Positions 1 to 48,817 of a stretch of DNA of 48,817 bases are shown here, in pieces (the stretch's first letter is position 1; the number at the start of each line of letters is the position of its first letter). Under the pieces are notes generated by a model that saw nothing but the letters and a program-made list of their open reading frames with translations, ran no database searches and was not told where the DNA came from. The position numbers were made by a program, and so were the translations under genes. This DNA comes from an uncultured Pseudomonadota bacterium. GTDB taxonomy: Bacteria > Pseudomonadota > Gammaproteobacteria > Ga0077536. The stretch covers positions 1-48,817 of the forward strand of contig CAIKBL010000008.1 of assembly GCA_903825645.1 (NCBI GenBank), in the 5' to 3' direction.

Positions 1-18
1 GTCCCGTCCGCTCCGCCA
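1..18 (+). tRNA. 3' end of a tRNA, probably tRNA-Asp (partial at window edge)
   Basis: The first 18 bases match the end of a bacterial tRNA-Asp. Positions 8-14 (CCGCTCC) would pair with an acceptor 5' strand GGAGCGG, G15 is the discriminator base expected for tRNA-Asp, and CCA is encoded at 16-18. The T-arm 3' strand precedes it. The body of the tRNA lies outside the window, so the anticodon is not seen and the isotype is inferred from the acceptor and discriminator. A terminator follows directly, so this is the last gene of its transcript. In many gammaproteobacteria tRNA-Asp sits next to ppiD, and ppiD is found 17.5 kb further on, which makes this tRNA end a plausible integration site for the DNA in between. 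Confidence 0.65.
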
Positions 19-30
19 ATGTTCAAGGAA

Positions 31-56
31 AACGGGCCCTCGCGGCCCGTTTTTTC
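31..56 (+). terminator. Rho-independent terminator after the tRNA
   Basis: An 8-bp stem (AACGGGCC at 31-38 with GGCCCGTT at 44-51) closes a five-base loop and runs into a T-tract. It lies 12 bases after the tRNA CCA end and would stop the tRNA transcript. Confidence 0.85.
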
Positions 57-120
57 TGTCTACCCCCCTTTGCACCCCCCTCGCTTTGTTGCCGCGTCAG
101 GCTGCGAAGCGCGGTCAGGC

Positions 121-633
121 TCATCCGTTCGCTGGTTCGTTCACGAGAGCCAGCGCCGTTTTCATCGGCAGATAAAAGCTCTGCGGTCGGCTCAGGAACG
201 CTTCGAACTGATGCGCCTTGTAGAAGGCCGCTGCGTCTGTATCGATGGCGTCTGCACAGATCGCATGAACGCCAGCCGGTGATGCTGCGAGCCGGGCGAT
301 GGCATCGTAGAGCAGCATCGAGCCAACCGACTTCCCGCGAAACGCGAGGTCGCGTCCCAGCCATCCGATCAGGGCTGCTGGAACGCTCGGGTAACGGGGA
401 AGCTTCTTCGCCAAGTCGGGCGCGAGGTCGGAGAGCGCGATGCTGTGCGAAGACAGCGTGTAGAAGCCTGCCAGCCGGGCGCTCTCGCGTTCGACCAGGA
501 CATAGCAAACCGCGTAGTTGCGCTTGATGTCCTGCGAGACCGTCTGCTTGAAGTAGGTGTCGATCCGCTCATTGCTGCTCGCAAACGTCGAGCGGTCGTG
601 CTTGCCGAGCAGCTCAGAAACGAAGCGGGTCAC
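121..633 (-). CDS. GNAT-family acetyltransferase toxin (TacT type)
   Basis: This 170-residue protein has the GNAT fold of TacT/AtaT toxins, which acetylate the amino acid on charged tRNA and stop translation. The acetyl-CoA loop is seen around residues 94-107 (RDLAFRGKSVGSML), and a tyrosine in the AAFYKAHQF segment near residue 138 is in the usual catalytic position. It starts with GTG, and the GTGA overlap with the stop of the upstream DUF1778 antitoxin shows translational coupling. The pair is complete and undamaged, unlike much of the island. Length and gene order fit the family. Which tRNA it would attack cannot be told from the sequence. Confidence 0.88.
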   Translation of the reverse strand: MTRFVSELLGKHDRSTFASSNERIDTYFKQTVSQDIKRNYAVCYVLVERESARLAGFYTLSSHSIALSDLAPDLAKKLPRYPSVPAALIGWLGRDLAFRGKSVGSMLLYDAIARLAASPAGVHAICADAIDTDAAAFYKAHQFEAFLSRPQSFYLPMKTALALVNEPANG

Positions 634-911
634 CGAATCTCAACATTGGCAAGGTGCGCCTTCTTGGCCCGGCGCAGCGCGGCGCCCGGTTCAGGCGGGT
701 TGATCAGAGCCTCGGCAAAGCGGCGCTGATCCTCGGCTGAAAGACGAATGATCTCTTGCGCTTCAATCGCGCGTTGCGCGGCTTCATGCGCTGCGCTCAC
801 CACGAAATCCGAGACGGTTCGCCCCTGCAACTCTGCGGCGCGCTTCAGGGTCGCGTAGATGCTTGTCGGGAGGCGCGCTTCAAGCCTAGAAATTTGCGTA
901 TCTGTTGCCAT
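630..911 (-). CDS. DUF1778 ribbon-helix-helix antitoxin (TacA type)
   Basis: A 93-residue protein starting MATDTQISRLEARLP. The N-terminal half is a ribbon-helix-helix DNA-binding domain; the C-terminal half, with an RRFAEALINPPEP stretch, is the part that wraps and neutralises the GNAT toxin in this family. The ATG at 911 is chosen over an upstream in-frame start because a good ribosome site (TAGGAG) lies just before it and the promoter lies further upstream. Antitoxin and toxin form a two-gene operon that overlaps by four bases. The antitoxin with toxin probably represses its own promoter through the inverted repeat at 934-950. Confidence 0.88.
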   Translation of the reverse strand: MATDTQISRLEARLPTSIYATLKRAAELQGRTVSDFVVSAAHEAAQRAIEAQEIIRLSAEDQRRFAEALINPPEPGAALRRAKKAHLANVEIR

Positions 912-924
912 GGTCAATCTCCTA

Positions 925-959
925 TAACAAAAATACGGCAATCTGCCGTACAGTGTCAA
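925..959 (-). promoter_or_regulatory. Promoter and operator of the DUF1778-GNAT operon
   Basis: Read on the minus strand, a perfect -35 box TTGACA (954-959) is followed by a 7-3-7 perfect inverted repeat, TACGGCA/TGCCGTA (934-950), and then an AT-rich stretch that would hold the -10. The repeat sits between the two promoter boxes, where a bound ribbon-helix-helix dimer would block RNA polymerase. The -10 itself is weak. Confidence 0.7.
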
Positions 960-990
960 GAAGGATGACAGTGGCCTCAAGCAGCCTTGG

Positions 991-1020
991 TGTCCGAAAT
1001 TTGTATGCAAACTTCGGACA
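991..1020. repeat. 30-nt hyphenated palindrome
   Basis: Two 13-base arms (991-1003 and 1008-1020) are inverted copies with one mismatch and a four-base centre, TATG. There is no T-tract, so it is not an obvious terminator. The stretch 960-1252 around it holds no gene I recognise; short minus-strand reading frames there have no family I know. It could be a recombinase or regulator binding site, or a relic of a lost element. Confidence 0.6.
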
Positions 1021-1252
1021 ACTCCCAGCAGGCTAGGGCGCTCTTCGCCTGGGCGTTACGGCTGGCGGGGCCCGTCGGGCAGGAGACGGCTTCCGTCGCC
1101 CCGTCGCGCCAACATGCGGCGGCTCTTGTCTGACAGCCAGCGTTCGCAGGCTTGATCCTGCCGGATCTGTAAATAGGCTGCAAATGCAGGTTGCAGTTTC
1201 TGTGCAGAACGCGCTATCCCCGCTTGCGCATTCTCTGTCTTCCCGTTAGCTA

Positions 1253-2408
1253 TTGAAGAAACAAACACCAAAGCAACTATCGCTTTGGCAAGAACAGGCT
1301 TTGGCGGGGAGAGAAATCTATGTGTGGTTCACTGGCTCACTTCGGGTGTCGCATCTGAAGTTATGTGCGAGCCGGGCGTTTTGGCTGGTGGCCTATCCGA
1401 GTCAGGGTCACGAGATATTGTTTGATGCGCATACCCGGAGCTTTGCGGCACTGGGCGGGATCCCTCGTCGCGGCATCTACGACAATATGAAAACGGCAGT
1501 CGACAAGGTCCTGAAGGGCAAGGGTCGGACCGTCAACGAGCGCTTCGCGGCGATGTGCGCGCATTATCTGTTCGACCCCGACTTCTGCAATGTGGCGAGC
1601 GGCTGGGAAAAAGGGGTTGTTGAGAAGAACGTTCAGGACAGCCGGCGGCGCGTGTGGATGGACGCGGGCAACCAGCGGTTCGGCAGCTTCATCGAACTGA
1701 ACGCATGGCTCGGCCAACGGTGCCGTGCGTTGTGGGATGAAGTGCGTCATCCCGAGTATGAGCAGTTCAGCGTGGCCGAGGTGCTTGAGCACGAACAGGC
1801 GCACCTGATGCCGATGACGACTCCATTCGACGGCTACGTCGAGAAGCCGGCCCGGGTGTCCAGCACCTGTCTGGTGTCGGTGGCGCGGAATCGCTACTCG
1901 GTGCCGTGCGAGTGGTTCGGTCAGAGGGTCAGCGCGCGACTCTATCCGGGCAGCGTCGTGATTGTCGCGGACGATCACCTCATCGCGCACCACGAGCGTC
2001 TGCGCAACAACGGCGAGACGCGGTACGACTGGCAGCACTACATCCCGTTGCTGGAGCGTAAACCGGGCGCACTGCGGAACGGCGCGCCGTTCATCGATAT
2101 GCCGGAGCCTCTGCAGCGCCTGCGACGTGGATTGCTCCGTCATCCGGGTGATGGCGCAAGTGCTGGCGATTGTGTTGACGGCCGGGCTGGAAGCGGTGCT
2201 GGTCGCGGTGGCGTTGGCACTCGAGACTGGCCCTCCCGGCAAGGTGAGCGTCGAGCATGTCATCCATGTGTTGGCACGGCTGAACGCCGCGCCGGTCCCA
2301 CCTACGGCGGCCACCTCGTTACAGGTGTCGGTGCCCCCACTCGCCGACACGGCACGCTACGACAGTCTGCGGACCGACACGAGCGAGGAGATCCCGCATG
2401 AGGCGTGA
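1253..2408 (+). pseudogene. istA: IS21-family transposase IstA, truncated and frameshifted
   Basis: From about 1335 the translation matches the middle and end of IstA, the DDE transposase of IS21-type elements (for example RRGIYDNMKTAVDKV, DFCNVASGWEKG and NRYSVPCE). The first 140 or so residues, with the helix-turn-helix domain and the first catalytic aspartate, are missing, and the codons at 1253-1335 are unrelated. Near 2140-2150 the frame changes: LLRHPG is read in one frame and RVMAQVLAIV in another, so a small deletion has occurred. The end overlaps the istB start, as is normal for IS21. The gene cannot make a working transposase. Confidence 0.85.
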
Positions 2409-3207
2409 TGTGGGAGTCGAACTGAAACAGTTGCGCCTGCACGGGATGGCCGGCGCCTGGGCAGAACTGGTCGAGCAAGGCACGAATGCCGGACTCGACT
2501 CCTCGCGCTGGCTGCTCGAACATCTGCTGGCTGCCGAGGAGACCGACCGGGCGATGCGTTCGGTCAATCATCAGATGCATGCTGCCCGCTTCCCCGTGCA
2601 TCGCGACATCGCAGGCTTCGACTTTGAGGTCTCGCCAGTCGATCGCAAACTGGTGAGCCAACTTGCCACCACGAGCTTTACCGACGACGCCCACAACGTC
2701 GTGCTGGTGGGCGGACCCGGCACCGGCAAAACCCATCTGGCGACCGCCATCGGGGTGGCGGGCATCACCCGCCATGGCAAGCGCGTGCGCTTCTACTCGA
2801 CGGTCGATCTGGTCAATGCGTTGGAGCAGGAAAAGGCGCAGGGCAAGGCGGGGCGCATTGCGCAAAGTCTGCTGCGCATCGACTTGGTGATCCGCGATGA
2901 ACGCGGTTACCTGCCATTCAGTCAGGCCGGCGGCGCGCTGCTGTTCCATCTACTCAGCCGGCTTTACGAGCATACCAGCGTGATGGTCACGACGAACCTG
3001 GACTTCGGAGAGTGGTCGAGCGTGTTTGGAGACGCGAAGATGACCACCGCGCTATTGGACCGTCTGACGCACCACTGTCACATCGTCGAGACCGGCAACG
3101 AGTCATTCCGCTTCAGCCGCAGTACAGCCGAGGCGAAGAGACGCATCAAAGCGCGCGAGCAGGCGCGCAAAGGCCTCAAGTCTGAGGCGGATCAAGATGA
3201 GGTCTGA
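2398..3207 (+). CDS. istB: IS21-family helper ATPase IstB
   Basis: A 269-residue DnaC/DnaA-like AAA+ protein that in IS21 elements helps IstA choose a target. Walker A is GGPGTGKT at residues 105-112 and the Walker B acidic pair is D167-E168 in RDERGYLPF. The family usually has LDELGYLPF at this point, so two hydrophobic residues have become arginine, which may weaken the site. The C-terminal segment [20 protein letters not shown] is typical. It overlaps the end of istA by 11 bases. With istA broken it has no partner here. Confidence 0.9.
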
Positions 3208-3308
3208 GCCCACCATTGCCCGCCGCAGATGCGGCCAAGGAGGACACCACAGCAAACAAATCGCTACACTTATCCACAGCCACACCCTTCAGGGTTGGCT
3301 TCCACCCC

Positions 3309-3359
3309 TGGCTCATTTTTGAGTCGGCACAGTGGCTCAGTTTTAAGTCGGCGCTAACA
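3309..3359 (+). mobile_element. Right end of the IS21-family element with terminal repeats
   Basis: Two near-identical 20-bp copies (3309-3328 and 3333-3352, differing at two positions, 24 bp apart) lie downstream of istB, as the multiple terminal repeats of IS21 elements do. The element probably ends at the ACA near 3359. The left end is missing with the start of istA, so a target duplication cannot be tested. Together with the leader up to 3578 this accounts for the 371-bp stretch after istB; no other gene is seen in it. Confidence 0.65.
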
Positions 3360-3578
3360 GGCAGGACGGTTCCGAGACCCGTGATGGCACTGCGAACGCA
3401 GATGGATTCGACGATCAGGCCGCAGCCAAAGATGACCTCGAAGCTCCTCCGTAATAAAGGCTGGGACGTCAATCCCTCCCGGCAGGTGCTTGCCAGCCAG
3501 GGGTGCGTCGGTTACACCGCTAAAGAAGAACACGAATTGACTTCAAACAACAACGAACTGGCGCAGGGGACATTTCTT

Positions 3579-6500
3579 ATGGAGAGCCAGGATGAGAAGG
3601 CCGACACAGGCCACACGGAACGCCTTTCGGGTGTCGCAATTGAAATCGAGTCCGACGCGACTCTGGGCTACGCCTCAATTCAAAACGCGGTGCCCGTCAT
3701 TCGGTCTCTGCGCCTGACAAATCAGACGGAACAACCGCTGGAGCACCTGCAGGTACTCGTCACCTGCAATCCCTCCTTCGCTCTGGGTGTCAAGCTGAGA
3801 TTCGATCGTTTGGCCCCGAACGAGAGCCGGCGGATCTCGCCCGTGGACTTGCAGCCCGATCACGCTTACCTCGCTGATTTGCAGGAGTCGGTAAACGCTG
3901 CGGTCAACGTCACCGTCCTCGCTGGCTCCGAGGAAATCGCGCGTACTTCACGCTCTATCGAGGTGTTGGCCTACGACCAGTGGGCTGGCACCAGGGCTCT
4001 ACCCGAGTTGTTGGCGGCTTTCTGCATGCCCAACAACCCGGCCGTGGACACGCTCATCGGCAAAGCATCGAAGCTGCTGCGCACGCAGTTCCCCGAGCTG
4101 TCGATGAAGGGCTACCAGTCAAAAAGCCGTGAGGTTGTCTGGCGACAAATTTCTGCGCTGTACAGCACCATCTCAGCCGAGAGCCTGCAGTACGCCGAGC
4201 CGCCTGCATCGTTTGGGTCCGAAGGACAAAAGATTCGTACGCCAGACCGCATCCTCGATGGGCGCGTGGCCACCTGTCTTGACCTCGCGATGCTCTTTGC
4301 ATCTTGTCTGGAGCAAGCCGGCCTGCGCGCCGTGGTTCTGATCAAGGAAGGACACGCCTGGATAGGCGTGTGGCTTCACTCGGCGTGCTTTCCAGACCCG
4401 CTGACCGACGACGCGCAGTCCATTCGTAAACGTGTGGCGAGCGGCGAATTTCTGGTCTTTGAAACTACGGGGGTCGCGCAGCACCACAGCCACAGGCCGT
4501 CGCTGCGCATCGCATTGGAGCAAGGCGATGCGCACCTCCGCGAGGAGGGCACATTCCGTTACGCGGTAGACATTCACCGCGCCCGAGAACTGCAGATCAA
4601 GCCGCTGCCTTCCCGGTTTGCACCTTCGAAGCCGGCCGCGTCAAGTCTGGCCGAGGAACCCGCAGCGATTGAGCCCACGCCCCATATGCCGGCGCTCGAC
4701 CCTGAAGTACTCAAAACGGTAGACCTGCCTGCCGATGACACGCCTGAGGGCCGGCTTTCGAAATGGAAGTCAAAGCTTCTTGACCTGACGCTGCGCAACC
4801 GCCTTCTGAATTTCAAGCCGACCAAAACCACCCTGCAGTTCGTTGCTCCGGATCTCGGAAAACTGGAAGATGCCTTGGCTGACGGCATCGAATTCAAGAT
4901 CCGTGCGCTGCCGGCAATCATGGAGGGCAATGACCCTCGGATGGCTCAGGTGCACACCAATCGTGCCGGCCGAAAGCCTGTCGACGACATGGCACTCGAA
5001 GCACTCGCCAACAAGGAGTTGCTGGCCCAGGCGCAGCAAGAATCCCTTGATGGCAATTTGCTGGCCATACACAGTGCGGCGCGCACCGGGCTTGAAGAGG
5101 GGGGAGCAAACACCCTCTACCTGGCGATCGGTTTGCTTCGCTGGACAGAGGCAGACAAGGCAGAGTCGACTCACCTGGCGCCCATCCTGTTGGTGCCAAT
5201 CTCACTTCAGCGTCAGTCAGTTCGCAGCGGCTTTCGACTGACGCGTCACGACGACGAGTCGATCATCAACCCCACGCTGATGCAACTGCTCAAAAACAGT
5301 TTTGAACTGCGCATCACCGGCCTTGACGTCGTGCCTACCGATGACAAGGGTGTTGATGTCGAAAAGATTCTGCAGTCGTTCAGGCTGGCGGTGCGGGAAA
5401 TCCCAAAGTGGGAGGTGCTCGAAGAGGCGCACTTGGGAATCTTCTCGTTCACCAAGTACCTCATGTGGAAAGACCTCCAGGACCGTACCGAGCAGCTGAA
5501 AGCGAACCGGTTCGTCAAGCACCTCATCGACCATCCTGGCGAGGCCTTCGTTCTTGAAGACCGTGCAGACAACTTCGACAGGCTGGACGACTCGCATCGG
5601 CCTCAAGACATCCTGGCGCCGCTCCTGTCAGATTCCTCGCAACTCAAGGCCATCTGCGCTGTCGATGCCGGACGAGACCTTGTGCTTGAGGGCCCCCCGG
5701 GTACGGGCAAGAGTCAAACCATCACCAACCTGATTGCGCACAGCTTGGCAAAGGGCAAGACGGTGCTGTTCGTGTCCGAGAAGATGGCAGCATTGGAGGT
5801 CGTGCATCGCCGGCTGAGCGCTATTGGGCTAGGCCCCTTTTGCCTAGAACTTCACTCGTCGAAGGCGAAAAAGACGGATGTGCTGCAGCAACTGGGCAAG
5901 TCGCTCGACATCAGTGGGCAGAAGACTGCTGAGGACTGGTCGCGCGAGGCAGAGCGGTTGGCTCAATTCAGGCAGGACCTCAATGGCCTCGTCGATGCAC
6001 TTCACCGAGTTCACCCGAACGGATTGACCGTTTATGAAGCCACCGGAACGTGCATCGAGAACACCGGCACGGAGCCTTGCGCAATGCCTTGGGCCGACCC
6101 GCTCACCCACAGCCGCGAGGCCCTGGACAAACTGCGTGAGACGTCGCGCCGAATGGCTGCGCTGGCCGCAGTCCTGGGATCGGTACACGGGCACTTGCTG
6201 GCTGAAGTGGGCAAGCCGCAGTGGTCGCCGACGTGGCAGGACGAGTTGCTATCTGCCGCGCAATCGCTGGATCTGGCTGTGCAGCACTTGCGCGGCAAGT
6301 GCGACGGCGTTACCAAGGTCATCGGGCAGCCGGTTTCGGGGCTCAGCCTTGTGGCCTATCAGGCTCTCGATTCGCTCGCAGACGCGCTGCTGGCTGCGCC
6401 GAAAGTGCCGATCGGGCTTGCGAGACAGGCCCACGACGATGGCACACGAGCCAGACTCAAGGCGCTGAGCGCGCACGGCCTGGCCAGAAGCGCCCACTGG

Positions 6501-8846
6501 CAACGCGTCGGCGCCGGCTGGAAGATGCAACTGGCAAAACTGAGCGCCACCGACCTGCACAACGAGTGGTCGCTGGCCAGCAACAGTTGGTGGCCGAAGT
6601 CTTGGCTGGCGCAGCGGAAATTCAAGACGCGGCTTGCGGGCTTTCGCGAAGACGGCGGCAGTCCATCGGATGCGGCCCTCACGGCGATGCTCGCCGCGCT
6701 GGCCGATGTCAACGAGGAAGACCTGTTTCTTCGGGCCATGCACGCTGAGGCCGAGGTATTGCTGCAGGACGCTTACAACGGACTGCAGACCGACTGGGCC
6801 GGCTTGGACGCGCACGAGAAGTGGGCGAAGAAGTTCACCGATGCCGTGACGCTGGTTGCCACCGAGGTGGCAGACGATGCCGTGACCTTGCGCGCGGCGC
6901 TGCAGCCCTTGGTCGCAGAAAACCGCGCCGCCTTGGCACCCGCCGGAGTTGCTGGGCGAGCGTTGCTTGAGTATCGAGACGCATGGCGCGATGCCATGCA
7001 GAAACTGGGCACGCTTGAGGGGCTCGCAATGCCGCTTTCGCCCGTGCAGGGCCCGCCAGGTGCTGCGGGCGCTCTTGAGCGGATTCAGGGCGTCATCGCA
7101 GGCTGGCAGTCGGCCAAACGGCTGATCCAGCCTTGGTGTCTGTGGCGCAGCGTGCGCGACGGTGCGGTGGCCGCGGGACTTCAGGGATTGGTCTCAGGAA
7201 TCGAATCCGGGAGTGTTCGGCTCGACGAAGTCGAAGCTAGGTTTGAGTTCAGCTACCGGCACTGGTGGGTGAAAAAGACGATCGATAACGAGCCTGCGCT
7301 GAAGACTTTTTCCAGCGATGACCACGAGCGCAAGATCCGCGAGTTCAGACAGGCCGATGAGCGTTTCCAAAAACTGACAGAGCAGTACATCGCTGCGACG
7401 CTGGCGGGGCGGATTCCCTCGGCAGCCGCAGCGGCTGATGGTGCAGACAGCGAGCTCGGTCGGCTCAGACGCGAGATGCAAAAGCAGCGCCGGCATATGC
7501 CGGTTCGCCAACTCGTTCAAGGCTTACCGACCCTGTTGCCCAAGCTCAAGCCCTGCTTGCTGATGTCGCCACTCTCGGTGGCCCAGTACCTCGACGCGGG
7601 CTATGCGCAATTCGATCTGGTTGTGTTCGATGAGGCGTCCCAGATTCCGGTGTGGGATGCGGTGGGTGCGATTGCGCGCGGCAAGCAGCTGGTTGTCGTG
7701 GGCGATCCGAAGCAGCTACCGCCGACCAACTTCTTCAACAAATCGACAAACAGCGACGACGGCGCCGCCAGTGATGATCAGGTGGAAGACCTCGAGAGCA
7801 TCCTGGATGAGTGTCTGGGCGCTGGCATGAACCGGCTGGGGCTGCAGTGGCACTACCGCAGCCGACATGAGAGTCTCATCACTTTCAGCAACGTCAATTA
7901 CTACGATTCCAGCCTGATCACATTCCCCTCGCCCGTGACGGACGACATCGCTGTCAAGTTCGAGCGCGTTCTTGGCGTCTATGACCGCGGCGGCACTCGT
8001 ACCAATCGTGCTGAGGCCGAGGCGATCATCAAAGGGATCGAAACTCATTTCTTGTCGCCAGCAAGAAGGCACCTGACGCTGGGGGTTGTCACCTTCAATC
8101 AAACCCAGCAAGGCCTCATAGAGACGCTGCTCGAGGAAAGGCGTCGGAAGAACCAGGAACTGGACCGTGCGATCGCGGCGAGCTCCCATGAGCCGCTATT
8201 CATCAAGAACCTGGAAAACGTCCAAGGCGATGAACGCGACGTCATCTTCTTTTCGATCACATACGGACCGGATGCCGCTGGAAAAACGACGATGAACTTT
8301 GGCCCGCTAAATGGCGAGGGCGGCCACCGCCGGCTCAACGTGGCGATTTCTCGAGCCCGGGAGGGCGTGGTGATCTACAGCACGCTCCTGCCCGAGCAAA
8401 TTGACTTGGCACGTGTTCGAACGGCCGGGGTTCGCGACCTTAAGCACTACCTTGAGTTTGCGTTGAAGGGCCCCAGAGCGCTTGTTGAGCAGTCCATGCC
8501 CACAGGTATGGAGCCCGACAGCCCGTTCGAGACCGCCGTCATCAAAATGCTGCGCTATCGCAACTGGGTACTTCATCCCCAAGTGGGTTGCTCGGGCTAT
8601 CGGATCGACATCGGCGTTGTCGATCCTCGTGCACCCGGGCGTTACCTCGTCGGCATCGAATGCGATGGGCGCTCTTATCACTCTGGCGCAACGGCGCGCG
8701 ATCGTGACCGGCTAAGGCAGCACGTACTCGAAGGATTGGGCTGGCGCATCTATCGCATCTGGTCGACTGACTGGTGGCTGAATCCGGATCGAGAGATCGA
8801 AAAAGTAGTTGCACAACTGCAGGCTCTGCTGGCTGAAGAGGCGTAA
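3579..8846 (+). CDS. DUF4011-helicase-Vsr nuclease protein, Hhe-like antiphage protein (C-terminus cut by stop)
   Basis: A 1755-residue protein. Residues near 230-260 look like a transglutaminase-type fold (Cys233, GHAW His259). DUF4011 begins near 392 (RLSKWKSKLLDLTLRNRLLNF). A superfamily 1 helicase follows: Walker A GPPGTGKS at 705-712, DEASQ at 1351, GDPKQLPP soon after, a VQGDERDV motif and the arginine-finger motif NVAISRAREG. The last 120 residues form a Vsr-like PD-(D/E)XK nuclease (RIDIGVV, then ECDG at 1694). This order matches the single-gene DUF4011-helicase-Vsr (Hhe) antiphage candidates. I take ATG 3579, which has AGGGGA upstream; the frame stays open to 3216, inside the IS end. 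The TAA at 8844-8846 is followed in the same frame by the usual DUF3320 end, so this is probably a nonsense-truncated gene. Confidence 0.85.
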   Translation: MESQDEKADTGHTERLSGVAIEIESDATLGYASIQNAVPVIRSLRLTNQTEQPLEHLQVLVTCNPSFALGVKLRFDRLAPNESRRISPVDLQPDHAYLADLQESVNAAVNVTVLAGSEEIARTSRSIEVLAYDQWAGTRALPELLAAFCMPNNPAVDTLIGKASKLLRTQFPELSMKGYQSKSREVVWRQISALYSTISAESLQYAEPPASFGSEGQKIRTPDRILDGRVATCLDLAMLFASCLEQAGLRAVVLIKEGHAWIGVWLHSACFPDPLTDDAQSIRKRVASGEFLVFETTGVAQHHSHRPSLRIALEQGDAHLREEGTFRYAVDIHRARELQIKPLPSRFAPSKPAASSLAEEPAAIEPTPHMPALDPEVLKTVDLPADDTPEGRLSKWKSKLLDLTLRNRLLNFKPTKTTLQFVAPDLGKLEDALADGIEFKIRALPAIMEGNDPRMAQVHTNRAGRKPVDDMALEALANKELLAQAQQESLDGNLLAIHSAARTGLEEGGANTLYLAIGLLRWTEADKAESTHLAPILLVPISLQRQSVRSGFRLTRHDDESIINPTLMQLLKNSFELRITGLDVVPTDDKGVDVEKILQSFRLAVREIPKWEVLEEAHLGIFSFTKYLMWKDLQDRTEQLKANRFVKHLIDHPGEAFVLEDRADNFDRLDDSHRPQDILAPLLSDSSQLKAICAVDAGRDLVLEGPPGTGKSQTITNLIAHSLAKGKTVLFVSEKMAALEVVHRRLSAIGLGPFCLELHSSKAKKTDVLQQLGKSLDISGQKTAEDWSREAERLAQFRQDLNGLVDALHRVHPNGLTVYEATGTCIENTGTEPCAMPWADPLTHSREALDKLRETSRRMAALAAVLGSVHGHLLAEVGKPQWSPTWQDELLSAAQSLDLAVQHLRGKCDGVTKVIGQPVSGLSLVAYQALDSLADALLAAPKVPIGLARQAHDDGTRARLKALSAHGLARSAHWQRVGAGWKMQLAKLSATDLHNEWSLASNSWWPKSWLAQRKFKTRLAGFREDGGSPSDAALTAMLAALADVNEEDLFLRAMHAEAEVLLQDAYNGLQTDWAGLDAHEKWAKKFTDAVTLVATEVADDAVTLRAALQPLVAENRAALAPAGVAGRALLEYRDAWRDAMQKLGTLEGLAMPLSPVQGPPGAAGALERIQGVIAGWQSAKRLIQPWCLWRSVRDGAVAAGLQGLVSGIESGSVRLDEVEARFEFSYRHWWVKKTIDNEPALKTFSSDDHERKIREFRQADERFQKLTEQYIAATLAGRIPSAAAAADGADSELGRLRREMQKQRRHMPVRQLVQGLPTLLPKLKPCLLMSPLSVAQYLDAGYAQFDLVVFDEASQIPVWDAVGAIARGKQLVVVGDPKQLPPTNFFNKSTNSDDGAASDDQVEDLESILDECLGAGMNRLGLQWHYRSRHESLITFSNVNYYDSSLITFPSPVTDDIAVKFERVLGVYDRGGTRTNRAEAEAIIKGIETHFLSPARRHLTLGVVTFNQTQQGLIETLLEERRRKNQELDRAIAASSHEPLFIKNLENVQGDERDVIFFSITYGPDAAGKTTMNFGPLNGEGGHRRLNVAISRAREGVVIYSTLLPEQIDLARVRTAGVRDLKHYLEFALKGPRALVEQSMPTGMEPDSPFETAVIKMLRYRNWVLHPQVGCSGYRIDIGVVDPRAPGRYLVGIECDGRSYHSGATARDRDRLRQHVLEGLGWRIYRIWSTDWWLNPDREIEKVVAQLQALLAEEA

Positions 8847-9503
8847 GACGCCGAAAAGGCTCCGAGCGTTCCGGGTGAATCCGCAGAAGGCAATGCCCCG
8901 GCCGAAACCGGCGAAGCTTCCCCGCCAGACCTGGGTGACGCTGTCACAGCGGTAGCAGGTGGGGCCTTAGGGCCGCCATCCCCGGTTGTATATGCGTGCA
9001 CCGTGCTGCCAGCAGGAAATCCGGCGATGTTTTACGAGACCGGTTCAGCCGGGGCGCTGGTTGCGCAGTTGCATCAAGTCATCGAGGAAGAAGGGCCAAT
9101 ATTGGAGGCAGTTCTGTTCAGACGGGTGGCGCGAGCGTGGGGGTTGGAGCGAACCGGTAGCCGTATCACTGAGCGGCTGAGGAATATGGTCCCCGCGACC
9201 TGCGTCAAAACCAGCGAGGCAAGTGCGACGTTTTACTGGCCCGCAGGTGCGGACCCTGAGACGTGGGGGAAATTCAGGGTTGCCGGTCAAGAGGAGTCGT
9301 CGCGCAGAAATGTGGCCGAGGTGAGCCTTCAAGAAATCCGGGCGGTCGTAATGCACGTCCTCGATCAAGGTGGTGGGGCTACGAGCAGCGACATCGCGCG
9401 CTCAGTCTGTCGCCTTCTTGGAATGGCGAGAACACCTGTTGATGCAGAAGCACGAGTTGTGCAGGCAATGGAAGTGCCAGATCAGATGCGGCTCATCCAT
9501 TAG
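8847..9503 (+). pseudogene. DUF3320 C-terminal portion of the Hhe-like protein, separated by one in-frame stop
   Basis: The frame of the preceding gene continues with no further stop to 9503. After a 50-residue Ala/Pro/Glu-rich linker comes a DUF3320 domain (for example EEEGPILEAVLFRRVARAWGL and FYWPAG), which in relatives is the extreme C-terminus of the same polypeptide. Restored, the protein would be about 1974 residues. An internal start at 9003 or 9027 could make DUF3320 alone, but no convincing ribosome site is seen. Either a point mutation made the TAA, or there is readthrough, or the domains now act in trans. Confidence 0.75.
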
Positions 9504-9759
9504 GGCAACGGCACCGCTAGATCAGCAGGAATTTCCACGTCATCATGAACTGGTCGTAGTTCGAATCGTGGCAACCAGCAGGCATGAAGTTCCGGGAAGT
9601 CCCCCATTAATTACCGCAGGGTCGATTAGTAATTTTGATATTAGCGGATGATCCATATAGAAAAATAGCATCACCAGAACTTTAAAAAACACCAAAACTT
9701 GACTATTTATATAACAAAACCCTCATTTTTTTGACACCCATCCATACACAAAAACGCTC
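9504..9759. other. AT-rich intergenic stretch upstream of the TPR gene
   Basis: No gene is seen. From about 9600 the base composition shifts to clearly AT-rich, unlike the GC-rich flanks. A TTGACA box lies near 9730, about 30 bases before the TPR start, and a TTGACT box near 9700, so a promoter for the TPR gene is likely here, though no clean -10 stands out. The change in composition suggests a join between pieces of different origin. Confidence 0.45.
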
Positions 9760-11016
9760 ATGAGAACTCAGCCTCAGCGGACAAAATGTAGGCCCTTAGT
9801 GCTGGCTTTGATTGGTCTTTTGGCATGGGGAAGTGCGGGTGCAAACACAGAGGTGTGGGATGGCGAAGCGCTCACTGAGCGTGCGATCGAGTTGCTTGGT
9901 AGAGGCGATCAGCAAGGAGCCGTCCGTTTGGCCCAAGAGGCTGGCTCGATCGCCAAGAAAATTTACGGAGAAGCCAGTCAGCAGGTAGCGTTTTCGTTGC
10001 TTGTCGAATCGCTCATTTTTTCGGAGAAGAACCAGTACGACAAGGCATTGCCATTGCAAGAAAAAGCCTTGACCGTCCATGAGCAGGCGATGGGGGCAGA
10101 ACATCCAGAGGGGCTATTTTTTCTTAAGCCCTTGGCCGCCACTTTGACTGAACTCAGCCAGTTTGATCGGGCTCTGAAGCTCCGGCAGAGGGTTTTAGCC
10201 ATCGTCGAGAAGGCAATGGGGCCGGAGCACCATGACACAGCTGAAGCCTTAATTCTTTTATCCGCCTCCTATTTATTGGTCGCCCAATTCGACAAAGCCC
10301 TCCCTCTGCAGTTACGAGCACAAGATATTATTGATAGGTCGGATGAGCCCAATAAGATCTGGGCAGCCGCGGGGCTTATGGTTATTGCCAATACCTATAC
10401 AACTCTCGCGCAGCTTGATAAGGCACTCCCCCTTCAAATTCACGCACTTTCAATATTTGAGATGGAAACTGGTTCAGAAAGCATCCCTACAGCGAGCATG
10501 GCACTTCAGCTTTCGAGTACCTACTTGGCGCTGGATCGACACGATGAGGCATTATTTTTAGCGCGGCGTGCGGAAGCGATTTATACCAAGGAACTCGGCC
10601 CAGACCAATTGGAAAATGCACAGGCTTTGGCTCAAATTGCAGACGTCTACATGTCGGCGGGGCAGGCCGAAATGGCTGTTTCACTCTACACAAAAGCACT
10701 GGAAATCTGGGAGCGATTTCAAGGTTCAGAATCCGCTTCGGTTACTGTGGGACTAATCGGTCTTGCTTCCGCTCTAAGTGATATGGGGGAGTATGAGAAA
10801 TCACTGCCACTCCAGCATCGCGCCTTGGCTATCCGGGAAAAATTGGTTGGGGAAGATCACCCAGGAACAACCAACACCCTTGTGAGCTTGGCAAATAAAT
10901 ATGGTTTTCTCGCGCAGTACGACAAGGAGCTTTCTCTAAGAATCCGAATACTTTCAAACAATGAGAAGGTTTTGGACCAGACCATCCGACAACGGCCAAC
11001 GGTCTATCGAGCCTAG
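9760..11016 (+). pseudogene. Exported tetratricopeptide-repeat protein, N-terminal part (TPR-CHAT family)
   Basis: The protein opens with a clear Sec signal peptide (basic start, then LVLALIGLLAWGSAGA) and runs into about eight 42-residue tetratricopeptide repeats of the LGPDHP...ALPLQ.RAL.I.EK type. At about 10976 the frame is lost: the DNA reads as if one G is missing in the codon after GTTTTG, and the expected GPDHPTTAN continues one frame over. The remainder is annotated from 10983. Relatives of this type are TPR-CHAT proteins, with a C-terminal caspase-like CHAT peptidase. Codons are more AT-rich than in neighbouring genes. The repeats would bind a partner protein; the true function is unknown. 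Confidence 0.75.
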
Positions 11017-11957
11017 CGTTAACATACGATCGACTGGGCGAATACGCCAAGGCACTGCCTCTGCACCTACAAGCGGTATCTATCATTGAAAAAGTACTCG
11101 GGAGCGCCCACACCAATACCGCCACGGTTTTGAGTTTTTTGGCGTTGAACTACATGCACTCCAACGAGAGTGAGAGGGCACTCCCGATAAATCGACGCGC
11201 GTTGGCTATATGGGAGGATGCACTTGGGCCGGATCACCCCGTCACGGCAACGGGACTCATAAACCTCGCAGGTAGCTTTATTGAGCTTGACCGTTTCGAT
11301 GAGGCGCTGCCTCTTGAAATCAGGGCTTTGTCGATATTCGAAAAAACGAAGGGATTCACCCACCCATTTACCGCAAATGCGCTAAGTAATATCGGAAGCA
11401 CCTACGTTGGCTTGGGTGAGGGCGAGCGCGCATTACCTCTACAACTCCGCGCCGTAGCGATATTGGAAGGACGCCTTGGGCCTGATCACCCCGAAACGGC
11501 CCTCAAACTAGCTCAGGCTGGTGTCAATTTGTACGAACTGCACCTCCTAGATCCTGCGGCGGCCTTTCTTAAAGCTTCGGTAAACGCTTACCAGTCCACG
11601 CGTGCGCGAGTTTCCAGAATAGACCGAACAGCGTTGACTGAATACACAGAGTCGATTGTCGGCGCCTACCAGCGCCTAGCCGAAGTCCTGACCGATCAGG
11701 GTCGCCTGTCTGAAGCGCAGATGGTCTTGGACATGCTCAAAGAAGACGAGCAGTTCGACTTCATCCGCCGTGCTGGGGATGCGGACCCAAGGCGCACCCG
11801 CATCGGCTACACCCCCACCGAGCAGAAGTGGATCGGGCGCTACCGCGAGATCGCCGACCGACTGGCCGCCCTGGGCAAGGAAGAGCAAACACCCACTGAC
11901 ACCCCATCAGGTGGCTGCGAAGTCGACGTACTCGCCAGACACCTCCAAAATCTGTAG
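10983..11957 (+). pseudogene. TPR-CHAT family protein, C-terminal part after the frameshift, CHAT domain missing
   Basis: In the shifted frame the repeats resume at HPTTANGLSSLALTYDRLGEY and continue for four more units. They are followed by the conserved bridge that precedes CHAT in relatives (LDMLKEDEQFDFIRR, then RIGYTPTEQKW and a RLAALGKEEQ helix). The match stops near 11895, and the last 20 residues come from the neighbouring PIN gene read backwards. The CHAT peptidase domain is therefore absent. An internal ATG at 11130 could start a shorter product, but it would begin inside a repeat. With the upstream part, the joined product would be about 732 residues. Confidence 0.75.
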
Positions 11958-12114
11958 CCCTAATGCGTCCAATCCCGGCGTGCCGGGCTCGATTTCTTCC
12001 CAATAAGAGGATGTCGGGCATCGCAAACTGCATGGGAAGCTGGAAGAGTTTTTCCAGCAACTCACCAGCTTCCATGTCAATAAGAATATTGGCGTCACTG
12101 ATGAGCAGCAGCAT
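11907..12114 (-). pseudogene. PIN-domain toxin fragment, frameshifted and truncated
   Basis: The start, MLLLISDANILIDMEAG, is a PIN ribonuclease N-terminus with its first acidic residue in DANILID. After AMPDILL the frame slips: one extra T near 12005 moves the expected YWEEIEPGTPGLDALGLQI into the next frame. The match ends near 11925 at EVSGEYV, where DNA of the TPR-CHAT gene begins, so about half of the roughly 150-residue family length is gone along with the other acidic residues. Its start overlaps the end of the upstream antitoxin half by 20 bases, the original operon arrangement. It is surely inactive. Confidence 0.7.
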
Positions 12115-12772
12115 CCACCAGCTCCAGTTTCCGCTCCTTGTGAAAGCGCATCATGGGGATGCCCAACAGTTCGGCGGCCTTGGATTCAGAAACGAACTGC
12201 TCACCCAAAGCTCGGTAAACCAACTGTTCGAACAGTCGTGGATGCTCGCGCGAAACCGGTTCGCCGGGCTCATTTTTGCGCCAGCCTCTCGCCGAAAACA
12301 GCTTCCAGAGGGACAGATGAGCGGCCTCCGTGATGACGCCACATTGCTTTGCGCGCTGCAGCCAGCCTGCCATGCTCAGCCCAAACTCATGTTTTAGCGC
12401 GTACAGCTCTTGCCACTCAACACCACGGCGATTCCGGCCGAGGTTTTGTAAAACAGTTGACGTTGGTGCCAAAAATGCGCCTGCGAAGCGATCGCAGGCT
12501 TTCTCCTCGTCAATTTCATCGCCTAAAGGCGGTGGCGCTGGCTTCTTGGGCGCCAGCACGCCGAGCTGCTCCAGCTCATCCACCGTCACCGTCTGGCCAG
12601 GCTGTGCGGCGGTGATGGTCACCACGGGGAAGTCCGGCTCGTACTTCGCCTTGAAGTTCTGAGTGCCGGCCAGGCGCACCGCGCCGCTCGCTTCCTTGTC
12701 GGCCGAGAGCCCCTCCTTCAAACGCGCAGCGAGGCCTGCAGCCGCATCTTTGACCGCTACCCAGGCCTGCAC
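12095..12772 (-). pseudogene. Chimera: RepB-like primase fragment fused to the C-terminal half of an XRE/ImmA-type antitoxin
   Basis: The first 80 residues (VQAWVAVKD, SGAVRLAGTQNFKAKYEP and VDELEQLG) look like part of a plasmid RepB-like primase; the same frame stays open upstream to about 12850, again like primase, with no clear start. After a proline-rich PAPPP stretch, at about 12520-12530, the sequence becomes the C-terminal half of an ImmA/IrrE-type antitoxin (EEKACDRFAGAFLAPTS, FGLSMAGWLQRAKQCGVI, ESKAAELLGIPMMRFHKERKLE). The HTH and HExxH parts are absent. The matching N-terminal half lies at 16022-16574 on the same strand. The PIN toxin start overlaps its end. Two unrelated genes have been joined in frame. 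Confidence 0.65.
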
Positions 12773-12936
12773 CCCTTCCCTGCTCGTCTGAAGCGTCAGG
12801 AAGGCAGCGGAAGCGATTCTGGAAAGGTTCTCGGGTGGGAGCCCTTGAGCCTAGCCAGTGTGCATCGCTGGAACCGGCAAGGCATCACCCGTCAGGCCTC
12901 AATAAAAACGACGTATGCGTCGCCTAATTGAATAAT

Positions 12937-13479
12937 ATGAAATTCCCGGTGCTAGAATTTTTCCCTAAGCTGCTTCTTTGTGCGCAGCAGAAATCTTTCA
13001 AGCGACAAAACTTCCAGTTCATGCAGGCTCTTGACAACACCCTTCCAGCCGAACCGATTCAGGAGCGGTGGGGCGAAGCCTTGAATGCTGGGTTTCTGGT
13101 TGCGCCGGTGGCACTGCTGCGTCATCAGCAGGAACTGGGGCTCGATGCCGGCGACTTGGTGGTCGCGCTCAACATCCTGGGCGCCTGGTGGTATCGCGAC
13201 AGGCTGCCCTTTCCGAGCACCAACACGATTGCGTCGCGCATGGGCGTGACGATGCGGACGGTGCAGCGGCACCTGGCCAAGCTCGAAGGGCTCGGCCTCA
13301 TCCGTCGGCTACGCAATCAGCCAGGCAGCGGGAACGGCGTGCTGGTGACGAAGTACGACCCTGACGGGCTGGTCAAGCGCCTGCAGGCGCTTGGCAAGGA
13401 AGCTCACCCGCGGCGCAAGCTGAGGGAAGCGCCGACGGACGGCGCACAGCAGGAGAAGTCAAACGAGTTTGCGACGTAG
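12937..13479 (+). CDS. Helix-turn-helix protein, mobile-element type
   Basis: A protein of about 180 residues with a winged helix-turn-helix in the middle: STNTIASRMGVTMRTVQRHLAKLEGLGLIRR, here quoted only by its span near residues 90-120. The preceding segment (LVAPVALLRHQQELGL, LNILGAWWY, LPFPS) is common to HTH proteins found on plasmids and islands, some of them replication-linked. No catalytic motif is seen. The start is uncertain: TTG 12928, ATG 12937 or ATG 13021, with MQALDNTLP at 13021 matching where relatives seem to begin, and none has a good ribosome site. Its stop codon lies inside the acceptor-to-D-arm region of the tRNA-like gene that follows. A small inverted repeat (CGACG/CGTCG, 12909-12922) lies just upstream. 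Confidence 0.65.
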   Translation: MKFPVLEFFPKLLLCAQQKSFKRQNFQFMQALDNTLPAEPIQERWGEALNAGFLVAPVALLRHQQELGLDAGDLVVALNILGAWWYRDRLPFPSTNTIASRMGVTMRTVQRHLAKLEGLGLIRRLRNQPGSGNGVLVTKYDPDGLVKRLQALGKEAHPRRKLREAPTDGAQQEKSNEFAT

Positions 13480-13575
13480 CTCAGTCGGATAGAGCATCCC
13501 GTTGACGACGTACTACAGGGCGGCACCTCGATAGTACGGGCGGGAAGGGCGCGGGTTCAAGTCCCGCCGTCGCAC
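13470..13575 (+). tRNA. tRNA-like gene with a 32-nt hairpin insertion in the anticodon loop
   Basis: Every arm of a tRNA is present. The acceptor has 7 perfect pairs (13470-13476 with 13568-13574), then TA at positions 8-9, a D-arm GCTC/GAGC (13479-13482, 13492-13495), an anticodon stem TCCCG/CGGGA (13497-13501, 13541-13545), a five-base variable loop and a T-arm GCGGG-TTCAAGT-CCCGC. The anticodon loop is 39 bases instead of 7. Inside it a second perfect 7-bp stem forms, CGTACTA (13509-13515) with TAGTACG (13532-13538). No CCA is encoded. Removing bases 13509-13540 would leave TTGACGA as the loop, but the true splice or original state is unknown. It overlaps the end of the HTH gene. It may be a dead tRNA, an integrase site or a specialised RNA. 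Confidence 0.6.
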
Positions 13576-13620
13576 CCCTACCACCGGCGCACCCAGGCCG
13601 CATGGGTCAAATGACAGTTC

Positions 13621-13645
13621 TTGCCATTTCCTGCCATTCGTGGCA
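13621..13645 (+). promoter_or_regulatory. Probable ParD operator
   Basis: TGCCATT occurs twice, 10 bp apart (13622-13628 and 13632-13638), and the second copy forms an inverted repeat TGCCA-TTCG-TGGCA (13632-13645). It lies 24 bases before the parD start, where ParD ribbon-helix-helix dimers would be expected to bind and repress the operon. Confidence 0.6.
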
Positions 13646-13669
13646 TGGTGAGGGGAAGGAAGGTGACCT

Positions 13670-13930
13670 ATGCAGAGCATGAACATTTCGCTGCCTGACC
13701 CGCTCAAGCAGTACGTGGATGGCCAGATTTCGACGGGGCGCTACAGCAGTGCCAGCGAGTACGTGCGCGAGCTCATCCGCGCCGACGAGAAGCGCAAGGC
13801 CGAAGAGCAGCTCGAAGCCAAGCTGCTGGAAGGCCTGAGCAGCCCCGAAACCGCACTGAGCCCATCGGACTGGAAGGCCATCCGCAAGGAAGCAATGGCC
13901 AAGGTGGAAGCGCGAAAGCAAACGCGTTGA
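13670..13930 (+). CDS. parD: ParD-type antitoxin
   Basis: An 86-residue protein with an N-terminal ribbon-helix-helix domain (MNISLPDPLKQYVDGQISTG, then YSSASEYVRELIR) and a charged, flexible C-terminal half that would bind the toxin. Length and layout are typical of ParD. The ATG at 13670 follows a purine-rich ribosome site (AAGGTGA). A second ATG four codons in is possible. The stop overlaps the parE start by one base, and an operator-like repeat lies upstream. The pair is intact. Confidence 0.88.
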   Translation: MQSMNISLPDPLKQYVDGQISTGRYSSASEYVRELIRADEKRKAEEQLEAKLLEGLSSPETALSPSDWKAIRKEAMAKVEARKQTR

Positions 13931-14253
13931 TGCCGGTTGTCAGCAAGCGCGAGGCCGCACGGCGCGACCTGGTCGAGCACTTCGTCTATCTGGCCGAGAA
14001 CGCCGGCATGGACGTGGCCGACCGCTTCCTGGCTTGCGCCGAATCCAGCTTCATGGATCTGGCGCGGCAGCCCAAGATGGGCGCACCGCTGAAGCTCAAG
14101 CATCCTGACCTGGCCAACATTCGGAAGTGGCGGGTGAAGGACTTCGACAATCACCTGGTCTTCTACGAGCCGCGCCTTGACGGCGTGTCCATCGTGCGCG
14201 TGCTCCACGCGGCCAGCGACTGGTGGGAGCTGTTGGGACTCACGGACGCCTGA
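13930..14253 (+). CDS. parE: ParE/RelE-superfamily toxin
   Basis: A 107-residue protein with the ParE pattern: an N-terminal helical pair (SKREAARRDLVEHFVYLAENAG), then PKMGAPLKLKHPDLANIRKWRV and the strand-rich end YEPRLDGVSIVRVLHAASDW. ParE toxins of this fold poison DNA gyrase, though RelE-like members cut mRNA, and the sequence alone does not decide. ATG 13930 is preferred to TTG 13927 because it forms the usual TGATG overlap with parD. Intact and coupled to its antitoxin, it could stabilise the island by addiction. Confidence 0.85.
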   Translation: MPVVSKREAARRDLVEHFVYLAENAGMDVADRFLACAESSFMDLARQPKMGAPLKLKHPDLANIRKWRVKDFDNHLVFYEPRLDGVSIVRVLHAASDWWELLGLTDA

Positions 14254-14407
14254 CCCTCAGTGGCCAGTGGCGACAATCAAAGCTCGGCTGCGCCGCCTGG
14301 CCTAGCCTGAATTTGCTTGCAGGGTAGGGCGGCGCGTGTCATTTCTGGAGCTTCAAAATGCCTGAGATGTCGAAGGCGGCCGTATGACGTGAGAAGAATG
14401 AGAACCA

Positions 14408-15865
14408 ATGTTTGAGCAGACCTTTAAGAACATCGACGACATCCTGCACAAGGACGCAGGCTGCACCAGCGAGATGGACTACACCGAGCAATCGTCCTGG
14501 CTGCTGTTCCTGAAATACCTCGACGCGCTTGAAGGAGACAAGGCCTCGGAAGCCGCGCTCGAAGGCAAGCGCTACAGCTTCATCCTTGACGAGGCCTACC
14601 GCTGGGAAGCCTGGGCCGCCCCGAAAACCGCCGACGGCAAGCTCAACCACAACGCCGCACTAACCGGCGATGACCTTCGCGACTTCGTCAACCTCAAGCT
14701 ATTCCCGTACCTGGCCGGCTTCAAGCAGCGTGCCAGCGGCCCCAACACCATCGAATACAAGATCGGCGAGGTCTTCGGCGAGATCAAGAACAAGGTCCAG
14801 AGCGGCTACAACCTGCGCGACGTGATCGAGCTGGTCGACGAGCTGCGCTTCGGCTCACAGACCGAGAAGCACGAGCTCTCGCACCTCTACGAAGCCAAGA
14901 TCAAGAACATGGGCAACGCCGGGCGCAACGGCGGTGAGTACTACACGCCGCGCCCGCTCATTCGCGCCATGGTCAAAGTGCTCGACCCCAAGATCGGCGA
15001 GCGCATCTACGACGGTGCCTGTGGGTCGGCCGGCTTCCTGTGCGAGGCCTTCGACTACCTGAGCAGCCGTCCCGGCCTTACGACAGCCGACCTGAAGACG
15101 CTGCAGACGCGCACGTTCTATGGCAAGGAGAAGAAGAGCCTAGCCTACGTCATCGCGATCATGAACATGATCCTGCATGGAATCGAGGCACCGAACGTCA
15201 TCCACGCCAACACGCTGGCCGACAACATCAGCGACATCCAGGACAGAGACCGCTACGACGTAATCCTGGCCAACCCACCCTTCGGCGGCAAAGAACGCAA
15301 GGAGGTTCAGCAGAACTTCCCGATCAAGACCGGTGAGACGGCCTTCCTGTTCCTTCAGCATTTCATCAAGACGCTACGTGCTGGCGGGCGCGCGGCCATC
15401 GTCATCAAGAACACGTTCCTGAGCAACACCGACAACGCCAGCACCAGCATCCGCAAGCTGCTGCTGGAAAGCTGCAACCTGCACACTGTGCTCGACTGCC
15501 CCGGTGGCACGTTTCAGGGGGCGGGCGTCAAGACCGTGGTGCTGTTCTTCGAGAAGGGTACGACCACGCGCAAGGTCTGGTTCTACCAACTGAACCCGGG
15601 CCGCAACATGGGCAAGACCAACGCCCTCAACGACAACGACCTGGCTGAGTTCATCACCCTGCAGAAGACGTTTGCCGACTCACCGCAAAGCTGGTCAGTT
15701 GACGTGGCCAGCCTCAACACGGCCACCTACGACCTGTCCGTCAAGAACCCGAACGGCGTCAACGAGGTCGCGTATCGAACCCCGAAAGACATCCTCGATG
15801 AGATAGCAGCGCTCGATGCCGAGAGCGCTGAAGTGCTAGCCACGATCCGGGAGCTCGTGTCGTGA
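14408..15865 (+). CDS. hsdM: Type I restriction-modification methyltransferase subunit HsdM
   Basis: A 485-residue N6-adenine methyltransferase subunit, full length for its subfamily. The N-terminal HsdM helical domain is at 1-130. The S-adenosylmethionine motif is DGACGSAGFL at 202-211 and the catalytic motif NPPFGG begins at 289. HsdM works as a dimer with one HsdS, which reads the DNA target, and with HsdR, which cuts. Here hsdS follows at once with an ATGA overlap but is truncated, and no hsdR is in the window. HsdM without HsdS has no specificity, so this gene is probably idle unless an HsdS is supplied from elsewhere. Confidence 0.92.
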   Translation: MFEQTFKNIDDILHKDAGCTSEMDYTEQSSWLLFLKYLDALEGDKASEAALEGKRYSFILDEAYRWEAWAAPKTADGKLNHNAALTGDDLRDFVNLKLFPYLAGFKQRASGPNTIEYKIGEVFGEIKNKVQSGYNLRDVIELVDELRFGSQTEKHELSHLYEAKIKNMGNAGRNGGEYYTPRPLIRAMVKVLDPKIGERIYDGACGSAGFLCEAFDYLSSRPGLTTADLKTLQTRTFYGKEKKSLAYVIAIMNMILHGIEAPNVIHANTLADNISDIQDRDRYDVILANPPFGGKERKEVQQNFPIKTGETAFLFLQHFIKTLRAGGRAAIVIKNTFLSNTDNASTSIRKLLLESCNLHTVLDCPGGTFQGAGVKTVVLFFEKGTTTRKVWFYQLNPGRNMGKTNALNDNDLAEFITLQKTFADSPQSWSVDVASLNTATYDLSVKNPNGVNEVAYRTPKDILDEIAALDAESAEVLATIRELVS

Positions 15866-16056
15866 TGGCGGGGCTCGAACCACAGCCGCTGGGATCGCGA
15901 GCCTTGGTGATCGCCGGCCAATCGCCAGACGGAAAGTACTACAACAGTTCCCGCCTAGGACTACCCTTTTATCAGGGCAAGAAGGACTTCGGCGAGCGCG
16001 AGCTTCAGCCGCCAACCGTAGGTGCGTCCATCGAATGTCCGAGCGGTCGCTGTTAA
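15865..16056 (+). pseudogene. hsdS: HsdS specificity subunit, N-terminal fragment only
   Basis: The ATG at 15865 overlaps the hsdM stop, as in type I operons. The translation shows an HsdS first target-recognition domain start: IAGQSPDGKYYNSSRLGLPFYQG, quoted here by its span around residues 17-40, and KKDFGERELQPPTV. The match stops near 16020, where the DNA becomes the end of an oppositely oriented XRE/ImmA gene. About 50 of the usual 400 or more residues are left, so neither recognition domain is complete. Confidence 0.8.
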
Positions 16057-16574
16057 TCCAGAAAAACCTGGGTTGTCTTCATCAACGACGATCACTAGTA
16101 GACCAAGTGTCTCCAACGTATCTGTCAGGTCACCGATCGGATTGAGGCCAAGTTTCCATGCCTCACGCACCTGATCGGAAAAAGCCTCAAGATCTTCTAG
16201 CGCATTGATGTGCTGAGGTAACCCTGCAGGCGATTCAAAGTGCATAACGGGCGGTTCAGGGAAGAATCCCAGCAACTCGACCCGCTTCTCAATCAGGTCC
16301 ACAACCTTGATCTTGAGCGCCTCTTGCGCGGTCTTACCGAAGGTCGACAGCCGACGAAACTCCGGCGCCACCAGCTCCACCTCATGTGTGCGGAAAAGTA
16401 CTCAACGCGTATCCCACAAGCCCGCGCCAGCTTGAGAAGCTGCGACGAAGGCGGCGTCAATGTCCCCTTCTCGTACTTCTGGATCGCCGTGTGTGTGACC
16501 CCAACCTGCGCTCCCAAGGCATCCAGGGTGAGCCCTGCGGCCAAGCGAGCTTGCCGAATGCGGTTCCCGATCAT
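16022..16574 (-). pseudogene. XRE/ImmA-type antitoxin, N-terminal half, frameshifted and truncated
   Basis: The start is a classic XRE helix-turn-helix (MIGNRIRQARLAAGLTLDAL, then VTHTAIQKYEKGTLTP). At 16394-16397 an A-run is one base short and the frame slips; downstream, ELVAPEFRRLSTFGKTAQEAL and LLVIVVDEDNPGFSGLTATA continue the family sequence in the next frame. The match ends near 16022 after RTFDGRTYG, just before the expected HExxH peptidase motif, where hsdS DNA begins. The ribosome site GGAGG precedes ATG 16574. The missing C-terminal half of the same family is found at 12095-12520 on this strand, followed by its PIN toxin. Confidence 0.75.
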
Positions 16575-16583
16575 GGCGCCTCC

Positions 16584-16630
16584 TTAGTTGGTTTAAAAAA
16601 AACTAAATTCGACAGAAAATTTAAACTAAA
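16584..16630 (-). promoter_or_regulatory. Operator-like repeats upstream of the XRE gene
   Basis: AAACTAAA occurs twice (16600-16607 and 16623-16630) and an inverted TTAGTT (16584-16589) lies nearer the gene. The region is strongly AT-rich, in contrast to its surroundings, and fits an autoregulated promoter for the XRE-type antitoxin. Confidence 0.45.
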
Positions 16631-16644
16631 GAGGAGAATTGCCC

Positions 16645-16830
16645 AGCACCCGAGTCCAGCGTTTGACCACGCCGAACCACTACTGTTGCGGGTCATCGGT
16701 GAAAAAAAAGAACACGCTGATGCATTAACGCTCCTGGGCCTGATTGCCATGAAGCGTGAGCGGCCGGAGCAGCAACTGGCCTACTACGAACGGGCGGTTT
16801 TCGCAGATCCCCGTCATGCGCTTCAGCACC
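16645..16830 (+). pseudogene. TPR protein fragment
   Basis: The translation holds one and a half TPR units (AEPLLLRVIGEKKEHADAL, LLGLIAMKRERPEQQLAYYERAVFADP), like the N-terminal repeats of Spindly/OGT-type TPR proteins. There is no start and the sequence runs into IS3-type DNA. It is a scrap with no likely product. Confidence 0.45.
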
Positions 16831-16876
16831 GACGACTTCAGCTCTTCCGAATATCTCGACATCTCTCTATTTCCCT

Positions 16877-17108
16877 AACGCCTACATCGAGAGGTTCAAC
16901 CGCACGTATCGGCACGAGGTGCTAGACGCCTACGTGTTCAAGAACATCGAGCAGGTGCACAAGACATCACCGAGGAGTGGCTGCGCGTCTACAACGAGCA
17001 GCGCCCTCACGACGCCCTGGGCGGTCTGCCTCCCAAGCAGTTCCTGCCCAGGCTAACAACCGCCGCAAATTCCAGAAATCGACTGTCTACTTGACAGGGG
17101 ACCTTACG
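16877..17108 (+). pseudogene. IS3-family transposase (OrfB) C-terminal remnant and element end
   Basis: NAYIERFNRTYRHEVLDAYVF and, one frame over, ITEEWLRVYNEQRPHDALGG are the final catalytic block of IS3-family integrase-type transposases, including the last catalytic glutamate. A one-base loss near 16958 separates the two frames. The stretch after it (17080-17108, with GGGGACCTTACG) resembles the right end of such elements. Everything upstream, including the first catalytic residues and OrfA, is missing. Confidence 0.65.
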
Positions 17109-17573
17109 AAACGACCGCTGGTACAAACTGTCGCCCCGGACAAGGAACCAGTTGCCGGTGCTCGTCTCAATTTATTTCCACGTGCGGCAATAGGTGAACT
17201 TTTTACCGCGAGAGAAAGTTAACGACGTGTGAAGTCGCTCAAAAAGCGCTCGACCCCGAAACACAAGTCGGGTACGGATGGGCGCAAAATCACCTTGATT
17301 GATAAGAATGGGTGGCCTAGACTTGCCCCTGTATTCGAGTTTAGGTATGCTTCGGGGCACGCCAGCGTTTTGAAATTACCCGTTACAAAACAGCTTGTTA
17401 TACGCTCTGGTAGAGGGCCAAGTGCACTCCGCCAACTCCTTGAAGGGTCAGAGTTCGTTTTTCCCATGCGTCGTTCGGTACTTGGCCGAATCACGACGCG
17501 CTCCGCCTTCTGCCGGAAGGCTGGCACGTTAAGACACGCGCCGGTTTGATCTCTCTTCGTCAGGATCTTCATC
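17109..17573. other. Island-to-chromosome junction region, no recognised gene
   Basis: Between the IS3 remnant and ppiD there are 465 bases with no gene I can name. A plus-strand frame of 106 codons from 17229 has no recognisable domain or good ribosome site. The island's right boundary should lie here, but I see no convincing copy of the tRNA 3' end; the best partial match is nine bases (17499-17507). The ppiD promoter is probably within the last 200 bases. Confidence 0.4.
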
Positions 17574-19481
17574 ATGTTGCAGTTCATTCGCGAAAAAGCA
17601 CAGGGCATGGTCGCCGCCATCATCGTTCTTTTCCTCTGCCTGACTTTTGCGGTATGGGGCGTTGAGTCTTATCTCAAAGCGGCAAGTGAAGTGATTGTCG
17701 CCAAGATTAATGGCGAATCCGTCCCGCTCAAAGAATACCAAACGGCCTTCCAACGGCTGAGACAACGCGCCCAGGCTCAGCTTGGGGAGAGCTTCGACCC
17801 AGTAGTCTGGACCCAAGAGGCGACCAAGCGACAAACCCTTGATTACGTGGTTGAAGAGCACCTGCTTGCGCAGACCGTTGACCGTGCCAGGCTGCGGATC
17901 ACCAACGATCAGGTTGCCGGGTACCTGCGGACATCGCCGAATTTTCAGGTGGACGGCAAATTCTCGAGTGAACGTTATCATCAGGTGGTGTCTATGCTCG
18001 GCTTTGACGAGCGCGGTTACGAGGCCCAGGCGCGGAAAGATCTGGCCTATCAGCAGCTGCGCGCGGGCGTCTTGGCGTCCGTGTTCGTGATGCCGGCAGA
18101 AGTTTCGCGAGTTCAACAGCTTGAGGGACAGACGCGTACGATCGGGTATGCGATGGTGTCACCCACTGAGCCGTCAAAAGAAGTGATTCCGGAAGCCTCG
18201 ATTAGTCCTTATTTCGAGCAGCACAAGGAAGCCTACCGCGTCGAAGATAAGGTGGCGCTCGAATATGTCGAGCTCAAACTTTCAGACTTGGTGCCCGGCG
18301 TCGTGGTGACGAAGGAAGCCCTCGAGAAGTACTACGATGCGCACAAACCGGAGTTCTCAGTTGAAGAGCGACGCGGCGCAAATCACATCCTCGTGACCGC
18401 GAAGCCCGACGCCACGGCCGACGAATTAGCGGCCGCGCGCCGCAAAGCGCTTGCGCTGAAAGCCCTGGTGATGGCTGGCAAATCGTTCGAGGATGTCGCG
18501 AAAATCAGCTCCGACGATATTGGATCGCGCGCAGAGGGTGGTGCGACGGGTTTGTTTGGGCGCGGCGTCATGGCCCCCGAATTTGAACAAGCCGTTTTCA
18601 GCATGAAAGTCGGTGAGGTGAGTGAGCCGGTGAAGACGAGTTTCGGCTATCACATCATCCGCTTGAATGAGATTAAGCCGGCGCACATTACGCCGCTCGC
18701 GGAGGCCAAACCGGAGCTGGAGAGCAAGGTCCGACGCGAAATCGCGGAGACCCAATACTTTGAAACAGCTGAGCGCTTCAATGACACAATTTATGAACAC
18801 CCGGATTCCTTGAAGGAGTCGGCGACGCAGCTGGGGATGAAAATGCAGACGGCATCACCCCAGACTCGAGCGGAAATCACCGCAATGTTTAGCGCCGGCG
18901 TCGCGGATGCCATCTGGCAGCCCGAAGTCCTGACACAGGGCTTGGCCAGCCCGCCGGTCGAAATCGGCCAGGATCGCGTTGTGGCGCTGCGGGTGACGAA
19001 ATACGAGCCTTCCCACCTGCCCAAACTGGAGGCGGTGAAGGCGGCGATCATTGCCGAGCTGCAGACGCAACGGGTCCGTGAAGCGGCGAAGACGCGCGGT
19101 ACCGCCCTTTTAGCGCGCCTAAAGAAGGGCGAAGCAGGCTCGACCCTCGCCATCGCCGAGAAGCTGGTCTGGGAGTCGTTCAAGGATGTCCCACGTGATG
19201 ACGCCAGACTAAATCGCAATGTCTTGCGCGCGGCCTTCCGCACGTCGCTGGAACATCCCGGGGATAAGACTTTTCTGGGTGTCGAGTCGGAGGCCGGCAA
19301 TTACGCCGTCGTGCAGGTTTCTGAGCTGCGGCAACCGGCGGTCGCTGCGGAGACCACCGGTGCCTCACACAGCAAGATTACGGAGACCTTGTCGCGTGCC
19401 CGCGCGTTGGTCGGCTGGCAGGATTTTATGGCGTCTCTAAAAGCCTCAGCGAAGATAGAGACTCATCCAGAAAGCCTCTAG
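17574..19481 (+). CDS. ppiD: Periplasmic folding chaperone PpiD
   Basis: A 635-residue membrane-anchored protein of the SurA/PpiD group, close to the usual 620-640. One transmembrane segment lies at residues 12-30 (VAAIIVLFLCLTFAVWGV), then a SurA-like N-terminal domain with the NGESVPLKEYQTAFQ start. The parvulin peptidyl-prolyl isomerase domain is near 262-360 (ANHILVTAKPDATADEL, GLFGRGVMAPEFEQAVF and SFGYHIIRLNEI). A C-terminal PpiD domain follows. It helps newly secreted proteins leave the SecYEG channel. The ATG at 17574 has AGGA nearby. In relatives it follows hupB and often a tRNA pair; here island DNA lies upstream. It converges on fabI. Confidence 0.93.
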   Translation: MLQFIREKAQGMVAAIIVLFLCLTFAVWGVESYLKAASEVIVAKINGESVPLKEYQTAFQRLRQRAQAQLGESFDPVVWTQEATKRQTLDYVVEEHLLAQTVDRARLRITNDQVAGYLRTSPNFQVDGKFSSERYHQVVSMLGFDERGYEAQARKDLAYQQLRAGVLASVFVMPAEVSRVQQLEGQTRTIGYAMVSPTEPSKEVIPEASISPYFEQHKEAYRVEDKVALEYVELKLSDLVPGVVVTKEALEKYYDAHKPEFSVEERRGANHILVTAKPDATADELAAARRKALALKALVMAGKSFEDVAKISSDDIGSRAEGGATGLFGRGVMAPEFEQAVFSMKVGEVSEPVKTSFGYHIIRLNEIKPAHITPLAEAKPELESKVRREIAETQYFETAERFNDTIYEHPDSLKESATQLGMKMQTASPQTRAEITAMFSAGVADAIWQPEVLTQGLASPPVEIGQDRVVALRVTKYEPSHLPKLEAVKAAIIAELQTQRVREAAKTRGTALLARLKKGEAGSTLAIAEKLVWESFKDVPRDDARLNRNVLRAAFRTSLEHPGDKTFLGVESEAGNYAVVQVSELRQPAVAAETTGASHSKITETLSRARALVGWQDFMASLKASAKIETHPESL

Positions 19482-19508
19482 CGGGCTGTCCGTGCGAACC
19501 GGGGTCCC

Positions 19509-19529
19509 TGCCCGCCATCGGCGCGGGCA
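19509..19529. terminator. Hairpin between ppiD and fabI
   Basis: A perfect 7-bp inverted repeat, TGCCCGC (19509-19515) and GCGGGCA (19523-19529), lies between the ends of the converging genes. No T-tract follows, so its strength is doubtful. Confidence 0.45.
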
Positions 19530-19543
19530 AGACTAGCGCCAGG

Positions 19544-20329
19544 TCAGAGCAGCCCGGTCATCCCCATGATGTTGTAACCACAGTCCGCGTAGGTAATTTC
19601 GCCCGTCACGGCTGATGCCATGTCTGAGCACAGGAACGCGGCTACGTTGCCCACTTCTTCGATGGTGACGTTACGGCGCAGCGGTGCCGCCTTCTCTACA
19701 TGTTCGAGAAATTTACGCATGTCCTTGATGCCGGAAGCCGCCAAGGTGCGGATCGGGCCGGCGGATATTCCGTTGACTCTGATCCCCTCGGGCCCAAGGC
19801 TGTCCGCCATGTAACGAACATTGGCCTCGAGGCTCGCTTTTGCAAGCCCCATCACGTTGTAGCTCGGCATCGTGCGCACAGCGCCGAGATAACTCATCGT
19901 CAGCATGGCGCCCTTGCGCCCCTGCATCATGCGACGTGCCGCGTTGCCGAGGGCAGCGAAGCTGTAAGAGCTGATCTCGTGGGCCACACGGAAACCTTCA
20001 CGAGTGACCGATTCCAGATATTCTCCTTGTAGCTCCTCGCGTGGCGCAAAAGCCACCGAGTGCACCAGAATATCCAAGTGATCCCAGTAATCATCGAGCA
20101 AATCGAAAACATTCTGAATTTCCGCATCGCTTTGCACTTCGCAGGGCAGCGCGATCTCGGAGCCGCACTCGGCGGCGAAGTCTTCAACCCGTGAGCGAAG
20201 ACGTTCATTCTGATAGGTGAAAGCGAGCTCTGCGCCTTCCCGGCGCATGGCCTCCGCGATCCCCCAGGCGATCGAACGGTTACTGGCTACACCAACGATG
20301 AGAGCTTTTTTTCCCTCGAGTATCCCCAT
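19544..20329 (-). CDS. fabI: Enoyl-[acyl-carrier-protein] reductase (NADH) FabI
   Basis: A 261-residue short-chain dehydrogenase that catalyses the last step of each fatty acid elongation round, reducing enoyl-ACP with NADH. The cofactor site is [13 protein letters not shown] at 13-25. The catalytic residues fall as in E. coli FabI: Tyr147, Tyr157 and Lys164 in [21 protein letters not shown]. The tail [16 protein letters not shown] is typical. The length is normal. It is transcribed alone, converging with ppiD and diverging from the transporter genes. The conserved site suggests sensitivity to FabI inhibitors such as triclosan, though that is inference. Confidence 0.96.
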
Positions 20330-20535
20330 GACGCACGCGCTCCAAAGACATTACGGTACAGATATGTTTTCCCCGCGGCTTTCAAAGCCGGGCACGCAAA
20401 GTGTACAGTGCAGCGCGGAACCTGTCCCCTCTTCGGCGGGGGCGGGGCATACTTGCCACTTCAAGGCGGGCCTGGGATGTCTGGATACAAAGGCAGCGTC
20501 GGTTGAAATCAGCACGCAGGAGGGATGAACTCGCT

Positions 20536-22686
20536 TTGGGCAGGATAGCGACCATGCTGATTGTCCTGTCGGCAGGACAGGCCTATGGCGCCTTGACGGA
20601 GCCCTGGAACGCGCCGTACCCGCTAGGCGCGCGCGGCAGCTCCGTGCTTTTCTCGACCTTCCAGGAGCGCCCCAAACATCTTGATCCGGCGAGTTCGTAT
20701 AGCGAGAACGAAGCGCTTTTCACCGGACAGGTCTACGAGCCGCCGCTGCAATATCATTTTTTGAAGAGGCCTTATACACTGGCGCCGTTGACTGCGGAAG
20801 CGGTCCCGAGTCCTGTGTATCTGGATGCCCAGGGTCGAATGCTGCCGGCGGACGCCCCCGATCAAGACATCAAACGGGCGGTCTATCGGTTGAAAATACG
20901 ACCGGGGATCCGGTTCGCACCGCATCCGGCGTTCGCACGCGATGCGGCCGGTCGCGCGCGCTATCACACCCTGACGCGTGCGGAAATCGACCATTTTGGT
21001 GCCCTGGAAAATTTCCCCTACACGGGCACGCGTGAACTCACCGCCGCTGATTACGTCTACGAAATCGCGCGACTCGCCCATCCGCATCTGCATTCGCCCA
21101 TTCTGGGCGTGATGGGACGCTACATTCTTGGACTGGATGTGCTTGCCAAGCGCTTGCGCAGCGAGGATTTTGCCGAGGACGCCTACCTTGATTTGCGCCA
21201 ATTCGAGTTGCCGGGGGCGCGAGTCATCGATCGCTATACGTTCGAAATTACTCTCGCGGAAAAATACCCGCAGTTTGTGTTCTGGCTGGCGATGTCCTTT
21301 TTTGCCCCGGTTCCCTGGGAAGCCGATGCGTTCTATGCTCAGCCCGGTATGGCGGCCCACAACCTGTCGCTGGACTGGCACCCGGTGGGGACGGGACCTT
21401 ATAGGCTACGCGAGAACAATCCTAACCGCCGGATGGTGCTGGTGCGCAATCCAGACTTCCATGACGAGCGTTATCCCAGCGAGGGCGAAGCAAGCGACGC
21501 GGCGCGAGGCTTTCTCAAGCGTGCAGGTGCTCGTCTGCCGTTTATCGATGAAGTCGATTTCATGCTGGAACGCGAAGAAATCCCCGAATGGAATAAATTC
21601 CTGCAGGGATACTACGACAGTTCCGGGGTGGCGCCTGACGGGTTTGACCAGGCTATTCGCTTCAATGTCGATGGGCAGCCAGAGTTGACCCCTGTGATGG
21701 CCGCTCGCCACATCGTCCTCAACGTCGCTACGCAGCCGTCGATCAGCTATCTCGGTTTCAATATGCTCGATTCAGTGGTCGGCGGGGAGAGCGCCCGCGC
21801 GCGGCTGTTACGACAAGCGATCGCCGTTGCGGTGGATATTGAAGAAATGATTTCGATTTTTGGCAATGGGCGCGGGGTGCCGGCACAAGGGCCGTTACCG
21901 CCGGGGATCTTCGGACACCGTGAAGGGGCGGCCGGGATCAACCCCGTGGTCTACGAATGGAAAGATGGACGTGCCCAACGCCGCCCGCTCACACAGGCAC
22001 AGGCGTTGCTGCGCGAGGCCGGCTACCCGGCGGGTGTCGATCCCACCACGGGTCACCCCCTAGTCCTGTATTTCGATGCGACCACGACCGGCCCCGACAT
22101 GAAGTCTTTGTTCAACTGGTATCGCAAACAGTTCGCGAAGCTCGGCATCGAACTGGTGATTCGGACCACAGACTACAATCGTTTCCAGGACAAGATGAAG
22201 AAAGGGCAAGCTCAAATTTTCAGCTGGGGCTGGAATGCCGATTACCCAGATCCCGAGAATTTCCTGTTTCTCTTGTACGGACCCCATAGCAAGGTATCCA
22301 CCGATGGCGAGAATGCTACGAACTATGCCAATCCCGCGTTTGATGCGCTCTTTCGCCAAATGCGCAGTCTGCCGGACGGGGCGGTCCGTCAAGCGGTGAT
22401 TGATCGGCTGCTGACATTGGTGCGGTACGACTGCCCGTGGATTTGGGGATTCCATCCGCAAGCGTATTCCCTGCAACATGCGTGGGTGGGCAACGCCAAA
22501 CCCAACACGATGGCGCGCAACGGACTCAAATACCGCAGTATCGATCCCACGCTACGGGTGGCACAGCAGCGAGAATGGAACCAGCCCGTCACGCGGGTCC
22601 TTCTGTGGGCCGGCGGATTCGCTGTGGCGGGGCTTATTCCGGCACTCGTCGGCCAATATCGTCGACGACGGGCGACCGCGCTGTGA
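20536..22686 (+). CDS. Extracellular solute-binding protein, YejA/OppA family, with C-terminal membrane anchor
   Basis: A periplasmic binding protein of family 5 (peptides or similar), about 716 residues with the chosen start. Typical segments are HLDPASSYSENEALFTGQVYEPP, the DWHPVGTGPYRL motif and LSYLGFN-type ISYLGFNMLD near the hinge. A short signal-like segment (ATMLIVLSAGQAYGA) is at the start. TTG 20536 is chosen because AGGAGG lies 12 bases upstream; ATG 20554 or an upstream GTG at 20401 are alternatives. Unusually, the C-terminus ends in a hydrophobic helix (VLLWAGGFAVAGLIPALVG) followed by basic residues, so the protein may be held in the inner membrane. It overlaps the first permease by one base. 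Confidence 0.85.
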   Translation: MGRIATMLIVLSAGQAYGALTEPWNAPYPLGARGSSVLFSTFQERPKHLDPASSYSENEALFTGQVYEPPLQYHFLKRPYTLAPLTAEAVPSPVYLDAQGRMLPADAPDQDIKRAVYRLKIRPGIRFAPHPAFARDAAGRARYHTLTRAEIDHFGALENFPYTGTRELTAADYVYEIARLAHPHLHSPILGVMGRYILGLDVLAKRLRSEDFAEDAYLDLRQFELPGARVIDRYTFEITLAEKYPQFVFWLAMSFFAPVPWEADAFYAQPGMAAHNLSLDWHPVGTGPYRLRENNPNRRMVLVRNPDFHDERYPSEGEASDAARGFLKRAGARLPFIDEVDFMLEREEIPEWNKFLQGYYDSSGVAPDGFDQAIRFNVDGQPELTPVMAARHIVLNVATQPSISYLGFNMLDSVVGGESARARLLRQAIAVAVDIEEMISIFGNGRGVPAQGPLPPGIFGHREGAAGINPVVYEWKDGRAQRRPLTQAQALLREAGYPAGVDPTTGHPLVLYFDATTTGPDMKSLFNWYRKQFAKLGIELVIRTTDYNRFQDKMKKGQAQIFSWGWNADYPDPENFLFLLYGPHSKVSTDGENATNYANPAFDALFRQMRSLPDGAVRQAVIDRLLTLVRYDCPWIWGFHPQAYSLQHAWVGNAKPNTMARNGLKYRSIDPTLRVAQQREWNQPVTRVLLWAGGFAVAGLIPALVGQYRRRRATAL

Positions 22687-23666
22687 TGACTTATCTGATC
22701 CGTCGTATCCTCTATGCCGTCCCCATCCTGCTTGGGGTGAATGTGATCACCTTCGTGTTGTTCTTCGTGGTCAATTCCCCGGACAACATGGCACGTATGC
22801 ATCTCGGGCAGCGCTACGTCACGGAGCAGGCGATCGAGAACTGGAAACATGTGCATGGCTACGATTTGCCCCGTCTTTGGAATCCGGAGGCGGCTGGTAC
22901 CGGGCATGTTACGCGGACTATCTTTTATCAGAACTCGGTGCGACTGTTCATGCTCGACTTCGGGCGCTCAGACGGCGGCCGTGACATTGGCTTCGACATC
23001 CGGCAAAGGATGGTGCCGAGTCTCTCGATTGCAGTGCCCGTGCTGATCATTGAACTGTTTTTGAGTGTGGCATTTGGCCTTGCAGTCGCGCTCCTGCGCG
23101 GATCCTATCTCGATCGCTGGATTACCTTGCTGTGCGTCGCTGGGATGTCGATATCCAGTCTTTTTTTCATCATTGCGGGTCAGTATCTGGTGGCGCGTGT
23201 CTGGCGTTTAGCGCCTATTTCGGGTTACGCGGGCGGTCTCGAGTCCGTGAAATTTTTAGTGCTGCCGGTCTTCGTGCAAGTCATCTCGGGGCTTGGCGCC
23301 AACGTACGGTGGAACCGAACGGTGTTTCTTGAAGAAGTGTCCCGGGACTATGTGCGAACGGCTTGGGCCAAAGGCCTGACTGAATCCGGTGTGCTGTCTC
23401 GACATATTCTTCGCAATGCGCTGTTGCCGCTGTTGACGACCATCGTGGTGACGTTGCCCGGACTGTTCCTTGGCAGTCTTATCACCGAATCTTTTTTCGC
23501 CATCCCCGGATTGGGCAGTTATACGATCGACGCGATCCAGAGCCAGGATTTCGCCATTGTGCGCGCGATGGTTTTTCTCGGCTCTCTGTTGTACATCGTC
23601 GGCCTGATGCTGACGGACATTTCTTACGCGTGGGCCGATCCACGGGTTCGCCTGGCGGAGACCTGA
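22686..23666 (+). CDS. ABC transporter permease, YejB/OppB family
   Basis: A 326-residue inner-membrane permease. It begins with the usual MTYLIRRILYAVPILLGVN, has a periplasmic loop (residues 30-90) and five more hydrophobic segments. The cytoplasmic EAA loop, which contacts the ATPase, is DYVRTAWAKGLTESGVLSRH followed by LRNALLPLLTTI. ATG 22686 overlaps the binding-protein stop; the frame is open further upstream but that is inside the preceding gene. It pairs with the next permease to form the channel. Confidence 0.92.
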   Translation: MTYLIRRILYAVPILLGVNVITFVLFFVVNSPDNMARMHLGQRYVTEQAIENWKHVHGYDLPRLWNPEAAGTGHVTRTIFYQNSVRLFMLDFGRSDGGRDIGFDIRQRMVPSLSIAVPVLIIELFLSVAFGLAVALLRGSYLDRWITLLCVAGMSISSLFFIIAGQYLVARVWRLAPISGYAGGLESVKFLVLPVFVQVISGLGANVRWNRTVFLEEVSRDYVRTAWAKGLTESGVLSRHILRNALLPLLTTIVVTLPGLFLGSLITESFFAIPGLGSYTIDAIQSQDFAIVRAMVFLGSLLYIVGLMLTDISYAWADPRVRLAET

Positions 23667-25030
23667 TGGTGAAACCGGTGCTGCTGCCGACCGATGTCGC
23701 GTTTCTCAGTTCGCTATTGCTCGTGGGGCTGTATTTTTGGGCGGTGCGTCGCGATTTATTGATGCGCGAACGCTGGCGGACGGTGCTGGCGACGCCCACT
23801 GGTGGGGCTGCGGCCTTGATCTTGTGTCTCTACGTCGCGGTGGCCGGCCTCGATTGTCTGCGCGTCGAGATCAATGGCGAGACGAAGAGCTTGCTTGACT
23901 ACCTGGTCTCGCCGCTCCGCGAACATGTCGAGACGACCTATTCAGCCCCTTTCGCCGCCTATGGCTATGCGCGGGAAGTTATTCCCGGGGCGAGCGGGGC
24001 GGCACGTCAGGATTACCCGCGGTTGCGCTACGGAGCACGCCATCTGGCCCAACCGTCGCGGCAAATGCACGCTGATGTGTTGCGGCGTGGCATGGCAGGC
24101 GCGGGCCTCGGTCTGTTGTTTTTAGGTGGGTTGCTGGCGCTGGTGAATCGTCTGCGCGGGCGGCCGCTGGCCGGCATGTTTACCCCACTCACCGAGTCCA
24201 CGTGGCGGCTGCAATGGCTGACGGCGGCATCCATTTGTCTCGCGCTCGGGTGGGTCATCTGTCTTGCCCCCTATTACCACGTGCTGGGCACTGACAAAGT
24301 CGGCAATGACGTCCTGTATCTCACGCTAAAAAGTATCCGCACGGGACTTGTGCTGGGCGTTGTCTCCTCCTTTATCACGCTGCCACTGGCGGTGATTTTC
24401 GGGATCCCTGCGGGTTATTTCGGGGGGTGGATCGACGATCTCGTGCAATATCTCTACACCACCTTCTCTTCGGTGCCGGGCGTGTTACTGATCGCGTCCG
24501 CGGCGTTGTCCCTTGATCTCCTGCTTCAGCAGCATGCGAGCGCATTCCCCTCGCTACTGGCGCGCGCAGACATGAAGCTGCTCGCGCTATGCCTGGTGCT
24601 CGGACTGACCGGTTGGACCGGGCTGTGTCGGCTGTTGCGCGCAGACGTCATGAAGTTGCGTGTCGCGGAGTTTGTCACGGCCGCACGTGCCCTGGGTACG
24701 CCGCCGCTGAAAATCTTGCTACAGCATCTTCTGCCGAATACATTTCATCTCATTCTGATTACGACCGTGCTGGATTTCAGCGGACTGGTTCTCGCGGAAG
24801 CGGTGCTGACCTACGTCGATATCGGGGTTGATCCCAGCATGGAGAGTTGGGGCAACATGATAAACGGTGCTCGCCTGGAGCTCGCACGGGAGCCCGCGGT
24901 GTGGTGGTCGCTGTTGGCCGCTTTTTGCGGCATGTTAGGACTGGTGTTAGCCGCCAACCTGTTCGCCGACGCGATGCGTGACGCGTTCGATCCCAAATTG
25001 CGCGGGGCCACGTCCCCGTCATCGTCGTAA
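23666..25030 (+). CDS. ABC transporter permease, YejE/OppC family, with enlarged N-terminal region
   Basis: The C-terminal 260 residues are a normal OppC-type permease: HVLGTDKVGNDVLYL, the channel segments, and the EAA loop DVMKLRVAEFVTAARALGTPP. The first 190 residues are unusual, with two or three extra hydrophobic segments and a soluble stretch near residues 70-145, giving 454 residues against about 300-340 for the family. The ATG at 23666 overlaps the stop of the previous permease. What the extra part does is unknown; it may contact the membrane-anchored binding protein. Confidence 0.9.
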   Translation: MVKPVLLPTDVAFLSSLLLVGLYFWAVRRDLLMRERWRTVLATPTGGAAALILCLYVAVAGLDCLRVEINGETKSLLDYLVSPLREHVETTYSAPFAAYGYAREVIPGASGAARQDYPRLRYGARHLAQPSRQMHADVLRRGMAGAGLGLLFLGGLLALVNRLRGRPLAGMFTPLTESTWRLQWLTAASICLALGWVICLAPYYHVLGTDKVGNDVLYLTLKSIRTGLVLGVVSSFITLPLAVIFGIPAGYFGGWIDDLVQYLYTTFSSVPGVLLIASAALSLDLLLQQHASAFPSLLARADMKLLALCLVLGLTGWTGLCRLLRADVMKLRVAEFVTAARALGTPPLKILLQHLLPNTFHLILITTVLDFSGLVLAEAVLTYVDIGVDPSMESWGNMINGARLELAREPAVWWSLLAAFCGMLGLVLAANLFADAMRDAFDPKLRGATSPSSS

Positions 25031-25032
25031 TT

Positions 25033-26640
25033 ATGTCGCTACTCGAAATCCAGGATTTGATCATCGAAGTGGGTCGAGCCGGCGCGCCGGCGCAGGTCGT
25101 GGCCGGGCTAAATTTATGTGTGGAGCGCGGCAGTACGACCGTGCTCGTCGGCGAATCTGGCAGCGGGAAGTCCATGAGTGCGCTTGGGATTGTGCGACTG
25201 CTACCCCGTGCCGCCCGCATCAAAGGCGGCGCGGTGTTGCTCGAGGGGCAGGATCTACTCCGAATTTCTGAGGCGGCGATGTGCGATGTCCGGGGCGCAC
25301 GCATTGGGTTCGTGTTTCAAGAGCCACAGGATGCGCTCAATCCAGTGATGCGAGTGGGGGACCAGATAGGCGAGGTTCTGACCCGCCATCGGGGCTTACG
25401 CGGACTGGCGCGCCGCACGCGCGTGGTAGAGCTTCTCGAAGCGGTGGGTATTCCGGAAGCAGGACAACGGCTCAATGGATATCCGCATCAATTTTCTGGC
25501 GGCATGAAGCAACGGGTCATGCTGGCCATTGCCCTCGCCGGCGAGCCCGATCTCCTGATCGCGGACGCGCCGACGACTGCGCTGGATGTGTCGACCCAAG
25601 CGCAAATTCTGACCCTGTTGCGTAGCGAGCAGCAGCAGCGTGGCATGGGTATGCTGTTCATCACGCATGATTTGGCTGTGGCGCATCAAGTGGCGGACAC
25701 GCTGGCTGTGATGCAGGCCGGTCGACTGGTCGAAATCGGATCGCATGCCGATATTTTCGAACGACCGACGCACCCCTACACCCAACACCTACTCCGCGTT
25801 TCGCCGCGCATCCAGCCCGATCTGGCGCCGCCGCCGCTACCCGTTGAGGCAGAACCACTGCTGATCGCGCGCGGCTTATGTGTACGCTTTCCGGGCAGAC
25901 GGGGGTTGTTCGGTCGGATCATCACGCAAGTCACCGCGGTCGATAACGTTGATCTGATCGTGCACGGCGGCGAAACAGTGGCGATTGTCGGCGAGTCTGG
26001 CTCGGGTAAAACTACCTTGGGTCGCGGTTTGCTCCGACTCCTTCAGGTGGACGCCGGCAGCGTAAATTTTGGGGGACGTGAATTCTTCGAACTCGATCGC
26101 AAAGCGCTGCGCCAGGCGAGACGTGACATACAGGTCGTGTTTCAAGATCCGTTCTCTTCGATGAATCCAAGGCTTACCGTGCGGGAGATCATCGAGGAAG
26201 GGATGACGGCACAGGGCTTGGGCGGTAGTCGGCAGGGGCGCGAGCAGCGGGTGGCGCGGTTGCTCGAACAGGTCGGGCTCGAAGCTGCCTCCATCGCGCG
26301 CTTTCCGCATGAGTTCTCCGGCGGCCAGCGGCAGCGGATTTGCATTGCCCGTGCGCTCGCCGTGGAGCCTAAACTACTCGTCTGTGACGAGCCGACCAGT
26401 GCCCTGGATGTGTCGGTCCAGGCACAGATCTTGACCCTGCTGCGAACGCTGCAACAGGAGATGGGGTTGGCCTATCTGTTCATTACGCACAACCTTGGGG
26501 TTGTCGCGCAAATTGCCCACCGCGTGGTGGTGATGCACCAGGGGCGTATTGTCGAGAGCGGGCCCACACAGACCGTGTTGTTCAAACCAACGCACCCCTA
26601 CACACAGAGCCTGCTGGCGGCAGTGCCGCGACTCCCTTGA
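25033..26640 (+). CDS. ABC transporter ATP-binding protein with two ATPase domains, YejF family
   Basis: A 535-residue fusion of two oligopeptide-type ATPases, as in YejF. Domain 1 has Walker A GESGSGKS near residue 39-46, signature FSGGMKQR and an [13 protein letters not shown] Walker B in which the usual DEP is DAP, so the catalytic glutamate is replaced by alanine. Domain 2 has Walker A GESGSGKT, signature FSGGQRQR and [14 protein letters not shown] with the glutamate intact. One working and one degenerate site is a pattern known in asymmetric ABC transporters. Each domain ends with the Opp-type THPYTQ segment. It follows the permease by two bases and completes a four-gene operon. Confidence 0.93.
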
Positions 26641-27016
26641 CGCCGGCGCCCGCGACCGCAGGGCAGGTCTGTCGGTCTTTCTGGCGCGGGAGCAGGAGGC
26701 GCAAAATGCTGCGGCCGGTGCCCGATGCGGATTGAGACACGGGGGTCTCGATGTCAATCACCGGAGAGATGTACGGGGGGCACGGTTTGTGGGCGGCGTA
26801 CACCGCGACGGTCGCGTCCGCGGGACTTTGGGACATGGCCCGCGCGCGGTGTATGGAGGCTGTGACACGCACGCCACGCTTTCGCCAACACCTGCGCCAT
26901 TCGCGGCCGCGACGGGGTGAACAATCGTGGCCTTGCGGGCAAAGGCTTGGTTGGATGGGGCTGTCGTCAGGGTCCGGCTCAGCTAGAATCAACGCCTTCC
27001 TACAAAGGTCCTCCGC
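26641..27016. other. 376-bp stretch with no convincing gene
   Basis: Reading frames of about 120-135 codons exist on both strands (26549-26920 plus, 26582-26992 minus) but overlap each other, intrude on the ATPase gene, and show no domain or good ribosome site. The sequence is GC-rich. The last 40 bases before 27017 would hold the promoter of the next gene (TAGAAT near 26983). Confidence 0.4.
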
Positions 27017-27499
27017 GTGATATCACCCCTTGCGCTCATTCTGTTGGTTGACTTGGTGGCGAAGGATACTGTCCCCGATACGGTACCGGTGACTTTGCCT
27101 GAAATCGCGGGACAATATGAGCAGCCCGGCTCGCGTTGCGGCGATGCGGCCGGGGGGATCTGTACCCAGGGAGCGACGGATCGACTGGTGATTCAAGATC
27201 TAGGCGACGGATCTGCGCGTTTAATTGTCCATAGCCAACAGGGGGGGGGCCACGAATGCCACCTCGATGGGGTCGCGAATCTGACGCCGGCAGGCTTGCG
27301 CTATTGCCTCGAGTATGAGGCCGGGACCTGCGTGACGCTGACGCAGGATGCGGCGCACATGATGCTTAAGGTGACCGTGGAGGGGCCCTTCTACGTCCCC
27401 TTCTGCGGTTCGCGCGCAACCCTGGATGAGCTGGTCTTCGATAAGCGCGCGCGCGTCAAGAATGGACGGTGCGCCCAATCAGCCCCGCCGTCGCCTTGA
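27017..27499 (+). CDS. Small cysteine-rich hypothetical protein, possibly exported
   Basis: A 160-residue protein I do not recognise. It opens with a short hydrophobic stretch (ISPLALILLVDLVA) that could be a weak signal peptide, then carries seven cysteines (GSRCGDAAGGICTQG, HECHLDG, YCLEYEAGTCVTL, PFCGSR, GRCAQS), spaced as disulphide pairs in an exported protein would be. It has a beta-rich pattern. GTG 27017 follows AAAGG. A run of nine G (27241-27249) lies in frame in the middle. It is followed by a strong hairpin and converges on gor. Confidence 0.55.
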   Translation: MISPLALILLVDLVAKDTVPDTVPVTLPEIAGQYEQPGSRCGDAAGGICTQGATDRLVIQDLGDGSARLIVHSQQGGGHECHLDGVANLTPAGLRYCLEYEAGTCVTLTQDAAHMMLKVTVEGPFYVPFCGSRATLDELVFDKRARVKNGRCAQSAPPSP

Positions 27500-27509
27500 G
27501 CGGCGGGGC
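27482..27509. terminator. Hairpin between the hypothetical gene and gor
   Basis: A perfect 9-bp GC-rich stem, GCCCCGCCG (27482-27490) with CGGCGGGGC (27501-27509), spans the end of the plus-strand gene and lies just beyond the end of gor on the minus strand. No long T-tract is present. Confidence 0.6.
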
Positions 27510-27517
27510 CTCCACGC

Positions 27518-28876
27518 TCAGCGAGTCGGTTCTCGCATCGTCACAAATTCCTCCGCCGCAGAAGGATGAATGCCGATGGTCGAGTCGAACACTGCCTTGG
27601 TCGCCCCTGCCCGCAGTGCGACCGCGAAACCCTGGATGATTTCACCGGCATCTTCGCCGCACATATGGACCCCTACCACGCGATCATCTGCAGGGGTGAC
27701 AATTAATTTCATGAACGCGCGCTCTTTCTCTACGCTGACGGTGTAGCGCAAAGGCGTGAAGCTCGAGGTGAAGACGCGGACGTCGCCGAATTTTTCTCGT
27801 GCGTCGGCTTCGCAATATCCCACGGTGCCAATCGGCGGCTGGCTGAACACGGCGGTGGGAATATAGTCGTAATCGACTTCAGTCTCCCGCTGGGCGAACA
27901 GACGACGCGCGACCACCATGCCTTCGGCGAGCGCGACCGGCGTGAGATTCACGCGGTTGGTCACGTCCCCGATCGCGTAGATTGACGAGGCATGGGTTCG
28001 GTATTGCGGGTCGACCACGATGGCGCCGTCCACACCGAGCTGGACGCCGCATTCGGCCAGCCCAAGACCGTTCGTGTTGGGGACTCTGCCGGTGGCATAT
28101 AGTACGGTGTCGCAAACAACGACGTTGCCGTCGTTCATCACCACTTCCAAGGCGTCAGCCGTGCGGGTGATTTGGATTGGCGCCGTCTTAAAGCGCACGT
28201 CGATGCCCTTGTGGGTCATTTGACCGGCGAGGAATTCGACGGTTTCTGCATCGAAGCCGCGCAAGAATAGATCGCCTCGGTAGGCTAAGGTGACCTGGGA
28301 GCCGAGACCATGCAGGATGCCGGCGAACTCCACCGCGATATATCCACCGCCCACCACCAGGGTCCGTCGGGGCAGGGCGGGGAGAAAAAAAGCCTCATCC
28401 GAGGTGATGGCATGCTCACGGCCCGGGATCTCCGGCACGAACGGTTGACCGCCCGTCGCGACCAGGATGTGCCGGGCAGTGTAATGGACGCCGTCCATTT
28501 TCACGGTGTGCGGATCGACCAGCGTCGCGCGGCTTTCGAAAATCTCACATCCGGCATTTTTTAACAATTTCAGGTACACGCCGTTGAGGCGGCTGATCTC
28601 GGTATTTTTGTTCGCGATGAACGCGGCCCAGTCGAGCGTGGGTGGGGCCCCGTGCCAGCCGTAACCTTCGGCGACGGCGTGATCATGAAGTACGCGGGAG
28701 CCATAGGCGAAAAGCTTCTTGGGAATACAACCGACGTTGACGCAGGTGCCACCGAAATAACGCGCTTCCGCAATCCCGACCCGCGCGCCGAAGCCGGCAG
28801 CCATGCGTGCGGCCCGGACCCCGCCGGAGCCCGCGCCGATCACAAAGAAATCAAATTGGAAAGAATCATCGGACAT
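27518..28876 (-). CDS. gor: Glutathione-disulfide reductase
   Basis: A 452-residue flavoprotein disulphide reductase that reduces oxidised glutathione with NADPH. The FAD site is GAGSGGVRAARMAA at 14-27, and the redox pair is Cys45 and Cys50 in GGTCVNVGCIPKK. The second dinucleotide site is VVGGGYIAVEFAG, and arginines after it (AYRGDLFLRGFD) favour NADPH. The C-terminal HPSAAEEFVTMR carries the catalytic His-Glu pair. The pattern is closer to glutathione reductase than to dihydrolipoamide or mercuric reductase. It diverges from the HMG-CoA lyase family gene, with 170 bases between them for both promoters. Confidence 0.93.
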   Translation of the reverse strand: MSDDSFQFDFFVIGAGSGGVRAARMAAGFGARVGIAEARYFGGTCVNVGCIPKKLFAYGSRVLHDHAVAEGYGWHGAPPTLDWAAFIANKNTEISRLNGVYLKLLKNAGCEIFESRATLVDPHTVKMDGVHYTARHILVATGGQPFVPEIPGREHAITSDEAFFLPALPRRTLVVGGGYIAVEFAGILHGLGSQVTLAYRGDLFLRGFDAETVEFLAGQMTHKGIDVRFKTAPIQITRTADALEVVMNDGNVVVCDTVLYATGRVPNTNGLGLAECGVQLGVDGAIVVDPQYRTHASSIYAIGDVTNRVNLTPVALAEGMVVARRLFAQRETEVDYDYIPTAVFSQPPIGTVGYCEADAREKFGDVRVFTSSFTPLRYTVSVEKERAFMKLIVTPADDRVVGVHMCGEDAGEIIQGFAVALRAGATKAVFDSTIGIHPSAAEEFVTMREPTR

Positions 28877-29047
28877 GGCAACGGCTTCCTGTTAACGGAC
28901 GGTGATGATGACATGCGCGGCGTGTCTCTGCGTAGCGCGACCGTTGTCGCCGGAAAAAAACCGCCCGGCGAGATTTCTGCACCGTTGTGTCCGGCGAGTG
29001 GTCTAGAATGGTCATTTAGACACCCAATGATGAAATGAGGTGATGTG

Positions 29048-29989
29048 ATGGAGACTGTTCAGCGCGCCGGTGACGCAGACATCGTGGAGCTCATTGAAGT
29101 CGGCCCCCGCGATGGCTTGCAAAGTCACCCGCATTTTATCGATACGGAGACGAAGCTGGCGTTCATCCACCGTCTCGTCGCGGCAGGGGTGAAACGGATA
29201 GAGGCGGTGAGCTTCGTCAATCCCCGCCGGGTTCCGCAGATGGCGGATGCCGACGAGATCATTAAGGGGCTGCCGCGAGGCACGGGCACCCGCTTTATCG
29301 GTCTGGTACTGAATACGCGGGGCTTTGAGCGGGCGGCGGCTTGCGGGCTGACGGAAATCAATTCAGTCGTGGTGGCGACCGAGACATTTTCTCAGCGCAA
29401 TCAGGGGATGTCCGTCTCGGCTATTCTGGACAGCGTCACGCGCATCGCGCGGGAGGCTCGCAAGGCAGGGATTTTCTGCGGGGTGACCATCGCGGCGGCC
29501 TTTGGCTGTCCGTACGAAGGGCGGGTTGATCCCGCGCGGGTGGTCGAGTTAGCACGTCGCTTGGTCGCACTCGACATCGACGAAATCGCGCTCGCGGACA
29601 GCATCGGTGTCGCTGTGCCGGCGGATATCACGCGTCTCGTGCAGGCGGTGGACAAGGTGCGCGGGACCACGTCATTGCGGTTGCATTTTCACAATACGCG
29701 GAATATGGCGATTGCGAACTTATACGCCGCTTTACAGGCTGGGGTGCGCGCCTTCGATGCGAGTTGTGGCGGGGTAGGGGGATGTCCCTTCGCGCCGGGC
29801 GCGACCGGTAACGTGGCGACCGAAGATGTGCTTTATTTGTTGGAGAACATGCACTACACAACGGGGATCAGTCTGCCGGGGATCATCGCGACCACCCACT
29901 GGCTTGAGACGCCCCTGGGCATGCCGCTGCCCGCGGCGGTGAGCCGCGCGAAACCCTTTCCCCCCACGGTGGTTGCCGCGGCCTCGTGA
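29048..29989 (+). CDS. Hydroxymethylglutaryl-CoA lyase family protein
   Basis: A 313-residue TIM-barrel protein of the HMGL-like family. EVGPRDGLQSHPHFIDTETK holds the metal-binding and catalytic arginine-aspartate; HFHNTRNMAIANLYAAL holds the metal-binding HxH; GGVGGCPFAPGATGNVATED holds the active-site cysteine of the lyase signature. These support cleavage of 3-hydroxy-3-methylglutaryl-CoA, the last step of leucine breakdown, but related acyl-CoA lyases share them, and no other leucine-degradation gene is nearby. ATG 29048 is preferred to GTG 29045; GAGGTG lies upstream. It is followed by a hairpin and converges on lpxD. Confidence 0.88.
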   Translation: METVQRAGDADIVELIEVGPRDGLQSHPHFIDTETKLAFIHRLVAAGVKRIEAVSFVNPRRVPQMADADEIIKGLPRGTGTRFIGLVLNTRGFERAAACGLTEINSVVVATETFSQRNQGMSVSAILDSVTRIAREARKAGIFCGVTIAAAFGCPYEGRVDPARVVELARRLVALDIDEIALADSIGVAVPADITRLVQAVDKVRGTTSLRLHFHNTRNMAIANLYAALQAGVRAFDASCGGVGGCPFAPGATGNVATEDVLYLLENMHYTTGISLPGIIATTHWLETPLGMPLPAAVSRAKPFPPTVVAAAS

Positions 29990-30002
29990 ACGGGGCCATC
30001 GG

Positions 30003-30021
30003 GCGGCGCGGTGGGCGCCGC
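30003..30021. terminator. Hairpin between the HMG-CoA lyase family gene and lpxD
   Basis: A perfect 7-bp stem, GCGGCGC (30003-30009) and GCGCCGC (30015-30021), with a five-base loop lies between the converging genes. It lacks a T-tract. Confidence 0.45.
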
Positions 30022-30026
30022 TCGAT

Positions 30027-31022
30027 TCAGGAGCGCTTGCCTTCGTCCCTTTTCACGGCCGCATACAGTCGGGCGACCGCTTTTTTCCACTGTGCCACCG
30101 GTCGGATCGGGATCCCGGCGTAGGTACCGGGATGCAGGACGTGCTTGGCGACGACCGATTTGCCGAGAACAGTCACATCGCTGCAGATGTTGAGGTGTCC
30201 GGTGACGCCGACCTGGCCTGCTAGCGTGACGCGATCACCCAGCCGTGTGCTGCCTGAAATCCCGGTTTGGGCGATGAGCAGGCACTGGCTACCGGTCTGT
30301 ACGTTGTGTGCGACCATGACCAGATTGTCGATTTTGGTGCCCCGCCCGATCCGCGTGTCGGTGAAACGGCCGCGGTCAATGGTGGTATTGGCACCCACTT
30401 CAACATCATCTTCGAGCACGGCGCGGCCGAGTTGTGGGATTTTGATGTGCTCTCCGCCGTGCGCGAGGAAGCCAAAGCCGTCCCCACCGACCACCGCTCC
30501 CGGCTGCAGAATGACCCGTGCGCCAAGCACGCTGTCTTCACGGACAACGGCGTGCGCATGTAGCACGCACCCGTCACCCACGCGTGCACGGTCCATCACC
30601 ACGACGCCCGGAAAGAGCTCACAGCCCTGACCGATGATGACATCACGTCCGATGACGACATGAGGTCCTATGCGAGTCCCTTGACCGAGCTGAGCGGTGG
30701 GGTGAACGAGGGCGCTCGGATGGCGCTCAGCCTCATCAAGGTAGCTGAGCCGAGAGGGCTGAAACAGTTGCGCGACGCGCACAATCGCGTACTCCGGATC
30801 GTCATGCAGCACGCAGGTCTTATGTTCGATTTGATGTTCGGGGCGCGTAATGAAGGCGGGGATTTGGGTGCTCGCCGCCGCTTGTCGCTGATTTGTTTTG
30901 TTGATGAAAGACAGGCGTCCCGGCAGATCATCTGAAAGTCCGCACAACCCCTCAACCTGGAGTGCCGTATTTCCGACAACCCGAGCCTGCAGATAATCTG
31001 CGATATCACTTAGTCGTTGCAC
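30027..31022 (-). CDS. lpxD: UDP-3-O-acylglucosamine N-acyltransferase LpxD
   Basis: A 331-residue enzyme that adds the second hydroxyacyl chain in lipid A synthesis. The N-terminal uridine-binding domain covers residues 1-100. A left-handed beta-helix of hexapeptide repeats follows (IGPHVVIGRDVIIGQGC and so on), with GGDGFGF and the catalytic histidine in DNLVMVAHNVQTG. GTG 31022 is preceded by GAGGGAG. The gene stands alone: lpxD normally sits between skp/bamA and fabZ-lpxA, so this may be a second copy or a relocated gene. Its promoter must overlap the start of the VKOR gene, 24 bases away on the other strand. Confidence 0.92.
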   Translation of the reverse strand: MQRLSDIADYLQARVVGNTALQVEGLCGLSDDLPGRLSFINKTNQRQAAASTQIPAFITRPEHQIEHKTCVLHDDPEYAIVRVAQLFQPSRLSYLDEAERHPSALVHPTAQLGQGTRIGPHVVIGRDVIIGQGCELFPGVVVMDRARVGDGCVLHAHAVVREDSVLGARVILQPGAVVGGDGFGFLAHGGEHIKIPQLGRAVLEDDVEVGANTTIDRGRFTDTRIGRGTKIDNLVMVAHNVQTGSQCLLIAQTGISGSTRLGDRVTLAGQVGVTGHLNICSDVTVLGKSVVAKHVLHPGTYAGIPIRPVAQWKKAVARLYAAVKRDEGKRS

Positions 31023-31046
31023 GCGTACTCCCTCAGAGGATGCCTG

Positions 31047-31961
31047 ATGCGTCAGAATAGGATCCGCGCCCCCGCACTATCAGGAACCTATCCAGACGTG
31101 TCAAATTCAAAACACCGCCGTCCGCCGGTTGCGCTTCCCCGCGTACGCGGGCCAGATCTGTGCAGCGCGGTACTCGCGGCCGCAGGACTGTGTCTTACGC
31201 TCTACCTGCTCGTGGCCCATCAGTTCGGCAGTTTACCGGGTTGTCCCGCGGGTGGGGGGTGTGATTTGGTCCAGCAGAGTCGCTGGGCCAGTCTCTGGGG
31301 GATCCCGATCGCCGGTTGGGGCATGGCATTCTACGCGACGCTACTCGGACTGGCGTGCTGGCCGAAGCTTAACCGGCGGTACGATTTCTTGCTTCCGCTG
31401 AGCCTGGTCGGTCTCGGGCTTAGTCTTTATCTCAATGCCGCCACCTGGCGCGAGCTGCGGGTGTTCTGCCCCTATTGCCTCGTCTCGCTGAGCTTTATGG
31501 CGGTATTGTCCGCGCGCGCCTGGTGGTGCACACCGACCGCGGGTGGTTATCGCTGGTGGCTGGGGGCTTTTGCCGGCTTGGTTGCCGGCGCCGGTGTGCT
31601 CATTATGCATCAAGGGTTCGGTGGCTATGAAAATGCGCTGTCCGGTCCCCGCAATCCTTATCTCGGTGCGCTCGCGGAACATCTGTCGAGCAGTGGTGCT
31701 CATTTCTACGGGGCGTCCTGGTGTCCGCATTGCCAGCACCAAAAAGCGCTTTTTGGGCCCGCCTACAAACAGCTGCCCTATGTGGAATGTTCGCCTTCGG
31801 GTCCGGGTACGGAAGCGGCGACCGATTGTACCAACGCCAATGTGACGATTTATCCCACCTGGGTCATCCGGCATGTCGCCTATCCCAAATTACTGACCAT
31901 CCGCGAGTTGGCCATGCTTTCCGGGTTTGACCTGCCGGAGGCGACGAGCAGCGAGCCGTGA
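31047..31961 (+). CDS. VKOR-family disulfide-forming protein fused to a thioredoxin-like domain
   Basis: A 304-residue membrane protein. The VKOR part has the loop cysteines Cys66 and Cys72 (GCPAGGGCDLV), SRWASLWGIPIAGWG, and the active-site CPYC at 141-144, with four to five membrane helices. After residue 210 comes a thioredoxin-like domain with CPHC at 226-229 (YGASWCPHCQHQK) and the NVTIYPTW cis-proline region. Bacterial VKOR proteins reoxidise a DsbA-like partner and pass electrons to quinone; here the partner is in the same chain. ATG 31047 is chosen for the AGAGGA site before it; the frame opens at 31017. pgpA follows with a four-base overlap. Confidence 0.88.
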   Translation: MRQNRIRAPALSGTYPDVSNSKHRRPPVALPRVRGPDLCSAVLAAAGLCLTLYLLVAHQFGSLPGCPAGGGCDLVQQSRWASLWGIPIAGWGMAFYATLLGLACWPKLNRRYDFLLPLSLVGLGLSLYLNAATWRELRVFCPYCLVSLSFMAVLSARAWWCTPTAGGYRWWLGAFAGLVAGAGVLIMHQGFGGYENALSGPRNPYLGALAEHLSSSGAHFYGASWCPHCQHQKALFGPAYKQLPYVECSPSGPGTEAATDCTNANVTIYPTWVIRHVAYPKLLTIRELAMLSGFDLPEATSSEP

Positions 31962-32452
31962 AGGACTGGGATCAGCCCAACGTGCAGATCCCGGCGCGTA
32001 TGTTGCGCGACCCGGGGCATTTCCTCAGCCTTGGCGGGGGGGCTGGTCTCATCCCGTGGGCGCCCGGCACCTGGGGCTCGTTGGTCGGTGTGGCGCTTTT
32101 CCTGGCCTTGAGCGGGCTGGGTCCGGGCATGTACTGGACCACGGTCGTCGTTCTGGCGCTCATCGGGATCCCCTTGTGCGGGCGTACCGGACGGGCTATT
32201 GGCACGACGGATCCCGGCGCCATTGTCTGGGACGAGATCGTGGGCGTGTTAGTCACGCTGGGGATCAGCGGTGCCGGCCTATCGAATATCGTCGGGGGCT
32301 TCTGCTTCTTTCGTTTGCTGGACATCGTGAAACCCTGGCCCATCGGGATGTTGGATACCCGACTGAAGGGGGGCCTTGGGGTGATGGCAGACGATCTTGC
32401 TGCGGGCGCCTTGGCAGGGCTTGCAATCCTGAGCCTCAGATATCTATCATAG
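31958..32452 (+). CDS. pgpA: Phosphatidylglycerophosphatase A
   Basis: A 164-residue inner-membrane phosphatase that makes phosphatidylglycerol from its phosphate. FLSLGGGAGLIPWAPGTWGS, GAIVWDEIVGVLV and FCFFRLLDIVKPWPIG are the family signatures, followed by the acidic MADDLAAG. It starts with GTG overlapping the VKOR stop (GTGA). In many proteobacteria pgpA follows thiL; here it is coupled to VKOR. Confidence 0.93.
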   Translation: MKDWDQPNVQIPARMLRDPGHFLSLGGGAGLIPWAPGTWGSLVGVALFLALSGLGPGMYWTTVVVLALIGIPLCGRTGRAIGTTDPGAIVWDEIVGVLVTLGISGAGLSNIVGGFCFFRLLDIVKPWPIGMLDTRLKGGLGVMADDLAAGALAGLAILSLRYLS

Positions 32453-32533
32453 CGCTTAAGTTAATAAATCATAATCATGGACTTAAGGTAGATATAGATA
32501 CTTGACATGAGATATGAAAACTAAGGCAATGAA
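32453..32533 (+). promoter_or_regulatory. AT-rich promoter region upstream of the transglycosylase
   Basis: These 81 bases are far more AT-rich than the surrounding DNA. They carry two CTTAAG palindromes (near 32456 and 32483) and a TTGACA box near 32501. The box is 33 bases before the start, so the -10 would fall at ATATGA or close to it. No terminator for pgpA is obvious. Confidence 0.4.
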
Positions 32534-33154
32534 ATGTATAAGCTGATCACCAGACGGCGCCTGTGGGGCGTAGCGCTGATGATCACGCTACCTTTCGTGG
32601 CTGGCGCTGACATCTACAAATACGTCGACAAATACGGCCGAGTCTATTTGACCGACCGGCCGACGCAGACCGGCTATAAGCGTCTGGTCAAAACCTGGAA
32701 GGGTTGGTCCGAGTCGGGACGCACCGGATCGATCGACTATGAAGCCTTGGCGTCCAACCGCAAACGCTTCACCAAGGCCATCGAGCTTGAGGCCAAAAAT
32801 CACAAACTACCGACTGCACTGGTGCATGCGGTGATCACGGCGGAGTCGGGTTACGATCCCAATGCCATCTCAACCACCGGCGCGGTGGGGCTCATGCAGC
32901 TGATGCCGCAGACGGCGGCGCGCTATGGCGTGAAGAATCGAAATGATCCACAGGCCAACATCGCCGGCGGCACACGGTACCTGCGCGACCTGCTCGGTCT
33001 GTTCGACAACGATCTCGTGCTGGCCATTGCGGCCTATAACGCAGGGGAAAACGCCGTACTCAGTTACGGTCGACAGATCCCGCCGTATGAAGAGACACAG
33101 ACCTATGTGCGTCGTGTCCTGAAGTACTACAACGATTACAAAAAAATCATGTAG
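32534..33154 (+). CDS. Lytic transglycosylase (SLT family) with N-terminal DUF4124
   Basis: A 206-residue exported enzyme. A signal segment (LWGVALMITLPFVAGA) is followed by a DUF4124 domain at about 25-60 (DIYKYVDKYGRVYLTDRP), then a goose-lysozyme-like SLT domain. The catalytic glutamate is Glu104 in VITAESGYDPNAIS, and GAVGLMQLMPQTAARYGV and AIAAYNAGENAV are standard motifs. It cleaves peptidoglycan glycan strands in the periplasm. A strong hairpin follows and the gene converges on ilvD. Confidence 0.92.
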   Translation: MYKLITRRRLWGVALMITLPFVAGADIYKYVDKYGRVYLTDRPTQTGYKRLVKTWKGWSESGRTGSIDYEALASNRKRFTKAIELEAKNHKLPTALVHAVITAESGYDPNAISTTGAVGLMQLMPQTAARYGVKNRNDPQANIAGGTRYLRDLLGLFDNDLVLAIAAYNAGENAVLSYGRQIPPYEETQTYVRRVLKYYNDYKKIM

Positions 33155-33165
33155 GCACGCCCCAA

Positions 33166-33194
33166 GGCGTCGGCGCGAAGGTTTCGCCGACGCC
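33166..33194. terminator. Strong hairpin between the transglycosylase gene and ilvD
   Basis: A perfect 10-bp stem, GGCGTCGGCG (33166-33175) and CGCCGACGCC (33185-33194), lies between converging genes and could stop transcription from both sides. It has no T-tract. Confidence 0.65.
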
Positions 33195-33205
33195 CGAGAT
33201 CCCGA

Positions 33206-34885
33206 CTACTGATCTGTGACGCAGCCCTCCGAGGCTGAGCTGACCGTCTTGATGAACTTATAAAGCGCGCCCTGCGTGGCCTTGAAAGGCGGTGTGGTCC
33301 AGGCCGCTTTACGGGCCACCATCTCAGCCTCCGGCACCGCGACGTCCAAACGCCCCGTCTCCGCATCAATCGTGATGATGTCCCCGTTGCGCACCAAGGC
33401 AATGGGTCCGCCGAGCTGCGCTTCCGGCACCACATGTCCCACCAGGAAGCCATGTGAGCCACCCGAGAAGCGGCCATCCGTGATGAGCGCCACATCACTG
33501 CCGAGACCCGCGCCCATCAGGGCTGATGTCGGCGTGAGCATCTCCGGCATACCGGGTCCACCCTGCGGGCCCTCGTAACGGATGACGACCACGTCTCCTT
33601 TGACGATGGTCTTATGCTCCAGTGAGGCGAGCATCTCTTCTTCTGAATCAAAAACTTTCGCTGGTCCGCTGAAGCGCAGGCCTTCCTTGCCGGTAATTTT
33701 GGCGACCGAGCCCTCAGGCGCCAGGTTGCCCCGTAGGATCTGGATATGCCCTGTTTCTTTAATCGGGTTTGACAGGGGGCGCAACACTTCTTGGCCGGGC
33801 GTCAGACCGGGGAGTCCGGCCAGGTTCTCGGCGAGGGTCTGACCGGTGCACGTGAGGCAGTCACCGTTCAACAGACCGTTTTCGAGCAGGTATTTCATGA
33901 TGGCCGGGATCCCGCCAATCTTTTGCACGTCTTCCATCACGAAACGACCGCTTGGCTTCAGATCGCCGAGGAAAGGGGTGCGATTAGTCACCGTCTGGAA
34001 GTCGTCGATCGTCAGCGGGACACCGGCAGCGCGTGCCATCGCGATGAGATGCAGCACCGCATTGGTTGAACCGCCGAGGACGGTGATCACCACCATCGCA
34101 TTTTCAAATGCCGCGCGGGTCATGATGTCCCGGGGCTTGATGTCGCGTTCAATCAGGAGCCGGATAGCCGCCCCCGCGCGCCGGCATTCCTCGGCCTTTA
34201 AGGGATCAACCGCAGGGGTTGAGGAGCTGTAGGGCAGGGACATGCCCATGGCTTCAATTGCTGATGCCATTGTGTTAGCGGTATACATGCCGCCACAGGC
34301 GCCAGCACCAGGGCAGGCACTGCGCACGATTTCTTCACGGCGGGTGTCGTCGATGGTACCGGCCAGGTAGGCGCCGTAACACTGGAAGGCCGACACGATG
34401 TCGAGCGTCTCACCGCGGGAGTGTCCGGGTTTGATAGTGCCACCGTACACCATCAGTGAGGGTCTGTTGAGACGCGCCATCGCAATGAGGCAGCCCGGCA
34501 TGTTTTTGTCGCACCCCGGAATCGAGATGTTGGCGTCATACCATTGGCCACCCATGATGGTCTCGATCGAATCCGCAATGACTTCGCGCGACTGCAGCGA
34601 ATAACTCATGCCATCAGTGCCCATAGAGATGCCGTCGCTTACCCCGATCGTGTTGAAGCGCATGCCCACCATCCCGGCGGCCTCGACGCCCTGTTTGACG
34701 TGTTCGGCGAGATCCAGCAGGTGCATGTTGCAGGGGTTGCCTTCGAACCACACGCTCGCGATGCCGATTTGAGGTTTGTCCAAATCTTCACGCGTCAGAC
34801 CCGTAGCATAAAGCATGGCCTGAGAAGCCCCCTGGGATCGGGGCTGGGTGATGCGGGCGCTGTAGCGATTGAGCTGTTTGGTCAT
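33206..34885 (-). CDS. ilvD: Dihydroxy-acid dehydratase
   Basis: A 559-residue iron-sulphur enzyme of isoleucine and valine synthesis that turns dihydroxy acids into 2-oxo acids. Cluster cysteines lie in [10 protein letters not shown] and [16 protein letters not shown], with the third in the LTCTGQTL region, and [10 protein letters not shown] near the C-terminus is the ED family signature. ATG 34885 ([14 protein letters not shown]) is chosen because GGAG lies before it and the length then matches the family; the frame runs further upstream. It diverges from argA across 244 bases. Confidence 0.96.
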
Positions 34886-35129
34886 GGTCGACTCCAGAAT
34901 AAGCAGGGTAGACATTTCGTTACCGGGGAAATCCCCAGACAACACCCGCATCGGAACACGCACGCGCGGGTGGGACCAGAGACGCTGCGACAACGGGATC
35001 GTACCCGTGGCAGTAGCCGATAGGTTAGATCATACCGGTAAAAGGCAGGTCCGTCGTAGCCACGTCGAGCAGCGTGTAGAATAGGCGTAACCCGTTGTTT
35101 AACGCGCCGCTTCGGACTGATGAGCACCC

Positions 35130-36476
35130 ATGAATATTTCGTCTGCAAACGCTGAGGATCGGGCCTTTGTACGCTGGATGCGGGACGCGTCCCCTTACAT
35201 GCGTGCACACCGCGGGCAGACGTTCGTCATTTACCTGGCGGGCGAGGTGGTCGCCGATCTGGTCTTCCCTCAGATCATTCAGGATCTCACGCTGCTATGC
35301 GGCATCGGTGTGCGGCTGGTGGTGGTCCACGGGACGCGTCCGCAGCTGACGGCGCGCCTCGCAGCGGCCGGCCAGGCAAATATCCTGCAAGGACATCTGC
35401 GGGTGACGGATGCCGCCTGCCTTGAACACGCCAAGGCGGCAGCCGCGGCAGTTCGTTTCGGCATCGAAGCGCAATATGCCCATGCGACCCGAATCCGTCC
35501 CCTGGGCACGACACCGCTTCGGATCGTCAGTGGCAATTACGTGATGGCCCGTCCGGCCGGTGTCATCGAGGGTATCGATCTCCAGTTTACCGGCGAAATC
35601 AGGCGAATCGACGCCGTCGCCATTACCAGCCAGCTGCAGATTGCGGATATCGTGCTGATTTCACCGTTGGGCTATTCGCCGACAGGGGAGACGTTCAGCC
35701 TCAACGCGATGGATCTCGCCACGGAAGTAGCGATTGAGATCAAGGCCAACAAGCTGCTGCTCATGACTGGGGAGGCGCCCTTACGTGACGATAAAGGGGC
35801 GTTACGCCGCCAATTGACTGTACGGGAAGCGCGGGAGTTGCAACGGGAAACAGGACACCACCGGCAACTCAACAATGCAGTACGCGCCTGTCAGTTTGGG
35901 GTCGGCCGGACGCACCTACTCAATGCGACGGACGGCGTGCTGCTATTGGAACTGTTCACGCGCGATGGCGTCGGTACGCTGATTAGCAGCATGCCGTTCG
36001 ATCAGATCAGGCCGGCGACGATCGAAGACGTGGGTGGCATTCTCGATTTGATCGAACCGTTGGAGGCCGCGGGGATTTTGGTCAAGCGCTCCCGCGAAAA
36101 ACTCGAAACTGAAATTGATCACTTCATGGTGGTCCTGCGCGATGGCGCGACCGTCGCCTGCGGGGCGTTATATCCGTTCCTGCCGACGGCTACGGCGGAG
36201 ATTGCCGGCATTGCGGTCGAGCCCGCGTATCGCCGTCATGGTTTCGGTAAGCTGCTGCTGGCGGCATTGGAAGCGCGGGCCGCCGCGTTGGATCTACGCA
36301 CGGTGTTTGTGCTGACGACGCAGGCGGCGCATTGGTTCCAAGATCAGGGCTATGCGCGGGGCGCGTTGGAGACCTTGCCGGGAGAACGCCGTGCGCTCTA
36401 TAACTTCCAGCGTAATTCTCAGGTGCTGACTAAGGCACTCGGCGCTGACTCAGCGTCTATCCCGCCGCTACCCTGA
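35130..36476 (+). CDS. argA: Amino-acid N-acetyltransferase (N-acetylglutamate synthase)
   Basis: A 448-residue enzyme for the first step of arginine synthesis. Residues 15-280 form an amino-acid-kinase-like domain (FVIYLAGEVV, RLVVVHGTRPQL, IKANKLLLMTGE), which usually binds arginine for feedback control. Residues 290-430 form the GNAT domain that does the chemistry, with the acetyl-CoA loop VEPAYRRHGFGKLLL. This fusion is the classic gammaproteobacterial ArgA. A TAGAAT box (35077-35082) may be the -10 of its promoter. It converges on the MaoC gene. Confidence 0.94.
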   Translation: MNISSANAEDRAFVRWMRDASPYMRAHRGQTFVIYLAGEVVADLVFPQIIQDLTLLCGIGVRLVVVHGTRPQLTARLAAAGQANILQGHLRVTDAACLEHAKAAAAAVRFGIEAQYAHATRIRPLGTTPLRIVSGNYVMARPAGVIEGIDLQFTGEIRRIDAVAITSQLQIADIVLISPLGYSPTGETFSLNAMDLATEVAIEIKANKLLLMTGEAPLRDDKGALRRQLTVREARELQRETGHHRQLNNAVRACQFGVGRTHLLNATDGVLLLELFTRDGVGTLISSMPFDQIRPATIEDVGGILDLIEPLEAAGILVKRSREKLETEIDHFMVVLRDGATVACGALYPFLPTATAEIAGIAVEPAYRRHGFGKLLLAALEARAAALDLRTVFVLTTQAAHWFQDQGYARGALETLPGERRALYNFQRNSQVLTKALGADSASIPPLP

Positions 36477-36489
36477 CCCCTGTGGGGAC

Positions 36490-37008
36490 TCAGTAGTCTA
36501 TTTTGTCTTCGACCGAATGCCCGCGTTTGGGGATCAGCATGGTGCGATCAAACTCACACACCACCGTCCCGTCACGCTTCTTGCCCCAGGTCCGCACGGT
36601 GACGAGCCCGGCGGTTGGACGGGATTTGGATTCGCGCTTTTCGAGTACGGTTGATTCCGCGTAGAGAGTATCCCCCACGAACACGGGATTAGGCAGCTTG
36701 ATTTCTTTCCAGCCGAGGTTCGCGATCGCTTTCTGGCTGACGTCGCTGACGCTCATCCCGGCGACGACCGCGACGGTGAAGGTGCTATTGACGAGTGCCT
36801 GACCAAACTCCGAGCCGGCGGCATATTCGTTGTCGAAATGCAGCGGGTGGGTGTTCATCGTCAGTAACGTGAACCAGATGTTGTCGTTCTCGGTCACGGT
36901 CCGTCCGGGCCGGTGCTGGTAGGTGTGACCGATCTCAAAGTCTTCGAAGTAGCGCCCGAAGGTTTCGCGAAAGACGCCCGGGGCGACTTCAATGACTTGT
37001 TTGACCAT
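36490..37008 (-). CDS. MaoC-family (hot-dog fold) dehydratase
   Basis: A 172-residue hydratase-type protein. FEDFEIGHTYQHRPGRTVTENDNIWFTLLTMNTHPLHF, given here by its span at about 20-58, carries the MaoC aspartate and histidine, and LVNSTFTVAVVAGMSVSDVS follows. Related enzymes hydrate enoyl-CoA, mesaconyl-CoA or similar thioesters, and the exact substrate cannot be told. It starts nine bases after the clpA stop, so it is probably read with clpS-clpA, although no functional link is obvious. Confidence 0.85.
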   Translation of the reverse strand: MVKQVIEVAPGVFRETFGRYFEDFEIGHTYQHRPGRTVTENDNIWFTLLTMNTHPLHFDNEYAAGSEFGQALVNSTFTVAVVAGMSVSDVSQKAIANLGWKEIKLPNPVFVGDTLYAESTVLEKRESKSRPTAGLVTVRTWGKKRDGTVVCEFDRTMLIPKRGHSVEDKIDY

Positions 37009-37017
37009 TAAATGCTC

Positions 37018-39288
37018 CTACACCGCACCGGCAATTTTTTCTTCCGCCTCGATATCGATCGCGATATCGTCCTCGCGTACCGTGACGACGACGTGTCCCC
37101 CATTCGCGAGTCGGCCGAATAAGAGCTCTTCGGCGAGCGCACGCTTCATCTTCTCGCGGATCAGCCGACTCATCGGTCGGGCGCCCATCAGCGGATCGTA
37201 ACCGTGCTCCGCCAGCCACGTCCGGGCCAGTTGATCCACTTCGAGAGTGACCTTCTTATTGTCGAGCTGACTCTCGAGTTCGACCAGGAACTTGTCGACC
37301 ACGTGACTTATCGTGGTCGGGTCTAGTGCCTTGAACTGGATGATCGCATCCAGTCGGTTCCGGAACTCCGGACTGAACGTGCGCTTGATAGCCTCACCCG
37401 CGTCACTGGCGTGATCTTGCAGCGAGAAACCGATGGAGGCGCGCGTCAGGCGCTCGGCGCCAGCGTTGGTGGTCATCACAATGATGATGTTACGGAAGTC
37501 CGTCTTGCGGCCGTTGGCATCGGTCAGTGTCCCATGGTCCATGACCTGCAAGAGGACATTGAAGACATCCGGATGGGCTTTTTCCATTTCGTCGAACAGC
37601 AACACCGCATGGGGTTGTTTGTGCACGGCTTCGGTGAGCAGGCCGCCCGTGTCAAAGCCGACATAGCCGGGCGGTGCCCCGATCAGGCGCGATACCGTAT
37701 GTCGCTCCATGTACTCAGACATATCGAAACGAATGAGTTCGATGCCCATGACGCGCGCGAGTTGTCGCGTCACCTCGGTTTTGCCGACGCCCGTCGGCCC
37801 GGCAAATAAGAACGATCCGATGGGTCTTTCGGTATTGCCGAGTCCAGAGCGCGCCATCTTGATGGCCGTGGCCAAGGTCGCGATCGCTTCATCCTGCCCG
37901 AACACCACCATTTTCAGATTGCGCTCGAGCTGCTGCAGGACGCCGCGATCGGAAGTCGAGACCGTCTTGGGTGGGATCCGGGCCACCTTCGCGACAATTT
38001 CTTCGATTTCAAAGGTGCCGACCGTGCGTTTGCGGCGCGAAGGGGGCGCTAGTCGCTGACGTGCGCCGGCTTCATCGATGACATCGATCGCTTTGTCCGG
38101 CAGGTGGCGGTCATTGATATAACGACTGGTGAGTTCCACGGCAGAGCGCAGTGCCTGACTGGTGTATTTGACGTCATGGAACTCTTCGAAGCGGGATTTG
38201 AGGCCCTGCAAGATTTTGATCGCCTCATCCACCGAAGGCTCAGCCACATCGATTTTTTGAAATCTGCGGGAGAGCGCGCGATCTTTTTCAAAAACGCCAC
38301 GATATTCTTGGTAAGTCGTCGAGCCAATACATTTTATTTCGCCGGAGGCGAGCATGGGCTTGATCAGGTTCGAGGCATCCATGACGCCGCCCGACGCGGC
38401 GCCCGCACCGATAATGGTGTGAATTTCGTCAATAAAAAGGACCGCGCCTGGTTCGCGTTTTAGCTGAGAAATCACCGCCTTGAGACGTTTTTCGAAATCG
38501 CCGCGGTACTTGGTGCCGGCGAGCAGGGCACCTAGGTCGAGCGAATAGATGGTGGAATTCTGCAGAATTTCCGGGGTTTCTTTATCGACGATTTTCTTCG
38601 CCAGCCCTTCGGCGATGGCAGTTTTTCCCACACCGGCCTCACCGACATAGAGCGGATTATTTTTCCGGCGTCGACACAAGATCTGAATCGTCCGCTCGAT
38701 TTCTTCCGCACGACCGATCAGCGGATCTATCTTGCCCTTGCGCGCTTGTTCGTTGAGGTTGGTACAGAACTGGTCCAGCGCCGTTTTGTTGGCCTCTCCT
38801 GCTTCGCCCTCTTCTTCGTTACCGGCTGGGGCATCGCCTGAGGATTCGTCTTCCCCGGCTTTCGAAACACCGTGCGAGATGCAATTCACGACATCAAGCC
38901 GCACGACATTCTGCTGGTTGAGCAAGAAAACGGCTTGCGATTCGCGCTCGCCGAAAATCGCGACGAGCACATTTGCGCCTGTGACTTCTTTTTTTCCTGA
39001 GGACTGCACGTGGAACACCGCCCGTTGCAGGACGCGCTGAAAGCCCAGGGTCGGCTGGGTATCGCGCTCTTCATCGTCGGGCAGGGTCGGCGAATTATCG
39101 CGAATGAAATCTGTCAACTGACGCCTCAGTTGGTTGAGTTCTGCACCACAGGCGCGGAGCACCTTTGCCGCCGTGGGGTTATCCAGTAACGCCAAGAGCA
39201 GATGTTCGACCGTCATGAATTCATGGCGCTGCTCGCGGGCCGCCTTGAATGCCAGGTTGAGGGTTACCTCAAGTTCTTTACTTAGCAC
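37018..39288 (-). CDS. clpA: ATP-dependent Clp protease ATP-binding subunit ClpA
   Basis: A 756-residue AAA+ unfoldase that feeds proteins to ClpP. The N-terminal Clp_N repeats (MLSKELEVTLNLAFKAAREQ region) bind ClpS. The first ATPase has Walker A GEAGVGKTA and VLFIDEIHTIIGAG; the second has GPTGVGKTE and LLFDEMEKAHPDV. The C-terminus has the ClpP-loop and the GARPMSRLI segment. GTG 39288 is preceded by GGAGG. clpS lies 41 bases upstream, which is the standard order. Length is normal for ClpA. Confidence 0.97.
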   Translation of the reverse strand: MLSKELEVTLNLAFKAAREQRHEFMTVEHLLLALLDNPTAAKVLRACGAELNQLRRQLTDFIRDNSPTLPDDEERDTQPTLGFQRVLQRAVFHVQSSGKKEVTGANVLVAIFGERESQAVFLLNQQNVVRLDVVNCISHGVSKAGEDESSGDAPAGNEEEGEAGEANKTALDQFCTNLNEQARKGKIDPLIGRAEEIERTIQILCRRRKNNPLYVGEAGVGKTAIAEGLAKKIVDKETPEILQNSTIYSLDLGALLAGTKYRGDFEKRLKAVISQLKREPGAVLFIDEIHTIIGAGAASGGVMDASNLIKPMLASGEIKCIGSTTYQEYRGVFEKDRALSRRFQKIDVAEPSVDEAIKILQGLKSRFEEFHDVKYTSQALRSAVELTSRYINDRHLPDKAIDVIDEAGARQRLAPPSRRKRTVGTFEIEEIVAKVARIPPKTVSTSDRGVLQQLERNLKMVVFGQDEAIATLATAIKMARSGLGNTERPIGSFLFAGPTGVGKTEVTRQLARVMGIELIRFDMSEYMERHTVSRLIGAPPGYVGFDTGGLLTEAVHKQPHAVLLFDEMEKAHPDVFNVLLQVMDHGTLTDANGRKTDFRNIIIVMTTNAGAERLTRASIGFSLQDHASDAGEAIKRTFSPEFRNRLDAIIQFKALDPTTISHVVDKFLVELESQLDNKKVTLEVDQLARTWLAEHGYDPLMGARPMSRLIREKMKRALAEELLFGRLANGGHVVVTVREDDIAIDIEAEEKIAGAV

Positions 39289-39329
39289 AGCGCCATCCTA
39301 CCTCCGCGTGAAGCGGTATCCAGGTTGTC

Positions 39330-39650
39330 TTAGGCCAGTTCAAGCCCACAGAGTAAGGGGTGTTGGTTCTCACGGGAATAGGTGTTGACGAGCGCGACCT
39401 TGGTTTCCGCGATCTCGTGCACGAACACCCCGCAGATCCCTTTCCCTCTCGTGTGGACTTCCAGCATTACGCGCGTTGCCGCGGTTCGGTCGAGACTAAA
39501 GAATTTTTCCAACACATGCACGACAAATTCCATGGGGGTGTAATCGTCGTTGAGCATAATGACCTGATAAAGCGGAGGCGTCTTGGTCCGGGGGGGGGCT
39601 TCTTCCACCGCCAGGCCCGAGTCGCGTTCGTGTTCTTGTTTTTTCGCCAT
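39330..39650 (-). CDS. clpS: ATP-dependent Clp protease adaptor ClpS
   Basis: A 106-residue adaptor that delivers N-degron substrates to ClpA. The flexible N-terminus (residues 1-25) precedes the core [25 protein letters not shown], given by its span at about 27-51; NDDYTP and [11 protein letters not shown] are the residues that bind the substrate N-terminus. ATG 39650 ([10 protein letters not shown]) is chosen by length and family start; the frame is open to 39725. A nine-base C-run in frame (39590-39598 on the plus strand as G) encodes EEAPPR. It is the first gene of clpS-clpA-maoC. Confidence 0.95.
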
Positions 39651-39828
39651 GCTGTTCGATTTTCGCCAATGGTTTAGGGGACGTGGGGTGAGGCCGATTA
39701 TAGAGGCAGGGCTTCGGCGCGCCAAACCGTTCCGCAGGGCCTGGGGTGCGCGATCGGCGCCGGTCCTGTCGGTTGTCGAATAAATCGCAAGTAGAGTGCG
39801 ATAAGTAGGGTGCGAGGGCGTTCCAAGG

Positions 39829-39858
39829 CTGTCACAAAATTGGGCGGCCTCCTACAAT
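39829..39858 (+). promoter_or_regulatory. Candidate promoter upstream of aceA (distal)
   Basis: CTGTCA at 39829-39834 and TACAAT at 39853-39858 are spaced by 18 bases. The -10 is good and the -35 moderate. It is about 370 bases before aceA. Confidence 0.4.
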
Positions 39859-39900
39859 GCGCCCCGGCTGCGAGCACCGGGAGGGGGCAGGGCGTTCAGG

Positions 39901-40178
39901 TTGACAGATGATGCGGTGCAACGTAAGGTCCGGGCCGCCGCCGGGCAGGTAGCGTTATCCGGCTGAGGTGGCTGCGGTCGGCGGATTGATAACAACCGTC
40001 ACAGGAGTGGTCGGTTTGCGGCGTTTGGTTGTCAGGACCGCGGGGCGGTCTTACCATGCGCGGCCCGCGGTCTGGCTGCGCGTCCCGTCTCGATACGGAC
40101 ACGCAGGGGCGCGGCATCGGGCACCTCGTTCGCGCCGCTGAGCGAACGGCATCGGGTGGCTTGCCACCGGTTTTTTTT
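39901..40178 (+). ncRNA. Candidate small RNA or aceA leader, from a strong promoter to a terminator
   Basis: A consensus -35 TTGACA (39901-39906), a 17-base spacer and TAAGGT (39924-39929) would start a transcript near 39936. About 240 bases later comes a hairpin, GGTGGC with GCCACC (40155-40168), running into eight T (40171-40178). In between are strong inverted repeats, for example ACCGCGGG and CCCGCGGT around 40038-40072, and no open reading frame that looks real. This may be an independent small RNA or an attenuated leader of aceA. The 575 bases between clpS and aceA hold nothing else I recognise. No known RNA family is identified. Confidence 0.35.
40155..40178 (+). terminator. Terminator-like hairpin 48 bases upstream of aceA
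   Basis: The stem GGTGG/CCACC with a four-base loop, followed by G2 and then T8, looks like an intrinsic terminator. Any transcript from the distal promoters must pass it to reach aceA, unless a promoter using GATAAT (40188-40193) serves aceA directly. Confidence 0.65.
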
Positions 40179-40226
40179 AACCCACATGATAATGACTGCG
40201 TACTGTGACAGGCAGGAGAAAAGAAC

Positions 40227-41531
40227 ATGTCTCAATCGTTTAAGGACCAGGTCGACCAACTCAATAAGGACTGGGCGACCAACCCCCGGTGGCATGGGAT
40301 CCGGCGAGATTACTCGGCCGAAGATGTCGTGCGTTTGCGCGGGAGCGTCATGGTCGAACACACGTTGGCCCGACGCGGCGCTGAGAAGCTGTGGAAACTG
40401 GTAAACGAAGAGGCATACGTGCCTTGTCTGGGTGCGCTGACGGGTGGTCAGGCAGTTCAGCAGGTCAAGGCCGGGATTAAGGCCATTTATCTGTCTGGTT
40501 GGCAGGTTGCGGCTGATGCCAATACGAGCGAGACCATGTATCCCGACCAGTCGCTCTATGCGGTGAACTCGGTCCCGACGGTCGTGCGCCGAATTAATAA
40601 CTCCTTCAAGCGGGCGGATGAAATCCAGTGGTCCAAGCAGGGCACACGGGAAATTGATTATTTCATCCCCATCGTGGCGGACGCCGAGGCTGGTTTCGGC
40701 GGTGTCCTGAACGCCTTCGAACTGATGAAGAATATGATCGAGGCGGGCGCCGCAGGCGTCCATTTCGAGGATCAGCTGGCGAGCGTCAAAAAATGCGGTC
40801 ACATGGGTGGCAAGGTCTTGGTTTCGACACAGGAAGCCGTCCAGAAATTGGTTGCGGCACGTCTTGCGGCCGATACGATGGGCGTCCCGACGGTGTTGCT
40901 CGCGCGTACCGACGCCAATGCCGCCAACCTGCTGACGTCTGATGTCGATCCCCGCGACAAGCGTTTCGTCACCGGTGAGCGCACGGCGGAAGGTCTGTAT
41001 GTGACGAGAGCGGGGCTCGATCAAGCCATCGATCGCGGCCTGTCCTATGCCCCTTACGCAGATTTGCTCTGGTGTGAGACCGCGGTGCCTGATCTCAATG
41101 AGGCAAAGCAGTTTGCCGAAGCGATCAAGAAACAGTTCCCGGACCAGCTGCTGGCCTATAACTGCTCGCCGTCGTTCAATTGGAAGAAGAATCTGGACGA
41201 TGCCACGATTGCTCGGTTCCAAACCGAACTGGGTGCGATGGGCTACAAATACCAGTTCATCACCTTAGCAGGTGTCCACAACATGTGGTACAACATGTTC
41301 GATTTGGCGAACGAGTACGTGCAGAAGGGTATGACGGCCTATGTCGAAATGGTGCAGGAAAAAGAGTTTGCTGCGGCCAAACGCGGCTATACCTTTGCGA
41401 GCCACCAGCAGGAAGTCGGTGCCGGCTACTTTGATGATGTGACCACGGTTATCCAAGGTGGAAAATCATCAGTGACCGCCTTGACCGGCTCGACAGAAGA
41501 AGAGCAGTTCAGCGCGACGGGCACGCACTAA
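40227..41531 (+). CDS. aceA: Isocitrate lyase
   Basis: A 434-residue enzyme of the glyoxylate shunt that splits isocitrate into glyoxylate and succinate, letting the cell grow on acetate or fatty acids. The catalytic loop is [11 protein letters not shown] at 188-198, with the active-site Cys190. Metal-binding residues lie in [12 protein letters not shown], and [12 protein letters not shown] is a conserved substrate segment. The length matches the short bacterial form. AGGAGA precedes the ATG. Malate synthase is not in the window. A terminator-like hairpin lies upstream and a perfect 15-bp hairpin follows. Confidence 0.97.
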
Positions 41532-41542
41532 GCGGCTACGGT

Positions 41543-41576
41543 TACCCGACCGGTGCGGCTACGCACCGGTCGGGTA
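41543..41576. terminator. Perfect 15-bp hairpin between aceA and dapE
   Basis: The stem pairs 41543-41557 with 41562-41576 without a mismatch around a GCTA loop. It lies between converging genes and is very stable, but lacks a T-tract; it probably ends both transcripts. Confidence 0.75.
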
Positions 41577-41616
41577 CGCTGATAGCTTTGGGTTGTCCCT
41601 GCACAAGCGCCCGATT

Positions 41617-42756
41617 TCAGGGCTGAGCCTCACCCAGCAGCTGGGTCAATATCCCTTCGTACAGCGCTGAAAGCGCTTCCAAATCGTCGATTCGCACGCA
41701 TTCGTTGATTTTATGGATCGTCGCATTGACGGGTCCGAGTTCGATGATTTCGCATCCGAGGCGGGCAATAAAGCGGCCATCTGAGGTCCCACCGCCGGTC
41801 GATAATTCAGAATGTACGCCAAGTTGGGACGCGATGTTCCCGACCACCGCAGAAACCAAGGGACCTCGCGGCGTCAGAAACGGACTTCCCGAGAGGTGCC
41901 AGTCAATGCGGAAATCGAGTCCCGCCGCGTCGAGGAGGGCGGTGACGCGTTGCTTGAGGTCTTCCGGGGTACTGGCGGTGCTGAAGCGGAAGTTGAACCA
42001 GGCCTGGAGCACGCCGGGCACGACATTCTCGGCCCCTGTGCCGGCCTGAAGATTCGAAATCTGGAAGGACGTCGGTGGGAAGTATTCATTGCCCTGATCC
42101 CATTCCATTGCCGCGAGACTTGCCAGCGCCGGGGCCGCGAGATGAATGGGATTACGCACCCTGTCCGGATAAGCGACATGGCCCTGCACGCCTTGCACGA
42201 ACAGACGGCCGTTGAGCGAGCCGCGGCGCCCATTGCGCAGCAAATCACCGAGCTGGGTCTGGCTGCTGGGCTCTCCCACGAGACACCAGGTCAGGCGTTG
42301 CTGACGGGCGGCCAGCACGTCGACCACGCGCTGTGTGCCATCGATGGCAATACCTTCCTCATCCGAGGTCAGCAGAAACGCGAGCGTGCCTCGATGATGG
42401 GGGTGCGCTCCCACAAAGGCTTCAGCCGCGGTGACCATGGCGGCCAGGCTACCCTTCATGTCTGCCGCACCGCGCCCGTACAGATAGTCGCCTCGGATGG
42501 TGGGCACAAACGGATCAGAATCCCATGCCGCCAAATCGCCCGGCGGGACGACGTCGGTGTGTCCCGCAAAGCAGAACACCGGCTCGCCTGTGCCATGCGT
42601 GGCCCACAAATTCGATACCGATCCGAAGGGCATGGGCTCGAGGGTGAAACCAGCGCGTTCGAGCCGCCCGCCCAGCTGGTCCAGACAACCGGCGTCGTCG
42701 GGTGTGACGGAGGGGCGAGCGATCAGCTGCCGCGTCAGTTCGAGGGTTGCTGTCAT
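41617..42756 (-). CDS. dapE: Succinyl-diaminopimelate desuccinylase
   Basis: A 379-residue zinc hydrolase (M20 family) of lysine and peptidoglycan synthesis. Metal ligands and catalytic residues are visible: His66 and Asp68 in [12 protein letters not shown], Asp99 in GRGAADMKG, and Glu133-Glu134 in [22 protein letters not shown] and [12 protein letters not shown] near the C-terminus are specific to DapE. The ATG overlaps the stop of the methyltransferase gene by two bases, so the two are translated together. It is the last gene of the yciB-yciI-bolA-methyltransferase-dapE operon. Confidence 0.95.
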
Positions 42757-43577
42757 GGTTCCGCCGACTCTGCCGGTAAGGCGGTCTCGAGCCGGCGGCG
42801 CGCCAGATCGGCAAATTCGGGATCCGCTTCACAACCCTGGAAGCGGCGCTGCAGGCGCAGGCTGGCGATCCCGGTCGACGCGGATCCGCTAAACGGGTCG
42901 AGTACTAAATCGCCTGCGTTTGTGCTGGCTTCGAGACAGCGTTCGATGAGGGCCAGGGGCTTTTGCGTGGGATGCTTGCCGGCTTTTTTTTCAGCCTTTC
43001 CAGGGGCTCCCAAGCGCCAGACGTTCTTCATCTGCCGATCTCCATTTGCCTTCTTCATGGCGTCGTAATTGAACACATGCCGATGGCGGCTGCCTTTCGG
43101 AGCCTTCGTCGCCCACAGCAATATTTCAGTGGAATGGGTGAAGCAGCGGCAGCCAAGATTGGGTGGGGGATTCGGCTTTTCCCAGATAATGTCATTTAGA
43201 AGACGAAATCCCAATTCCTGGAGCGCTGTGCCGACGCTCAGATAAACGTGCAACGTCCCACTGATCCAGATGGTCCCTGCCGGCTTCAAGACACGCTGGC
43301 ACTCGCGTAACCATTGCAGGTTATAGGCGTGGTTGGCCGCCAAGCCCTGGCTGTGGTCCCAGTTGCCCTTATTAACGCTTGCGCGTCGCCCACCGACGCA
43401 GGTCGTGCCATCGTTGGACAGAAAATAGGGTGGGTCGGTCCAAACACAATCCACGCTCTCTGTCGCCAGTGTCGGCAGGAAGCTTTCCTGCGCCGCGTAA
43501 AATAACGTGGATTGGCCATTTTCCGAGCGCCAAAGCGGCTCAACAATCGATGTCGTTGGCTCAGTGGCCCGCTTCAT
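42753..43577 (-). CDS. Site-specific DNA methyltransferase, DpnA-like (beta class)
   Basis: A 274-residue amino-methyltransferase. The catalytic motif comes first, [11 protein letters not shown] with DPPY at 48-51, and the S-adenosylmethionine motif last, [10 protein letters not shown] at 227-236, so it belongs to the beta class. The segments [21 protein letters not shown] and [19 protein letters not shown] closely resemble DpnA, the second methylase of the DpnII system, which methylates adenine in GATC. The specificity is therefore a guess. No restriction enzyme is nearby, so it is an orphan. ATG 43577 follows GGAG and overlaps bolA; its stop overlaps dapE, so it is built into a housekeeping operon. 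Confidence 0.9.
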
Positions 43578-43842
43578 CGGGACTCCAGGCGTTGATACTG
43601 AGGGCGTGAATATCGGTCTCGAACAGCGCCGAGAGGGCGCCATAGACCAGCCGATGACGCGCGAGCGCGGTTTTGCCGGTAAACGCGGCGGCGGTGATGT
43701 GCAAGGAAAAATGCCCCTTGCCGGTGCTGGCGCCCGCGTGCCCGCGATGCAGGTGACTGTCGTCTTCCAAGGTAAGACTGACTGGGCTAAAACACGCTGT
43801 CAGTGTCTCGGTGATGCGTTGCACACGGTCGTCGGCAGCCAT
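43561..43842 (-). CDS. BolA family protein
   Basis: A 93-residue protein starting MAADDRVQRITETL. The BolA pattern is clear: VSLTLEDDSHLHRGHAG with the conserved histidine, HFSLHITAAAFTGKTALARHRLVYGAL, and the C-terminal IHALSINAW. BolA proteins pair with monothiol glutaredoxins in iron-sulphur handling and affect cell shape. ATG 43842 is chosen by the family start; the frame is open further. The end overlaps the methyltransferase start by 17 bases and the start lies one base after the yciI stop. Confidence 0.92.
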   Translation of the reverse strand: MAADDRVQRITETLTACFSPVSLTLEDDSHLHRGHAGASTGKGHFSLHITAAAFTGKTALARHRLVYGALSALFETDIHALSINAWSPDEAGH

Positions 43843-43843
43843 C

Positions 43844-44143
43844 TTAGGGGAAAACCTGTTTGAAGGGCCGCACGTCAAAGTGCCGGAACACGCCCGCGGT
43901 GACATAGGGATCTGCCTTGATCCAAGCTTCGGCGTCGGCCAGGGAATCAAATTCAGCCACAATCAGGCTGCCCGCAAATCCGGCAGGTCCGGGATCCGGG
44001 CTATCGATAGCAGGGAACGGGCCCGCCAGAATCATGCGTCCCGCCGCTTTGAGTACCTCCACCCGTTCCAGGTGGGCCGGGCGCATGGCAAGGCGTCGTG
44101 GCAGGCTGTCAGGGACATCGTAACCGATGATGGCGTAGAGCAT
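43844..44143 (-). CDS. YciI family protein
   Basis: A 99-residue protein of the ferredoxin-like YciI/YCII fold: MLYAIIGYDVPDSLPRRLAMRPAHLERVE, given by its span 1-29, with the conserved RPAHLERV histidine, then AGRMILAGPFPA and DADPYVTAGVF-like ADPYVTAGVF with Asp. The function of the family is not settled; a dehydratase- or chlorohydrolase-like activity has been proposed for some. ATG 44143 is preceded by GGAG. It follows yciB by seven bases and is part of the same operon. Confidence 0.88.
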   Translation of the reverse strand: MLYAIIGYDVPDSLPRRLAMRPAHLERVEVLKAAGRMILAGPFPAIDSPDPGPAGFAGSLIVAEFDSLADAEAWIKADPYVTAGVFRHFDVRPFKQVFP

Positions 44144-44150
44144 GAGGGGG

Positions 44151-44711
44151 TCAATCTCCTGTGGTCTGGGAAGGACGCGAGGCATACCGGGCAAGATAGA
44201 CGGCCTGCAACGCGGCAAATGTCAGCGATAAGCCGAACGTGCCAAAAACCTTAAAGTTTACCCAGGCCTCCGTACTCCGGTAGAAAGCGAAATACAGATT
44301 CAGCAGGCCCATCGCGACGAAGAACAAGCTCCAGGCCTTATTCAGAACGGACCAGACGGTCGGTGGGGCCTCGAGACTGCTGCCGAACATCCGCTCCACG
44401 AGCGTTTTGGGTCCAAAATACCCGGAAAGGAGGCAGGAGCCGGCCATCATCCAACTCACGATTGTCGGTTTCCATTTGATGTAGCGCAAATCGTGCAGGG
44501 CGAGGGTTAGCCCCCCGAGGACGACGAGGATCCCCAAGGTGATCAGCTGCTGACGACCCACGGTGCGGTACCGAGCCCACTGATAGAGGACCATCAAAGC
44601 CGCCACCCCGATGGCGGTGGCCGTGGCGGGATAAATGGCCTCAGTGCCACCAATCGTCTTGAAGACGATGAAAAATGCGATGATTGGCAGCATGTCGCCG
44701 AGGAGTTTCAT
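44151..44711 (-). CDS. yciB: Inner-membrane septation protein YciB (IspA/IspZ family)
   Basis: A 186-residue membrane protein with five hydrophobic segments. MKLLGDMLPIIAFFIVFK is the usual start, and KWKPTIVSWMMAGSCLLSGYF and AWSLFFVAMGLLNLYFAF are family signatures. It is linked to cell-envelope integrity and septation. ATG 44711 is chosen over the upstream open frame on family grounds. It is the first gene of the operon and diverges from yciO with 60 bases between. Confidence 0.93.
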   Translation of the reverse strand: MKLLGDMLPIIAFFIVFKTIGGTEAIYPATATAIGVAALMVLYQWARYRTVGRQQLITLGILVVLGGLTLALHDLRYIKWKPTIVSWMMAGSCLLSGYFGPKTLVERMFGSSLEAPPTVWSVLNKAWSLFFVAMGLLNLYFAFYRSTEAWVNFKVFGTFGLSLTFAALQAVYLARYASRPSQTTGD

Positions 44712-44771
44712 AGCCGTGTCCGTAATGACGTCCGTAAACGCGAAGAGCAGTATCGCATCCCGCTTACCACC

Positions 44772-45401
44772 ATGACCAGACGACTCGATATTCACCCCAC
44801 ACACCCGCAGCCGCGGCTGCTGCGACAAGCCGCAGACGCGCTACGCCAGGACGGTGTTGCGATATACCCCACAGACTCGACCTACGCACTCGGCTGTGCG
44901 CTCGACGCCCGTGGTGCGCAGCAACGGATCCATGACATTCGAGGCGATACTCGGTCGCATTATCTGACGCTGTTGTGCCGCGATCTGTCCGAGCTCTCGA
45001 CCTACGCACGGGTCGACAATCAGGCTTATCGATTGCTGCGTGCGTTGACCCCGGGGCCCTACACGTTCATCCTCCAAGCGTCGCGGGAGCTGCCAAAGCG
45101 CATCCTCGATCCTAAGCGCAAGACCATTGGATTGCGCATCCCCGATCATCCGGTCACGCAGGCACTGCTCGCGGAATTGCAGCAGCCCCTTTTGAGCGCC
45201 ACGTTGGTGGAGGCCGATACGCACGAGGTGGATGCCGATCCCGCCGCGCTCTGGGACCGCTATGGCGCGCGGGTCGATGTGTTCATGGACGCCGGGAGCT
45301 GCGGTATTGAGCCGACGACGATGCTCGATTTGAGTGAGGAAGTGCCGCGTCTCGTGCGCCCTGGGCGGGGGGATGTGTCGCGAATTTTTGGGGAGACCTG
45401 A
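44772..45401 (+). CDS. YciO/Sua5/YrdC family protein
   Basis: A 209-residue protein of the YrdC-like fold: DALRQDGVAIYPTDSTYALGC holds the nucleotide-binding region and RPGRGDVSRIF the C-terminal end typical of YciO. The K-R-x-S-x(3)-K motif of true threonylcarbamoyl-AMP synthases is partly replaced (GDTRSHYLTLLCRDLS), as in YciO. Relatives take part in tRNA threonylcarbamoyladenosine formation, but YciO itself is weakly active. It leads the rightward cluster with the site-2 protease gene three bases behind. Confidence 0.88.
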   Translation: MTRRLDIHPTHPQPRLLRQAADALRQDGVAIYPTDSTYALGCALDARGAQQRIHDIRGDTRSHYLTLLCRDLSELSTYARVDNQAYRLLRALTPGPYTFILQASRELPKRILDPKRKTIGLRIPDHPVTQALLAELQQPLLSATLVEADTHEVDADPAALWDRYGARVDVFMDAGSCGIEPTTMLDLSEEVPRLVRPGRGDVSRIFGET

Positions 45402-45403
45402 GC

Positions 45404-46024
45404 GTGTTGTGGTTGAACAAGGCGATTATCTACCTCGTCCCTGCGGTCCTTGCCGTCACGGTGCACGAAGTGGCGCACGGCTGGACGGCCTCGCAGCTCG
45501 GTGATCCGACGGCTGCACGGATGGGGCGTCTGTCGCTCAATCCCCTGCGGCATATCGATCCGATAGGGACGCTGCTGGTACCCGCTTTAGTGTTCTGGGC
45601 GAGCGGCTTCTACTTCGGCTGGGCAAAACCAGTTCCGGTCAACTGGGGAAATCTGCGACACTTCCGGCGTGACGTCGCCCTGGTCGCGGCCGCGGGACCG
45701 TTGGCTAACTTGCTGATGCTGCTGGGTTGGTGGTTAGTGCTCCTGATGATCTCTCCAGCCGCCCCGGTCTTGTGGCGGATGGGTTGGACGGGCATCGGCT
45801 TCAATGCAACAATCATGTTGCTGAACCTGTTACCGGTACCGCCACTCGATGGAAGCCGGATTGTGACGGCTGCGCTGCCGCCCCGGCTCGCGGCAGGCTA
45901 CAACCGGATAGAGCCTTTCGGCTTGGTTATTCTGGCCGGATTGCTGGCGACTGGCGTGATCGGGACGATCCTCGATCCCTGCCTGTCATGGATTCTGAAC
46001 CTGGTGGAGTCTCTGCTGCGATAG
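45404..46024 (+). CDS. Site-2 protease family (M50) membrane metalloprotease
   Basis: A 206-residue integral membrane protein with HEVAH at 21-25, the zinc-binding and catalytic motif inside the membrane, and LLPVPPLDGSRI further on, giving the third zinc ligand. It has about five hydrophobic segments and no PDZ domain. This small subgroup is regularly found beside trpS and scpAB; its substrate is unknown. GTG 45404 is two bases after the yciO stop. Confidence 0.9.
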   Translation: MLWLNKAIIYLVPAVLAVTVHEVAHGWTASQLGDPTAARMGRLSLNPLRHIDPIGTLLVPALVFWASGFYFGWAKPVPVNWGNLRHFRRDVALVAAAGPLANLLMLLGWWLVLLMISPAAPVLWRMGWTGIGFNATIMLLNLLPVPPLDGSRIVTAALPPRLAAGYNRIEPFGLVILAGLLATGVIGTILDPCLSWILNLVESLLR

Positions 46025-46070
46025 ACCTGGGCAGTGCACCCTTTCCCCCCAACATCGATAGAGAGAACAC

Positions 46071-47282
46071 ATGAGCTTAGGCGCCAATAAGCGCGTTCTG
46101 TCGGGTATGCGACCCACCGGACAGTTACACCTCGGGCATTACCACGGAGTCCTCAAGAATTGGGTGGAGCTCCAGCATGAGTTCGAATGCTTTTTTTTCG
46201 TGGCGGACTGGCATGCGCTGACCACGAGTTACGAAGACACTCGCGTCATCAGCGAAACGGTCTACGATCTCGTCGTGGACTGGCTGTCGGTGGGCATCAA
46301 TCCGGGTGAGGCGACATTGTTCATCCAGTCCCGGGTCCCCGAGCATGCAGAGCTTCATTTGCTGCTCTCGATGATCACGCCGATTAGCTGGCTGGAGCGG
46401 GTTCCAACGTATAAGGATCAGCAGGAGCGGCTCAAGGAGCGCGATCTGTCGACCTACGGTTTCCTGGGATATCCCTTGCTCCAAGCCGCGGATATTCTGA
46501 TCTATCGAGCCGGCAACGTGCCGGTAGGCGAAGATCAGGTGGCCCACATCGAACTTTCGCGCGAAGTCGCCCGTCGCTTCAATTTCCTTTATGGGCGCGA
46601 GCGCGGATTTGAAGAAAAAGCCGAGTTAGCGGTGGCCAAGATGGGTAAGCGCAACGCGAAGCTGTACCACGATCTGCGGAAACGCTATCAAGAGGGCGGC
46701 GACGGAGAGGCACTGGAAACTGCCCGTGCTTTTCTTGAATCGCAGCAGAACATAGCGCTGGGTGATCGAGAGCGGTTGCTGGGCTATCTCGAGGGAGGCG
46801 GACGGGTCATTCTGCCCGAACCGCAGGCATTGCTGACACCTGAATCCAAGATGCCGGGCCTGGACGGTGAAAAGATGTCCAAGTCCTACAACAACACCAT
46901 TGGTTTGCGCGAAGCGCCGGACGCTGTGCGCCATAAGCTGCGCACCATGCCGACGGATCCGGCGCGAGTGCGGCGTACCGATCCGGGCGATCCCGCGCGA
47001 TGCCCGGTTTGGAAATTCCACCAGATATACTCCAACGACGAGGTCAAGCAATGGGCCATGGCAGGTTGCCGTAATGCGGCGATCGGTTGTCTGGATTGCA
47101 AGCAGCCCATCATCGACGCGGTAATCAAGGAGCAGGCGCCCTTTCGCGAACGCAGCGAAGAATTTGTGAATGATCCGGATACCGTGCGCGCCATCATCGA
47201 CGAAGGCTGTGAGGCCGCCCGCAGCGTGGCGCGGGAAACGCTGGACGAAGTTCGGCAGTCCATGAACCTCGTGTATCGCTGA
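46071..47282 (+). CDS. trpS: Tryptophanyl-tRNA synthetase
   Basis: A 403-residue class I synthetase that charges tRNA-Trp. The HIGH-type motif is HLGH at 20-23 (GQLHLGHYHG), and KMSKS is at about 268-272 (DGEKMSKSYNN). RPTGQLHLG and GYPLLQAADILIYRA are TrpRS features, the latter forming the tryptophan pocket. It is about 60 residues longer than E. coli TrpS, because of a helical insert around residues 185-255, as in the longer bacterial form. scpA follows by three bases. Confidence 0.96.
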   Translation: MSLGANKRVLSGMRPTGQLHLGHYHGVLKNWVELQHEFECFFFVADWHALTTSYEDTRVISETVYDLVVDWLSVGINPGEATLFIQSRVPEHAELHLLLSMITPISWLERVPTYKDQQERLKERDLSTYGFLGYPLLQAADILIYRAGNVPVGEDQVAHIELSREVARRFNFLYGRERGFEEKAELAVAKMGKRNAKLYHDLRKRYQEGGDGEALETARAFLESQQNIALGDRERLLGYLEGGGRVILPEPQALLTPESKMPGLDGEKMSKSYNNTIGLREAPDAVRHKLRTMPTDPARVRRTDPGDPARCPVWKFHQIYSNDEVKQWAMAGCRNAAIGCLDCKQPIIDAVIKEQAPFRERSEEFVNDPDTVRAIIDEGCEAARSVARETLDEVRQSMNLVYR

Positions 47283-47285
47283 GCC

Positions 47286-48092
47286 ATGCATCCGGAAACG
47301 CACCACGTTCCTCAGCAGGAGGAAATGCCCTTTGCACTGGTCATGGGTACCCCGCTGACGACCCCACCGAAAGATCTCTACATCCCGCCGGATGCATTGG
47401 AAGTCTTCTTGGAGGCATTCGAAGGGCCGCTCGATCTCCTGCTCTATCTGATTAAACGGCAAAATCTTGACATCTTGGATATCCCGATTGCGCGGATCAC
47501 CGAGCAGTACATGACGTACATCGAGATGATGCAGGGTATGAAGCTTGAGCTGGCTGCCGAATATCTGCTCATGGCGGCGATGCTGGCAGAGATTAAGTCG
47601 CGCATGTTGCTGCCGCGTCCGCCTTCCATTGCGCAGGAAGAAGCGGATCCCCGAGCAGAGCTCGTCAGACGACTTCAGGAATACGAGCGTTACAAACGCG
47701 CGGCGGAAGAGATTGATTTGATGCCGCGGCTCGAGCGCGAACTCAGCCGAGTGGTCGTGACCTTTGAAGGTCGACAGACGCGTACAACGCCGCCGACCAT
47801 ATCCCTGGAAGCAGTTCTCGCAAGTTTCAGAGATGTGTTGAGGCGGGCAAATCTATTTTCCGAACATCATGTGCAACGCGAACCGCTGTCGGTGCGTGAG
47901 CGGATGTCGGTTGTCTTAGAGCGCACTCCCCGCGATCGCTTCATCGCGTTCTTCGAGCTTTTCTCAATTGAAGAAGGTAAGGCCGGCGTCGTCGTTACAC
48001 TGCTCGCGATTCTGGAATTATTGCGACAGCACCTCATCGAGATCGCGCAGAACGACGAGACGGCGCCTATTTACGTCAAACTTGCAGCCTGA
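47286..48092 (+). CDS. scpA: Segregation and condensation protein A
   Basis: A 268-residue kleisin that, with ScpB and an SMC dimer, compacts and separates chromosomes. LEAFEGPLDLLLYLIKRQNLDILDIPIARITEQY, given by its span near 45-78, is the ScpA N-terminal SMC-neck domain, and EYLLMAAMLAEIKSRMLLPRP the usual helix. The C-terminal winged helix begins at RDRFIAFFELFSIEEGKAGVVVTLLAILEL. It lies three bases after trpS. An SMC or MksB partner is not in the window. Confidence 0.95.
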   Translation: MHPETHHVPQQEEMPFALVMGTPLTTPPKDLYIPPDALEVFLEAFEGPLDLLLYLIKRQNLDILDIPIARITEQYMTYIEMMQGMKLELAAEYLLMAAMLAEIKSRMLLPRPPSIAQEEADPRAELVRRLQEYERYKRAAEEIDLMPRLERELSRVVVTFEGRQTRTTPPTISLEAVLASFRDVLRRANLFSEHHVQREPLSVRERMSVVLERTPRDRFIAFFELFSIEEGKAGVVVTLLAILELLRQHLIEIAQNDETAPIYVKLAA

Positions 48093-48100
48093 ATTCCGCT

Positions 48101-48817
48101 ATGACCACTACTACTGGTGCCCTGAAACCCATTCTTGAAGCTGCCATCATGGCGGCAGAATTACCCGTGACGATTGATCGACTGCTTGCTCTTTTCAGCA
48201 TCATCGATGCTGAGGGGCCCACGCGTCCCGAAGTCGAAGCGGCGCTCCTCGAGCTTCAGCAGGATTACACGATGCACGGCGTAGAATTGGTCGAGGTCGC
48301 GGGCGGTTACCGATTTCAGACGCGTAGCCAATATGCGGAATGGGTTAATCGCTTGTGGGAAGAGCGCAAGCCACGCTATTCGCGTGCGCTGTTAGAAACG
48401 CTGGCGATCATCGCCTATCGGCAACCCATCACCCGCGGCGAAATAGAAGATATCCGCGGTGTTGCGGTCAGTAGTGGCATCGTCAAGACGCTCTATGATC
48501 GGGAATGGGTCAAAATCGTCGGTCATCGGGATGTTCCGGGGCGACCGGCAATTTATGCGACGACACGGCAATTCCTCGAATATTTCAATCTGCGTGGGCT
48601 TGATGCCTTGCCGACGCTTGCTGAGTTGCGTGATTTCGACGATGTCAACGCAGATCTCTTTGCCGAAACCGGTATGGATTTCGCGCGTGATACCCGAGAA
48701 GAAGGGGCGGAGGCGGGCGGTGAGTCCTTGGCAGAAATTGAGGCCGAGGCGGAGGGCGAGCACGATCACGCAGAGTCAGCAGAGTCAGCAGAGTCAGCAG
48801 AGTCAGCAGAGTCAGCA
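48101..48817 (+). CDS. scpB: Segregation and condensation protein B (partial, runs off the window)
   Basis: The ATG at 48101 opens a frame with no stop before the window end (239 codons). Tandem winged-helix domains are seen: LKPILEAAIMAAELPVTIDRL and LVEVAGGYRFQTRSQYAEWV in the first, RYSRALLETLAIIAYRQPITRGEIEDIRG, given by its span near 90-120, in the second, with DREWVKIVGHRDVPGRPAIYATT after it. ScpB dimers bind ScpA. From residue 190 the tail is acidic and ends in repeated Glu-Ser-Ala, coded by a 9-bp tandem repeat, an unusual extension whose true length lies outside the window. Confidence 0.93.
   Translation, partial: MTTTTGALKPILEAAIMAAELPVTIDRLLALFSIIDAEGPTRPEVEAALLELQQDYTMHGVELVEVAGGYRFQTRSQYAEWVNRLWEERKPRYSRALLETLAIIAYRQPITRGEIEDIRGVAVSSGIVKTLYDREWVKIVGHRDVPGRPAIYATTRQFLEYFNLRGLDALPTLAELRDFDDVNADLFAETGMDFARDTREEGAEAGGESLAEIEAEAEGEHDHAESAESAESAESAESA
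48770..48817 (+). repeat. 9-bp tandem repeat in the scpB tail
   Basis: GCAGAGTCA is repeated five times without a mismatch and then GCA reaches the window edge. In the scpB frame this gives an Ala-Glu-Ser array. As the unit is a multiple of three, changes in copy number would lengthen or shorten the tail without shifting the frame. The array may continue past the window. Confidence 0.9.

Follow-up and report, generated by a model that had tools for sequence, protein, structure and literature searches.

A DpnA-type orphan methylase encoded between bolA and dapE as the probable replacement for Dam as the GATC-marking partner of MutH

Background

The accessible part of PMC4786541 treats Dam and MutH as partners that co-evolved, the "dam clade". 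MutL of E. coli lacks endonuclease activity and MutL of MutH-less bacteria (e.g. P. aeruginosa) has it, according to the accessible part of PMC8744996. According to PMC3573125 (accessible part), DpnA methylates single-stranded DNA and keeps GATC sites protected, and the pneumococcal enzyme protects incoming single-stranded DNA. A DNA adenine methylase, a DpnA homologue and a type II nuclease are encoded in a row on Lactococcus plasmid pSRQ700, and comparable gene rows were found on Staphylococcus and Lactiplantibacillus plasmids. We take the pSRQ700 genes to encode a GATC system. In the open-access literature no report of a DpnA-type enzyme partnering MutH was found; the one paper found to name both MutH and DpnA, PMC4687349, does not link them as partners in its accessible part.

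Here we describe a DpnA-type methylase gene of an uncultured gammaproteobacterium. The window was the whole stretch of DNA analysed, 48,817 nt of contig CAIKBL010000008.1.

Results

A DpnA-type methylase gene overlapping bolA and dapE

As shown in Table 1, the methylase gene lay in a co-directional run of genes. The end of bolA (43561) fell within the start of the methylase gene (43577), and the methylase TGA and the dapE ATG shared the sequence ATGA at 42753–42756. In 32 operon loci (i.e. loci with the methylase gene beside bolA or dapE), the gaps to bolA and dapE, taken from aligned starts and stops, were mostly within tens of bases, with 107 nt between methylase and bolA in one of them (L039).

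Table 1. Coordinates of the methylase gene, its motifs and neighbouring genes in the window
Feature	Position	Strand	Remarks
yciB/ispZ septation protein A gene	44151..44711	minus	co-directional run; start codon chosen by the analyst
yciI-like gene	43844..44143	minus	co-directional run of genes with the methylase; start codon chosen by the analyst
bolA (PF01722, E 2.1e-24)	43561..43842	minus	upstream of methylase, 17-nt overlap; start codon chosen by the analyst
DpnA-type beta-class N6-adenine DNA methyltransferase gene	42753..43577	minus	274 aa, ATG to TGA
Catalytic DPPY motif, residues 48–51	43425..43436	minus	invariant in 16/16 aligned operon-clade rows
Presumed target-recognition stretch, residues 136–201	42975..43172	minus	
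SAM-binding motif DPFSGS, residues 227–232	42882..42899	minus	C-terminal to DPPY
dapE	41617..42756	minus	downstream of methylase, 4-nt overlap

In a Pfam profile search the methylase protein matched a single family, N6_N4_Mtase (E 2.3e-52), and had no match to PF02086 (MethyltransfD12, the alpha class of Dam; here D12). DPPY before the SAM motif is the beta-class order; the boundaries of the recognition stretch were placed by this order. Together with the lack of a long C-terminal domain and a grouping with DpnA homologues in the trees (below), this order places the protein in the DpnA lineage.

CcrM was the best PDB match by sequence (E 9.8e-52). No pneumococcal-kind DpnA was among the PDB matches, and the PDB entries titled DpnA were M1.HpyAVI by their structure titles, presumably from H. 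pylori. The best NCBIfam match was also CcrM (NF050803), with a score of 213 vs a cut-off of 830 and over positions 15–255 of 350 only. The predicted structure (mean pLDDT 82.1) was nearest to CcrM 6pbd in a fold search (Z 27.7, rmsd 3.6, 248 residues aligned), followed closely by MboIIA (Z 26.1). Since other beta-class methylases matched the fold nearly as well as CcrM, the fold does not separate the families, and since the recognition stretch was partly of low confidence, the structure model does not decide the target.

Over the whole alignment, identity was 43–47% to three plasmid DpnA homologues vs 35–36% to two CcrM-type proteins; over the recognition stretch it was 52–58% vs 38–41%. The name DpnA-like, given to the protein in a preliminary description of this DNA, is thus upheld. 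A CcrM-like cell-cycle role was rejected as the leading reading on the family cut-off, the tree and the recognition stretch.

None of the four nuclease types that accompany relatives (below) was matched in the window, and neither was DpnM or DpnB. The locus therefore showed neither the dpnM-dpnA-dpnB gene set of a DpnII-type system nor, among the four types sought, the cognate nuclease beside the methylase that marks a type II restriction-modification system.

Some other genes of the window may be recorded here. An HsdM-like type I methylase (14408–15865; PADLOC MTase_I, 535 bits) was the only other modification gene identified, and is distant. A 1876-aa DUF4011/AAA/MTES_1575 helicase-nuclease (3216–8846) matched the candidate defence family PDC-S37 strongly (1265 bits), its DUF3320 tail forming a separate downstream ORF (9003–9503). 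At 1253–3207 a transposase with a C-terminal domain of the Mu type and a weak match to rve was followed by an ORF resembling, by eye, its ATPase, as in an IS21 pair. Two small ORFs at 13671–14253 resembled, by eye, a ParD/ParE toxin-antitoxin pair, and an Rfam tRNA match at 13470–13575 (56.4 bits), ~35 nt longer than the model, was uncalled by ARAGORN.

Conservation of the gene and of its place

Among 58 relatives searched at the protein level, the gene was present in all five congeneric species examined and in the majority of the family. The order comprises one family (f1, 36 genomes), of which 31 genomes matched at E 1e-40 or better: 25 with the gene in the operon and six of genus g3 with a gene at 50–52% identity. 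The bolA-methylase-dapE order was present in 25 of the 36. Both genes flanked the methylase in 26 of 30 loci (25 from f1 and one from f12), the other four being g3 loci; this conservation rules out a chance arrangement.

In a class-wide search of 369 evenly drawn Gammaproteobacteria, a sample of the species and not all of them, 23 genomes matched, 11 with the operon arrangement. These 11 came from six families (f1, f12, f29, f71, f120 and f133). Flanking by both bolA and dapE was also seen in f71, f120, f133 and f12; in the f29 genome (G063) bolA was present and dapE was not matched. The integration in a housekeeping operon, read in the preliminary description from the overlap with both neighbours, is supported: the gene order is conserved in f1 and four more families, with bolA only in a fifth.

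Among close pairs dN/dS of the methylase was 0.046–0.092 (computable for nine of ten pairs, several with high dS). It was below that of bolA in 9/9 pairs and below that of dapE in seven of the eight pairs computable for both, indicating that the predicted coding sequence is under purifying selection. Phages gave no match at E 1e-30; 33 plasmid records matched, all below 60% identity. A strain-specific or mobile gene was rejected by its presence across genus, family and class.

Nuclease-linked relatives and origin

A scan of named genomes was also made, in which 80 of 122 loci were kept. Of these, 29 adjoined bolA or dapE (28 both, L090 bolA only), mostly in unclassified gammaproteobacterial MAGs, and 51 lay outside the operon. 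The nuclease search covered four types that occur beside relatives, within the sequence stretch around each locus. None was found in the 29 operon loci or in a second, overlapping set of 32 operon loci, nor was DpnM or DpnB. Among the 51 loci outside the operon, 33 adjoined nuclease candidates (24 MutH/Sau3AI-like, four PDDEXK_11, four DUF6997 and one DpnB-like), and 18 showed none of these types. The earlier remark that no nuclease is near therefore holds, for the types tested, in the window and the operon clade; neither of the two findings named beforehand as refuting, a gene confined to one strain or a nuclease beside it in relatives, was made for this clade. The wider family is, on these neighbours, a restriction-modification family. 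Three MutH-like neighbours tested matched Pfam MutH at 44.6–51.2 bits; one was compared with the PDB, with a Sau3AI entry as its best match (E 1.7e-6). Weaker Pfam matches to MvaI/BcnI, of other specificity, were also seen for the MutH-like neighbour gene.

A careful tree was built from 60 of the 105 rows of a quick tree, from which L055 had been left out as too short. The operon rows formed one clade (bootstrap/SH-aLRT 97/86) nested in a clade with mostly nuclease-linked relatives (100/100), and the g3 rows branched elsewhere. In the quick tree the operon label needed one change (support 90). The DpnA homologues fell on the methylase side in both trees, apart from the CcrM-type outgroup rows; this grouping depends on the root, which was placed on four and two CcrM-type rows. 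From its neighbours and tree position, the operon methylase is probably a domesticated restriction methylase, recruited from a restriction-modification system.

The g3 methylases, a separate branch, were kept out of the operon-clade counts. None of the tested nucleases adjoined them. In five g3 loci (L027–L030 and L033) the DpnA-like methylase was followed by a similar small ORF, with MORN repeats by Pfam in L030 and L033 and nothing in L028 and L029.

Probable target of the methylase

The commonest neighbour of the relatives outside the operon, the MutH/Sau3AI-like nuclease (24/51), points to GATC, with the caveat that 18/51 have none of the four nuclease types. Together with the recognition stretch this suggests that the operon methylase would be specific for GATC. 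Of the 33 nuclease-linked loci a single one, L136, had DpnM. In the other 32 the stretch examined showed no second methylase of the DpnM type, so that protection of the chromosome there seems to rest with one methylase. This favours double-strand action, and the operon enzyme would likewise act on double-stranded DNA; pneumococcal DpnA, as a single-strand methylase, is not obviously suited to marking chromosomes.

GATC sites were frequent in those operon genomes that were sampled (4.5–8 per kb). The observed/expected ratio was 1.00 in 1.0 Mb of G374 (an operon genome of another family), 0.74 in 92 kb of G011 and 0.92 in the window, and 0.81 in 100 kb of G009, where a D12 enzyme is present and both MutH and the methylase gene are absent. 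The sequences sampled thus gave no clear signal of over- or under-representation, and the lack of GATC enrichment counts against the proposed role in repair.

MutH without a Dam-class enzyme

The genome to which the window belongs had no PF02086 match and one strong PF02976 (MutH) match (96.2 bits), encoded downstream of glnD (Pfam GlnD_UR_UTase). This protein matched H. influenzae MutH 2aoq (E 9.2e-57) and 1azo (E 9.2e-52), nearly over full length, and its acidic and lysine residues were conserved within the aligned DF..LG.ELKT stretch, i.e. it is the canonical MutH by which MutH-type repair is recognized. We take 1azo to be E. coli MutH and these residues to be catalytic. A repair-related role had been among the earlier guesses for the methylase; the presence of MutH and the absence of a D12 enzyme from this genome lend it support.

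Within f1, MutH was found in 30 of 36 genomes: 24 with the operon gene, five with the g3 gene and one (G006, 62% complete) with a D12 enzyme of 183.7 bits. None of the f1 operon genomes had a full D12 match, G004 having a 23.6-bit fragment only. In g3, D12 was found in 0/6 genomes and MutH in 5/6. The operon gene and MutH were absent from G009, which has a D12 enzyme; G017 (72% complete) and G023 (71%) lacked all three, and in G027 (87%) the operon gene was present and MutH undetected. Such single absences carry little weight because many of the genomes are draft assemblies.

Across the class, 80 of the 369 genomes matched PF02976, or 76 after four were set aside as restriction nucleases (G077, G103 and G151, at 46–51 bits and adjoining DpnA-like genes, and G388, where one 472-aa frame held two MutH matches). 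All 11 operon genomes had MutH, seen in G012 as two fragments only. At a D12 cut-off of E 1e-10, 63 of the MutH-positive genomes had a D12 enzyme and 13 had none, with the caveat that PF02086 also catches D12 enzymes other than Dam. The operon gene was present in 10 of these 13 vs one of the 63 (Fisher p 3e-9, relatedness uncorrected). The one exception, G198, had a D12 enzyme of 141 bits beside the operon gene; very weak D12 matches (E 1e-4) were seen in G004 and G374. Three MutH-positive genomes had neither enzyme, G149 (100% complete), G094 (82%) and G105 (78%), and none of them matched PF01555 either; cut-offs of 1e-3 and 1e-30 gave two and four such genomes instead of three. G149 is a candidate for an unknown GATC methylase, or for MutH without one.

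The most telling single comparison was genus g142, in which the two enzymes alternated: G167 had MutH and a D12 enzyme (230.6 bits) without the operon gene, and G279 had MutH and the operon gene without a D12 match. Such alternation within a genus is not expected from shared ancestry.

MutL, SeqA and dnaA

MutL of the window's own genome was not found in the ~0.94 Mb sampled of 4.13 Mb. MutL of G374, the one examined, had no match to the endonuclease motif, reading IDAQRARAALWLDAL where the MutL structure 3ncv reads IDMHAAAERVNYEKM (a weak alignment, E 0.005); the nick in G374 should therefore come from MutH. We take 3ncv to be N. gonorrhoeae MutL.

SeqA was found in 0/16 operon genomes and 2/2 comparison genomes. 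No dense GATC cluster was seen at 12 dnaA loci (at most 3–8 sites per 250 bp), although oriC itself may be located away from dnaA. A role in replication like that in E. coli is therefore unlikely.

Discussion

We consider it likely, from these genome comparisons, that the DpnA-type orphan methylase has replaced Dam as the GATC-marking partner of MutH for methyl-directed mismatch repair. A restriction-system methylase would have been recruited, parted from its nuclease and become fixed in the bolA-dapE operon of gammaproteobacteria. After replication it would be slow to mark GATC on the new strand; in the meantime MutS and MutL, bound to a mismatch, would activate MutH, which would cut the strand still unmethylated. 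What follows methylation is established in E. coli (PMC8744996, accessible part). The methylase probably supplies the GATC mark that MutH uses in mismatch repair. On balance we also lean towards a displacement of alpha-class Dam by a beta-class restriction-type GATC methylase on at least two occasions, in the bolA-dapE clade and independently in g3.

Other roles for the methylase have to be weighed. It might be a CcrM-like orphan regulator that recognizes GANTC or an altered motif, its co-occurrence with MutH being due to shared ancestry. CcrM was indeed the best PDB match, the best fold and the best NCBIfam match, but the family score was far below its cut-off, the PDB matches included no pneumococcal-type DpnA, the tree placed the protein with DpnA homologues and its recognition stretch was closer to theirs; shared ancestry, in turn, fits poorly with the alternation in g142. 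We regard this as unlikely. The GATC marks might instead serve replication timing or gene regulation above all, a use that Dam has in E. coli through SeqA (PMC4786541, accessible part); this seems quite improbable given the absence of SeqA from all 16 operon genomes and of a dense GATC cluster from the 12 dnaA loci.

A leftover or protective methylase, acting against GATC-cutting invaders or, as DpnA does in pneumococcus (PMC3573125, accessible part), on single-stranded DNA in transformation, would suit the nuclease candidates beside 33 of the 51 non-operon relatives. It would not explain why one operon is kept across families, why the purifying selection is comparable to that on dapE, why none of the tested nuclease types occurs in the 29 operon loci, or why the gene should track MutH, and we hold it to be very improbable.

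If the replacement of Dam by the operon methylase is real, a restriction methylase can be drawn into the core of genome maintenance, and neither Dam nor SeqA is needed for GATC-directed repair; this would be a natural system in which repair marking is free of SeqA-linked replication control. MutH-type repair would be modular and "Dam negative" gammaproteobacteria would not be a uniform class. The calling of methyl-directed repair from genomes would change as well, since searches for Dam or SeqA only would miss such cases.

Comparison with known systems

The methylase resembled DpnA (M2.DpnII), the second methylase of DpnII-type systems, in its beta-class order, its length and the DPPYFLSN...KG.WD motif, and shared the recognition stretch NL(G/S)CR.FTHSTE with DpnA homologues such as that of Lactococcus pSRQ700. 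Unlike DpnII-type systems, the operon methylase is chromosomal, has neither dpnM nor dpnB, keeps a fixed place between bolA and dapE and travels with MutH. Single-methylase systems with a MutH/Sau3AI-like nuclease (cyanobacteria, Chloroflexota and others) were the closest relatives, at 55–66% identity and in a common superclade (100/100), but they carry the nuclease downstream, and none was seen in the operon clade. CcrM (GANTC, cell cycle, Alphaproteobacteria) is likewise an orphan of the beta class with the same fold core; the operon methylase lacks its C-terminal part, has another recognition stretch and scores far below the family cut-off. With Dam it would share the proposed job, the marking of GATC for MutH, whereas the methylase class and the motif order differ and PF02086 is not matched.
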